This document shows, piece after piece, positions 1-64,000 of a stretch of 64,000 nucleotides of DNA. The notes under the pieces were generated by a model that ran no database searches, had not been told where the DNA came from, and was given only the letters and a program-made list of their open reading frames with translations. This DNA comes from Ianthella basta (Eukaryota > Porifera > Demospongiae > Verongiida > Ianthellidae). A program made the translations under genes and the position numbers. Every line of letters begins with the position of its first letter. Position 1 is the first letter of the stretch. The stretch is taken from positions 3,650,813 through 3,714,812 of the forward strand of contig OZ025880.1 in assembly GCA_964019415.1 (NCBI GenBank). The letters are read 5' to 3'.

Positions 1-2430
1 CCTCTCAATTGAACAAATGCATTCATTATTTTGTGTTAATAAAGAGATACAATACGTAATTTAAAATGCTTAATGAAGGACTCTTCTGTGAGATACAGCT
101 CCAATTATCATGGAGGGACATTGTAAAATGGCCGTGCTTGATGCTCTCTGCTTGCTAGGCTCACAGTGTATCCAAAGAATGCAAAGTGTTCATAGAACTA
201 CGTATCATAATAGTAGAAGCTTACATAAATGCTCTCCTGCGAGATACGGCCCCAGATACAACAGAAGTCGAACCAGCCGCTGGCCAATAATGCCAAGACA
301 CTCTTTGCAATTCCATCTATGGTAGCCTTTCAGCCAGCATATTCCTCCTCCAGGCATAAAGGAACATGCACACCCTCTTTCAGAATTTCATGCCAATCAG
401 TAAAACAGTCAGCAAAACATTTTGACTGTTTGACTGGATGACTACTACTTTGCTTGGATTGAAGACTTGAAACTCTTGCAAACTAGATCCACAAATAGAA
501 GGTGCCATCTTTGAGGTCATCAACAATTCTGCATTCACAACTATTTCAACTATTGACCATTCACAGTAATGATTTAGAGAAATTGATGAGCATAAGCACA
601 GCAGTCTGCAGGCAGCTGTTACAGCTGAAAAAGATTTACGGATCGAAACGTCCTGACCCTGAAGTGACTGCTGTGCTTATGCTCATCAATGTCTCTAAAT
701 CATCACACTTCACACAGCAATGAACCCTTATCATATCTTTCACAGTAATACTTCCAACAGCGACACTTTGCAAGGCTTAACTGTAAAGTAGGAATGAATC
801 GACCTTGTTGAACTCTTCACACCAGGGTAATCAAAAGGCAACTGATATACGTAAAACAAAGCGGCGTAGAATACCAGAGCATCTGGTCGAAACATCGGCA
901 AGGTTTTCAACCCTGTTGTGAAGCTGGTATTGGAGAACCAACCCTTTCTGATGCCTGAGCCAGCTGAGAAGCCCTCGCTTCATTTATACCAAGACCAACT
1001 GTACTTGGCTCCTGCTTCATGAAGAAACTCTAGTCTGATTAAAATGACCATTCTCCTATATGGTCATTGTCTCCATGCTTGAGAAACTTGGGTTCCCAAC
1101 TGTGGATTTTCTATGTGCTTGTCCTTGGGCACCTTCGGTCTTGTGTGTAGCAAGTTCATATATGTACACCCCAATGCCGTAAAATTTAATCAATACATGA
1201 ACAAGTGAGAGTGAGTGTTTGCAAAGCTGTCGATAGACAATTGATGCTGATACTAACTTGCAGAAAAGCCCCAACCCCAAGTGCAAGTTTTAGATGATAT
1301 CAGAAACAGTAAGGGCAACTGCTACTTCCAGGTGCAGCAAAATTAATATTGTCCACTTTAGACAAAAGGTATAGAATTATTACAGGTTGTACGTGAACTA
1401 GTGCATGTTTCATTGGTGCAGTGTGTGCTGAGGGTTGAGTTGAAGTAAGATAATCCCATTCACTCAAATGAAAGCAGCCCCGTGCTCCAAAACGCTACTC
1501 TCTTGAGCACAACTACTGTGCTGTGTTGGTAGCGGCAACACTTGGCTACAACAAAACTAAGAGTGAAGTCAAGAGCTTGTTTCTTGTGTGCTGGTCAGTT
1601 GTCACATTTACTATCGCTAAGTGATAAGCTGCCGTGTGTTCTGGAAGGAAATTTGAACTTTCCCTTAATAGTACTGACAGAAGTGAAGACGCCAAGTCAT
1701 AACTGCAATGGAGTATACTACAATCACCATCACTTAGACTTAGCATCTCTTCCAAGAAGGTTCTCGCACCAGTGGCAGAACAAGAGCCAACTCTAGTTTG
1801 GGGCAGCAATTACAAATAGTCAGATGCACATAACGTTGTTTTGAAACAAGCTGTTTTGTGTGTGCGTTCCTCTTTAAATCACTCAGTTGACAAAGTGGAG
1901 AACTGCCGGCCACCTCTCAGTCCATTGCTGTAGTTGGTGCATCATTTAGTGGCAATTCGCATCGTCAAAATTGCAGCAGATGGCTTGTCTCACTGTCCAA
2001 ATGGCAAACCACTTGAAGCAATCATGAAAGGTCAGCTTGGCAATCCTCAGCAATGTAGCTTGCTCTCATTGCATAACCACACTACTATGACCAGACCTAG
2101 AGTGAATTCAGCGGTCTTCGGCGATACACAGTCAGTGACCAAAAATATCCCAAAACTCAGCAATTTGCTGAATACCAACCTGTATTCCAAAAGGTTTATT
2201 TGTTATGTAACTGACAGATGATCTGAGCAATCTTTCTGTGTGAAGTAGCAGACGCTTAGTAGTGCCAATAACTGCTAGCAATTTGCTTGTTTGTTTTTGC
2301 AAAATGTGACCAGAAATACCCTGCTCTACCTTAAGTATGTATGATACACATCTTACTCTCACTCACACTTGAGTTGTGACTTGACCCATTCCTGGATGAA
2401 GAACATACCAATCTCTGTCGAACTCTATCA
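1..2430. other. no confident gene
   Basis: I see no ORF with recognisable protein similarity on either strand here and no chain of phase-compatible exons. Short ORFs near 1542-1809 and 1934-2221 overlap each other on opposite strands and look like chance. The stretch may be the 3' flank or a long intron of a gene lying outside the window. Confidence 0.4.
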
Positions 2431-2805
2431 GTGATTTGCGCATTTGAACACTGTTCAGCTAGCTCCAACAAGGTCAGTCTCTTTGACGGCTTCAAAGCAA
2501 CTCTGTGCACGGGACATACAAGTGGTAACACCGTATCATGTATCCTATATTCTACGCAGCGCAAAACAGCTTACCTTTCAGATATTTCGATGGGTTCATG
2601 TATTCTAAACATTCGTAGAATCAGTATAACGATTCTTGCAAGCTTTGCCAAAGTCCAAGATGCCTACAGAGGGAGTACTAGTTGGGTAACTGCGTGGCTG
2701 TCACAAGAAGGCAAATACTGTATCTTACATTTGTACTTACCATCCCCTGCAACGTTGTTTCTTGAAATGGCCAGATTAGCTACTCTGATACATAATACTA
2801 TATGA
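2431..2805 (+). other. single-exon ORF with weak similarity to the Integrator subunit 9 beta-CASP region
   Basis: This 124-codon open frame reads like part of a metallo-beta-lactamase/beta-CASP protein of the INTS9 type. Near residue 15 it has KVSLFDGFKATL, then TGHTSGN, then ILYSTQRKTAYLSD, which line up with the family's K-x-x-LF...G...G...I...S...K-x-Y-x-S pattern. About 55 residues later come TILASF and YLPSPATLFLEM, at roughly the spacing of the family's VLVLTGL and PCYPSG-x-x-x-DLLE segments. A possible acceptor lies just before KVSLF. I found no neighbouring exon encoding the remainder of such a protein, so it could be an isolated fragment, a retrocopy piece or a chance resemblance. 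INTS9 is the inactive partner of the INTS11 endonuclease in the Integrator complex; I do not claim that function for this ORF. Confidence 0.22.
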
Positions 2806-4175
2806 AAACCACCTGATCTCGTGTGCTAGTCCCTAGGCACTCCACCTCGCAAAAGCCTGGTGCCGGTGCAGGTTTGCATCCATTAACCGTGACGTCACGC
2901 CAGAATGGCGGTGGAGACCGTGGGACTGCGTGGTGCAATCCAGGGTCCAATGAATCATAGATCTCCTCCATGGTCCGGTCGGTCCGTTCTGCTCCGAAAA
3001 TCATACACGGCCCAATCCTTTATACACACACCATCAAAGAAAATGGAAAAGCATTGTTCCCGAGTTATTATCGAGACGTTCAACCTCCAGGGTTTCGGTC
3101 AGTCACAAAATGGGCGACAGTAGCATGGCACTAGCCAAGTAGTTATGTGTGTTGTAGTATTAGAGAGTATGGTAGTGTCATCAGAGAGTACGATAGTACT
3201 CTTTTATGTAGGGATGGCACAGGGGTTTCGACTTCACAATACATTGGTATAAAAGCACCGAAAAGCACCAAACCAAGGCTTGGTAGGGTTAAATACAAAC
3301 TACTCTTACACTAAACTGACCCGGAAGGCAAGCTAACATGGTCTGTCAGCGAGAGAATGACACTCGAAAACATCCATTTTCGTCTACGCAATTATTCTTC
3401 ATAATTATTCTCCTTCGCCAGCTGTAACTGACGAACAGAATTAGCTATCGAACTAATTCCAAGACGAACCTACTGCACAGTAACCGAACAGTCTACGTGT
3501 GTAGGTTAGAAAACCGCCGTGAGCAAGTGTCACTCATTACGGTTACCTGGTCTGTCCAGAGACGTTATTAGCGCAAGACGCCATTTTACAATGACGTTAA
3601 CAACCGGGAGTTTCCCACCCACTGTTCATTTACTGTCTGATCAATAGCCTCGCAAGACCGTTAGATGTCCGTTCGGAGGCTCATAAGCGACTAGTTTCGG
3701 TCGATGTTAGTTGCGCATCGTTTCAAAGGACACCCGTGGTCATGCATATCCCGCCATTTTAAATTTATACTCGGTTAGCTTCCGGTCGCCATTTCCCAGC
3801 TTCTAACTCTAAGTTTCCTAGCAGAAGCTATCTTTACCTTGAATGTCCATTCAGCATGCTACTCTCTCAGAATCTCCACTCCTTTCCATAGGACCATAGT
3901 ATCTTCCAAGCAACACCAATTCAGCCCTATGCAGCTGCGGTCCACACTGATTCTGCTTTCTTTGAACCTAGCATCTGCCAGAGAGATGATGTGTACGAGG
4001 ACTGGAGGTGATAAAATGCAACCTGCGTCAAACCGTTGGTCACGAAATACTTGCTATGTTTCCATCAAACTATCTATCATTCAGTATAGTTTTCTTATCG
4101 GGAAGAAGTCACCATAATACGGTAATATAGTTACTGTATTTAGGCAACCATCACTGAGGAGAAAAACGGCTGTAC
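2806..4175. other. no gene seen
   Basis: I see no supported exon on either strand. The part around 3550-3800 is richer in CpG than its surroundings, as a promoter might be, but no gene start could be tied to it. A poly-C run lies further right at about 4424-4437. Confidence 0.4.
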
Positions 4176-4294
4176 TGCTGTGGTGTTGTTGGTCAGGGCT
4201 CAAGTGAGTCGACTTCGGTAAATTTCATCGCGTACTATTGATTGTTTAGACGCGGCAGCATGAACCATGGCTGCTCTCTCCTGTGCCAATTTAT
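4176..4294 (+). repeat. copy A of a 115-120 bp duplicated exon-intron segment
   Basis: This stretch is similar to 5363-5477, which covers the end of the second exon of the downstream receptor kinase and the start of its intron. Shared landmarks are a run reading GAGTCGA followed by TTCGGTAA (the splice donor) and, further on, GGCTGCTCTC followed by CTGTGCCAATT. An in-frame stop lies just upstream in the exon-like frame, so this copy is probably not coding. It looks like a decayed partial duplication of the receptor's 5' end. Confidence 0.6.
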
Positions 4295-4451
4295 AATTAT
4301 AGCTAGCCACAACCCAGATCTATACACATAGGAGGTGCTATAGTATAATTCCACCTACAGGTTACTCAACACTGTTTCTGTCTGAATCTGGTCTCTATGC
4401 CATCTCTCAATCCAATATTCTCCCCCCCCCCCCCCCAAATAATATTTCCAC

Positions 4452-4956
4452 TAGTCAGGCGTCGCATGACCCCTCCTCACGGAAGGGTCAGGTGACTTGT
4501 CCACGCGGAATGCAATTATTATGCGCTGTGGAATGTAATTATTGCGCAACATTATGCCTCGCTTGTGGCCGCAAGTACGCGCGACACTTACTTGATCTTT
4601 CAAAATAGCCGTCAAAGGAGCGACAGCAAAGACTATCAATGTCCCTTCGACCGGTAACACCAGGCCGAACACTATCGGCGGTAACGTGTGCGCAGGCTCT
4701 TGCCGAAGCCGGTCGGCAAAACAGCGAAAGCATCCCTTCCAGAAACGATGCCAGACACGACCTGAAGTTGCTCTGGCTTCATGGTAGAATAACCAAGGCG
4801 CTGGATGGCATCCATCGCAGCGTATAACACTCTCTGGTCCATGTTCTGGTCTGCTGCCATTTGCGGACACGCGAGCGATAAAAATTCACACTTTCCTGCA
4901 ATCTGATTAGACTTAACCTGACCCTTCCGCGAGGAGGGGTCACGCGCGCCTGGCTA
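4452..4956. mobile_element. 505-bp TIR element carrying a RecQ helicase fragment
   Basis: The two ends are inverted copies of one another. The left end reads TAGTCAGGCG then TCGCATGACCCC, and the right end in reverse complement reads TAGCCAGGCG then CGCGTGACCCC. The similarity continues through TCCTC, CGGAAGGGTCAGG. Just inside each terminus is a near-palindrome built on TGACCC...GGGTCA. The flanks are TATTTCCAC at 4443-4451 and TATTTCCCC at 4957-4965, a likely 9-bp target-site duplication with one mismatch. Almost the whole interior is a RecQ-like coding fragment. A 9-bp duplication with gene capture is what Mutator-like Pack elements show, but I see no transposase, so the superfamily is inference. 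Confidence 0.72.
4585..4860 (-). pseudogene. RecQ-type helicase N-terminal fragment, frame-broken
   Basis: Starting at 4860, the minus strand encodes a RecQ-like segment: an Arg/Leu-Gly-Tyr-x-x-x-Lys-Pro-Glu-Gln motif 0 region (RLGYSTMKPEQLQVV), then Walker A as VLPTGFGKSL. Just after the Walker A serine-leucine the frame breaks. The next family block (LPPIVFGLV, then VFAVAPLTAILKDQ) continues in a different frame. RecQ proteins unwind DNA 3'-5' in repair and replication restart, but this piece covers only motifs 0, I and Ia and has no DEAH box or second RecA domain. It sits entirely inside the TIR element and cannot encode a working helicase. It could be a captured host fragment or the remnant of a helicase belonging to a larger autonomous element. 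Confidence 0.68.
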
Positions 4957-5055
4957 TATTTCCCCGTGGTTGTGAATTCGAATTTAAGCCCGCACTTCTA
5001 TATAGCTCAAGGGATGACGTCGACATCCGTCTGTGGTTGTGAGCCTCAATCTACA

Positions 5056-8000
5056 ATGTCTGTCAGATTTGGGTATGGACGCAGTCTCTTCTTTCTCCTG
5101 TTAGTCTGTGTAACAGGTTCCTATTCCTTGACTTGCCCATCATCATATGCAAGTGATATGCGTGCTCTTTGCCATGGCCGATGTGCAGATCTTAACCGGG
5201 CTACCGTAAGCGTGGACGGGATTGGAGCGTCTTTGCCTTTAACTGTATATACTCTATTCGCTGATCATCCTGTTAGAGATGGTTATAGTATATTATGATT
5301 GGTATGTTGATGTTGCCTGTTTCTATTTCTGTTTAGCCGTACAACTACTCTGTATGTGTGGACAGGTGCTGCGGTGACACTGGGTCAAATGAGTCGAGTT
5401 CGGTAAGTTTTGTAGCGTGCTAGTAATTGTTTTCTAGCAGCACACACTGTGGCTGCTCTCTTCTGTGCCAATTATATGTCAACTTGGTCACTAGATGCTT
5501 CACATCCAGCAACTTTTTTACCTTTGGTTAGCCTAGCAGTGAGATTGTCTACTTTTGATACAGCCAATTTCAGAATGGTTGACCAAAATGGCAAATGGCA
5601 GAATGATCAAATGGCGTGACGTCACTATTAGTTTTCCTGCTTGCCATTACATCACACCTACTGTCCAGTGCTGCCATTTGCTATGACGTCGCGCCATGTT
5701 CCTTTTGGGTTAGTCCCTGTATTGATTTGCTTTGTCTTACCATCTCTTAGTTTCCTACGGATTGCCCCCTTTCAACATTGAATTGCTCTGTGCCAGATGG
5801 TCAGACAGTTGCACCTGTTGTTGCATGGAGGAATGGGAGTATTATACTACAAAACAGCAACTCTGCAATACCCACTGGCACCGATGTGTGCAGCACACTT
5901 ACATCAGGCAATCTTACTAACACGTCTACATCTATTCTTTTAGTGCAAGTACAAGATGTGGTGAACAATGTCTCAACAAACTGGATTCTGGTTAGTGGTG
6001 TCCATGGCTGTCATGACTCAGTGCATTGATGTACAGTGCTAGTGTGGTGTTGCTATACAGTCAGATTGCTATGCTACTATAGGGTGTGTGGTAATTGAGT
6101 GGACTGTGTGAATATGTTGACCCAGGGGTGGTGCAGTAAGTCCAGCAGAACTGGCAGCTGTGCATGCTGTACCAACATCGTAGACTGGCATATTTTCATA
6201 ATGCTTAAACTGACATAAAGACTATGGTCATGCCATCGATCAAGAATATTCTCCTCAGAATGAAAGTGAAGCTATTTAGTGCCATGAATAATGCTATGAT
6301 GATGCTTCCAGTATCAGTTGGAGCAGGAATGGTCAAATCGTGGTAAAGAAGAAAAGGGGCTGTCTATTCACACTGCTACAGACATGCTCAGGATGCAATC
6401 AGTCATTCCAAATTATGCTGTAATTAAGCTGGCACCTTACATAACCAAGGTGTTAACATTTTCTGAAGGGAACCTTCTGCATCTGATTAAATCGAGATGT
6501 GAATCCCTAAAGAAGGGTGTCACACTGTCACTGATACATAGGTATTCTGCCCCACTACGCACTAGTTATGTGGAGTTCTGTCAGCAACAATTCTGGGTAG
6601 AATGCTTTGAAACTACATTAGGGCCTGAAATAAAGCAAGGATACTTGTGATCAGAGCAAACATGTCACAGTCATCATTGTCATCTTTCACTAATGGCAAT
6701 ACCTCCTCTGCAGGTTTTAGCCTAATACAATGAAGCCTGTTTAAGGTGATCACTGTGTAAGGCAGCCACCTCTCTAAAAAAGCCAGCCTCACTGTTTCTG
6801 AATACCACTGGCGTAGCACTACACAAAAGATTGCAGCCTACCCTCTGTTACCTCTCTATAAAGGCCAGTTATAACGGGACTACAGGTGGCTGTCTTAGAC
6901 ATGTTTCCTTAAAGATGTAGCAGTATGTATCTAAAATATTAATGTTCTGTACCTGTAGTCAGTATATACTAATCGGAATCTAAACACATCTTCATTCCTC
7001 ACTTATCTGTCACTTTCTTCGATTCACCCAAGATTCTCTGCAAGTCCTCCTTCTCAGTCAACATTACTATATTATCCACGAAATAAGACAGGGTTCTCCT
7101 TAGGTAAAAGAAGGTGAGTGTTATGGTTGTGCTGTCGATGATGGTGCTGCTTAGCAAGGCCGAAACATCTGCCTTTGCTTGTGAGTGGAGTTCCAATAGT
7201 ATGAGCATGCTGAAGTTTGTCTAAATGGCACAAATGTCAAATGCCAGAATCAACAATGGAAGGACACATGGAATATAATAAAACAACAAAGAAGTAAAGA
7301 AAATGTAGTGTGGTTCAGCACCTTGCTAAACTGGCCTAGGAAGAACCCTGGTAACAACTGCCCATTGGTAATTGACATACAAAGTCAAGTGTAGAACATG
7401 AAAAGCATGGCCAGATATTGTATTTGCTGGTATTCATGAAATGTGTGTTATCATTGATCACACAACAAACAGTGTAACTAAGTAAGCTAGTGATTTACTC
7501 AGGTGGTGTGGAGGAGTAACAGTATATCAACAAGCAGTGTTAGTGCATGTGCAGTGCATGCTCTGCTGTACTTCCTTTGTGTTACTCTGTATACTGTGCT
7601 ATCTAACCATCATGTTGCTGAGAGATTGTTCAGGATTGCTACTTGACTCAGCAGTTTCCTTCCATGCCATGGATGTACCAATGAAGTAGTTAGCCGACAT
7701 GATGTGTACTAACTTCTTCATTGGTACCTCCTACTGCATACAGAAATTGCTGCTTCAGCCTGTACAATAGAGATTGTTTTCCACAGCTTCTGTCTTGGTG
7801 CCATCTCAGGAAGGCTCAAGTTATTTTGTTATGGATATTCATCGCCTTGCTAACCACAATCTGATTGATCTTTTGGTAATTCTATGAATAACAGTTCATA
7901 CGTACTGTAAACCAAGTCCAAATTCAGCCAAACCACCACCTGCTCCCTTATTTATTTCTTGTTGTATGTTACCTCCAATCTTCAATGTACTTGCAGTGTT

Positions 8001-11000
8001 TCTGTACATTCTTAATCAAATAGTTTGCGGGTGTCGAGAATGAGTTGAATGAAGTTTCTGCAGGATGCTATTCTGTATCAGTAGCAACTGTTACAAGGTG
8101 TGGAAGGTCAGAGTTCTCTCAGTCATATACCCTCCCTCCACCAGGTGAGTGAAACATTCGCATCTCTGTGTGCATTATGTGTAAGAATATCTTGAACTGT
8201 TTACTTCCTTATGCATATCTTTTTTATCAATAGTGTACATTAATGAAGTAGAAGTGTTATTCAGTGAGCTTGATGCACTGCCAGTTATCAGTGTATCTTG
8301 GCATATCATTGGAGGTTAGTGCACATTTTGAATGTCTTGAATGTATAGTTTGTCCTATTTGCTCCATGAACAGGAGAGACCATGTGAATGCATACACTTT
8401 GTCAATGATTATCTTCCTATATGACATACTGTAAACAGTATGTATCAATGGCAATGGTGGCAGTAGTAATCTCATCACAGAATGTAAACTGATTAGTATC
8501 CCTCAGGAAAACATGAAGAAACCCTATGTATTGACAAGTGTTATTCAAAGTGACTGGCAAGCTCACAAACCCACTCAGTAAAAAGTGTAGTGAATTGCAT
8601 ACCAGACCAGTGAATACCATTCAAAAATTTTGCAAGGTCATGCTTTATGTACATATTACAGAATAATGTGCTTGCAGAGTTGACAGATATTGCATTCAAA
8701 ATGATGGTTGTGCAATATGATGTGTCTCTAGAAGGTGTTTGCCAAATATCAGATTTGCCAGCCATAAGAATGAGTCCTTACCATTATATACAGAAAGGTC
8801 CACCATAAAATGATTCTATGATTCAGAACATTTTGACCAGAGATGAAGGCCTATGTGGCCGATACATCCTGAATCATTGCAGTTTTGCTACATGAATCCA
8901 GCTTGAAAGCTATGCCACCATCACATGAAGGTGGTAGATTATCAAATGTCGATGGAAGTACTTGTTTGCTTTCAGAAACTACTGCTCCCGCTATATGTGA
9001 TTATGTGGTAGAAGCCCATTAATGTCAATGTGGAAGAGTCTCCTTTGGGAAATTTTATTTGCGAACTTTTCTGACACCACATTTGACAGTGATTCAGTCA
9101 TTAACATTTTGCAATAATATGTAGTACTTGATGTAACTAATCTTGGGAATGCATGTTGTAAGACTTACTTACTCTCACCCCTAGAAGCGGCCTCATCTGC
9201 AGGACTACTCACCTGCAAGTCTAAGTGGCTGAATCCATGAATGTATGTTATTTTCCTGTAGGTGAAGATGTATGTGATCCTGTGATGAACACTACAATGT
9301 ATGCAACAGCAGATAATGTTTTCAATGACGAACTCCCATATGCTTGTCCTACAGCAAGCAAGCTGACTCATGGGGTGAGTGTGGATTGTAACACCATGCT
9401 TGGTGTCATAAATTCATACTTGTACTATTCCGTGTGTCATTAAGAGCTGGACTGCTTAAGTTACACCATCAGTTTGATTATGTCTGCTAGCATCACGACA
9501 ACAGTATCAACTAAACTAGATATTGTCTGTTTTTGATTGAACCTATTATTGGACTTGTGGATTCAGTAACCACATATTTACAATTCATATGTTTTCTGTA
9601 TGCCCCTGTATTTGCCTACTAGTTACCTTCTTTTTGTTAACACATAGAATTCTGATAGTGTCCAGTTTTTCAGTGGAGACTTCCAGAATGGATCCGTTTG
9701 GCTCTGTACTTACGATGTACATGTAAGTTGCTTTTCTGTGTTACCTTGGTTTGCTTGTGACATTAATACAATCTGAAGCATTAGGCAGAAGAAAGTCTCA
9801 CAAACATGCAATTGGTTAGCTTGCCACTATTACAAATCATTTTTGTTTCATTTATGACTTTATAATGGTCACATCAACAGACAAGAAAAATGAGTGGCTC
9901 AGTACACTGCACTCATTAAGTGTACAGATTTCATGGTAATCCATTTCTGAATTCACACTTCTCCACATTGAGATTGAAGCCACATAGCGCAGTTGTCATG
10001 GCAACAGGGTACACAACTGTGCAATGATATACTACGTAAAAAAGCCCAGCCGGTATATAACAGGATTTAAGAAGCATGTCAATCCAGTTGCCATGGTAGC
10101 ATGTATCTAAATGATGATTCTAAATCTCAGAAACATTTCATTGCTTTGCGCATGATTCTAAATCCCATAGATGTACATGGCGGGCAGAGTGCATGTGACG
10201 ACAAATCCCATACATGTATATGTGTGGCGAGCAAAGTGCGCATGCTGATAAATCTCATGCACACATGTTGTAGGCAGAGTGCCTGTGAAGTTTATATGAC
10301 GTTGTCACAGCCATTTTGTATCTGCTGTAATACGTGCTTGTTGCTGTGAACTATTCTTTCATTTCTCATCGTATGGCCTCCCTACTAAGTAGGAATAAGG
10401 GCAGATGGCAAAGGAATGTAGCGAGAAGGTTCATGGGTTCCAGAGAGTTCTTCTATTGGGCTCCCGCATATCACTAGCTCACCCTTGGGTGCTGCACGCC
10501 CTCGGGTCTTGTACGTAGAAATTTGTATACACCTGCAGCGCCATGAGATAACTAATACATATGCATGAAGTGCCATGGTTTATGATATACAGTATACAGT
10601 GCATCAGATTTTATTTGACAGATTGGATTTTAGCAGAGGCTGTGTAAATTCATTTAGACTATGATGCAACAATTACTGTAATCTGATTGGTTCAATGGAG
10701 GTGTTCTGAATTGCTTATACCACCTCTGATTCAACTTATACCACTGCTAATTCAACTTATACCACCTCTGGTAGCTTCTAGCAATTTTTGGCAAACTTTT
10801 GACAACGTAGCTGCGACAAGCTTGGAGAGAAATTAACTTTAGCACTGTTCTGAGGTACTTCGTAGCAGCTGGGCTACACAGGGTTGTTGCCGTGCAGTTT
10901 ACACCGCCTTTTGACTACTCACCTATCCTTTTGTTGTCATTTCTCAGTACAACTGGCTAGCGCGGTCCTTCCCCGTGCTGACACTAGTTGCTATCATAGT

Positions 11001-14000
11001 CTGAACCCCCTATGCCGAGCTCCTTCAGTGTCTACAGGATATAGAACGCCTTGGAAACCGATATAGAGGCCCTTGTGCTTCGTGCGTGGGCCTCTATAGT
11101 AATCAATTCCCACAGTGTTCTGAATCCTGTAGACACCTCGTATCTCGGTCTAACCTATATGTACGTAGCTTGATTTGCAAGAGCTGTTTAATGTGTGTTT
11201 TAAGTATACCAATTACTACAGCAACCTAAGGAGATGGCATGATGTTGAAGAAGCATTGAACTCGCTAACTGAATACCTATTTCTTTTTCACCAAAATGAT
11301 GTCACTAAGTCAATAGTTGATATCAGTCTGGTTACCAATTACAACCATCCGGCTGGTACAACCGACCCTAAAGTACTGTATAAGTTGTCGTAATAGGCAG
11401 ACACTAAGAGACAGACCCATGTAATGGTAGGCCTAGTCTTGACCATTTGTGCATGCCTATTGTGGCTATTGTGCCTATTCATACCAATTACGTATGCTTT
11501 CTGTCTTTTTTCGGTTTTAAGGAAGTTTTGAGAACTCTAGATTAAGCATGAAGAACAAATATTGGTGGGGCTATGACATGGATATCATATTAAACCCAAT
11601 ATCCACTGGCTCCATTACATTGCTTGCTGTCAATATTATTTAATAACTCATTTCTGTATAACTGTAGCTAGCTCTACTTCATTATCCACACTATTGAGGT
11701 TCTGGTACTGTTCTTGCTGTAACCTTTCAGATATCCCTTTCGTATCGGAGCAATTGCACTGAAGCTGAGAGCAGTGCTGTGAGCCTGTCAAAAGGGAACC
11801 TAATCTTTAGTGAGTTTTGACAGTAGTTGATTTGCCTGCATGACTTGTAGTGAAATAACACATCATGCCTTTTGTGCATAGTTTGTATGTGGAAAGACTT
11901 TGTGTGTCCAGTGTATGGTCCCCATCAGCAGGTCACTGCTATAGTTCTTCATTGTGCAATAGAACAGTTGATGGACATGATGTCGAGTGATACAAGTCAG
12001 TGCTGTGTGGATGTCTGTATAGATGATTGGGGGAACCTCATCCTGTCCCACTTCACTGAATTGGTCATGCATTAGGCTGACTGCTAAATCTCACTTTCCT
12101 ACACATAACCCAGCCATCCTGCTGCTGCAGTAGAACAATTGATAAGGATTGCAAACTCTATGGACTGAAGCAGGACACCCCTCAAACTATTTTCTCTATC
12201 GAGAATTTGCTCTCATAGTTGACTTGCCATCATACGTACGTAGCTAGTTACCATCTTTGCATAGAGGAGTTAGGCAGGAGAGTCAATCTGCAAAGGACCA
12301 GCTGAATATGTGAAGATGACCAAGCAACAGAACTCTAGTCTCGCTCCCCCCCCTGGGGGGGGGGGGAGGGGAGTGAGACCATTTTGAACAGCAGTGAGAC
12401 AGACACAGATAGACAGATGTGTGCATGTGTGTGTGTGTGTGCGAGCAGTGCATGCATACATGTAGCATCCTAATCTGCTTATGATTGAAATCACAAGTGG
12501 TTGCACCAGTGGTGGATATGTAATCAGTCAGTCATCCAGCCAAATTCAGATGTAAGTCCAGTAAGGGTGAAACAGCTGACTGTGGCTGTACCAACTATGT
12601 TTGGATGACTGGAGATGCGATCACTGGTTGCCATATTGATAGGGCTGCACAACCACACCCCAGCCTCTTTGGCATTGATGTATGTCAGTGCAGAAGGCTA
12701 GTTAGGTAATAACTGCAGCATTGATATAATATTGATGGTGATGCTGATGACAAAGTCTCCTATTGTAATCATGAACTGCAGCTCAGCCACCACTAATATC
12801 CACTGTTATTGCTTGTTTTTATTATTTCCAGTGCCAGAAGAGAACAGTACATGGTTGGACACATATAGATTTGAATGGAATGAAACATCTTTGACATATA
12901 CCTTGTTGATCGACTGGACTGTCCCATGTGTCAATGGATTTTGCAACATTGTAGAAAGGTTTCATATTTTTGTAGTTTATCCCAGAGTTCCATTCTCCTC
13001 TCACTGTGTCCGTGCAGCGACATTTGAGGTAATTGCACTATTGTTAACTCTTAGAACAGTTGCTTATTAGTTGTTCACTCTATATGCATTTTTGCAGAAT
13101 GACAACAAACGCTACGAAAGATCTTTTCCAGGATATTGTCCTCTTGCTGACAAGTCTTTCTTTTATCCGCCTGGAGCTGAGCGGAACAATTATTTGATTA
13201 GTGTAAGAAAACTAATTTTCCACTTGTACATCATTGTCTAAATAAGGATAGCTATGAAAACACGGAATTCTTTAGATTCTCTAGGTATTGTGTTTTGAAA
13301 CAGCATAATTAAGTTTATACTTAGGTGTACTTTATAGTGAAGCAGCCAGTCATCCACTGCAACTAATACATACATACTAGATACATACATACTAGAGTAC
13401 ATACTAGAGTATGCTGTACTGATAAGCCCCTCCAATAAAGATGAATTAACAGTCTATATGTAGCTCTCCCATCGTGTTGGATGACTGAGCAAACTTAAGG
13501 TGACCACTGGTTCTGTCAATAGGGTTGCTGTCCTCTATCCTTACTGCAACACTAATGGTACTGGATCTGGCTGGTAGGCATTGAGTAGCTATGTATTTAT
13601 CATCACAATAGTTATAGCAAGCAGCTGTGAAGAACTCTGTAAATCTGAGGTGTTGGCCGAATGATAATGGTGTGCATCTTAGGTTTATGGGTGTAACATG
13701 CTCAGTACATATGAATGTTGCTTACAGGAAACAGGAACATATTATTTTGTGTCCACTGGCTCTTAGCCCTTGTCAGTGCACTTTTTTAAATCGCTTCATG
13801 CTTATTACTGTGTGGAGATGATATTGTTTATTACTTACTCTTAGTACGGATTTGAATTGTGGATAAGGTGTACATGCCTCAAATTTACAGTGTGCAGTTC
13901 AGATGTCTCTTATGCATTACTAACTTTCAAATGCTCCTATGGTGTTTTCTGTGCAGCTGGAGCCAATTTTTGATCAGACCCGTCTACCCTTTAGCACCAG

Positions 14001-17000
14001 TGAAATCACAAAGAGGAACACTATAGTACTTGCTGCTCCAGGTTTGCTTTGAGCATCGCATTTTTTGTGTATGAAATGCATTGATTTACATATGCCCTAT
14101 TGCAGTGTCAGGATTACCCTCATGCTATATAATGTACCCTACCTGAAGTTACAATGGCAGCAGGGATCCATGCCTTTTGTGCAGGCTATCATTGGTAGAG
14201 CATCATGTTGTTTCAAATTTAGCGCTGTCATGTGATGTAATGTTGATCTTACTGTACATCATCTGAGGGTCCTGAATTTGAACTGTGCAATGCCTAGCTA
14301 CCAACATGGTCTGAAGATTATTGTGCTGATCACGAAACCTTCAGCCAATTGGATTTGGCGCTATGTTTGTATGCACTGTTGTTGTTGTTACTGAACTCCA
14401 ATACACTTTAATCAGTGAGAAACTAGTGCTGTTGTTGTTACTGGCTCAGTGAGTGCAGAGCTGTGGAATATTAGCCACGTGCCTGTGCACATGTGTACAC
14501 TTCATATGAAAGTGACTCTGTTGCCACCTTTCCTGCAATCTCTGTCACTGTCCATGTGCTTTAAGTGTTTGCAGTACGTATGCATTTGCTGGTGAGTTGA
14601 GGGCACAGTTTTTATACTTAGGTATTTTACATTGACGTTAACTGCAAAGAATGTGTGTATTCAAGGAAAATGCTGTGTGTACATGCCTCTTGACAATGCA
14701 GCTACTTGCCTAGCCTGTAGCCAGGCTATACGAATACGCTTAACATAGCTGATGAGAGGGGTAGTACTGTGTCTGTCTCTGTTCAAACTCTCCTCTTGGT
14801 CAAATGATATATTTGGGCTTTCACATGAATGTTCATATGTATGTCACCACAATTTGAAGTTGAAGGTCCTGTATTCTGTGGATTCAATGTGATTTTGAAG
14901 ATAGTAGTGTGTATGACCATGGATAGTAAGTACAACATTGTCAGCAATGAGGGACCCACAAGGCTGTCACTTCCTGTGATTACTTGTTGTCATGTACTGA
15001 TTGCTGATCAACTCGATGGCAGCCTAATGGTGTCACTGCTGTCATTTGCACCTCGTAGGTGAGCCTCCTTCCTCTGTTGGCAATCTAACAGTGGTCTGGG
15101 AAGATAGCAAATTTCTTATCAGTTGGGAGGAGCCAGTTGTCACCAATGGTGGCATCACAAATTACATTGTGAAGAGCACTGTGCTGAGCTCTGCCGGGAA
15201 CATGATAACTTCCTTGAACTACACAACTAATGTTAGTGACACAAGCAGATTACTTTTGGTGTGACTGTTCACTATGCTGACTCTTATGTTCATGCAAGCT
15301 CATGTGCAGTGTACGTATGTAGGTTCTGTATTGATACCAGCAGTGTAGGACTGATGATTGTAATAGTAATTTGAATGTAGAGTAGACCTTTGTGCACACC
15401 TGCCATGCAGGTTTTACGTACTATGCCTTCTTCCTGTCAGGAAACCTTCTGTTTTGACCTAAGCAGCCTGGACTCAGGATTTGATATTAACTTAGCTACT
15501 AATGTATCTGTTCAGGTAGCTGCCAGTAATCGATTTCAAACAAGTGTGTTCAGCAACGTAACATACCAATATGCAGGTAAGTGCTATCTTGCTTGTACTT
15601 GTGTCAGCCCATGATAGCTGTAGTACGTACGTACAGCTTACTTATCATAAATGGAATCATTCAATTGGGGAGGGTGTGAAGCATGTGTGCTTTCTTGAAA
15701 GGTCCATGCTTGCCAGATTGCATTTGACTGGCTGTGTGCATCTGCCAGACCAGAGTTGCTTACGCATGGAATTAATGTATTCACTTTCTTGCAGGTGCAC
15801 CGATGATGAAACCTTTACTAGTGGATGGCAGTATCATTGCAGTTGTGGTGATTTGCATATTTATAGTTGTACTTCTGCTGGTAGTTGTGGTACTGATAGT
15901 GCTCTTGAAGTGCAAAGGAAAGAGAAAGAGCTGGCCCAGAGTACGTACATGTGCATACCTTACATATGTGCTACATAAGTGCATGCACGCTTGTTTGCTG
16001 GCCTCATGTTTTTCCAGACACTGATACTTATGGACTATTACAAATCATCTGTACACTGACACAGCCTTTCGCCTCACACCTCTCTGCCTGAGAATAGTAA
16101 CTCAATTGGCCCACTGCAATCCAGCCAAAACACAAAACACTAAGATGAATCCGTGAATGTTTGGCTTGAAATGAATTCATGCAAATCATCTCCACAAATT
16201 CTTCTGCTGTTCAGCACTGCATTATACCATGTCCAAACTTACTACCATGTCATGTATGAATATATGTACATTTGTATCTCATATATAGTTCTCTGTTCAC
16301 TGGCATCGTGGCACACAACAAGACATTGATACAAATTCAGCCTTACGCCAGATGAGAGCCAATCATTGGAGCTTCTCAGAACTGCAAGCAAAGTTGCCTC
16401 CTGATATTCAAGACAGATGGAATATCTCATTCAGCAGCTTTGTTCCTGAGAGCTTTCGTTTGCTTGGGTCTGGCAATTTCTCTACTGTCTACCTTTGCCG
16501 GGTGAAAGCACCCATTACAACACCCACCAATCTAGCTCAGTTTCAAACTTATGCAGATCAGGCAGTTGCAGTGAAGCTATTGAGGGGTGAGATAGATTTA
16601 TTTATGACAGCGCCTAGGAATGAGCTTTGAGTAAAACTGCTACTTGGTGCCTATTTATGTTGCCTGTCCATATAGCCCCCTCCCCATGTTTGTGTTGCAA
16701 TTTGTTCTACAGTATCACTGCATGTTATAAATTGTATCTATTTATGTGTAAGATTCTGCAACAGTTTGTATATATGCCAAGAACTACTTCATGTTGTGCT
16801 ACAGTAGTAGGGTGGATTGCAAATTTGCTCTTTGTACAGTGTAATGCTGGTATAGGTAAGTAATGTTGTACAGAAGCATTATGCTATCAGTGAATGTGCT
16901 GCAGTTTTTGCAAAAGACAGAGCATCTGAACATAAGAGCCCAGTATCATCATAGTTTGCTGTTAATGCAGAAGGCCATTGCCTCAAGCAATTGAGAGGCT

Positions 17001-19810
17001 AGCACAGTGCAAACCTGGTCAGAATTGGGAATTGTGCAAGCTAAGGTTTGCAAACTGACAGTAATTTTGCAAAGCTTAGAGTGCACAAATGGCTATGGAG
17101 TACTGAGGTGAACTACCTCATTCAGTGCATTCATGTCTTGGACTTGCATCCTGTGGTGTAACATTGTGTGTAATGGTCATGTAGAGAAATGACTATAACG
17201 AGCAAGTACGATGTTGTTGGCCATGTTCTATAGCCCTGAGATTTACTTGGCTCTACTTGTTTCCTATCCATTGTTTATGGCACTATGACAATGGTGTTCT
17301 TACCTGATTAATGAATTTCTTTTATTTAATCAGGGACTGCAAGTGAGCAAGAAATTGCCTCTTTCTTCAATGAGGCAGATATTATGAAGAAGTTGTCTTC
17401 ACAGAGCTGCAACTATATCGTGCAGCTTGTGGGTCTTCAGGTGGAGCAAGCACCAGTCATGATTGCAATGGAGCTGGTCCCATGTGGCAATCTTTTAGAC
17501 ATCCTAAAGAATAGCCGCATTTCAGTATGTTAAAGTTTGTTTACTGCATTTAGTGATCACAAGCTCATGGTACCGTTTGCCTGCATGTAGGAAGAATCAG
17601 ATGCTGAAGTATTTGTAGATCAAACTCCTCGCTCACAGGGGTCCTTCAAGAAGAAGATGGTGTGTACTTTTGTGTAGATGACTGTTGTAATACATATGTC
17701 TATTCCCTTAATTTTGATGAGCTCATCTTGCATTGTTATGTGCCTAATATGATCCTATCAGCTGCAAAAGACAGACACTCAGCTGACTCTAACAGAGTTC
17801 CAGCTAGAAAGAAGTGGAAGTATTGACTCTTATGTTCAGCTGCGCCATTTAAGCTTTTCAAAAGCAGGCTCTCCTGACCCCCCAGAGGACACAAAGATCA
17901 TTTTGAAGCCCAGCCAACTGCTTAAATTTGCTCTGCAAGTGTCAAGAGGGATGGTCAGTGACCATACATACTTATGTTTGATTTGCCTACGAGTTGTTGC
18001 TTTTTATACTAGCGCTGTGCATCTGTTCTCCCTCCCCTTAGGAATTTCTGATTTCCTGTAGAGTGCTTCATCGTGATTTAGCATGTCGGAACTTACTTCT
18101 TGGTAGTAATGGCATAGTCAAAATCTCAGACTTTGGTCTGGCATGCTACTTCGAAGAAGAAAACAATGTAGTTTCTGACCTTCCATCTGAGAATAAACCT
18201 CTACGGTGGATGGCTCCTGAAGCTTTTGCACACAACACATACAGTGAAGCATCAGATGTGTAAGTAGAACTGTTGTGTATACTATATGTCTTTGAAGAAG
18301 GTTCACTATGGCTTATGCTAACACTCCCATTCTGTACGTAGGTGGTCATTTGGAATTACTGTATGGGAAATGTTTAGCAAAGGTATGCTTCTTGCTCTGG
18401 GACTTGCTGAATAACATGCAAGCTACTACTGTTGTGTGTGCTGACTGAGTGGCAGCCAACCTTCACAGTTTGTAGAACATGCATGTGGCAGTTATAATTC
18501 TGAATGGTCACTTGTTTTACAATGAAATCTTTGATGATATGATGCCAGAGCCACAGTCCTTCATTGTTGTCATATTCTGTAGTGTCATCAGTGTTGAGGA
18601 CTTAAAAATCTGCCAAATATATAATGGGGTACTTGCTGTGGGTTGGTTGCATGGATGTTCTGATCATTCCTGGGGTCATTGTCTTCTAGACTTTTGCATC
18701 TTTCAGACTCTGCCTTGAAGGCTAACAGTCAATACACATTATTCCCGCTCCATCACAACTGCACCTTGTGCATTTGCTATTGCTCTTGCACTGTAAACAA
18801 GTCGGCATCTTTCAGTCTCTGCTAGCATGTTTTGACAGGGGAGAGGCACTAGAGTAGCTTCAAGATTTGTCCTTGATAGGAATCTACATGGCTAGTCACT
18901 GAATGCCAGTTTTCTTTCACTGACCAACATTCATTTGTGTTATTGTATTTGTGTATCTTTCCTAACAGATTATTGCTGTGCTGACTTCTCACTTCACTTT
19001 TGCGACATGATATAGTTTGTTAATTGTCTACTACAGGTGTTAGTTGAGGAGTTGCCTCTTATTCCTTAGGTGTGTTCCCTTATGCCAGTATGTCAGATGA
19101 GGAGGTCTTGTCTTTTGTTGTCGGAGGTAGTACAATGGAGAAGCCAACAGACTGTGACCCTGAGCTGTGAGTTGGACATTGGACTATTGTTATGCTTGCT
19201 CCATACAGCTGCTGCTCCGTAAGAGTTGCCTATGTCAGTAGCATGCACATGCAATTACGTGCTATCAGTAGGACATGCAATACTCTATCTTTCTGTAAAA
19301 GCTGCTGTTACTTTTGTAATTGCATGAAATGTGCTGCCCTGCACCATACCACTTATAACAAAGTTGTCAGTGAACCAATATATAGACTATTATTTGCAAG
19401 CACACACACACACACACACACATTGCATGGGGAAGCCACTTATGTTCATGTGAATGTAAGTGTTTATGCATGTGACATGAATATATAGCTGAATATGCAT
19501 GTTATGTGCTGTCTTAGAGGCACATGGAATACTATCAATTTGCATAGTGTGGCTGAATATAGTTGAAGCTAGGTATTGTAACTCTCCATACTCACATGTG
19601 CTCAAAGTGCAAGGTTTAAATGTCCATTAAAGATTGACACCTGATGTACCTTGCAGTTATTCCATCATGCTCAAGTGCTGGAGACTGGATTCAAAGGAGC
19701 GTCCCAGTTTCACTACTCTGATAAAGCTGTTGGATCAGTTCATCTACCAGCTCTACCCATACATGATGATGGAAATAGAAGAGTGTGCGGATGAAGATGA
19801 TGGTGAATAA
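5056..19810 (+). CDS. receptor tyrosine kinase with fibronectin III-like ectodomain and intact catalytic core
   Basis: This is a single-pass receptor that should signal from the plasma membrane. The start at 5056 opens a signal peptide (SLFFLLLVCVTGSYS). Phase-compatible exons: 5056-5205, 5337-5402, 5751-5990, 8064-8144, 8234-8314, 9262-9374, 9648-9722, 11731-11809, 12832-13028, 13098-13202, 13957-14041, 15059-15258, 15411-15576, 15795-15940, 16289-16586, 17334-17524, 17591-17659, 17762-17953, 18042-18259, 18342-18382, about 19070-19166, and 19657-19810 (TAA). At least one exon between 5990 and 8064 is missing from my model, because the phases do not join. The ectodomain has Asn-x-Ser/Thr sites and FN3-like strands, clearest in the 15059 exon (NLTVVWEDSKFLISWEEP). 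The TM helix is in 15795-15940 and is followed by KCKGKRK. The kinase has LGSGNFSTV, VAVK, HRDLACRN, DFGLA, RWMAPEA and SDVWSFG, with an insert of about 85 residues after NLLDIL. The Tyr-rich activation loop of many RTKs is absent. The ligand is unknown. Confidence 0.88.
5363..5477 (+). repeat. copy B of the duplicated exon-intron segment
   Basis: This covers the 3' part of receptor exon 2 (encoding RCCGDTGSNESSS), its donor GTAAGT and the first part of the intron. It is the partner of 4176-4294. Here the reading frame is open and phase-compatible with both neighbouring exons, so this is the functional copy. Confidence 0.6.
10085..10189 (+). repeat. dispersed repeat, copy 1 (in a receptor kinase intron)
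   Basis: The stretch beginning near GCCATGGTA with two GATTCTAAATC boxes and ending in AAATCCCAT plus TACAT recurs at 33096-33192 with scattered substitutions. It is intronic here and in the V-ATPase gene there. No terminal repeats or coding capacity were seen. Confidence 0.6.
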
Positions 19811-19996
19811 TGCATGGCTCCTGATCAAATATGATAACCTATTTGAGATATCAACTGATTTGATCTGTGTGTGTAGCTTATACATAGTAACTTATAGTCC
19901 TGTAAAGTGTTTTCACAAAAGTAGCAGTCGATGAAGATATCTATATGGATGATGGTATAATTTATGTTAAAACCCATCTGACACAACAGGACTGTC
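19811..19996. other. 3' flank of the receptor kinase
   Basis: This short stretch follows the TAA stop at 19808-19810 and runs up to the duplicated block. It presumably holds the 3' UTR. I could not place a polyadenylation signal with confidence. Confidence 0.35.
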
Positions 19997-20732
19997 TGCA
20001 TCCCTAGGAGTTTGCATGACAATATGTGCATATGACATCTTGTGAGATAATATACATACACCAGTAACACACTGTATAGCATTTATGAGCAAATGCAGCT
20101 AAAGATACCAGTACTTGCTTTATGATGTGTTGCTTTGCTGGCTATCCATCACCATTTGGTCGGTTCCAATTGGATGATGCTGGCTACATAGATGGTGCCA
20201 GTGGGTGACACTGGCTGGAGTGTTGATATCACATGCAGGCCTAAGCCTTTAGCCATACATAGTGCAAACACACGGACTCATGATCAAGTGTGTATGCAAC
20301 GGTAGTGTTATCTGAGTAGGTACAGTAGAACCTCCCTTAACCAGACCTCTTAGTTACGGGCACCTCCCTCTACCGGGCAGGCAAAAAAGAATTTTTCTAA
20401 AAAAAATTATTTCATTTTTTCTAATATATCTTTAATTATTTGTATGTACTGTAATACAGTACGGTATACTATATGTACTGTATTACAGTACAGTGCTATA
20501 TGTACTGCATTACAGTACAGTACAATGTGTACTGTATTACAGCTTAATTGCAATTATTGTAATTACATTGCATTTAATCTGCATTGTTGGTATTTCTAAG
20601 ATATGGACATTTCTGAGTTACGGGCACTGCCCAGTCCCATGGTGCCCGGTTAAGAGAGGTTCTACTGTAGGCTATATGATAACTGTGACAGTGTGGTGCA
20701 TGGCATCCAAGGAGTGACAAGCAAGTAACTAG
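19997..20732 (+). repeat. duplicated block, copy A, interrupted by a MITE
   Basis: From CCCTAGGAGTTTGC to GTGACAAGCAAGTAACTAG this segment matches 27347-27731 in the same orientation, over roughly 390 bp once the inserted MITE at 20323-20667 is removed. Shared internal landmarks include GACATCTTGTGAG, ACACCAGTAACACACTGTA, GATGGTGCCAGTGGGT and TTGATATCAC. It lies between the receptor kinase and the ODF3-like gene and shows no coding potential. Confidence 0.85.
20323..20667. mobile_element. 345-bp MITE, Tc1/mariner-pogo type, flanked by TA
   Basis: The left end CAGTAGAACCTCCCTTAACC and the right end GGTTAAGAGAGGTTCTACTG are inverted copies, and the element sits between TA dinucleotides (20321-20322 and 20668-20669). 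A second internal inverted match is AGTTACGGGCA near both ends. The interior is AT-rich with repeated GTACTGTATTACAGTACAG-like units. There is no transposase. The CAGTAGAACCTC-type terminus and TA duplication are known from pogo/Tigger-class elements. Confidence 0.88.
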
Positions 20733-21748
20733 ATGAATGTAAAATATTGTGGGGGTGCTGGAGTATGCAGGGGCATGTGGGTAAAATGACGGCCAAGATA
20801 GCAGGATGTGCAGTAAGGTGTGCAGCAGTGTATGTGTCCTGCCACAAAGTGTGAAGTTGTCAATGGCCATGAAGGATGCATAGGTAGTTTGCACTGGGAC
20901 TATAATTTTATGTCTAGCCATTGACTGGGGTGTGGCTTGGAAATTTGTCTACTTGGCACTCTAGTGAGCAATTGCTAGTTCGAATGCCCAGAGGAGATGA
21001 CAGAGCTATTGTGAGCTGTACAGCTATGTGTGCGTGACAGCATCTAGGAAGAAGTCACATGACTGTGATGGCCAATGTTGTAGGCGTCAGCTGAAACTTC
21101 TGGTGCATGCTGAGACTCATTACAATGACCAGCAGGAAAACCCGCCTTTGGCAGGCTTCCCTGCTACAGCACGTCAATGACAGCATGCCGGTGCCTGTCT
21201 GCTGACGCCAGTATGCTGTGTGGCAGTGTGTTGATATTAGCTGGGCAGTATGCCGGTATCTGTGACATCATGTGTGCATGGCATGCAAGTATGCATGGGG
21301 CAGCATTAATCAGATTGTGCCATAGCATGGAGTGCCAGCAAGTGGAGCACATGCCAGTGCACATAGTAAGGGATAATGCGATGCCTGCAATTAAGTGTAT
21401 TAAATTATTGGTAACAAATGGTAACAAACAAGTATTTCGAGTTGAAAACTCATGGGCTGCCGCCCCAACTCAAAGTACTTGCTAGCTCCTTTTGGCCGCT
21501 GCTGTGTTAGCAATATATAGTAGCTATAGCAACTAATTTTGTGTAATTCATCAATACACTTGTGAACACACTTCATAGGCAAGAAAGAAATTGAAGTGGA
21601 CATGAATAGAGTTAAAAATATTTTGACACACATTTGCACAATGGCACAGTACATTAACTGACATACCTTATACACAGTTTGCACATTCCCAGAGTTGCCA
21701 AAGCACAATCAAGTACACACATGTACACAAATGCACGCACACACACAC

Positions 21749-21789
<41 letters not shown>

Positions 21790-22162
21790 CAAACATATAT
21801 ACATGCTCTAAAAGCCATGGATGAGAGGAGAGGGGCATGGATGGAGGGCACACAGATACCTGCAGATGCTTTACAGCACACCTGCAGTCATTGCAGCGGT
21901 TAGGGTTCTGTTGTGGCAGAAGGCAGCTCGCTCGACCTAGTTTCGCGTAGCCGGACCGCTGCTCCCATCCGGGGGCAATGAAATAGGGACTGGCTACGCG
22001 GGCTACTTCGCTACCGTGCGGCCGCCACTTTCGCATTATTGGGCAACACTGTTAGATCGTGAATATTATTACAGATGTGCATTGTTCGCCAGCGCGCTGC
22101 TGATTGGGCAGCGATTCGTAGTTCCATGACGACAGAAGACACAGCACTGCAGCTGCTCGGAA
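20733..22162. other. intergenic, with a CA microsatellite
   Basis: I see no supported exon here. A long interrupted (CA)n run lies at about 21738-21787. The last ~250 bp before 22163 is richer in CpG and is probably the promoter and 5' UTR of the ODF3-like gene. Confidence 0.45.
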
Positions 22163-25100
22163 ATGACGCCGAAGAAGAAGATTGCGGCCAAGGAAAAAGG
22201 TTAGTACCATGCGCATTACTGTTACACTAGCTTTTGTTTTTTAGAACCAATTGCCGCTTATTAATTAGGAAGTAATATTTGAAAGCATTGATTACAATTA
22301 CCATTACAATTACAGTTCAATTCACTTCAATTCTATTCAATTTATTATTAAAGTGCACCATACCAGATGGTACTAGGACACCACATGGCAGTGTTCTCCC
22401 CAGAAAATAATAAAAGAAGGGTACACTTGACCAACAGTCATGTGAGGAGTGGCTAGTGGATGGTTGGGTGTGGGAGAGGGTGTCACTTTTGCACGCAAAG
22501 TGCATTACCTGAATACAGGGAGAGCCTCATGACACAGTGTGTATGCATGCAAACACTATTGCCTATACCACATGACTAGTGGCACTGTGCCTTTCGAGGA
22601 GGGTACAGTAACGTGTTTACAGTCTTAAGGAGGGTTCTTAAGGGAGCAAGAAGGGTTCAGTACCCTTCAAAAACAGCCTGGCTAGAACACTGTCACATGG
22701 TCCAATGCAGCACTGTACATACATACCACCATAACATAAAAGATGGATGAATAAATCGAATAAAACTGGGTTAATTATGAAAGAATGACAGTTCATTGGT
22801 TAGCATGTATAGTTCATAGAGACTAATTGAACCTAGCTAACCACATAGAGTTAATGACAGACAGAATATGATAGTTCTTACAAGCAAGTGACAGTCTTTT
22901 TCTTTCTTTCTTTTATTCAATTTAAATATTGAAATTCATTTTGTTGCATGACTACTTATTAAATTAAATTATGACTCATCATAACTCTATTTCTGTATTG
23001 TATTTGTCTGTTGTATTGTGTCTTTTACAGGGTGCCTAGGATAGTAGTCATTGGCTAAAGGCTGTTTAAATAAGCAATCCAATCCAATCCAATCCACTAC
23101 CAATGCTGCTTTATCTTCATCACTCTTCACCGAGAAGTCTTCCTTCGCTTCATTCATGGTTTCTAGTAGAGGCTGCCTCAGATGATTCCATGCAGAGCAC
23201 TGCAATGGCCAGTGGCATGCATCTTCAACAGCCCCACTATATATGACACTCCTTGCACACCCTCTCCTCCCTCTTCACTCCATGCCACCTTCCCATCTCA
23301 ATTTGAAAAGTTGCTGTTCCATCCCTCAACTTCAACATCATTCTCCTCTCACCCTTCGACTTCAGACATGCACAACTTGAATCGACCCACACTCCACTAT
23401 AGCTCCATCATTGACAACTTTGGCTCTCAAGCATCTACTTCATCTATTCATCTCTTACTATCTACTCATATCTCATATCTACTCATCACTTATATCTTAT
23501 ATCTGCTCATTGCTTACAAAGCAACACTTACCAACATACCCCTTCACACCCTCCCCTTCATACTGCTCCTTCAACTTTGCCATCACCCGGTATCAGCCAC
23601 AGATTTATTATTAGCAGCTGCTTCCTGCCCAGCTCTTCACTTTGGACTAGCATTGTCTGCCTGCAGTGAAACAATCCCCGGCTGCACTTCCTTGGCAAGG
23701 GAGTTGCTAGTTCACTCAGCCATTCAGATGCTTGTGCATGCTGGGCTGCTACAGACACCTACCAGGCCTTGGGGTCATAGTCCTCATGTTGTTCATTGTG
23801 GCTCTTTGGATTGTCAAGCTTCTTCTCCCGCTCAGTCACAACAGCAGAATGTGTTGAGCTCTGCACCTCCCAATGATCACAGTGAGGTGGTAAACAGAGT
23901 TTGTGAGATTATTTTGGAGTTGAGAGCTCCTCAATGCGACTAGATGCAGTACGTGGCGTGAAGTGCCCCTTGAGTGATGGTACCTGGCCACTCTCCCCAG
24001 TCCCACTTGCTGTGCTCCATGATGAGTAGGGGTGGGAAGTCTTGTGGCGTGATAGCTGGTGCACTCGTGCTGATGATGTGGCCCTCAGTGCTGCCAGTGG
24101 GATTGCTGTCTTCACTCCTTTTGGGGGCTTGTACATGAGATGGGTGGTCTTGGCCCTTAAGAGGCTGCATATTCGAGCTGAGGGGGTGTTCTTGAGGACT
24201 GAGGGCTTGATGGACCAGATTTGAGATGGACGGTCACTCATGTAGTCTTTTTGGAGACTCTTTGGTTGTGTCATCTCTGATAGTCTTTGGGTAAGCACTG
24301 ACTTTGTGGTGGTGCTGTAGTCCTTTGACAAGTTATTGTCCCATGCAGTATACTGACTTCCTGTTTTCAATGAAGCCATTGGGATGATATCATTCTGTAC
24401 ATTATTGCCAAATCTCTAATGGCCTACTGTTTTGGTTGTTGTGTTTAATTGTGTAATTATAAGTATTAGAATTATATGGAAGTAATCAACTACCATTACT
24501 ATAACTCCAGAAAAATTATCTCAAATTCAATTAAATTCAATTGCTGAGGAAGTGTGATTAATTATTACAGTGAATTACATAACCAGCTACCATTATCACA
24601 ACACTGGTACCGACAGAACCTGCACAGTAGCTACAGTGCCTGCTCTTTTACTTTCACTCCTTGCAGGTCCTGGGCTTGCCGTCTATCTTCTTCCACAACT
24701 ATTGGGTCAGTGAAGCATGACCCAACAAAGCACAGCCATCTGGCACACAGTTTTGGTGTGCACCTCAACAACACAGGTAAGTGAGGCACAACACATTGTG
24801 GTGTGGTGGTGGTGGGGGGGGGGGGGGGTATGTGTGGCATAGAAACTGTATTGAGGTTCAGGAAATTTGTTTCTCTATTATACATTCACATGGTGGGGTT
24901 ATATAAAAGGAATTTGCCTCTCCATCTTGCCTACTTCACCCCAACTCATTCTGCTACCTATTGAGCTGGTACCTGTGTGTGCTTCCCCCACAGTGGCCTA
25001 AACAGACCACAACCCTGGGCCGGGTTATTTTCTTGACCTGGCCATATCACGATTCGGTTGTCATGGTGCGCCATCCTACTTCATCACAGGACAGCAGAAG

Positions 25101-26276
25101 GACCCAGGTGAGTAGCCAGTGCAATGCGACTCTGCAGTGCTCTTGGGTTTACATATTTGAGTTTACATGGGGGCTTGGTTGACTCTGTGCTGTGTGATGC
25201 ATGTCACTTTCCCTTCCCCTGGCCTCTCCCACACTGTCTTTGTGGAGACCTTCAACACCCCTTCCTTTTGTGCATACTATGCAGAACTGGCCCACCCACA
25301 AGGAGAGAGGGTGCTCCCAAGTACTCCTTCGGGGCACGTCCCCACAGTAGGCAGAAGGACGCCTTCCCCCTCCCCAATGCCTACACCCTCCCCTTCCTCT
25401 TGGGGAGCCATATGCCAAATGAAAGGGCATCCTGCTCCTTTTCCATTGTGGGCAGAACAGTCACTGGGAGCTTTGCAGAGGACCTGGCCAAGTCCCCTGG
25501 GCCTGGAAGCTATGACAACATCGACATCAAGACTTATTCCTGCAAAGCCCCCAGTTACTCCATGCTTGGCCGGACAACGCATAAGCAAAGTGAGACAGGA
25601 ATAGTGAAACAAATGGATGGGGGAGGGGGTGGGGGATGGCAATCAATTCTCCCCAACCCTAGTATGTATGTCACTAGAATGACCGTGAATTACAGTAATG
25701 ATATGAACAGCTGGAGAGGTGAAGCCCCTGGAGGTGACCATTTTGACTGGGGAGGGAATGCTTCTTTGTCACCATGCATGCATGATATTGCTGTCATAGT
25801 CACGTCATGGATAGTAGAGTTTACTTTACTCTACTTTCCATGGTCACGTGTTACAAGCTGTGCGGGATTGCATAACAGCACTGTACACAGCTGTTTGACA
25901 AGTGCCCTGGGCATCAATATTGTTGCCATAGTGATACATCATGTCAGATGATTCTCCCATTACATGAGCTCTACATGTGCATAGAACACAGCCTGCTTCT
26001 TGGACATTTTCTTCAGCAGCTGTGAGCTAGCTTATGCACAGGACAATTACAAATGATGTGACGTCACAATTAATTATCACAATCAACAAAAACATCACAT
26101 ACTCATTTTTTGAAGGGTCCATGAAATGTAGTCACTTCTTGCACTGCAGGACCCAAGGGGGACGGGAGGGGGGAAGAATGCCAATGATACAGCCACAGTT
26201 TTCCCTCTACATCACGCCCCCTCCACTCCCCTATGTGGTGCATGCTCAGCCTCTGTCACAGCCTGGGGTGCAGTGA
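22163..26276 (+). CDS. ODF3/CIMAP1-like sperm-tail PG-rich repeat protein, with one frame break
   Basis: Members of this family are PG-rich microtubule-associated proteins of sperm flagella and cilia. Exons: 22163-22199 (MTPKKKIAAKEK), about 24667-24776, about 25009-25107, about 25251-25591, and a likely last exon at about 26152-26276. Typical blocks are visible: a GPG-x-x-x-Y-x-LP start, SVKHDPTKHS, NPGPGYFLDLAISRFG, GAPKYSFGARP, SFAEDLAKSPGPGSYDNID and KAPSYSMLGRT. In the second exon the LP and TTIG halves of the usual LP-x-TIG motif are in different frames, one base short, and the first frame soon meets TGA. The segment before GAPKYSF also reads poorly. The gene may be decaying, or there may be a sequence error. 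An antisense THEG-like ORF lies in intron 1. Confidence 0.7.
23909..24379 (-). CDS. THEG/SPMAP2-like sperm protein ORF, intronless, antisense in the ODF3-like intron
   Basis: This 156-codon open frame carries at least four degenerate THEG repeats, each ending in a leucine plus Pro-Lys or similar: RLSEMTQPKS, RICSLLRAK, RVHQLSRHK and RIEELSTPK just before the stop. THEG/SPMAP2 proteins are testis-enriched sperm microtubule-associated factors. I take the Met at 24379 as the start because a stop lies about ten codons upstream, but a splice acceptor a few codons upstream cannot be excluded. It is short for the family and has no intron, so it may be a retrocopy, a small lineage form or the last exon of a larger gene. 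It lies wholly inside intron 1 (22200-24666) of the ODF3-like gene, on the opposite strand. Confidence 0.62.
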   Translation of the reverse strand: MASLKTGSQYTAWDNNLSKDYSTTTKSVLTQRLSEMTQPKSLQKDYMSDRPSQIWSIKPSVLKNTPSARICSLLRAKTTHLMYKPPKGVKTAIPLAALRATSSARVHQLSRHKTSHPYSSWSTASGTGESGQVPSLKGHFTPRTASSRIEELSTPK

Positions 26277-27346
26277 GGGAAGAGTGAGGAATGGGGAAGA
26301 AGAGGTAAGGAGTGGAATGGTGAATGGAGGAGATAAGCATACTCAGCGAACAGCACACAACTACTTTTACACAGTGCTAGCACAGTGCCTCACTGCCTCA
26401 CCAGACTTGGTATCACACTTGTCCAACACTGCCATTAACCACACCAATGTGTGCTGAGCAGGGCATTCTAACTTTACCCCTCACCTCTGCATGGTGCTAG
26501 GGCTGGTGTTGTCTGTTATAACAGGAGCGCATAATGAGAAAAAAAGGGAAGGGGTACCTTCCCTTTTTTCTCATTGTGCGCTCCTGGTTATAAGTAGAAC
26601 TGTCTAGCAATGCAGGACAAATCTCACCCATGCCAATGATTACAAAGTCAACAACAAACGCCTTGCAATCTCCATACAACCTAAGTTGTTCACAAGCGTG
26701 GGTGTCCCTATCACTGTAGACCACAAGTCACAATGATTGCCAGTGCATGTTGGATTGGGAGGGTGTTGAGCAATAAATCTACATTAGCATGTTAACACCC
26801 ACTCACTGAGCATTGCAGTCCACCAAAATCAACACCTCACAAATGGGCTATGGACTCTCATGAAGTCATTGAGAAGGGTAATTATGAATGGAAATTTCAC
26901 AAGACTTTTACAAATGCTGACTGACTCACAGAATTGTGAAACAAACTCCAATAAAGCTTACAGCTCCCATCTTAGCCTCATCTTGAGAAGAAGCATTTTA
27001 CCACATAAAATGATAATCACTTGTCCAGTGTCCAGTGCAAGCCTTACACCAGACAAACCTTCAACACTACCTCCACACAGCCATACGTGCATGAGCATAG
27101 GATTGTATTGTGCAAGTGTTGCTGATATACTGTACATGCACAAGCATAGTATTTCATTACGCAAGCTGTGGATATACTGTACATATGTACATACGTACAT
27201 ACATACGGGAGACGACAATGCATCACGATTACTTGCCTCACCTTTCGGCTCGGCAATTATGTACAAACCTATCGATGTGATCAACAAGTATTCAAGATAG
27301 CTAAATTACAGGATGTTCGCTGTGTAGCTAGTGTAGTGATACTGCT
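26277..27346. other. intergenic between convergent genes
   Basis: This lies between the convergent ODF3-like and V-ATPase genes. I see no exon. It contains a strong palindrome at 26516-26593. Confidence 0.45.
26516..26593. repeat. near-perfect 78-bp palindrome
   Basis: The arms read TTATAACAGGAGCGCATAAT... and ...ATTGTGCGCTCCTGGTTATAA, with an A-rich/T-rich stem (GAGAAAAAAAGGGAAG against CTTCCCTTTTTTCTC) and a GGTACC centre. Arms are about 38 bp with almost no loop. It could be a minimal MITE or a replication-derived foldback. Confidence 0.85.
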
Positions 27347-27731
27347 TGTATCCCTAGGAGTTTGCCTGACAGTATGTGCATAATGACATCTTGTGAGGTG
27401 ATATACATACACCAGTAACACACTGTATAGCATTTATGAGCAAATGTGGCCAAAAATACTCCATGTGTTGCTTTGCTGGCCATCCATCACCATTTAGCAA
27501 GTTCCAGTTGGATGATGCTGGTTTACATAGATGGTGCCAGTGGGTTACACTGGCCTGGCTGGATAGTGTTGATATCACGTGGGCCCTGACCTTTAGCCAC
27601 ACATAATCAATGCAAACACACAGACTTCTTATCAAGTGTGCATGCAATAGTGATATCTGAGTAGGTAGGCTATCGATATATAACAGTTACTGTTATGCAT
27701 GGCAGCCAAGGAGTGACAAGCAGGTAACTAG
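27347..27731 (+). repeat. duplicated block, copy B (uninterrupted)
   Basis: This is the partner of 19997-20732 and preserves the empty insertion site: TCTGAGTAGGTAGGCTAT reads straight through where copy A has the 345-bp MITE between two TA dinucleotides. No coding potential was seen. Confidence 0.85.
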
Positions 27732-27909
27732 AACTGCCCATAGGTCATGCTATCAAGCTGTCTCATTGGTAACACGCAATTACTTCTTCTACAATGCGAT
27801 ACAGCTTACAACATTACAGTATGCCTACAGACTAATATTCTCAGCAAATTATGTCTATTATACTAGTCAATGGTTAACTTGAAATCTAATCTTGCTTGTT
27901 CATGTTCCT

Positions 27910-30900
27910 TTAGTCGTCCCCTTCTCCAGCCAAGATATCTGCAAAGCTAAAGGGCTTGAACTTGTAACCTTCTCCAACATAGAACTTGGACTGGAACTCG
28001 ATCCTTTCACAAGAGGTAACATAATTATTGGGTAATTAAATTTCCAACCAATGTGCAACAGTAATAGCAAATGTACTTCAAATCATTTAATTTGTCTCAC
28101 CAGTGAAGACGAAGAGTGTGGAGGAATGCAGATAGACCCTCCATGATCAGCAGGACACCAATGGTACCCACTGAAGTACGGTGAAGAAATGTTCTATCAT
28201 AAATATCACCCACCCAACACACACAATAACTAGTTGTGGATACACAACACTCCTGACCATACCTGCCCAGCCTGCAAATCCAGCAAACACTACAATAATC
28301 TGCAAAATAGTGTTCAGCCACACAAAATCAGGAGGAAGGTCCACACTGAGAGTGTATCCAAAGTGCATAATCTGCTGCCAAAGAACCTCAGAAAGCTCTG
28401 ACCATAATATGTGGGGAGACAGTGACAAATCTACCACATGCACTCTGCAGTAATGCATGCGCACACAGGCAGTACATACCTGCATGAGCAAGGCTGAGAG
28501 CCCACAAACGAAGGTATGAGGCAGTGTGTGATAGACACCCCAAACAGAACTCAATGGTGTGAATGGACTGCAGAACAATCACCTCTCCAATCTGTGGTAA
28601 AGAAATTAGTCACACTTATATACAGCTGACTTACGTGCAATAAACCAGCTTCACTGCATACACTATCACTATCATGGTCTCCATGCCCTCCTCCTCCGCC
28701 TCCACCACTTTCACCGGTCTTCTTCTTCTCGCCTTCATCTCCGGGGACAAGTGCAGCCTCATCATCACTCCCATCACCCATATCTCTGCTGGGTGCCACA
28801 GTGTAATCTCTCTGCAACACCACAATGAATGATCAACACATGTCTGGTATGAATGACTGCAACAATATACACCACCTACCTTCTTCCTTCTCTTGTTCCT
28901 GATGTACACGTAAACTGGCTTGAGTATCAGCATCCATGGCACACACAAAATAGCAAGCACTACCAGAATGCTTTGGATGGCAAGCTACACCAAAAAATTA
29001 GCATTAACATTATGTGTGTACAAAGTTGACACAAGATCACAGCTGTACAATAAGGTGTGAACCCACCTGAGGTTCTGCACCATCCCCGAGCAGTGGGTTG
29101 GTTTCAGGTGCAGAAACATTATACTTCAGAGGCGATTGGCCAAACTTAAGGAACATGTTTATCATGGTGATCAGAATGCTAGGTGCCTATAGAAAAGAAT
29201 AGAGAGGAAACAAAGGCCATGTGAGTTAGGCAGCCCAATTAATACTTGTAGCACGAGACATGTATGAAGTGCATACCCCTGCTGGTTCAGGCCATGGCCT
29301 AATCCACTTCGTCAAAATCAGCACGACAAGGTATCCAAAGAGTGACATCAAGAACAGCAGCTGTAGGAGAACAAACAGTGAACCAAAGTTCATCCACTTC
29401 AAACACATACTATGAGGCCACTAATCATGGTCAGTACAGAATCCGAAAGAGACACACATCCTTGCTACAGTAAAGGGTATCCAACAAGTGTAACCTACAA
29501 CAAAGTGCACATCAGTAAATGCATCTCTTGAAGATGGTAGTTAGTGTTGCAGTGAGTGGTGTGACATATATACATTCACGGACTTTCCTTGGGAGTTAGA
29601 GTTTAGTTTTACTCACGTGAGCAGCTTGCTGTTCAAAATTTCTACACCCAATTCTTGCGCGATGATGAGTGAACGCACGTGCGAGAATTTGGTAATTGCC
29701 GCCATAGATACGGGAACGATGGGACGTGCGAAGTTCAGTTTGTGCCTGTTTGAGAGAGATCATGGTAAAGAAAGACTCTTTCATTAGGTAGGTTGTTTGT
29801 GTAAGAATTTTGAAATGTTTATTGTGTAGTAATGGCTATGCTATCTCATTGTGGAACCTTAGGATTGGAGCACTGTATATTCTATAGATCAATACACGGA
29901 ATCGTTGCGTGTATACTATTAAAAGTTACCACCACCACCACCGGCTGCCAACAACCCATCCACCACACAGTCCAAGTTACAATCTGGATCTGTGTAGCCA
30001 CAGAACATACTAGGAAAAACACCACCAGTACAAGCTACACAGGGTAACACCCACCAGTGCATGTAGCGTAGTTGCACTCATTGTTGGAAGGCAACTACCA
30101 CCACTGCCCCCACCACCACCACCACACAGTACAAGTTACAAAATGCGGCTCCAGTATATATATGTGCCAGTGGTACAACGACAACACCCACCAGTGCAAC
30201 CACCACCACCACTGCCACCACCATGCAGTCCAAGTTACAATTGCTGTAGCCAGTATATATGCGGCAGAACATGCTAGGAAAACACCACCAGTACAAGTTA
30301 CACAGGGTAACCACCACCAGCGCATGTTGCTAATGGCACCCACCATAAGTGCCAGTAGAGTATTTGGGCTTGCTGGCCACACCAACCAACCACACCACAA
30401 GTTACAGCAGTGAAGGACTAAAGGCGCACATAGACTGTTTGCACCATCTGAGCCTTGAAAATGACCACCAGCACAAATTGCAGAGGGCCAGGACCAGCAC
30501 GGGCACCATTGGAGAGCATCATGCAGCAAGCAAATGTAACTTGTACTGGTGGTGTGTTTCCTAGTATGTTCTGCCACATATACTGGCTACACAGATCCAG
30601 ATTGTAACTTGGACTGTGTGGTGGATGGGGTGGTGGCGGTGATGGCCGGTGCTGGCAGTGGTGGCTGCCTTCCAGCATTGAGTGGAGCTACTTTACATGC
30701 ACTGGTAGTGGCTACCCTGCGTAACTTGTACTGGTGGTGTTTTCTCTAGTATGTTCTGCTGCATATACTAGCTACAGCGATAGTCATTTGTATTGTATTG
30801 TGGTGCATGGTGGTGGCGGTGGTTGCACTGGTGGGTATTGACCTTGTAGTCTGGCACATATGCTGGAGCCGCAATTTGTAACTTGTACTGTGTAGTGGTA

Positions 30901-33900
30901 GTGGTGGTGGTGGTTGTGGTGGCTGGTGGCTGGTGGTGGTGGCAGTGGTGGTAGCGGCAGCAGTGCTGAGGGTGGTGGTGGCGGTGGAAGTGCCACTGGT
31001 GCATGGATGTTTTGGTGGTGCTGGTGGTAGGGCTGGTGGTGGTTTCTATCCACCAGTGGTGGATTCTACAGGTCAACGGGAGGTCAAATAGTGAACGAAA
31101 CTGCCATCTGACCTGTATTAGCTTATCCCATTCAGGCTATATGTGGCTATGCATTGCGGTATCCATTTGAGCATATGCATGCACCAGTATGGCATAGTGT
31201 GCTGCACTACCAATGCCAAGGAATTGTGGGAATAGGGAACATGCATGCACCAGTATGGCATAGTGTGCTGCACTACCAATGCCAAGGAATTGTGGGAATA
31301 GGGAACATGCATGCACCAGTGTAGCATAGTGAGATGCTCAATTATTCTGCAATCACTACGTACCAATGCTGGGGCACAGTAGGCAGGCTAACAGTACAGC
31401 TGAAGGTCAGCCCCACAAAAGGGGCAGATAAAAGTCAAGCATAAAAGAGGGGGGAATGGGTGAAGTAGGATTTGGACCCTGCACCATAGGGATTGTCAGG
31501 CTACTGTGCTAAGGGCTGGGCTACAGCATAGGTGTTGATTCCTGCTAATTGGTGTTGATTGGTGCTATAATCAGATTATCCCCATTTATCTCGGCCAGCT
31601 TGAGGCACATTATGCAATTGTGCCCATGCCATGGGTCAGCTGGACCACCTGGGCACAACTGGCACAGTTCATGACTGTATGCACTGCCTTTTTGGAATAC
31701 TAAACATGATCATATCTCAATATAAATGCACAGTACACGCAGTGTTTCTATGCGCATCTATATGTGCGCTTTCAGTGTGCCTTACACAGGCCTACTTTTA
31801 AAAATTAGGATTTGTATCTGGCCAAATGTTGTGAGCTTTAATATTGCAGCATGCACTTTACTGCCAGGCCATCCCAGGTATCCAAACAGGAAGGCAGTAT
31901 TCCTCTGTTAGCCTGTCTATAGCGTGGGCCACATGAGCCGAATTGCACAATCATGCCCATGGCACTAGTCAGATGGACCACCTGGCTATGACTATCACGG
32001 TTCATGACTGTTTGCAACATTTTTCTCAATACTAAGCATCGCTGTGTGCTCGTATGTCTTGCGCGAGGTACATGGTCATTACTTTCGAGCAGCACAGTAG
32101 CTGATGCAATGCTTACCTGAGGAACAAAGTCGGACACAATGTTGATGTACCTCTTGAAATGAATGTGGTTGAAGATGCTCAAGATGATACCAAACGTCAT
32201 CTGAGTGATGCCCAAAATAAGGGCTAGCTTCATCTTGTAGCTGTTTACAAATCTCAGCTTGTTTGTTGACACCTGCCAAATCTGTAGAAATAGTAAAAAG
32301 CGGGATTATTGCTCATTGCCAAAGCAATGTGGTTTGTACACTAGGCAGATTATTATAATTATTATTAATAATCAGCATGGCTTGTGTCTCCTATGCAGGA
32401 GGTAGCTGCTAATACAACAAACTAATTAAAACCTTTTACGGTAATACTCTAAGGGTGCTAGTACAATAAATGGAATAGTTCCTTAAAGTTCATATGTACA
32501 TATCTAATTAAAACCTTTCTCCAGTTCCCTATCTGCTGAAAGCTATCTATAGGGGGGCACTGTACCCCTGGTACCCTCCTTTGGGGGGAACCCTGTATAT
32601 GGCAGTTGGAGTCAAATAGCTATCAGTAATGCTACCAGGTACTCCTAAGCATGGCTAAGGCTATGCAATCATTAGACCTCATGCATTCTAGTTGGGCTAC
32701 CTGAGTGATTTAGAGATACCTAGCATATAACCTCACAACAAAATGAGGCAAGCATCATGAGTTGGTAGTGGACATCTTACTGGATCAATTCCGAAGGGGT
32801 ATGGGTTGGCAGACTCAAATGCACTTGTTGGGAGAAGGGTTGCTGTCTTTCCTCCACTTTCAACTTGTTCAACAAAAGATTGCTTCTGGTTATTCCTGAG
32901 ATGTGAGAGGACCAATTCATACTCCTTCAACAAACAACACTGCTGATTTAGTAGACAGACATAAAAAAGCCATCCAACTGACACCTTGTCCTTCCAAAGG
33001 GTGCAGTCAGCTAAAGGTGTGAGTCATTCCATGAGCCTCATTGTTTTAGAACGTAGTGCTAGCTACATGTACATATGTATATACACATAGATCCCGCTGC
33101 CATGGTAACGTGCATCTAAACAATGATTCTAAATCTCTAAGAAGCATTCCAATTGCTTTACGCGTGATTCTAAATCCCATGAAGTACATTGCGATTGTAG
33201 TGTTACAACTACATAGGGGTGCAGTTTGAACAGACTAGATTGAACAGTTGCAACGGTTATCCAACAGGTGGATCACACGCCCACAGTGACTTGCTGCAAG
33301 GCGCTGCCAGAGTGGGGTTGAGCAGACATGCTCTAAATGCATTACACAATGAGACAATGCACTTGCAAGGAGTAGGAACAGTGATTGTACATTACCAGTA
33401 AGGGATGGCATTATAGGTCAATATGCCTCTTCTAGTGAAACACCTCTTAGCTATATTGGAGCTTGAATCATGCATGGAAGAAGAGATCAATAACTCATAC
33501 TGTATAGCGGGAAATATTGGAGGGCAAAAGATTTGGTAGATTTGGTAAAAAGGCTTTAGCGAGTTACAAATTTAGCAGATTCCACATCCAAAATACCTAC
33601 GACCATCACAGAAAATGGCGACATTGGAGGACTGTTTGCTCTGCTTTCACGTCGTTTCAGCAGTGTTAACTGCCTACATGCCATGCTCCGTATGGGATGG
33701 AAATATTGGCAATGAATTAAATTTGGTGGATTTTCCGAAATCTGCCAAACTTCAAAAATTAACACCCTGCCAATTTTCCCGCTATACGGTATGTATGTGC
33801 ACAAATCGAATTCAATGATTGCCACAGTAGCCCCTATGAGTAATGGATGAGTCTGAATAACATACACATGGACACACAACAGTGCTAACTTACACGTCTA

Positions 33901-36900
33901 GACCTTGGTAGGAAACATTCCAACTTGAACCAAATATGTTCACAGATTTGGAAAACATATCATTGTAGATGAGGCCAGTGTAGATGGAAAATAGCCCCAT
34001 CAGGAAGATGATATAGCGTCCTTTGAAGATGATCTGGAACATCTGTGGGCAATGCAAAGATGATGTCAGCACAGGACGATGCAGGAAGATCTTACATTAA
34101 AGGAATTGGACAAATGCACACATAGACAGTAAGGGTATGGGGTGAAGCCACACTGCTTGCCCTAGCTGAAGGATTAAGAAATCACAATGATATCCTTTCT
34201 ATCCAAATCCGATCAGATTGAACTTGGACTAGTTGCATTCATGTTAGAAATTCATGTTAAACATCAAAGAAAAAATGGGGTCTACATATAACCCAGCTAT
34301 CTGGGTTATAAGTTGGCCAGAAGCTCTGGGCTCTAATTTTCAGTCAATCAGTTTCATCTACAATGTTAAAATTGTTATTCGTTTTCACACCTTCTGTATC
34401 ATACAGCTACTGTCCATAGGACTGGGATAATTCTTGAGAAATCACGTAGCAGAAATAAATTGAATGTAAAATGTTTTGACCATGGAGGTCTTCATCAGTT
34501 ACAATACTGAAGAAAGATGAGTGATTGGCCTAATATATACAGCAACCTAGTGATGGCACAAGGCGGGAATTACTTGATGAAGTGACAAGTGACAATTCTT
34601 GAGTAGTAATAGTAATAATGATTAATGAATACTGATAACTGTAATGATGGGTGAGGTGTATGAGTCAGGAAAGTGGGAGGGTGAAGGGACAAAGCCTACT
34701 TGAACCCACTCTGAATAGTCCATGGGTTAGTCTTCAGTATTGTAACTGATGAAGACCTCCGTGGTTGAAATACTTTACATACAATTTATTTCTGCTACGT
34801 GATTGTGTGGACTGAGATGAAGCAGTATATTGCCCTGAGGGTTAAACCCTTAAACAAGAGTGAGCTTGCGAAAAGAATTGCAATGTTCTAGTTGTGAAGA
34901 ATGGACAAGGTGAAGTGCATTAAGTACATTGACCATGTACACAAGGTGTTGCCCAAAGTTGAAGCGAAGAAAGGATGCATCACAGGAGAATAATTGAACC
35001 TCAGGCTTATGTATACTTTCAACTTCATCCTGTATTGTCATAATAATATTTACAGTACAAGTTACAAAATACTAGGGTACAGCCTTAGCCCTAAGCCTTT
35101 AATTACTAGAAAGTCGGAGTGAGAAAAGAAAATTGGCCCTAGCCAGTACTACGATGGAGCTCTACTGTCAACCTGTTCGGAAAACATAGTTACTGTTGTG
35201 CGATCCCTGATGCCGTAAACTAGACGCTTCTACCATGTTCCTTGAAGTAATTCTTGAATATCGGGGAAATTCTTCATATTTTTGCCGTTGTGCTGTATTG
35301 CGCTTGAGTCTCTTCGCCTCTTGAAAGCTGGTACTCTTGAAGTAGGTTAGCAAAGGCACGTACACAGTGAATTTGAAGTGCTTTGCCTGTACACTTAGCA
35401 AGTTTGAGCCAATTAACCTTCGCAGCCATTATCTGACTTTAGACTCTGTACCTTCCTTAAGTACGTAGTAGGCAATTTCACCTCAATCAGTGTCTACCTT
35501 CTGTGGAGTGTTCTTCAAACAGTTATGTACTGTAGATCTAATGCAGCTTTCCAGCTTGGACAAATGACCTGAAAGGTATTTGCACAGTCTCAGCTACTAA
35601 AGGAACTTCTCAAGTGACAACAATCATTCAAAGTGTCAAATTGAAGCTAACCAGATCTAAATAGGTCTACGCTTACAACATATTCACATTCTAGACCCAA
35701 TAGCAGGACAGTTTTAGGACAACTGTTGTATCCACTTAACTATAAACGTACATCTCCTCCAGCCTTGGATTTAGACAGTTGCTTCTCTCTCAGGATCATG
35801 AAGAATGCAAATAAAGCCATCAGGAAGCCATGGCCAGCATCACCAAACATCACAGCAAACAGGAATGGAAACGTAATCATAGCATAGGGTGCTAGGGAAC
35901 AAGAACAAACAATTCACCGGTCACATCACAATCATACACAAGCTAGCATACTGTACCAGACACCATATGTGGCAAGGCAGCTGAACAGACATCCTTCTCA
36001 ACAAGCACCACTTCCCCCTCTCACCTGGGTTCACCTCTTGGTAAGTTGCAACACCATATGCATCCACAATGGCCTGAAAGCCTTTGGTGAACTTGTTGGT
36101 CTTGTTGTAGGTTGGAGGAGACTCATGTGCAGTGATACGATGCAGGATGGATGGCACAGAGGAACCACTTCTCTCCTAAATACGTAGGAACAACAGGAAT
36201 GGTGCAAAGGAATTACACATTTGAAGCATGAAACAAGGGAAGAAACAGGTGAGTTGTATATGTATACTTATGTTGAGTCTTGCACAGCAGGCCAAAAAAT
36301 TGAGGGCCTTGGGCATTTCCAAGGACACTACGCACATTACACTGTAGTACTTAAATGGACATACACACTCCCATTTCATTAGACCTGTCTACAAACTGAA
36401 GTTAACCAGCAAGCTCACATACAGGGGCACAAGACACTTACGTATAATACCAAGAACAACACAGTCTGTTTGTTAACATTACCAAATAAATGTACAGTAA
36501 GTACATTCAAACAAGTACAAGCCCTATTCAACTTGGATACATCAAAGTCAAATTTCAACAGCTGCTGCAGCCCCTTCTACCACTGCTTACTGTTCCTCTC
36601 ATGAGAGCTAGCTGGATGGCCTCCAAATCCTCCACAGGGCACCAGCACTCAGCAATGAGGCATCGCGCAGTCACATCCAGGTTGAACTTGTTCATTGTGT
36701 GAAAAATGGACTTGATTTTTACCACTTTCTGCTTCCAAGTCTCAATCTGACCAGCAATTGTTTCAAGCTGAGTGATACTGTGATCCTGTGTTTGGCGCAA
36801 CACCTGAAACCGCAAAACGTGTGTAGACGAGGAACTGAACACACATGTACAATGAACGTCAGTAACACAAAATACACAGCATTCTACATCAACACCAGGA

Positions 36901-39900
36901 TCAGTGGGTTGTCTATACAAAGAGGTTGAGGATGATGTTATGGTAACGGCAAGGACTTGAGTGCTAGTGAGCTCTCACATAGCACCAAGAAACAAACATA
37001 AGACACTTTGAACACGAGGGTCCCCTTCAGTTACACAACCAACTAATGAGTATATAAGACAATGCCTTACATTGTGCAGGTCATCGATCCTTCCACTGAC
37101 AGCCATTTCCATCTCTCGTCTCTTGGCTGAGGTGGGAGGACACTCATACAGAGTTGCTCGAAACCTGCAAATGCCAGACATATAGCCATCATGGATATAT
37201 GAGCCTTACACTGCAACAAGGTACACATCAAGCTTGCTTTGAGACCTCATATCTCCAAGGTGGGTAACTCAGTCCATCAGCACAACCTGCTCCAGGCAGA
37301 GCTATGAGTGGTGCATGAGCTGTCTAATCATTGGTCTCAAACACATACAGCCAATGGGTGCATTCAACTAGAGCAGATCAAGACAGCCAAGACATTGTAC
37401 ACCCCCATGCCCATCTATGCTGTAGGCAAACACCAGTGGTGCATGCTACAGTGAAATGGGAGACTCATGCCAGCGAACCATAGCTCTAGCAGAGGCAGTA
37501 CACTTGTACTGATGTTGGACTTAACTACAGTACGTGCACTAATAAATGTACACAGCACATGGACAGTGCTGAGCCACAGTGAAGACAATTAGGCAAGGAT
37601 GTGCTCATGCCAGGAAAGAGCGGAAGGACAAAGTTACTAGGTGTGGGTCCTGGCAATAGTTGGATGTTCTTTGGTTCAAACCTTCTCACACCTTCATCAT
37701 GACATACAAACCGAAGTTCCCATTCCAGTCTTAAAACACTACACCCTAACTTACATGTGTATGAACGTACACCATCCTTCAATCATTTAGTCCACGGTGT
37801 GATGTTATCACACCATACGTGAGCTATAGGCAAACAATTAACTATTCATATACCCACAGTACACAGCTTCATTAAAAAGTATCTACCATACAACACATGT
37901 GTCAAGAGGGAACAAGTGCTACGTACATATCATTAGAGTAAAATGACATAAGAAGACAGCACACACATCACACTGCCACACTGGCAAGAGCCCAACTCTT
38001 AGCAACCAAAAGAACAAACACAAACTGCATGCACACATATATGGCATACCCTTCACAAATCTTCTTCACTCTCATTCGAAGCTGGTCTCCTTGAAAGAAC
38101 AGCACAAACACATTCTTGTACACAGGGTCGCCCTGCACAAAGGCATGTGCACAGTCAGCAGCTCAAACAAGAGGGAGCAGCACGTCATGGATAGAACACA
38201 ACAAAAGTGCACTGTAATATGCCCGTCAGGTTACTGGGGGTAATGGAGCCAGCTACCAACGGCAAGCAGCCTACCCTGGCCCATACTAGCCATGCATACA
38301 TTAGCATTCAATGTAAATGGTCTGATCTGGATAAACAAAACCTCTTTGTAAAATTTTTTCGTTTTGAATTGATTCAACTGAACCGGACGGTAGTTTGTAA
38401 ACAACTGTCAATGTTTCTTAGCTTTCTAGAAACTTTTCTCCTTACCTACCGGAGGCGCCACACCAACAGCAGAGGCAAAGCAGATCCAGAAACTCCAAAA
38501 GAAGGTGCAATGAATGGTAGTTGGTAAATGGTGAAGATGTCTGACTTACTGCAATGGGAATGTTTACTGCTGTTGTTGGCCTAGAGACCTGAGAATCTGC
38601 CTTGACCTTGCTGGCAGTTGTTTCCTTACTAGAGTTGTAATGTATAGAATGCACCTCCGCACCTTTAAATCGCATGAAGGTGACTTTACATTGAACTGTC
38701 AAGAATTACATAAAGATTACTAGCATCTGTCTGTGTGTGAGCATCTGTGACCTATGTTTTGTTCACTATATCTACAGGATGCGACTATTGATTGCTGGAC
38801 TAAATGAAACATGCTTCCAGACCTGTTCTAATGGAGACCTCATACATATCTCTAAAGTGGGTAACTCAGTCCATCAGCACAACCTGCCCAAGGCAGAGCT
38901 ATGAGTGGTGCATGAGCTGTCTAATCATTGGTCTCAAACACAAACACGCAACAGATATGTGCAGAGAAGACAAAGCAGAATTATGGAATCTGTTCACCAC
39001 ATAAAAGGCACATCGGATCGTTCACCCCATGAAAAGCACAGACACTAGAAGTATATAACACCAAACAGGCTTCCAGACAGAAAGGTAGACGTGTACGAAT
39101 AGTGCTGAGTCCCCAGTACAACACACGCTCCCTCCATACTGGTTGGAAACATTCAGAAACAAGGAATGGGCGGAACAATGCCGAGCATTGCATGGAAAAG
39201 ACTCACTAATATACATTTGAATGACATTTAAATGCTTTGCCACTAATCCCTACATCTGGTGACTTCTTGGCAATTCACAAGGGTCATTAATGTTATGCCC
39301 ACATGTGTTCAAAGAGATCTTTCTACATGTAAGCAAGTGCTTTCCCTCCAACTAATATTCGGCACTGCTCCACTCGTACTGTTTGTCGAGATTCCCTGCC
39401 CATAGGGTGCATGAAACTGTACGTGTTCACTCATGAACACAATACCAGAAATAAGAAGAATCCAAACATCAGGCAGGACTGTCTCCAATGTCATGGTAAA
39501 CAGCACTACAGCTAATGTGTACATATGTATGTATGTAGGCTGTATTGAGTAGAGCATCCACACAATGACTCACAGTAGCTGGGTCTTCCAATGGATCCTC
39601 AATCTCAGCCTGCTGAACAAACACATTTCCACGGCAGGCTCTCCACAAGACCTGCTCAAAACGCTGCAATCTCTCCCGGCGAATCACACCTGCTACAAAC
39701 CTGCACATACATGCCAAGTGTACAGTCTTACTAACATGCTAAATAATAGTCACATGTCAATGTCAATGCTGGCTGCCTAGCATAGTAGCCCTTGGAGTAA
39801 ATGCTAACCCAGAATACACAAATAGGAGTAACTAGAGTAAGAGTAAATAGCATGTTGGAACTTACGTCAGCCTGGTTTGATCAGAAGCAGCAACAGCTGG

Positions 39901-42255
39901 AGACTCCTCATCCAACAGCCCTGAAAGCAACAATACCAATACAAAGTACCTCCACAAAAATTTACATTGAAGTATGCATTGTTGTGAAGCAGGCAGTACT
40001 AGACTTAACAGCAAGCCAGTGCAGTATGTACAATTAACCTGAACCTTTAGCCTCTTCAGTAGTAGCTCCTGTGCCTTGGTAGGTGAATGACTCAGCCTGC
40101 ACAGACAGGGAATAACAATGCAACATAATGCACTCGCAACAATTAGTTATGCTTCTAGATAATCCTGTTATTCAAACAGCCATTTTCTATGAGGCAAACA
40201 AATCAGAACTTACAGCTTCAAAAAAACCCTGAGCCTTCCTGATAATGTGCCTCAATTCCACCAAGTCAAGCATGTTCCTCTTCAGAGTTTCAGTGTTGGT
40301 GTTGATCTCCTTCACTTCACTCTCAAGCTCCTCAAAGCGTGACTCCAGGTCAATCATATCTTGAGGATCAGGAGCATCTACAAACCCAACCGGTGCCGGC
40401 TGCAGACCCACACGTTCCAATTCATTGGACAGAAAACCTACCAGAACAAGCAGTAGTTTGGTAAATCACAATTGCTACATAGCTACACTTTCCCTCTTCC
40501 ATCAATACCATATAATAATTATGCTTTAACTTTCGCAGTTTGCGAGTTTTCGTGTTTATACTTTCGCAGTTGCAGTCTCAAGTAGGAAAAATAAAGCCTT
40601 GTGTAAGTTTTTGCGGGGTGAAACTTTCACGGATGGTTGCTGGTCTGCGAAAACCGTGAAAGTTTAAGTTACAGCGTATATGATACATAACAATATCCAA
40701 GTCTTGCCAGTACAGCCATTCTAACCACTGCCTTGATGTGAAAAGTGGCACTATATGTGAGCTAAATGTACAATACAGTACGGTGCATGGAAAAGGTAAC
40801 GATAATTCCGTTTCCTGATTCACGTTTTTCGGTGAAACAAGTTCATCTTGTGAATTTTTGGCAGTTTAGCGCTGCTCGTCACGACGCATTACCCGGTAAA
40901 CAGTTACCGTTTAATGGTTAACGGTTACCGCCTAACAGTTAACGGTTCGCACCTATATACCTAGTTCGTAACCTTACGGAGTTCAGTCTTGTGCCAGTGA
41001 AGAAGCTATTCCCCCAGAGACCATGAGCGCTAGCAACGCAATCATTGTGAGGTACGAGAACAACGGTTCAGCCAGATAAGATGGCAAGGAGTACCAGGAG
41101 TCACTGTCCAAGATCCGCAGGGATGAGAGTGCGACAGGAAGCCTGACGACTGGTGAGGCCATCACAATTAAGACGAAATCACAAGTGTGGAAGGCCATTG
41201 TTGTAAACCTGCATCCTAACCTCCATCCACCTCAGAGGCCTTCTGCAGCTACATAGGACTTGGGTGATTCTCCCGTAGGATATACCTTCCGCTCGAAATA
41301 AAGTTGAACGATTCGCTGTTTGCAATAAAGTGACAAGACCATCCTCACTTCTTTTCGCTATCACTGAACACTGTGGCCGAACGACCATGGTGCTTATATA
41401 CATCGCTGTCGCATTAAACAGTAACCGTTAACTGGTAACCGTCACACACTAACAGTTAACGCTTTTCCCTTCGTCGTCGCCGTTACTGTTTAACGGTGAA
41501 AATATCGCCTGTTTTCGGTTAACGTTATCTTTTCCATGCACCGTACTGTACCATGTGGACACATTCATGTCATACTTGTACAACATTGTGGCTTGAATCT
41601 GTAAGGCTACTTTGTACATCATCATCATATCAATGATACCAAGTACTTACGCAGTTTCCTCTCCATTTCATCACATCTCCTCACTTCATTGACAAACTTT
41701 CTTTGGAATGCACTGACATCTGGATTCAACTGAAGGAGGTTGCACAAATGTACGGAAGAAGTGTACCACTCAAACTATGTAGCATAATATTATAGTGCAA
41801 ACACAGTGCATCACTTGACAATTAATTACTATTCAGACATTGCATAGGTGGTGCTGTGCACTGCCTATTAATTACTTTGACTCTGTTATTAGTCATCACA
41901 TCATTACAATATATGTGTATGTTGAATACATGTTATATACTATGAATGAACATTAACTATCCATTAGAACATGTGCTACAAGTTGGGGAGGTGGCCACAA
42001 GACTTTCATTAAAAGTAATGCCAAATCAATGCCTCGGGAAGCATTTATGTAATAGCACCTTGTCACTTGAACAATATCAATGTATAACATACTGATGCTG
42101 CCCTCCCCCCCGGAATGTACATACAAAACTCAACTTACGTCACAAAAATGAACCATCCCAAGTTCCCCCAACTCCCGCACACACGCATAGGCAGAATCAC
42201 TCTGTAGAAACAGCTGGCAGAGGGTCATCTCGCGAGACCGAAACAACGACCCCAT
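27910..42255 (-). CDS. ATP6V0A: V-type proton ATPase 116 kDa subunit a
   Basis: This is the stator and proton half-channel subunit of the V0 sector, which acidifies lysosomes and other organelles. All 22 exons join in phase: 42139-42255, 41651-41729, 40214-40437, 40039-40096, 39866-39920, 39574-39700, 38050-38132, 37071-37164, 36591-36803, 36025-36175, 35752-35891, 33894-34042, 32781-32895, 32117-32281, 29277-29360, 29067-29186, 28880-28984, 28635-28811, 28480-28591, 28263-28397, 28101-28170, 27910-28003 (TAA 27910-27912). The start encodes [19 protein letters not shown]. Family blocks follow: [55 protein letters not shown] and [21 protein letters not shown] holds the channel arginine, and [12 protein letters not shown] precedes the C-terminus. 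The exon at 28635 encodes an acidic, Gly/His-rich cytosolic loop. I cannot tell which vertebrate paralogue it matches. Confidence 0.96.
29925..31065. repeat. CCA/TGG minisatellite cluster with inverted halves (V-ATPase intron)
   Basis: The left half (to about 30450) is rich in ACCACCACC and copies of a unit containing CCACCAGTACAAGTTACA. The right half (from about 30530) carries the reverse complement (GTAACTTGTACTGGTGGTG) and GGTGGTGG runs. Neighbouring words, such as a CTAGGAAAACACCACCAG stretch, also recur inverted. The cluster lies between the V-ATPase exons at 29360 and 32117 and is spliced out. Confidence 0.85.
31177..31330 (+). repeat. 66-bp tandem repeat, about 2.3 copies
   Basis: Units start at 31177, 31243 and 31309 with GCATGCACCAGT. 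The first two are virtually identical and the third is partial and slightly diverged. It is intronic in the V-ATPase gene. Confidence 0.85.
33096..33192 (+). repeat. dispersed repeat, copy 2 (V-ATPase intron)
   Basis: This is the partner of 10085-10189: GCCATGGTAACGTGCATC, then two GATTCTAAATC boxes and AAATCCCAT. Similarity is high but imperfect, consistent with an old dispersed repeat family. Confidence 0.6.
34440..34804. mobile_element. 365-bp foldback MITE with about 73-bp arms (V-ATPase intron)
   Basis: The left arm starts AATCACGTAGCAGAAATAAA and ends GTTACAATACTGAAG. The right arm is its reverse complement with a few substitutions, starting CTTCAGTATTGTAAC and ending ACGTGATT. The central part has no coding potential. 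No clear target-site duplication was seen. Confidence 0.82.
37242..37347 (+). repeat. about 105-bp repeat, copy 1 (V-ATPase intron)
   Basis: The segment from GACCTCATATCTC through GGTCTCAAACACA recurs at 38833-38942 with few differences, in the same orientation. Both copies are intronic in the V-ATPase gene. Confidence 0.85.
38833..38942 (+). repeat. about 105-bp repeat, copy 2 (V-ATPase intron)
   Basis: Partner of 37242-37347. The shared core includes GTGGGTAACTCAGTCCATCA and GAGTGGTGCATGAGCTGTCT. Differences are a small insertion near the start and scattered substitutions. Confidence 0.85.
40518..40680. mobile_element. small imperfect inverted-repeat element (V-ATPase intron)
   Basis: The ends carry TTTAACTTTCGCAGTTTGCG and, inverted, CGAAAACCGTGAAAGTTTAA. 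The wording resembles the ends of the element at 46730-47224, so the two may be related MITEs. Boundaries are approximate. Confidence 0.45.
40776..41548. mobile_element. 773-bp TA-flanked TIR element with GTTAAC subterminal repeats
   Basis: The left end CAGTACGGTGCATGGAAAAG and the right end CTTTTCCATGCACCGTACTG are perfect inverted copies for at least 20 bp, flanked by TA on both sides (40774-40775, 41549-41550). Inside each end lie clusters of TTAACGGTTACC-like and AACAGTTAACGG-like units. The plus strand from about 41000 to 41250 is nearly open, interrupted once by TAA, and reads like a decayed coding piece ([20 protein letters not shown] then [20 protein letters not shown]). I do not recognise that protein. 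Confidence 0.85.
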
Positions 42256-42347
42256 CTTGTTCTCTTCTTCACAACCACGTGACAGTGGAAGGAACTGACT
42301 ATCACGTGAGTCACGTGCGGGGAGGCGTGATAGGATGTTCCTGCAAA
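42256..42347. promoter_or_regulatory. 92-bp bidirectional promoter with three CACGTG boxes
   Basis: This gap separates the start codons of the V-ATPase a gene (42255, minus) and LTO1 (42348, plus). It contains CACGTG at 42276-42281, 42303-42308 and 42312-42317, two of them in TCACGTG context. In other animals, CLEAR elements (GTCACGTGAC-type) recruit MiT/TFE factors to V-ATPase and lysosomal genes. Binding here is inference. Confidence 0.7.
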
Positions 42348-45300
42348 ATGGCGGACCCATTTGGAGACATAGTAATGGCTAATGAAAGGTTGGTTGCTTC
42401 GCTCAAGACAAGAATAACGATTAGTTTATAACACGAAACTTTGAGGATACGATGAACTTGTGTACAGGGAAGCAACGCATAGACTGGACCTTGTAACTGG
42501 TCTCTGCTGGCCATGCTGCCCGTGCATAGCTAGCTACTTGTTTCGGCTGAAATGACGTTCATTATTCATAAAGCATGTTATATATGCAAAGATAATGTTG
42601 GTGTGACCTTGGACACAGGCACAATACATGGGACAGAACAGCAATGCTGAGGTAGACAGTGACTTGCAAGTTGTGTACCATAAAAGAAGTATTGTTCTAT
42701 GGATTTACTTTAAAGCGAAATTTGAACTAAAACAAAAACAATGAAAAGCTGAATTTGTATAGTTTGAAGATTATGTTCTATAGTTTTAGCATGCATAGGG
42801 GTTGGCACTGTTACTGATAATGGTGCATGAACAGAAGAGAAGGTTGCTACCATTCCAAGCTGCTCCTTGCTAGAAAACCAATTTGGAGCAGGTAATCCAG
42901 CATGGTCAGGGATGCTTTGCCACTGCAATTGCTTCTCTTAGGGAATAGTATGGGACAGGTGGTATGGGGTGTCCCAGGGCAACAATTTCAATGGTGGCAT
43001 ACTTGGCATTCAGTCCTCGTCTGTGCAGTTCATTAGTGATTACTAGGTATGGTCTATTCTGCTGTTGCCTTCTTGCTTGTCTCATTGCTTCTTTGGAGTT
43101 GCCAGTGACTGTGAGTTTAGCAGGGTGATACTTGGATGAATGATGATAGTCTTAGGGGGATGGCAGAGGGGGTGCTGTTGGGCTTGTATGTTATGTAGGT
43201 CTGTATACTTCTGGACATTTGAAAGTGCCTTCTCTAGTGACCTGACCAGTCTCAGTAGGTCAGAGTTGTGTCCATGTCCATCATCCCTTGTTCCAGGACA
43301 TCTGGACATTGTATATGTCCAATTGTGGCCTGTGGTCTTGAGCAGAGCTTGCAGTAGGATGAGTCCTTGATTGTACAATCTAGTGTTTACCTTTCGACCT
43401 GGTTCTTGTATATCTGCAAATTTATTGGTTTGGAAGGGTGCCCAGTCTGCTCTGAGCATGTAGTATAACTGGCATGATGGCAAGCCATCCATGAAGCAAT
43501 TCATGATTCATCTCTAGTAGTGATATTTAGCCTCAAAAAGCTCAGTGATGTCCAGAAACATATTCTGAACGCAGAGTGAGGAGAGTTCTGGTTCCAACAG
43601 TTCAGTGAGGTTGCAGAGATTCCTGGTCCCTCTCTTGAGAGCTGCCAGTGATGCTGGTGCACTAGATCAGGAGGTATGCAGGCAGTTGGTTGCTTCAGTT
43701 GGGATTTCCTGTCTTTTCAGGAATGTTGGGCTGTTGATCAGGCAATCAATCAATCATATGATCATGTGTCCCTAATAGAGACTGGTTGACTTGCTTTGCA
43801 ATGATCATTCTAAGGATCAGTGCAAAGATGTTGGATGGGAAGTGAAAGATGATAGTGGAGCTACTGAATAGGATGGGAAGTGTTGTTATAGAAATTGTCG
43901 AACACAGTATTAATGATGTTTCTCTGTCTGATTCTGTTGGTTGCTCTAACTGTGGCTTCATCATGTGTCCAAGGACACAGCTACATTAAACTGCTGAGAG
44001 GATAAGGTGGTTGTAACTTGGTGGATGCAGCATTACATACTCTCTGTACTATCCGATAACGGTCCATCTAGAGTATGTGTTCAAACCATCTGCCGATCAG
44101 GTGGTTAACTTCAATTTTGGTTGGGTCAGATGAGGCCTAGATAAAGCAAATGTAGTTCACTTTTGCTTTTGTGTAGCAGAAGGAGGTGGAGGGAACTGCA
44201 AGAACAGAAAGACAGTACCATATGGCTTGGGTAGGATTACTGGGGAGCTTCAGCTTCAGATGTTTAGCAAGGTCCTGATAGTTTGCAGCAGCTTCTCGAG
44301 GAGAGTGGAAGAAATGGGTTGGTAGTAGTTTAGGGTGAGAGGTAGTGTGAGACTATCCCCATTTCATTTCTCCTCTGATGGGTCTCTCATCCATGTTCTT
44401 AAGGCTATTTCCACTTTCTGTTGGAGATGTTTGGAGGCTTCTCTCTTGGTCAGTGAGTAATACACTGTGACAACTTGGCCCAGGAATTTAGTGGGGTGAT
44501 TTAAGATGCTCCTGGGTGATATGCATACATAGGAGTGGAAACGAGCTGCTAGGTCTGGGCAAGTGTCATGGAAGCGCATTTGGTTGAGGAAAAGTCCAAG
44601 GGTCCTGCTGCTGTTTCAATGGACTGGATTGCATGCTGATGGTCTATGTAACAGAGTTGATGATGGTAAGGTCCATAGGCGTTGGAACACAGTATTTTTG
44701 CTCATTACGCTCGCAACATAGGACATTTCATTCAAACTTTGCAGGCATCAAAATACATCAATACATGAGGGGAAATTTTGTACCATTTTCTACTGCGTCA
44801 GTGCAAAACTTATATAAAAATGGTACAAAATCACACTAAGCAAGGTTACCAGGAAATGACCCCTTCCTGTCATTGACAGCAATAAAGGCCTTCACTATCT
44901 CTAAAAGATCCAGTTTATCAGTGGCTGGAACATACTAGAATGTAGAAGGGTCTTCAACCGGCGTAGAGTAGAGAAAGTTCTCTCTGCAGTTGCTCTGGTA
45001 ACGGATACAAGGCAAACACAGGAATACAAGGCGGAGAAGAGCAAAAACTTCACTGAAGTTCAACAGTTCAACAAGGGTTTCATAAATCTGCAGGGAATTG
45101 TCCACCCATCCAGTCACTACGTAAAGCTGCTCATTGCAACCAATATCAGTGGCTTCATCTGCTGATCACTGTGCTCGGCTCTGCAGGTTCATGTTCTCAG
45201 CTGCACTGATCGTCAGAGGTATCGTCTGTCATTTCTAAGTTGATTGCTGAGCAGGAGTCTTCAGGTTCATGCCCACAGCTGTGGGATAAAGATTGCTTGA

Positions 45301-48142
45301 TCATGTGAGTCTGGCACATCTTTTGTTAGACTAGTAAGCAACTAGCTAACTAAGCTCATTGCTAGCTAGTTAACTATGTTTTGGTCCATTGATTCAATGA
45401 AGCCACCTGTCGACTTCACTGCTTCTCTTTCTCCTCTTCCCTGGCTAGGGAAAGACGTTCAGCAGTGATTGCTGAGCCATATTAGTCTAAGAAGCTGTTC
45501 TGCCACCGTATGTGCCGCTTGTGACTGTCCCGAATGCTTTCTGCCTCGTGCTCTGCAGCTGCAAACTGTAGAATACTGTTACGCCGCATGGTATTCATAA
45601 TTGCACAACTCTAGAGTGGCCTCCAACCATCACAAGTTGTGAATATTGTGTAGGCAGGTGCCCACTTGCAACGATCTGGCATAGGTGTTTCCTAATCAGT
45701 CGAAAAGGAGTAAAACTGGTACTTTGAAGCATTGGCACCCATTTTGGGACTCTCCGGCTCACAATGCTCGGCCCAGTGAACTATGGACTGTAAGAAAACT
45801 GAGGAGGCAGGGGTACACTTGGCCCCCCTTCCATAAAAACTGGTTGGAAACTTGGCCCCCCTGACCTCCCTGGTTCTGACGCCTATGAGGTCATTTGCAA
45901 ATACTTTGCATTTGTGTTCATGGTAGCATTCTTGGGTTGAGGTGGAGGGAGTTGGTCTGATGAGACGAAGGCATGGACATTCTTCCTGGCATATCTCCTT
46001 TGCCGGACATATATCTACCACTTCTGTGGAACTGCATAAAAGGAAATACGTATGAAAATATTGTTATTAGCTTTATTATATAATTTCATAACTAACTAAT
46101 GTTGTTATTTACTTGCGCAGAGCATATTGGAATGGCATGCAGGCTGGCAAGGTACATGGACAGAAGCAGGCCTTGATTGATGGGGGCACTGCAGGCTGGG
46201 CTAAGGGAGTGGAGTTGGGAATGGAGGTGAGCTACATGCAATATCAGTGTTGCCTTAGGTGCTTATAGCTGATGAAAATCACTCCCTAGCAGGGCCGTAG
46301 CACAAGGATAGATACCGGTCCGGCCATAACTTAGCATGCCTTACCTTCTTTGAAATCTGGATGCTTTTAGATCCATTCTGGAGCATTTCTGGGACTATCA
46401 GTGTCCCGCTCACATGCGTTGAACAAGCTGTGTCTTAAAGCCTTTTGTTGCAGCAAACCTGTCAATGCCCCCCCCCCCCCAAGTCCAAAAGTCTCTTAAA
46501 ATGCTTAGCTTTGATTTTTAGAAATTTGTCTTTGAGGATAAAACCAGTCTGGCCATGGCCTGACCAGCTGGACTGGGTGCTACAGCCCTGTCTAGCCAAG
46601 TGTAGCATACTAGAGTTTTAATACAGTTGCAGTCCTTTAGTTCCTTATCAGTTTACTAGGGGTTGGGGTCTGCCTCTGATCTGAGTTGTTTGTGCAACGA
46701 GGAGTAGCGAGAGTGACTGAGAGGATGTACCGTATGCGCTCAAATGTTTCACGAATTAAACTTTCGCGGTATTTGCAGTTCTGGAGCCATTCGTGATTAA
46801 TTTAATCCACGAATATTTTGGAAAAAAGTGTTGCATAACTGTAAAAATGGACGCCGAACGTGCCCCCCATGTCTGGTTATAGCCTTTGCAGCGTCTGTGG
46901 GTAATATACGACCGATGCTTTGTTGTTTAGCAGTTTGTTTGGTTATCCTGGTCAAGAGACTTCAAGAACATTGTTTCGTTCATAACTTTAAGTCCAGCAG
47001 CGTGATGTGCCCGACTTTGGAATCTTGTTTATTCTCCGTGGCAAGAGCTGCTAAAACTGACAAGAAGCGGCCATTGCGCTCTACAGATGCAGAAGGCGGT
47101 GGTAAAGTGTATATATGTAATACAATGTTGGTGACTCAGGCATCCGTGATAATAAAATCCGCAAATATTATAAAAATCCTCCATCCGTGAAAGTGTAGTC
47201 TGCGAATAATTCGAGCGCATACGGTATTGCGAGAAATTGCAATATTGTTTCAATCTATTGATCTGTTAATCGATCAGTCTATCAATCAATGATGAGCATG
47301 TACAACACATGCAGTTCATCTCCCTTGTTTACTCCATCTTACTAGTAAAATAGGATGCAATAACCTGCTTAAGGCTCATGAGTCATTTCTTTGCTTGGCT
47401 GCTGCAGCTTGGCTTGTACCTTTCAATTATTGACACCTTGTTGGCCAAGGAGGCAAAGAAGGTAACTGTATCACATGGAGAAGACAAAAGGCAAGCATTA
47501 GAGCTCCATGGTGTCCGTGTACAACCCTTTATGTGTGAATCTGTTCAATTGCTGCAGCAATACCACTGTCAAACTGTGCACATTGAAGTCAAGTATTTTA
47601 GGACTCTGTGTTTCTGAGCTGAACAGTAAGATCTGCCAAAGTCAATTGCAAACAATTAGAGCAAACTTTCAGCGAGTGAGTGTTTGAACCTACATTTTGC
47701 TAAGTGTATGATCTATGACATATGGTGGGTTTACCGAGGCAAACTTTGGAACTAGCAGAAGTATTAAAGTTACACCATGCATCTGTAGTCTTTTAATTGG
47801 GTTTGATTATAGCCAAGTCACCGTAAAAGCTTACTAGATGTGTTTTGACCACAAATTCTTCCTCAATAATGAAACATTGAAATAATCACTAGAGTATAGA
47901 AATTGGCAGTCACTTTTTGTTTCCTGTTTTCACAGTTTTATTACTGCTTGCATGGTACATAGGTGACGGTACAGTTGTACCTGCAATTGGTTGGGTATAT
48001 ATGTGCTGCTTCACAATATCTGTATAGATCAAGATTCTCTAATTGCTGGTATAAATGTGCCTTCTTCCCTACTTAGATTGCCAATAAAGTAAGTGCACAG
48101 GGAGCCATTCAAGTAAAAGTAACCGAAGACATGTCTTTCTGA
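42348..48142 (+). CDS. LTO1: LTO1-like adaptor for Fe-S cluster loading of ABCE1
   Basis: LTO1 with YAE1 links the recycling factor ABCE1 to the cytosolic iron-sulfur assembly machinery. Exons seen: 42348-42388 ([14 protein letters not shown]), 46121-46226 ([13 protein letters not shown]... through [11 protein letters not shown], with glycines at four-residue steps typical of the Yae1 deca-GX3 domain), 47408-47461 ([18 protein letters not shown]), 47602-47675 ([20 protein letters not shown]) and 48077-48142, ending TEDMSF-stop. Phases between the 47408 and 47602 exons do not join, so one small exon is missing. The first intron (3.7 kb) is filled by a LINE broken by a hAT fragment, and the second contains a TA-flanked element. 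The gene shares a promoter with the V-ATPase a gene and converges on LSM12. Confidence 0.78.
42389..42949. other. start of LTO1 intron 1, nothing recognised
   Basis: The first part of LTO1 intron 1, up to the LINE remnant, shows no supported exon. The short minus-strand ORF at 42710-42928 may be the extreme 3' end of the LINE reading region. Confidence 0.35.
42950..46021 (-). mobile_element. decayed LINE-type retrotransposon remnant, split by a hAT insertion
   Basis: Reading the minus strand from 46021, a segment ends in CKVFANDL, a degenerate reverse-transcriptase motif C (usually Y/F-A-D-D). After skipping the insertion at 44674-45887, the sequence continues LTIINS, then [15 protein letters not shown] (motif D-like) and, after a frame shift, [10 protein letters not shown] (motif E-like FLG). 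Further frame-broken ORFs follow to about 43082. Stops and frame shifts are frequent, so it is dead. It lies antisense in LTO1 intron 1. I cannot assign the clade. Confidence 0.62.
44674..45887. mobile_element. 1.2-kb hAT-type DNA transposon fragment
   Basis: The ends are inverted copies: CATAGGCGTTGGAAC on the left and, in reverse complement, CATAGGCGTCAGAAC on the right. AGGTC flanks both sides (44669-44673 and 45888-45892) as a 5-bp target-site duplication. On the minus strand near 45010-44930 one frame reads [20 protein letters not shown], the hAT C-terminal dimerisation signature. The rest of a transposase is missing or scrambled, so this is an internally deleted copy. Canonical hAT duplications are 8 bp; 5 bp is shorter. 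Confidence 0.78.
46730..47224. mobile_element. 495-bp TA-flanked TIR element (LTO1 intron 2)
   Basis: CCGTATGCGCTCAAAT at the left and, inverted, GAGCGCATACGG at the right, with TA at 46728-46729 and 47225-47226. Beyond the first 12 bp the ends share CGTGAA/TTTCACG and CGAAT-type words. The plus-strand ORF at 46828-47190 shows no similarity I recognise. The type is Tc1/mariner-like by TA duplication only. Confidence 0.72.
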
Positions 48143-48383
48143 ATTCGAATGAAAACCTGTTTACAGAGGGCATGTCATGCCACAGCATTCATACGATGGC
48201 ATCTGCTTATGTCTTCACGGCTACAGTGAAGTGAACTCCTTGGACTACATGCATGTCCTCTATTTTCATCCACTCGTGTATGTTGCATAATTTCTGCTGC
48301 ATAGTGTAGTAGTGCCATAATCGTAGATCACAGCTGCTGTATAAATTATACTTATGGTTCAAAACATCAGTTCAAAATGCAGC

Positions 48384-50907
48384 TTAAGCAGGGTTTGTTC
48401 TCTGAGCCTCCTCCTGCTGCCTCAGTATCTTCTGCACCCTATCCAGTCCACTGCCAGTACCAGTGCAGTTCTCTGCCCCATAGGGTGGGGAAACAGTCAC
48501 TTCACACTCAGGGATTATTATGCTCTTATCACTCCCCCAAACTGTTCTGTTGTACCTGCAGCAGACAGAGTGTACAAACTCATGCAGTAATGCTTTCACT
48601 CATATAGGATGAAAGATGCAAAGGAGCATGGATGGAGATGTACGTATGTGCAAAGCTGGTTTCGTATCTACACTCTGGTCAGGTTGCTAATTCCATGCAC
48701 TTGAGTACACCAACTGCACCAAATACAAGGCAGTTAGTGTAAACAATTGACCAAACAAAACAGAAGTGTGATGACAGTCATGTCTCCTCTCCTCAACACA
48801 CCTCACACATACATAGCACTGTGCACTAACTCAATGACTCTAGCTACATACAACATCCAAACAAGTCTCCAAGCCATAATACACTCCTTCAGCACTTACA
48901 TTTTGTGAAGCTGGTCAAAGACATGTTGACCCTGTGCAGACACATTCACTCCTTTCTTCTTTGCTTCCCTCACAGCAGCGTTATAGCGCTGTGCCACTAC
49001 TGACACAGCCTCTGGTGGTGGGTCCTCCACTACACCAACAGACTCACCCAGCTGCATATTCTGGACATAGGCCAGGTTCACCAAGTGGATGCTGTGGCAG
49101 TTAGCCTCAGGACCATCTGACCCTGCACAGTGTACAAAAGGTTGACCATATGCATCTTCTTGCAACAATGTAAATTGTCTAGCAGAAGCATGAATGGCTA
49201 GGAAATGCTGGTGAACTGGTGGAAGTTCTGAAAAACAATGTGCCTCGAGCTGGCCGAGATAAATGGGGATAATTTAATTATGGTATGGTCATTGTGCAAC
49301 CATAGGAACTTAAGTATTGGCAGGTGGTCCCATAAATATATGTGATATGGACCTCCACAGATATCATGATATTGGACCCCTTTACTGATCATTAGCTACC
49401 AGGGTTGCAATGAATTTGAGCATTAGTCCCTTGATGACAAAATCAGATTTGTACTACAGTCAATGGTAAAATCAAATTGTGTACGATATCAAACCTCTGA
49501 ATTGTGTAACAGGTCTGTTTTCAAGAAGACGGTGTAGTCTACTATACAAGGTCAGGCGAAGCAGTTTTACCATTTCACTGTGGCCGTGACAATCAGTGCT
49601 GCAGAGGATTATACTTACTTATAATTTACTTATAATTATATATAAATGGTTCAAGTGCTTCCTTGTACCATTCACTGATAAAGGTAGGTGAAAGTAGCCA
49701 CAATGCTTGGAATTGCCATGAATTTGGCTTGTGTGAAGAAATCTGCAAGTAGATACCCGGTACGTATGGTAGGGGGGCCATATTCCAAACACATTTTGGA
49801 GTCTCTCTCCTCTACAGCGAAGTGATCAAATTTCTATATACAATTCAGCTTTTGTAAGAAGCACCTAGCCACCTACCTTTACATCTTCTGTGACCAACGG
49901 AGAATAGTCGATAGCTGGCTGCACAGCTGTGGCAATGTATCCAACTTATTGTAAGCAATTAGCGCCATGAGCCCTAATTCCGCATACACAGCACTTACAC
50001 AGTGGTGACAGCTTATACAGCCAACAAAGGTAGTCAAGAACAGCTTATGACACGAAGTCCAGGTAGAATGCTTTTGTTGATCTGACGAAGCTCTTTAAGT
50101 GTAGCTCTGATTTGTTTCTTGTGAGTCATTACAGCCCATGGTTCATCAAATGATGTCATTATTTCCAGTGAATAGTTTCCCCCAAGGGTATAAGTTGCTG
50201 GCAGCCTAAGTTTGAAGAAGGCCTAGCTGTGCTCCGGTATCATTGAAGATTTGCTGCCACATAAATGCTCCTGTTAACTGTTTATGAGGGAAATCAGTGA
50301 GCCAAATACTGAAATACTTCAGTGAGTCAAAGTTTCTCAGAGTAAGACTCGATGTGAAACCTTCGTGATCAAAGATTTTGCTTGCAGCTGAGGGAGTAGA
50401 TGTGTATTTGCAAAGTTCTTTGACATTGTTGAAAGCCTTACAGATCGAGGATTTTGGTGACACCAAACACAAGCTGCTTCACCCACAGTGAAATGCAGTA
50501 GCAGCCTAAATAATGCGAATATTCGAAATTAGGGTGCATTCGAAAATAGGACCCCTTACCATATAAGTTGTCTTGGATCACAACAACACTTGAACACTGT
50601 TGAGCATTCTGCATATACACACACATCAATTCTTGTACACACAGTGAAATGACTTTGCTACTAATGATGCATTGAATAAAGTCAAGTGGAATGATGGATA
50701 GCTAGCTAAGCTAATAACCTATAAATATGGTCTATGTTTTAATACTTGCCCCCTGAATCAGATAAACATCCTTTGCTAGTTAGACTTACTCAAAACTGCC
50801 AAAGACGCGCCGTCGCGCATGGCCACAACTGTACCAGACACCTCGTCTCCCCAACATGTCTTACAGGTGACACTCGAACCACGAGTAAGGCACTGTGAAA
50901 CCGCCAT
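48384..50907 (-). CDS. LSM12: LSM12 homologue
   Basis: LSM12 proteins have an N-terminal Sm-like fold and a C-terminal anticodon-binding-like domain. They bind RNA-associated partners such as ataxin-2. Three exons join in phase: 50790-50907, 48900-49122 and 48384-48555 (TAA at 48384-48386). Exon 1 encodes MAVSQCLTRGSSVTCKTCWG then EVSGTVVAM. Exon 2 has the Sm-like IHLVNLAYV, then KKKGVNVSAQGQHVFDQLHK. Exon 3 has ECEVTVSPPYGAENC then LDRVQKI. About 171 residues in total, close to the human 195. The 1.7-kb first intron contains no other exon I can support. Gene end and LTO1 end converge, 241 bp apart. Confidence 0.9.
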
Positions 50908-52261
50908 CTTTTCAGCATGAGGGGAATCCCCTCCAGTCTGTCGCGCAATCCGAAGCAGTCGGCCGAAGCAGCTGTCTCGCCCGATCCTTGGCCCGTACAT
51001 AGAGCGAAGAAGTGTAAGAGTGTGGCAACATTATGCCTGGATAGTCTCTTTCTTGCGTTAGTTTATTCTAACGAATGCGCAATAAGTTGTAATTAATGAA
51101 CAGGACAATGAAGGAAAACTGATGAACTTGTACTTAAATACGAAACTTAGCCCATGTAACCCTGATTGATTCTAGCCCTGAAATTAGTGGCTGCTCCTGT
51201 TTGGATTAGATATAAGTTCCATGCAGTACCTCATTGTACTCAAACAGTTATCTAGATTGGCTGTAGTGGCCAGATAGCTGTGTATCATTCTTCCTTCTGG
51301 TGCTAGGTATACACAGTCCTGTGTCCTTGTGTATTCTGAGCAGATCTGTCATACGTAGCTAAAGGTATACCTGGACTAGCAACTCTTGTATGGTCAGCAT
51401 CTTGTAGTATGAGTTCTTAATGTTGCATATTGATGCCTGATCTAGTCAAGACATGATGCAGATATGTAGGCCATCCTGGATGAAATCACCCTCAAGGCAC
51501 TCTTTGGAATTCTTTCCAATTTGATGGCATCTTGCTTGCAGCACTCTATCCAGCAGTCAAGGTGGGGCTGGATGGTGCATGGCTGTGCACATCTAACCTC
51601 ATATTGATATCAGTAAGCAGTAGATTGATAGGGGCTGCCAGGTGTAAGGAGGATAAAAGTTGTCTGAGTATTTACATGCTCTGTTGAGGATTATACCTTC
51701 AGTACCATTAATTTTCATGTTTCTGAACCTTTCAGTCAGTGTACATACATACGTAAATGGTATAGTGGTCACAATACATGTGTTTTCTACATGTACAGCT
51801 GCAGTGTCATCCCTACCATACCTCCCTATTCACCATTGGAGTCTGTGCCATTATGTAGAACTGATACCAGCACCATTTGTATCATGTGTTATATACATAC
51901 ATACATACACAGGTTGTAACAAAAGTGTGTGCATGGTTGTGCAACTTGGTGGAATATATGTACATGCACTCTTATAGTCATGGCATATGTACGTATGTAC
52001 GTATGTATGTATACGTATAATATTACATATATTGTACAGCATTTCCTTTTTAATGGCTTGCAATCAAGAAAAATGTGGTTGTACTCTCAGCAAGCTATTA
52101 TACAAGATGCAAGGCTAAATAGTATTATATGTATATAGGTGTATATATTTTACACACAGTTACGTGTATACATACATATAGTAAGACTTCAGTTGAGCGC
52201 AGTATACCTACTTATTGTACATACTGTCACTGCATACGTATAATCCTACACTCGTCCAACT
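50908..52261. other. intergenic, no gene seen
   Basis: This lies between LSM12 (upstream side) and the 3' end of the second receptor kinase. The first ~100 bp should hold the LSM12 promoter. I see no exon. Short TACGTA/TATG-rich runs lie around 51880-52020 and 52130-52180. Confidence 0.4.
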
Positions 52262-54427
52262 CTACAGCTCATACAGAGAAGCTCCTTCACTTTTGATCAC
52301 ATTGTTGGCTTTCATTGACAGGAGTTCAAATAGTTCTTTGAACAATGGTCGGTCAACTGGATTTGGCCGCTGGCAGCTGGCAAACACTTTGGAGTATTCT
52401 TTGGGACAATTAGCTGGCCTGTAGGACAGTACAAGTGAAAATGGCTCTGTTGGAATAGCTACATGGTCGAGTGCTGACTGAGTGTTGCTACGCATAACAA
52501 AGTTGAATGCCCAGCACTGCACAGCACAAATTTGGATTGTCAGTGAACATAGATCACATAGTATAGTCCGGTGTGATGAGACATATGTAAGGGCCATGAC
52601 ACTCACAGTGACAGTTGCAGTGTTCCTCGCAGAGCATTCTGCAATACATCATTAGTGGACAGCTCGGTATATGGCACAGACCCATGTGTGGTCAACTCCC
52701 AGAGGAGAACACCAAACGACCTGAGTGAGAAGTGAACATTCAGCTAACAGACATTTACACACTATCCACTTGCAGTGACCATTTTGATGTCACCTGCCAT
52801 ATCCACACTTAGCCAAAAGTGAAATGTACAGGCACATTGTTGAAGGGTATACACAGGTCTCTAACATAAGCATACTATATTTGCTGGCATGTTTAGTTAT
52901 GAAACTATCTTGATTCAGTGATGGTACATACAGTGCACAAGGTATGATATATGTTGTACCAGCTTCACATATATACATACCAGACATCAGACTTTGTGGT
53001 GCTCTTGCCATACACCAATGCCTCTGGAGCCTTCCACCTCATCAGTCCTTCACTATCCACTGTCTTCTTGGGCGGTGCTTCCTCAATAGCTTCTTTCACA
53101 AGAGGAGTGGCAGGAGGAGGCCCATTGTCAGTTACCATAGTGAAGTACATTGACTCTTCCTCCACCATTGCAGCTGATTCCCCAATTGCTGCTGATGAGA
53201 ATCCAGTCAACTTCACCATCAAATTACGGCCAACTACGTATGTATGCCAAAGTGAAAAGTGTAGTGTTAACTGTTTGCTGTGGTGTGGCAGCATTAGGCA
53301 CTATGTACATACATATAGTCAATAACATTGTGGAACAGAAGAGAATAGGAACAGTGGACAGCGGTGTCGGAACATGTTTTGGACTGTGGGGCCTGGGCTG
53401 CTTGGCAGCAGAACCAGTCAGGCCCATATTCACTATAAATATTTTGGTCAGGAAATATTGGATGTGGGGGGAGGGGGGGGGGGAGGGGGGCTACACCCCC
53501 TAGCCCCCCTGTTCCACCGCATTGGCATAGGAACACATATGTTACATGATGCATTACACACACAAGTTCCCTGTCTAGGTGTGAAACTAACACACCACAT
53601 ATATGTACGTACAAATGTTTATGGAGTGTGGTTGATAACTTCCTGCAGCACACACAAAGATACACATGTATTGAAGAGTGAGCAATCGCCAAGCATGTAC
53701 ATATGTCAGAGGGACTGCTAAAGGATAGAGAACCCAAACCCAGGAATAATATGACTATGATATAGATGAATACCTACCACTTACGCAGGTGGTGGGGTAG
53801 GTTAGCTGATATATAGTTCCATGTACTGCCTACTCACCCAGACAATTTTCAGCTGCAACACCATTGTGGACAACGTCTTTCTCTGCCAAGTACTGAAGAG
53901 CACTTGAGATCTGGAGGTTATACGTATGTACATAGTACCATACTTGGCATACATTACTATCCATCTACTGTATGTACATACATATTACAACTTCATCTTG
54001 TTACATGTCCTTGCACAGCTTACATAAAAAACTCACATCTGATGCAAAGTTGTAGAAGTCGCTGTAATCCAAAACAGCTTCTCGATACTTTGTTGGACTA
54101 TTAGTTAGAGGGATCAAGTCAAGTTAGGTGTGTATTCACAAAGTGGACTTCCCTGTGCTCATGCAGGGCATATCATGCATGGTAGGAGGGTGGAAAGTGA
54201 TTCTCCACTCACCAATTGACCCTGACAAATTGCAGCAAGTTGCCATAATCCATTAGCTCAAGAACCATCATTGTTAGTCCAACTTTGTCTGTGCAAACTC
54301 CTAATCCATAAAATTAGAACAAAGGAAGTCACAACACATAATCGTATGCAGTGAAATAGGAGCATTTCAGTGTTAATGAATGTACATCCCAACACTACTG
54401 CATGTATGTTGAGTACGTACCTTCATG

Positions 54428-54488
<61 letters not shown>

Positions 54489-57436
54489 ACGTCAGGGCAC
54501 ACTTACCAAGAAGACTGGCAATGTTCTGATGATGGAAAGTCTTCCTCAGCTGAAGTTCTTGGTCAAAGTTATGTTGCGGTACTTTTTCACTGCTGCACAG
54601 TGCCTTTACTATCACTGGCATTACACCTTCCACATTGGCAATGTCCTAAGAGGATAGAATGTGATTTGCCACTGTCAGGTTGTTATTACATAGGAGCCAA
54701 ATGTTACGGGCATGAAGGGTCAGTCTACAGAACTTCATCTGCAGGTAAATCCTAAGTCTCTGCACCTTGCAATGGCAGTGTTATTCTATAATCAAATAGC
54801 ACAAGAACTGCAACACTGTTCCTGCACCCAAGGTGGACCTTATCCACTGTAACTTGCCCTGGTGGTGCTTTTCATGCAACTAGCAACTCATAAACTTATG
54901 ATAAGACCATGTTGCTATATATGCAGCACCAATTAGCAACAGCACAGTCACTTGGCAAAGCCTGAGAAACGGGTTTGAGTAGTCCAATGTACATTCTTCA
55001 TCATTCTCTTTTGCTTATGCAGTTTTTGTTTCCTACCAGCTAGTCCTACTTGTATATGTCATGTGCCAAACTTCACTATGATTGTGAAGGGATATATACC
55101 TTTGCCTCCATCAGCATGATCTTTGTGTACTGCCCCTGACTGATGTCTTTCAGGTAGGTCAGGTTACTTCGTGGGTACATCCATGCCTGCACAGTGCAAA
55201 CAATTGATCACATCATGACATCACTGAAATTGTGGGTTGATAGTGCCAATCCAAGGAAGAGGTCAGGGCACAAATGTAAGAATTCAATGTTATAGTGGAA
55301 ATTGTTAGGCATGCTGAATGATCAATTACTAATCTTCTTGCGTGGACAATCCAGCACACCAGTAAATCACTTTCAATCAATCATTAATTGCTCCATTTTA
55401 TGCAATGAAAGATTGATTGAAAGTGATTTACTGGTGTGCTACGTAGACTGCCCAAAGAAGAAGATTAGTAATTCAGGAATTTGATGGTCTGTTAGCACAT
55501 TTACTAGAGTAGTAATCATTCTGTCTGCCATTTAGAGTGTTGCATACAGTAATTCCACATGACAGCTCATCAACAAAGTTTGACATTACATGCATAACAT
55601 AGCCACTTCAGTTTAAGGAAAGGCTGATAGCATACTTCCACCATGTGTTACATACACACAGCACAAACCTCATCCTTCTTGGAACGAATGGTATTGAACT
55701 GCACAAAGTTCCACTCCATGGATGTGATCCCATACACTGGACGCATGATGTTTATCTCATCATAGGTCTCCTCCTCTTCCTCCTCCTCCACAGGGAGTGG
55801 CAGCCGATGATGAAACAAAGGGTTGCCAGAAACTTTAAGATCTGTATATCGCTGCTAATCAGTGAGAGTGTGGGAGGAAGACAAGAAGGTATTAAACAAA
55901 TGCACGGATGGACCAACTTCCACTAGTTGCTTTAAAACCTACTCTGGAATTATCTTCTGATCTTTCTTCTCGATTGAGGTAAGTACTGCAAGAAAGAGGA
56001 AAACCAACAACATTGCCTTATACAGAAATGAACCCTGCCATGGTATCATGCCAATATACATATCATTGCTGCATGTAACACAATGATATCAGTGAACAAC
56101 ATATGGCTGCTTAGTGAGTGGTACTAGCTGCATGTTAAAGAGGGTATGAGCCCTTACATGACTTACAGATTGCTGTCATTTGAGCGCTTGTTCCTCCTCC
56201 ACAGCACAAACAGCACCAAGACTAGGGTCGTCACCAGGGCGATCATTAGCAGTAAGACAAACACAGGCACACCAGCAGCGACTCCAATGATGAGGTCTTG
56301 GCTTAAAGGTGAGGATGTGGTTGGTGGCGGCGGTGAAGCAGTTCGGGGTTGTGTTGGAGCAGTTGGGGGAGGCGGGGGAGGAGGCAGGACTGTATCAAGT
56401 GTGGAACAATGGGGATACATAGTGAATGACTATACAGAGTCGTACAGGGAAGTCAACACAATAAGTAAAAACAACATTTTCGATCTGCATAAATTCATGA
56501 CACCATTCACTAACTGCAAGTGATCCTTATTAGAGTGGGATCATACACTGAAATGTAGCTTAAAGTCTGCCCAGGGATCGGTAGAACGGTTAGCAGCACC
56601 TACACATGTGGAGAGATGAAGGAAACAAGTAATTCACAACGATCTTTGTTGTTCACATCCAAAGACATAATGATTACCAGAGTTTAATACAATTGCAAAA
56701 TTACACCAGTAAGAATTAATGAGTTGGACTAGTGAGCAATGATAGCACCACTGTTCTAATAACTAGTGTCTATTTGCTCCTCTCGAAATGCATATGACCA
56801 TAGGGTTGAGCATCGATGGTATGACATGGACATTGGTCTACTCACTCCAAATATAACCCCTTGAGGTCGCTGCACCACTGTTACATTAATCTCCATTGTC
56901 ACTTCTTCTTCTTCGGTGTCAGTCTCAAGCTCCGTCACAAAAGACGAGTTCTTCGTTTGATGCACCTCCAGAACTAGTTCATCCTCGTAGCCATGAACAT
57001 AAAGGTGAACTATGCTGATACCTATGTCGCCCTCTGCCGAGGGCTCCGTGAGAGCGCACGGCTCAATGTACGCCAGCATCCGGAACGGAACAAAGACGAT
57101 GCTAGATAAACCCGCTTCCACCTCAAATTCGCATTCGAAGTCTAAGCACGATGTTTGGAACACGACGCACTGCTTTCCCTTTGTCACGTTCCCACTCGCG
57201 ACGAGTAAATCCACTCCTTTGCAAACCCGCGAGGCCTCCTCTGCAGAAAAGAAAGACCAAGCGAAGACCATGTGCGTGCAGTAAGTTTTGTGGCTCCCGC
57301 CACTGCACAAGGCGAGAAGTTATAATATGCCGCTTCAAGGCAGCTTACCATCAAACACTAGCTGACCAGCAGACTGTCCGATTAGGTAGATGAGCGTCGA
57401 AGCGACGAGAAACACTGAACAAGGTCCTTGTTTCAT
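52262..57436 (-). CDS. receptor tyrosine pseudokinase
   Basis: The start at 57436 gives a signal peptide (CSVFLVASTLIYLIGQSAG). Exons: 57349-57436, 56846-57240 (ectodomain), an uncertain exon near 56570-56600, 56167-56389 (Pro-rich stalk, TM, WRRNKR stop-transfer), 55943-55985, 55669-55851, 55100-55186, 54507-54645, 54213-54300, 54037-54097, 53838-53910, 52981-53233, 52617-52720 and 52262-52418 (TAG). Kinase-like blocks: WMYPRSNL, a weak Gly loop (ISQGQYTKI), VIVKAL with the ATP-site lysine, ELQLRKTFHHQNIASLLG, HNGVAAENCL in place of HRDLAARNCL, VKLTGFS in place of VKI-x-DFG, RWKAPEA, SDVWSFGVLLWEL and CQRPNPVDRP. Both catalytic aspartates are gone while the fold residues remain, so it probably acts without phosphotransfer, as a partner or scaffold. 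The activation region has a long insert rich in Glu and Pro. Confidence 0.88.
54430..54485. repeat. (TG)n microsatellite inside a receptor kinase intron
   Basis: About 27 uninterrupted TG units lie in the minus-strand intron that starts at 54506, roughly 20 nt downstream of the splice donor, where the transcript reads (CA)n. Such tracts are length-unstable. Confidence 0.95.
55325..55472. mobile_element. 148-bp foldback MITE (receptor kinase intron)
   Basis: Arms of about 55-60 bp: the left runs ATTACTAATCTTCTT through CAGCACACCAGTAAATCACT to TTTCAATCAATC, and the right is its reverse complement ending AAGAAGATTAGTAAT. The loop is about 25 bp. No coding potential. Confidence 0.88.
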
Positions 57437-57984
57437 GATCGGGGGCAATCTTTAGCCCGTGATGTTTACTGACTGTTCACACCTGCACTGATCGTGAACC
57501 CTCTGAAGCTGGCGATCGCGAAGCTGCAAACTCGCCAACAATTACTGCATAGGGTGCCAAGTGACGAAGAGTATGATCAGGTCACGATCCATCGCCCACA
57601 AAGCTGGCCGGGCTAGCGACCAAACTGATTTGTAACATACCGTAGATTCACGCTAGTAGCCAAAGACCAAGAGCTGTGATGTTAATTTGGTAAATTGGTG
57701 GCATGACACACGGTGTCACTGCATAGCCACAGTCTGACATAGTCTGATGTATGTTTTGAGCATGTGATGGACTGAATCTTAAGGTGCATATACAGTACAT
57801 TGCATGGTTACTATGTGAGTAACACAAGCACCACTCAGACGACATGGGTCTGTGGCTCAGTAGTGAGGGAGACCTGAGTCAGAAGAGCCAAGTTTAAAGT
57901 ACATGCAACAACACTTGGTGCACTGTGAGTCATTGCCACAAGGTAGTCTACAGTGCAATTAAGTTGAGGCACTTGAAATAATAT
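57437..57984. other. intergenic between TEX10 end and the pseudokinase start
   Basis: This 548-bp gap between two minus-strand genes must contain the pseudokinase promoter (CpG-richer from 57437 to about 57620) and the TEX10 3' UTR. I see no exon. Confidence 0.5.
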
Positions 57985-60900
57985 CTATAGTCCTCCTAAA
58001 AGCCTTCTGCACAGTAGTTCCAGCTTAGCCAGTAACTGATCGCACTCAGTGCCACCCTCAAACTCCTTCATTGTGTTGTCTGGAGCCTCTTCATGCAATA
58101 GTAACTGCAGGGAACACAGGCATACACCACAGGTGGGCGGCTATCGTTTGTATGTATGTACTACAACATTGATACATGACTAGGAATACATAGAACAGAG
58201 TATGCACCAAAGGCAGTTGTTATTGAACTCAACAAAGATACAACGAATACATACTTTTCCCACTGTAAAACCTGACACAACACAACTTGGTATGGAAATG
58301 GTACCATTGGAGACAGCAAAGGCCTTAAAACACGAATACACCATCTCCCAACATGGTCTAACAGGCAGGGACAATGTGTACACTTTGCTTACTTCGGCTG
58401 TGTACTGAGAGCTAGCCACAAGCGGCCTGCACTGTCTCAGTGCTCCCTCCAGTCTAGGCTCATCCAGCAGTGTCACTAGCACCTGGACAGCCGGTATGCC
58501 CCAAATAGGGTCCTTGCCACCTCTCATCTCTACACATAACATTGTATACACATACTGGTGTACATCAACAACACCACATGCATGCCATACAATGTACAGC
58601 ATTGCAACATAAAATACACTCTCAGTCTTACATACCTAGCATTGCATCCTTGAGTTCCCCCAACACCGAGCTGGCCAGCAGCAGTGAGGCAGTAATTAGT
58701 TCAATGCTCTGTTGGGCACAGTTCTTCACTATGCCTCCACACTGGGCTGTCAGTGAATGCGGCCCTGCCACAGCATTCAGCAGTACCGTGAGAATGAGAT
58801 GGGCTAAGCCTCTAGCAAGTGCCTCAGGAACAGGAGACTGGCGAGCAAAACTGAAGGTGATAGGCAGAAGAGTGCTTGATACAACAATGAGCAACTTCAT
58901 GGATGAGTTCAAACGTAGGTCAGAAGTTAACAATTTTCAAGTGTGGGGAACTGAAAGATATACATATGTGTTTGTATAAATACATGTCTGTATGCAGTTG
59001 CAACAGGAAATATATCATTAGAACACTTGGTGACTCTTACAGTCACACAACTACATACATTAAACATTATAGCAACCATCATCTTCAGTAAGGTTTCAGT
59101 CGTTGCTTGCTAGGCTGTCAGTATAAGACAGGATGTGAAAGACCACACAAAGCTGCCAGAGCAATCAACTGTTCTCTTGTTCAGTGGAGAAGATTAGAGT
59201 GACAAGGATGGCTTCGCTGCCACGTAAAGGTGATAATACTATGGAATTGCTGTTATGATCAGCATAAAACTGAAGCCACATACTTACCACAGAGCTAATT
59301 GGAGGATTCCTTGAGCTGCACCCACAGGAAGAAACACTTGATCTTCACCACACTGCAGTGCATCCATGAGACATGTATAATCACAAAAGATGTGTAGATA
59401 TGTACATATACACACAAACTAGGAATCACAATGTTCATTCAGTTATGCACCAAGCTCATTTATATGTGTGTACAGTCATTCTACAGTGAATTAGACCCTC
59501 TGCTGTGGAAACCAGAATGGTTCAGACAAGGTCTACTGTCTCTGTTTGCTTGACTTACCACAAGATCACAAAGAAAGTCAGCAGTGAGCTCAAACAGCTG
59601 ATGAGCGAAAGATGTCTTCCCCAAACACTCACAAACATACTACAATAGACAAGGAAAATAAGAATGCACCATCAGAGGCATGTAATACACAACACACCAT
59701 ACAGTACATGTGTGTTGAATATACGGAGGTGGTACACTCTTGGCTTTGCACTCACACTAGTCAGCTCTGCTTGGACCGAAGTAGCAACCTGCAGTGATGA
59801 AAGAAGATTACGCACATTTAAAGGAATTGAAATATGCATACACAATGACATGGCTCGTTACGAAACTGCTTGAGGGGCTACATACATAGAATGTGAACAC
59901 AAACCAGCATTTTAAGTCTGTAAATTGGCAAGACGTATAATTTCAAACTAAGATTACGTAGGATACAAGGCAATATACTAGAATAGCAGATGTAAAATGA
60001 GTTGAAAGGTATATACAGTAACTCCTTCCGCACTACTCACTGCCTGGTCAGAGGGCAGTGTGGGCACTACCACAACACTGCCAACAGCTGGTAACTCATC
60101 TAGACCATCAGGGGTGACATCCTTCCTAATGTCCTGCAGCTTGGCCTGGGTGTATCCTGAGAGCATGCAAAGAAAGAGAGCAGCAGCATACACAGCGACC
60201 TTATAGCAGTGGAACATAAGTCAACAGTCATACGGCGTACATTGTCTATGCAGCCACTGTAGACCTATGTTGTACACACATAAGTGTGGTAAGAGTCTTT
60301 AGAAATACCATTAGTCACTTTCAGTGGCAGAACATTTACAGAGCACTGTCTAGCCAGTATGGTCTGGTACTGCCAGTTTCAGGTCAGCTACCATTTGGAC
60401 ACCTTGTGTAATCAGTCAAGGACATAAATCCATTGACTTGAGTGACATGCTCCAGAGTGCTGTGCAAAATATAATTTGACACAAATGGTCTCACCTACAT
60501 GGCAACTACAGTGCACTGCAACCCAAAGGACACACTCCTAGGCATGATATTCCTTTACCATCGCCTGCAACATTACAGGTACATCTGAATGATCTTGGGC
60601 ATGTAAGAATGATGGCCCCTTCTGCCTGGTGTCATCAGTCAACACTCCTCTGTAGGGTCCTCAGCGAATATTTTTGTGATTGCAACAATGCAACATTCAA
60701 GTGGGAATGAAGAGTGCCTCCACAATCAATTCACTAGGAATCCTTGTCTCCTTGCAGTTAAAAGTGTTCACAGCCTTATTTCTATGCACATTCATGATTA
60801 TAGACGAGGAAGAGTACTGCCATTTCTCCACCACACTTCACTTATGCCCACTTGGTTTGGTAAAGAATGAGATTAGACTGTTGTTATGCAACAGAGTGTG

Positions 60901-63900
60901 AATCTTGCTTAATACGTACTCCCAGGCAACCCCACCTCCAGAAAGGGCAAACCTGTGCAGATGTATATAGCTAGCTAGTCCCAGACCAGACATCAGCAAA
61001 GTTTAACAATTTTTGGAGGCAGTTATCCACAAGTTAAACACTAAAGGTGTGCAGAGTGGCAGTGGTATCAAGCCCTTCATAAACTAGCTTACTGATCCAA
61101 TCCCATCGCTTTGGAAAGGTCACACATTTCATAGCCCATGTGTCACAAGGATTGGTAAAATTGATCCTCAAAGCATGTCTGGAAGTAAATTGAACAGTAA
61201 ATTATCGAACTATTTAGTACAGCTTAATGTGAACTAACTATTTCCTGCATAGAACTGTTAGAAAATAATTCCAGCGACCTCCAGCATTGGAGATAAAGCT
61301 GTGTATGACTTGATTGATTGATTGAAGCATGTCTGGCAATTAAACGGTCTACACAATTCTTAATCAGTGCTGTATCCAGAAAACTCCTCAAGGGGGGGGG
61401 GGGGACACAAGAAGTGAGGGGGGGGGGGGGTGGAAGCCCCTATCCCCCCCTCCCCAAAGTATGTATAATTATACATAAGTGCTGGTGCACTGTTTAAAAG
61501 GGTCAGTGCAGTGCGGAGAAGCCTAAGCCAGGATGTGCAACAAAGGATCAATCTGGCAACCACTTTGTATAACTGTACCAAGCATTGAAGCATCTTCCCA
61601 GCACAGCACAACAGCTAACTAGAGTACTCATAGAGTACATACCCCGCACTATCTAGCACTATAGAAGCAAAAGTGTGAGCAAGGAGATAGGAATGAAAGC
61701 ATTAAGACAGGTTAGCTATGAAACACATGGATCCTGGGTTCATACTGTATACATAATTAATACAGTGCAAGTAACAATAGAATGCAGTGACCTATGATAT
61801 ATGTGTAGCTAGCTGATCTGTGTAGCTAGCTAGCTATAGCCTTTCTACCGTAGTGTAAGTGGTGAATTTCTATTTTGTATGTTGGGCAGAACAGTCTATG
61901 ACCATACAGTGTGGAACAGTACCAAGAAGTAGTATAGCTGCCTGTGATGTATCCACAATGCGTAGGTATATATGTATATAGCTGCCTACTATTTGGGCTC
62001 CACCATTTTACATTCCTGGCAAAAATGGCGGCCCACAGAAAGCATCACTTAGTTGGCAAATGCTGCAAACACCAGTGATACTGAATTGATTTGAAGGAGC
62101 TGGAGCCAGTTTTACACCAGTAGCAACCCCTAAGTGGCGCTTACAAGCGGCGCAGGTGCCTTGATGTTGAGATATGCCGAAATTTGTGTCGACGACGACA
62201 ACAACAACAAGAACCGATCACTTTACCCCTTTTGCAATCGCGCGGGGTAATAAACACATTTACACACCAGCTTACCCAAAGCAACTGTCACCATGAATCT
62301 CAGATACAACAGCACTTGAGCCTCTTCCTGGCCTAACGTCAGTTCAGCTGAACTCGGCATGGAACTCCCAACCAACCTGAGTAAGAAGATGACTGTACTG
62401 CATCAGCATGGCTAGAGGAAGTTAAGTCACAGGAGGAAGTTCTCTCAGAAGTAACTAATCAAAGATAGGATTTCACTAAATGTTTCAGCAGTGGATGGCT
62501 GCCTCCTTCAGATATGAGGGTCTCAGAGATGCAAGATTCATAGTTTACACTCCACAAACTGCTAATCATTAACATTCTGTGCAATTGCATTCTACTGTTT
62601 TCATTACTACGTATGTACCTGTCACCTCAGTGAGCTACAAGATGGCAGCAGCTAGCTGCTGGAACATTTGGTGAAGTTAAATCTTTGGCTAGGGATTTAC
62701 AAGAGAACTACTGGTGAATCCAGCATAGTAAGGAAATGGACAGTTAGTAACTAATACGTGTTACCATAGAAAAATGAGGCAGCACAATACAGAAATGCTG
62801 GATGCATGTATAGCCACATGGAGTGCTTGGCAAGACAAAACCCCATATTACTCTTATAGACACAAGTCATACAACACAGTCACTCACATGTTTACGAGTA
62901 CTAAGGCATGCAGAGATCATTCAAGGATGTAGCTACAATTATAATACCATTTCACTTACTGGCTTACAAGCAAAACTTAATGTCATAACATTACATCAAA
63001 ATGGCTGCCATGCACTACTGTAGGTACACTTGTAGGAAGCTGAAATCATTGGGCAATGACATGAACTATGCTAACGTCTTGTGTGGTTTCAAATCAACTG
63101 AAAGGCCCCCAAAACAGCAATATGTTATCCCTTTAATGAACTCTACAGTGCTTGGCAACGCCCTTTGAAATTCATTGTTGTCATTTCTAAAAGGGTCTTC
63201 AGCCCTGAAACTCTTGGAACCCCCCTGCACTACACCCTTGGACAAGCACATCACAACTGGTCATGGTGAGTGCTATGCTGCATATCAATGGGCCACACAT
63301 ACAACACATGCTACTAGTGGCTCTATATGCATGCCCTTTGCAGCAGGTGAGGAAACACTTCATGATCCTCTAGGACTCACCTCTGGTCTACCAGGTCCAG
63401 GAGGTACCTGGCTGCCGGCCCATCCAGGGAGCCTGTCCAGAGAAGTGTTGCAATCTGCCTCAGCTCAGCAGCACCAAGGATGGGAATGTACAGCAAGAGC
63501 TCCACAAAGCGGGACTGAGCATTAGAAGGTAGGGTCTTCCCCTTCAGCCCATCTGCAAGATGGCATGGACTGCACTGGGTGATGCTGCACTACTGCACTG
63601 GCACAATTGTAGTTCTGTACTGCATTAGTATGTTTAATGAATGGTGAAATGTACCCACACAAAGCTAAAAGCGTTTGTACATACACATAAAGGGGTACAG
63701 TGGCTGACACATGTCTCCACTCACCAATCATGCCCAGTGCACTGTCCTGCAGTGCCTCTCCAAAGTCCATGATCCCCACTGGTGCTGCAGCCACCATGAT
63801 GTCCAGCAGCAATGGGCAGTCCTCCAAGAGGCCACTGCTCAGCAGCTGCACCAGCTGCCTGGGGAGGGACATCAACCAAGGCACCAGCAGATGGCGGAAG

Positions 63901-63909
63901 GTGACGTTG
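57985..63909 (-). CDS. TEX10: TEX10 homologue, C-terminal part (5' end outside the window)
   Basis: TEX10 is the animal IPI1-like HEAT-repeat subunit of the PELP1-TEX10-WDR18 (Rix1-type) complex, which works with the SENP3 desumoylase in 60S ribosome maturation. Exons: 63725-63909 (LVPWLMSLPRQLVQLLSS, then LLLDIMVAAAP), 63381-63552 (LPSNAQSRFVELLLYIPILG), at least one missing, 60041-60156, 59756-59788, 59559-59597, 59288-59352, 58636-58874 (TLLPITFSFARQSPVPEALA), 58393-58529 (KDPIWGIPAVQVLVTLLDEP) and 57985-58104 (ending LLCRRLLGGL, stop 57985-57987). These follow the order and spacing of the human TEX10 C-terminal third. The phases join except across 60157-63380, where at least one exon remains unfound. 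Confidence 0.78.
60157..63380. other. unresolved part of TEX10
   Basis: This 3.2-kb span separates two well-supported TEX10 exons whose phases (two bases left over, then one base needed) cannot join directly, so at least one small exon is hidden here. A double G-run lies at about 61392-61430. No other gene was recognised. Confidence 0.45.
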
Positions 63910-64000
63910 CTGAAGAAATACAAGCAGGAAAAGTTTGATGGAAAGGGGCAGGCATAAGCGGGGGCATAGATGATACTTTAAATGGAGATTTCATTTCCAG

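What the first reader, a model, noticed from the sequence alone, without database searches (positions are those of the whole stretch)
52981..53910. Receptor tyrosine kinase that has lost both catalytic aspartates
Seen: the catalytic loop reads HNGVAAENCL where active kinases have HRDLAARNCL, and the metal-binding motif reads VKLTGFS where they have VKI-x-DFG. The exons flanking these blocks are in phase, and the ATP-site lysine (VIVK), APE and WSFG remain. Known: loss of HRD Asp and DFG Asp abolishes phosphotransfer, as in other RTK-family pseudokinases. Inference: this is a maintained receptor pseudokinase, not a decaying gene, because every kinase-exon junction is intact and no stop occurs.
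Basis: partly seen in the sequence, partly recalled or inferred. Interest (0 to 1): 0.8.

Follow-up and report, generated by a model that had tools for sequence, protein, structure and literature searches.

The report
Sponge receptor with a dead kinase
A sponge genome carries an intact gene for a cell-surface receptor whose kinase-like domain has lost the residues needed for catalysis, so if the protein signals it probably does so by binding partners; such dead receptors are a known kind, but this one differs from the human ones in its outer domain and in which residues it has lost.

Summary
On the minus strand, 57436 to 52262, a 13-exon, 648-residue gene can be read with GT-AG introns and fitting phases throughout: signal-peptide-like start, one unclassified extracellular exon, transmembrane helix, tyrosine-rich juxtamembrane segment, tyrosine-kinase-like domain (Pfam E 3e-55). 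HRD reads HNG and DFG reads GFS; two of three loop glycines and the VAIK alanine are also changed, while the VAIK lysine, helix-C Glu, catalytic-loop Asn and APE stay. No second copy and no HRD/DFG-restoring exon was found. Losses concentrate in the active site (11 of 18 invariant columns lost, against 3 of 26 elsewhere; Fisher p 0.0009), and the open frame does not fit long neutral decay. The genome is very probably a sponge's. The domain falls in a weakly supported group with PTK7, DDR, MuSK, TRK and ROR; a clade with RYK is rejected. Most likely it is a maintained receptor pseudokinase. Losing both aspartates has precedent: human EphA10 and EphB6 (PMC13259870). No orthologues, expression data or structure were obtained, so present selection and mechanism remain inferred.

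The parts
57349..57436 (-). exon 1: ATG and signal-peptide-like start (MKQGPCSVFLVASTLIYLIGQSAGQLVFD)
   Evidence: in-frame stop upstream of the ATG; hydropathy peak from residue 6
56846..57240 (-). exon 2: extracellular domain of about 131 residues, five Cys in it, sequons at 47, 127 and 148; no significant Pfam or PDB relative
56167..56429 (-). exon 3: Pro/Thr-rich stalk and transmembrane helix (best 19-mer starts at residue 219)
   Evidence: the acceptor of this exon is the least certain junction
55943..55985 (-). exon 4: juxtamembrane, TYLNRE (pYxN-like)
   Evidence: motif name recalled
55669..55854 (-). exon 5: juxtamembrane with RQRYTDL, acidic run then TYDEI, PVYGI
   Evidence: motif reading recalled
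55100..55186 (-). exon 6: start of kinase-like domain, degraded glycine loop ISQGQYTKI
54507..54645 (-). exon 7: beta-3 VIVK (Lys kept, Ala replaced by Ile) and helix-C Glu
54213..54300 (-). exon 8: hinge region (MMVLELMDYGNLLQFVR)
54037..54097 (-). exon 9
53838..53910 (-). exon 10: catalytic loop HNGVAAENCL in place of HRDLAARNCL
52981..53233 (-). exon 11: GFS in place of DFG, activation loop about 30 residues longer than usual, RWKAPEAL, SDV
52607..52720 (-). exon 12: WSFGVLLWELTTHG, C-lobe
52262..52418 (-). exon 13: end of C-lobe (NPVDRP), tail ending SLYEL, stop

Best explanation
It is a protein-coding, apparently single-copy sponge receptor pseudokinase. Shown by sequence: a single-pass membrane receptor architecture with a tyrosine-kinase-like domain whose catalytic Asp, metal-binding Asp, HRD Arg, two loop glycines and VAIK Ala are replaced. 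From established kinase biochemistry it should not transfer phosphate. Inferred: Ile in the VAIK Ala place (PTK7 has Leu there, RYK Phe, STYK1 Ile) and the missing DFG Asp leave little or no Mg-ATP binding, while the kept Lys-Glu pair helps hold the fold. The receptor then works as a binding partner: an extracellular signal or clustering brings it to an active kinase (an active receptor or a Src-type enzyme), its juxtamembrane tyrosines (YLN, YTDL, YDEI, YGI) are phosphorylated in trans, and SH2 proteins dock there.
For: Gene model with all phases fitting; Pfam kinase 3.1e-55; motif table against 30 kinases; active-site columns lost 11 of 18 against 3 of 26 others, Fisher p 0.00086, or 0.0031 if one doubtfully aligned Pro is counted as lost; neutral simulation and at least 17 changes in 54 nt; codon preference 0.21 per codon in frame against 0.05 in the other two sense frames; no second copy among the scored candidates and no other HRD or DFG match in window 50-60 kb. 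Mechanism by analogy: Table 2 and the passage on EphB6 juxtamembrane trans-phosphorylation in PMC13259870. Src-type kinases with intact motifs lie in the same genome (L001, L002, L003, L005).
Against: No transcript, orthologue, dN/dS, structure or binding data. The end branch is very long (2.4 changes per column), which fits relaxed constraint as well as a new role. Three otherwise near-invariant positions outside the active-site class are also changed (Met to Leu, Met to Phe, Trp to Gln). The reading frame is not the best-scoring frame in 3 of 13 exons. The activation-loop insert and the exon 2/3 junction are unproved. Docking motifs are short and recalled.
Confidence: 0.66

Rival explanations
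1. It is the sponge orthologue of PTK7/CCK4, diverged and with its immunoglobulin ectodomain lost.
For: AU test does not reject a clade with human PTK7 (p 0.39, 0.41, 0.40); VIVK resembles PTK7 VLVK; window gene + L024 + PTK7 form one side of a branch in the best trees (72/70; 81/69), not significant.
Against: No Ig domain match: the ectodomain is one exon without a significant Pfam match. Another gene of this genome, L024 (C17:5557674), is the row that pairs with human PTK7 (88/17, 90/89, 88/13; unstarred) and has PTK7-like HKD and a changed DFG (NFG). PTK7 keeps the HKD Asp and has ALG; here both are gone.
Confidence: 0.15
2. A recently disabled gene at the start of decay (a young pseudogene).
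For: No orthologue or transcript was available to exclude it; at 0.03 substitutions per site 11.5% of simulated neutral copies still have no stop.
Against: At least 17 nucleotide changes in 18 active-site codons and an open insert of about 30 residues are too many for such a short time if neutral; other invariant columns are kept 23 of 26.
Confidence: 0.12
3. The domain is still catalytic by an unusual mechanism, or the dead exons are one of two alternatives.
For: Lys, helix-C Glu and catalytic-loop Asn are kept.
Against: Both aspartates are Gly; a motif scan of window 50-60 kb found no HRD or DFG.
Confidence: 0.04

Closest known systems
EphA10 and EphB6 (human receptor tyrosine pseudokinases)
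   Same: Both catalytic aspartates replaced (HRG/GFG and HRS/RLG; Table 2 of PMC13259870); EphB6 is phosphorylated on its juxtamembrane sites by EphB4.
   Different: They lack the VAIK Lys, which is kept here; their kinase-dead forms trace back to jawed vertebrates (PMC6993872); no Eph domain matched here.
PTK7 / CCK4
   Same: Same broad, weakly supported group of kinase domains; bulky residue in the VAIK Ala place (VLVK, here VIVK).
   Different: Seven Ig domains, HKD kept, ALG; here no Ig match, HNG and GFS. The genome has a better PTK7 candidate, L024.
RYK
   Same: Receptor pseudokinase with a bulky residue in VAIK (AFVK) and degraded DFG (DNA).
   Different: No WIF match here; tree rejects a clade with RYK (AU p 0.002); RYK keeps HKD.
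STYK1/NOK
   Same: VILK in beta-3, GLG in the DFG place, short ectodomain.
   Different: STYK1 keeps HKD and has lost helix-C Glu; here the reverse. Not tested in the tree.

Membership tests
Receptor tyrosine pseudokinases (functional class) | Tyrosine-kinase-like domain by sequence | tested here: met
   Pfam PK_Tyr_Ser-Thr 3.1e-55; 30 of 44 near-invariant columns kept
Receptor tyrosine pseudokinases (functional class) | Loss of essential catalytic residues | tested here: met
   HRD to HNG, DFG to GFS
Receptor tyrosine pseudokinases (functional class) | Signal peptide, ectodomain, one transmembrane helix | tested here: met
   by hydropathy and gene model only, no topology program
Receptor tyrosine pseudokinases (functional class) | No phosphotransfer, signalling function kept | not testable with these tools
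   needs biochemistry and RNA/protein data
PTK7/CCK4 | Seven Ig-like extracellular domains | tested here: not met
   no Ig match in the protein or ectodomain
PTK7/CCK4 | Kinase domain groups with PTK7 | tested here: inconclusive
   AU p 0.39-0.41; with L024 and PTK7 72/70 and 81/69
RYK | WIF ectodomain | tested here: not met
   no WIF match in the protein or ectodomain; one search found none in the genome, but its control was silent too
RYK | Kinase domain groups with RYK | tested here: not met
   AU p 0.002, 0.03 with a RYK row that had 5 mis-typed residues
ROR | Kringle domain and ROR-type kinase | tested here: not met
   no Kringle in the protein; AU p 0.03; L004 of the same genome has a Kringle
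Eph pseudokinases (EphA10, EphB6) | Ephrin-binding ectodomain, SAM | tested here: not met
   no such Pfam match; a kinase clade with EPHB2 is not rejected, AU p 0.15

The most novel reading that the evidence does not exclude
Sponges have their own receptor pseudokinase family, with a new ectodomain, that lost both aspartates independently of the vertebrate Eph pseudokinases and of PTK7/RYK, so non-catalytic receptor signalling by dead tyrosine kinases arose repeatedly, also on the sponge branch.
Probability: 0.45. Interest if true: 0.55.

Novelty: new member of a known kind. Interest (0 to 1): 0.42.

Why it matters
Human receptor pseudokinases matter in Wnt signalling and cancer, and how often and why kinase activity is dropped is an open question. 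A sponge receptor with an intact gene and a dismantled active site, in a genome that also holds a PTK7-like and a ROR-like gene, gives an early-branching case in which keeping the fold and losing catalysis can be separated. The tree does not prove an independent origin, and loss of both aspartates is already known in man.

Tried and rejected
Rejected: alternative exons restoring HRD/DFG (motif scan of window 50-60 kb found no HRD or DFG; the profile search of all window frames found, besides this gene and the kinase at 16-20 kb, only weak matches); a retained in-frame mini-intron explaining the activation-loop insert (32 GT...AG pairs with length a multiple of three were printed, none with a convincing acceptor by eye); a close paralogue or second haplotype (only the window gene itself at high identity among the scored candidates). 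Not settled: a sister relation to the other receptor kinase of the window (AU p 0.217). WIF ectodomain: no match (the control of 41 was silent). Silicatein as a sponge marker failed (15 matches of 34-67% identity; of six loci translated, L047 has a cathepsin-type active site, L042, L043 and L045 a changed one, L044 and L046 do not cover it); the mitochondrial contig was used instead.

Led nowhere: orthologues in viral contigs and genome contigs (2 and 22 pattern matches, none confirmed); Ig domains near L024 (one search listed 150 matches, its limit, none near that gene, three forward frames of L041: only the kinase, so its ectodomain stays unknown); structure prediction of the ectodomain (machine busy at 14 calls); PMC6997932 is not held.

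Weak points of my own tests: the split into 18 active-site and 26 other columns was named after seeing the columns; one of the 23 kept (a Pro in the insert) is doubtfully aligned, and without it Fisher p is 0.0031. Of the 25 'active' references 9 are own-genome and 16 human; PTK7, RYK, ROR2, ERBB3 and L024 were left out before the count. The simulation counts substitutions only, no indels.

Full report
What is there. The gene lies on the minus strand. Reading GT-AG introns by eye and script gives 13 exons, 57436 to 52262, an open frame of 648 codons, and a fitting phase at every junction. The in-frame stop before the ATG and the hydrophobic start fit a signal peptide. Exon 2 codes nearly all of the ectodomain before the stalk, about 131 residues with five cysteines; it has no significant Pfam relative (best DUF1030, E 0.087, below its cut-off) and no PDB relative (best E 0.88). 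A Pro/Thr-rich stalk and a strong transmembrane helix follow, then a juxtamembrane part with tyrosines at 251, 266, 294 and 304, one after a run of glutamates (TYDEI), then the kinase-like domain. The exon 2/3 junction is the least certain.

The active site. In an alignment with 20 human and 10 own-genome tyrosine kinases the window protein has S-G-T where others mostly have the three loop glycines, Ile for the VAIK Ala, Asn-Gly for the Arg-Asp of HRD, Glu for the catalytic-loop Arg before the Asn, and Gly-Phe-Ser for DFG. It keeps the VAIK Lys, helix-C Glu, the His and Asn of the catalytic loop, APE, the D-W-G of DVWSFG and the Arg of DRP. Its activation loop is 53 residues long against 17-25 in the 30 others. 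Of the 10 own-genome kinases in that table, 9 have HRD and DFG intact; L024 has HKD and NFG. That loss of the HRD and DFG aspartates abolishes phosphotransfer is textbook knowledge.

Is it maintained? No relative close enough for dN/dS could be found: the genome search lists only this copy at high identity and the two collections searched gave none. Indirect tests: of 44 columns that are at least 92% one residue in 25 active kinases, 30 are kept. Among 18 that I class as active-site, 7 are kept; among 26 others, 23 (Fisher p 0.00086; 0.0031 if one doubtful Pro counts as lost). The 11 lost active-site residues need at least 17 nucleotide changes in the 54 nt of that class; a simulation of neutral substitution on the CDS gives no stop in 11.5% of runs at 0.03 substitutions per site, 2.2% at 0.05, 0.15% at 0.1, and in none of 2000 at 0.28. 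Codon preference, trained on 5506 codons of own-genome kinases against this gene's introns, is 0.21 per codon in frame, 0.05 in the other two sense frames and 0.01-0.10 in the three antisense frames; the reading frame is best in 10 of 13 exons. So the gene did not drift neutrally while the active site was dismantled. A decay that began very recently cannot be excluded.

Kinship. With 31 rows (window, 10 own, 20 human) the window domain falls in a group with MuSK, TRKC, ROR2, DDR2, PTK7 and six own kinases (91/90, not starred), on a very long branch (2.44). A clade with RYK is rejected (AU p 0.002), also with TRKC (0.01) and ROR2 (0.03); not rejected are PTK7 (0.40), L024 (0.40), DDR2 (0.29), EGFR+ERBB3 (0.15) and EPHB2 (0.15). 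An earlier run with a partly mis-typed RYK row gave the same verdicts for the five of these that it tested (PTK7, RYK, L024, TRKC, ROR2). The best trees join L024 with human PTK7 (88/17, 90/89, 88/13; none starred); the window gene lies just outside that pair (72/70, 81/69), in an open group with that pair and the DDR2-like rows (80/84). I therefore do not file it under PTK7, although kinship is open. The name IRKL for a group that includes CCK4 is from PMC8662651 (passages and one section).

The organism. The 209 Mb genome includes a 21,233-base contig with COX1 whose frame has ten TGA codons, 20 tRNA genes called in the 20,000 bases read, and an open frame that reads by eye as ATP synthase subunit c, atp9. 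TGA as Trp, many tRNA genes and mitochondrial atp9 together point to a sponge; that rule is recalled, not tested by a call. The species is unknown to me.

Compared with what is known. PMC13259870 (passages with Tables 1 and 2) lists eight human receptor tyrosine pseudokinases. EphA10 (HRG, GFG) and EphB6 (HRS, RLG) also lack both aspartates, so that part of the finding is not unique. The window pattern (SxGxxT, VIVK, E, HNGxxxxN, GFS) equals none of the eight. PMC6993872 (abstract, passages and the section on kinase-dead Ephs) reports the three motifs present in the Amphimedon Eph, traces the human kinase-dead Ephs back to jawed vertebrates, and mentions invertebrate Eph isoforms with altered kinase activity. 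The window gene shows no Eph domain, so I take its loss as separate from theirs (inference). In seven paper searches I saw no listed title or abstract about a sponge receptor pseudokinase; the lists were capped (20 of 60 and 15 of 109), subscription papers are mostly not held, and the kinome survey of the Amphimedon genome was not read.

How it probably works. Inferred: no catalysis and little nucleotide binding, because the VAIK Ala is a bulky Ile, as PTK7 (Leu), RYK (Phe) and STYK1 (Ile) have bulky residues there by Table 2; the review gives the sites of PTK7 and RYK as occluded (for PTK7 it names other side chains), and that of STYK1 as unknown. The receptor would pair with an active kinase, be phosphorylated on its juxtamembrane tyrosines in trans, as reported for EphB6, and recruit SH2 proteins. 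Nothing here tests that.

Verdict. A sound, correctly read observation: a probably maintained receptor pseudokinase of a sponge. New member of a known kind, of moderate interest.

Noticed in passing
L024 / L041 (G000:C17:5557674-5558546): A second likely receptor pseudokinase of this genome, kinase domain in one open frame: HKD in the catalytic loop, NFG for DFG, TAK for AIK; pairs with human PTK7 in the trees (unstarred), 38% identity. Its ectodomain was not resolved.
   Followed up: partly
window 15776-19807, plus strand: Exons of another tyrosine kinase, apparently a receptor (hydrophobic stretch near 15840, by eye), with HRD and DFG in the exon at 18042-18260, about 32 kb from the pseudokinase and on the other strand.
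   Followed up: partly
L004 (G000:C14:258482-259297): ROR-like receptor: Kringle domain (Pfam 1.4e-17) and tyrosine kinase in one open frame, with HRD and DFG intact, unlike the HKD and DLG of human ROR2.
   Followed up: partly
G000:C96 (L048-L050): Mitochondrial contig of 21,233 bases with TGA read as Trp, 20 tRNA genes called in 20,000 bases and a frame that reads as mitochondrial atp9.
   Followed up: partly
L042, L043, L045 (G000:C6:3129861-3135963): Three neighbouring cathepsin L-like open frames in which the active-site stretch (QCGSCWAF in L047) reads otherwise (e.g. EIGDSVIF, EIGDSIIL): possibly dead proteases.
   Followed up: no
window about 54430-54485: Long (GT)n/(CA)n run in the intron next to exon 7; the region has many TACATAC-type simple repeats (by eye).
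   Followed up: no
window 42130-42378, minus strand: Open frame [41 protein letters not shown] looks like the start of the V-ATPase a subunit (recalled, not searched).
   Followed up: no
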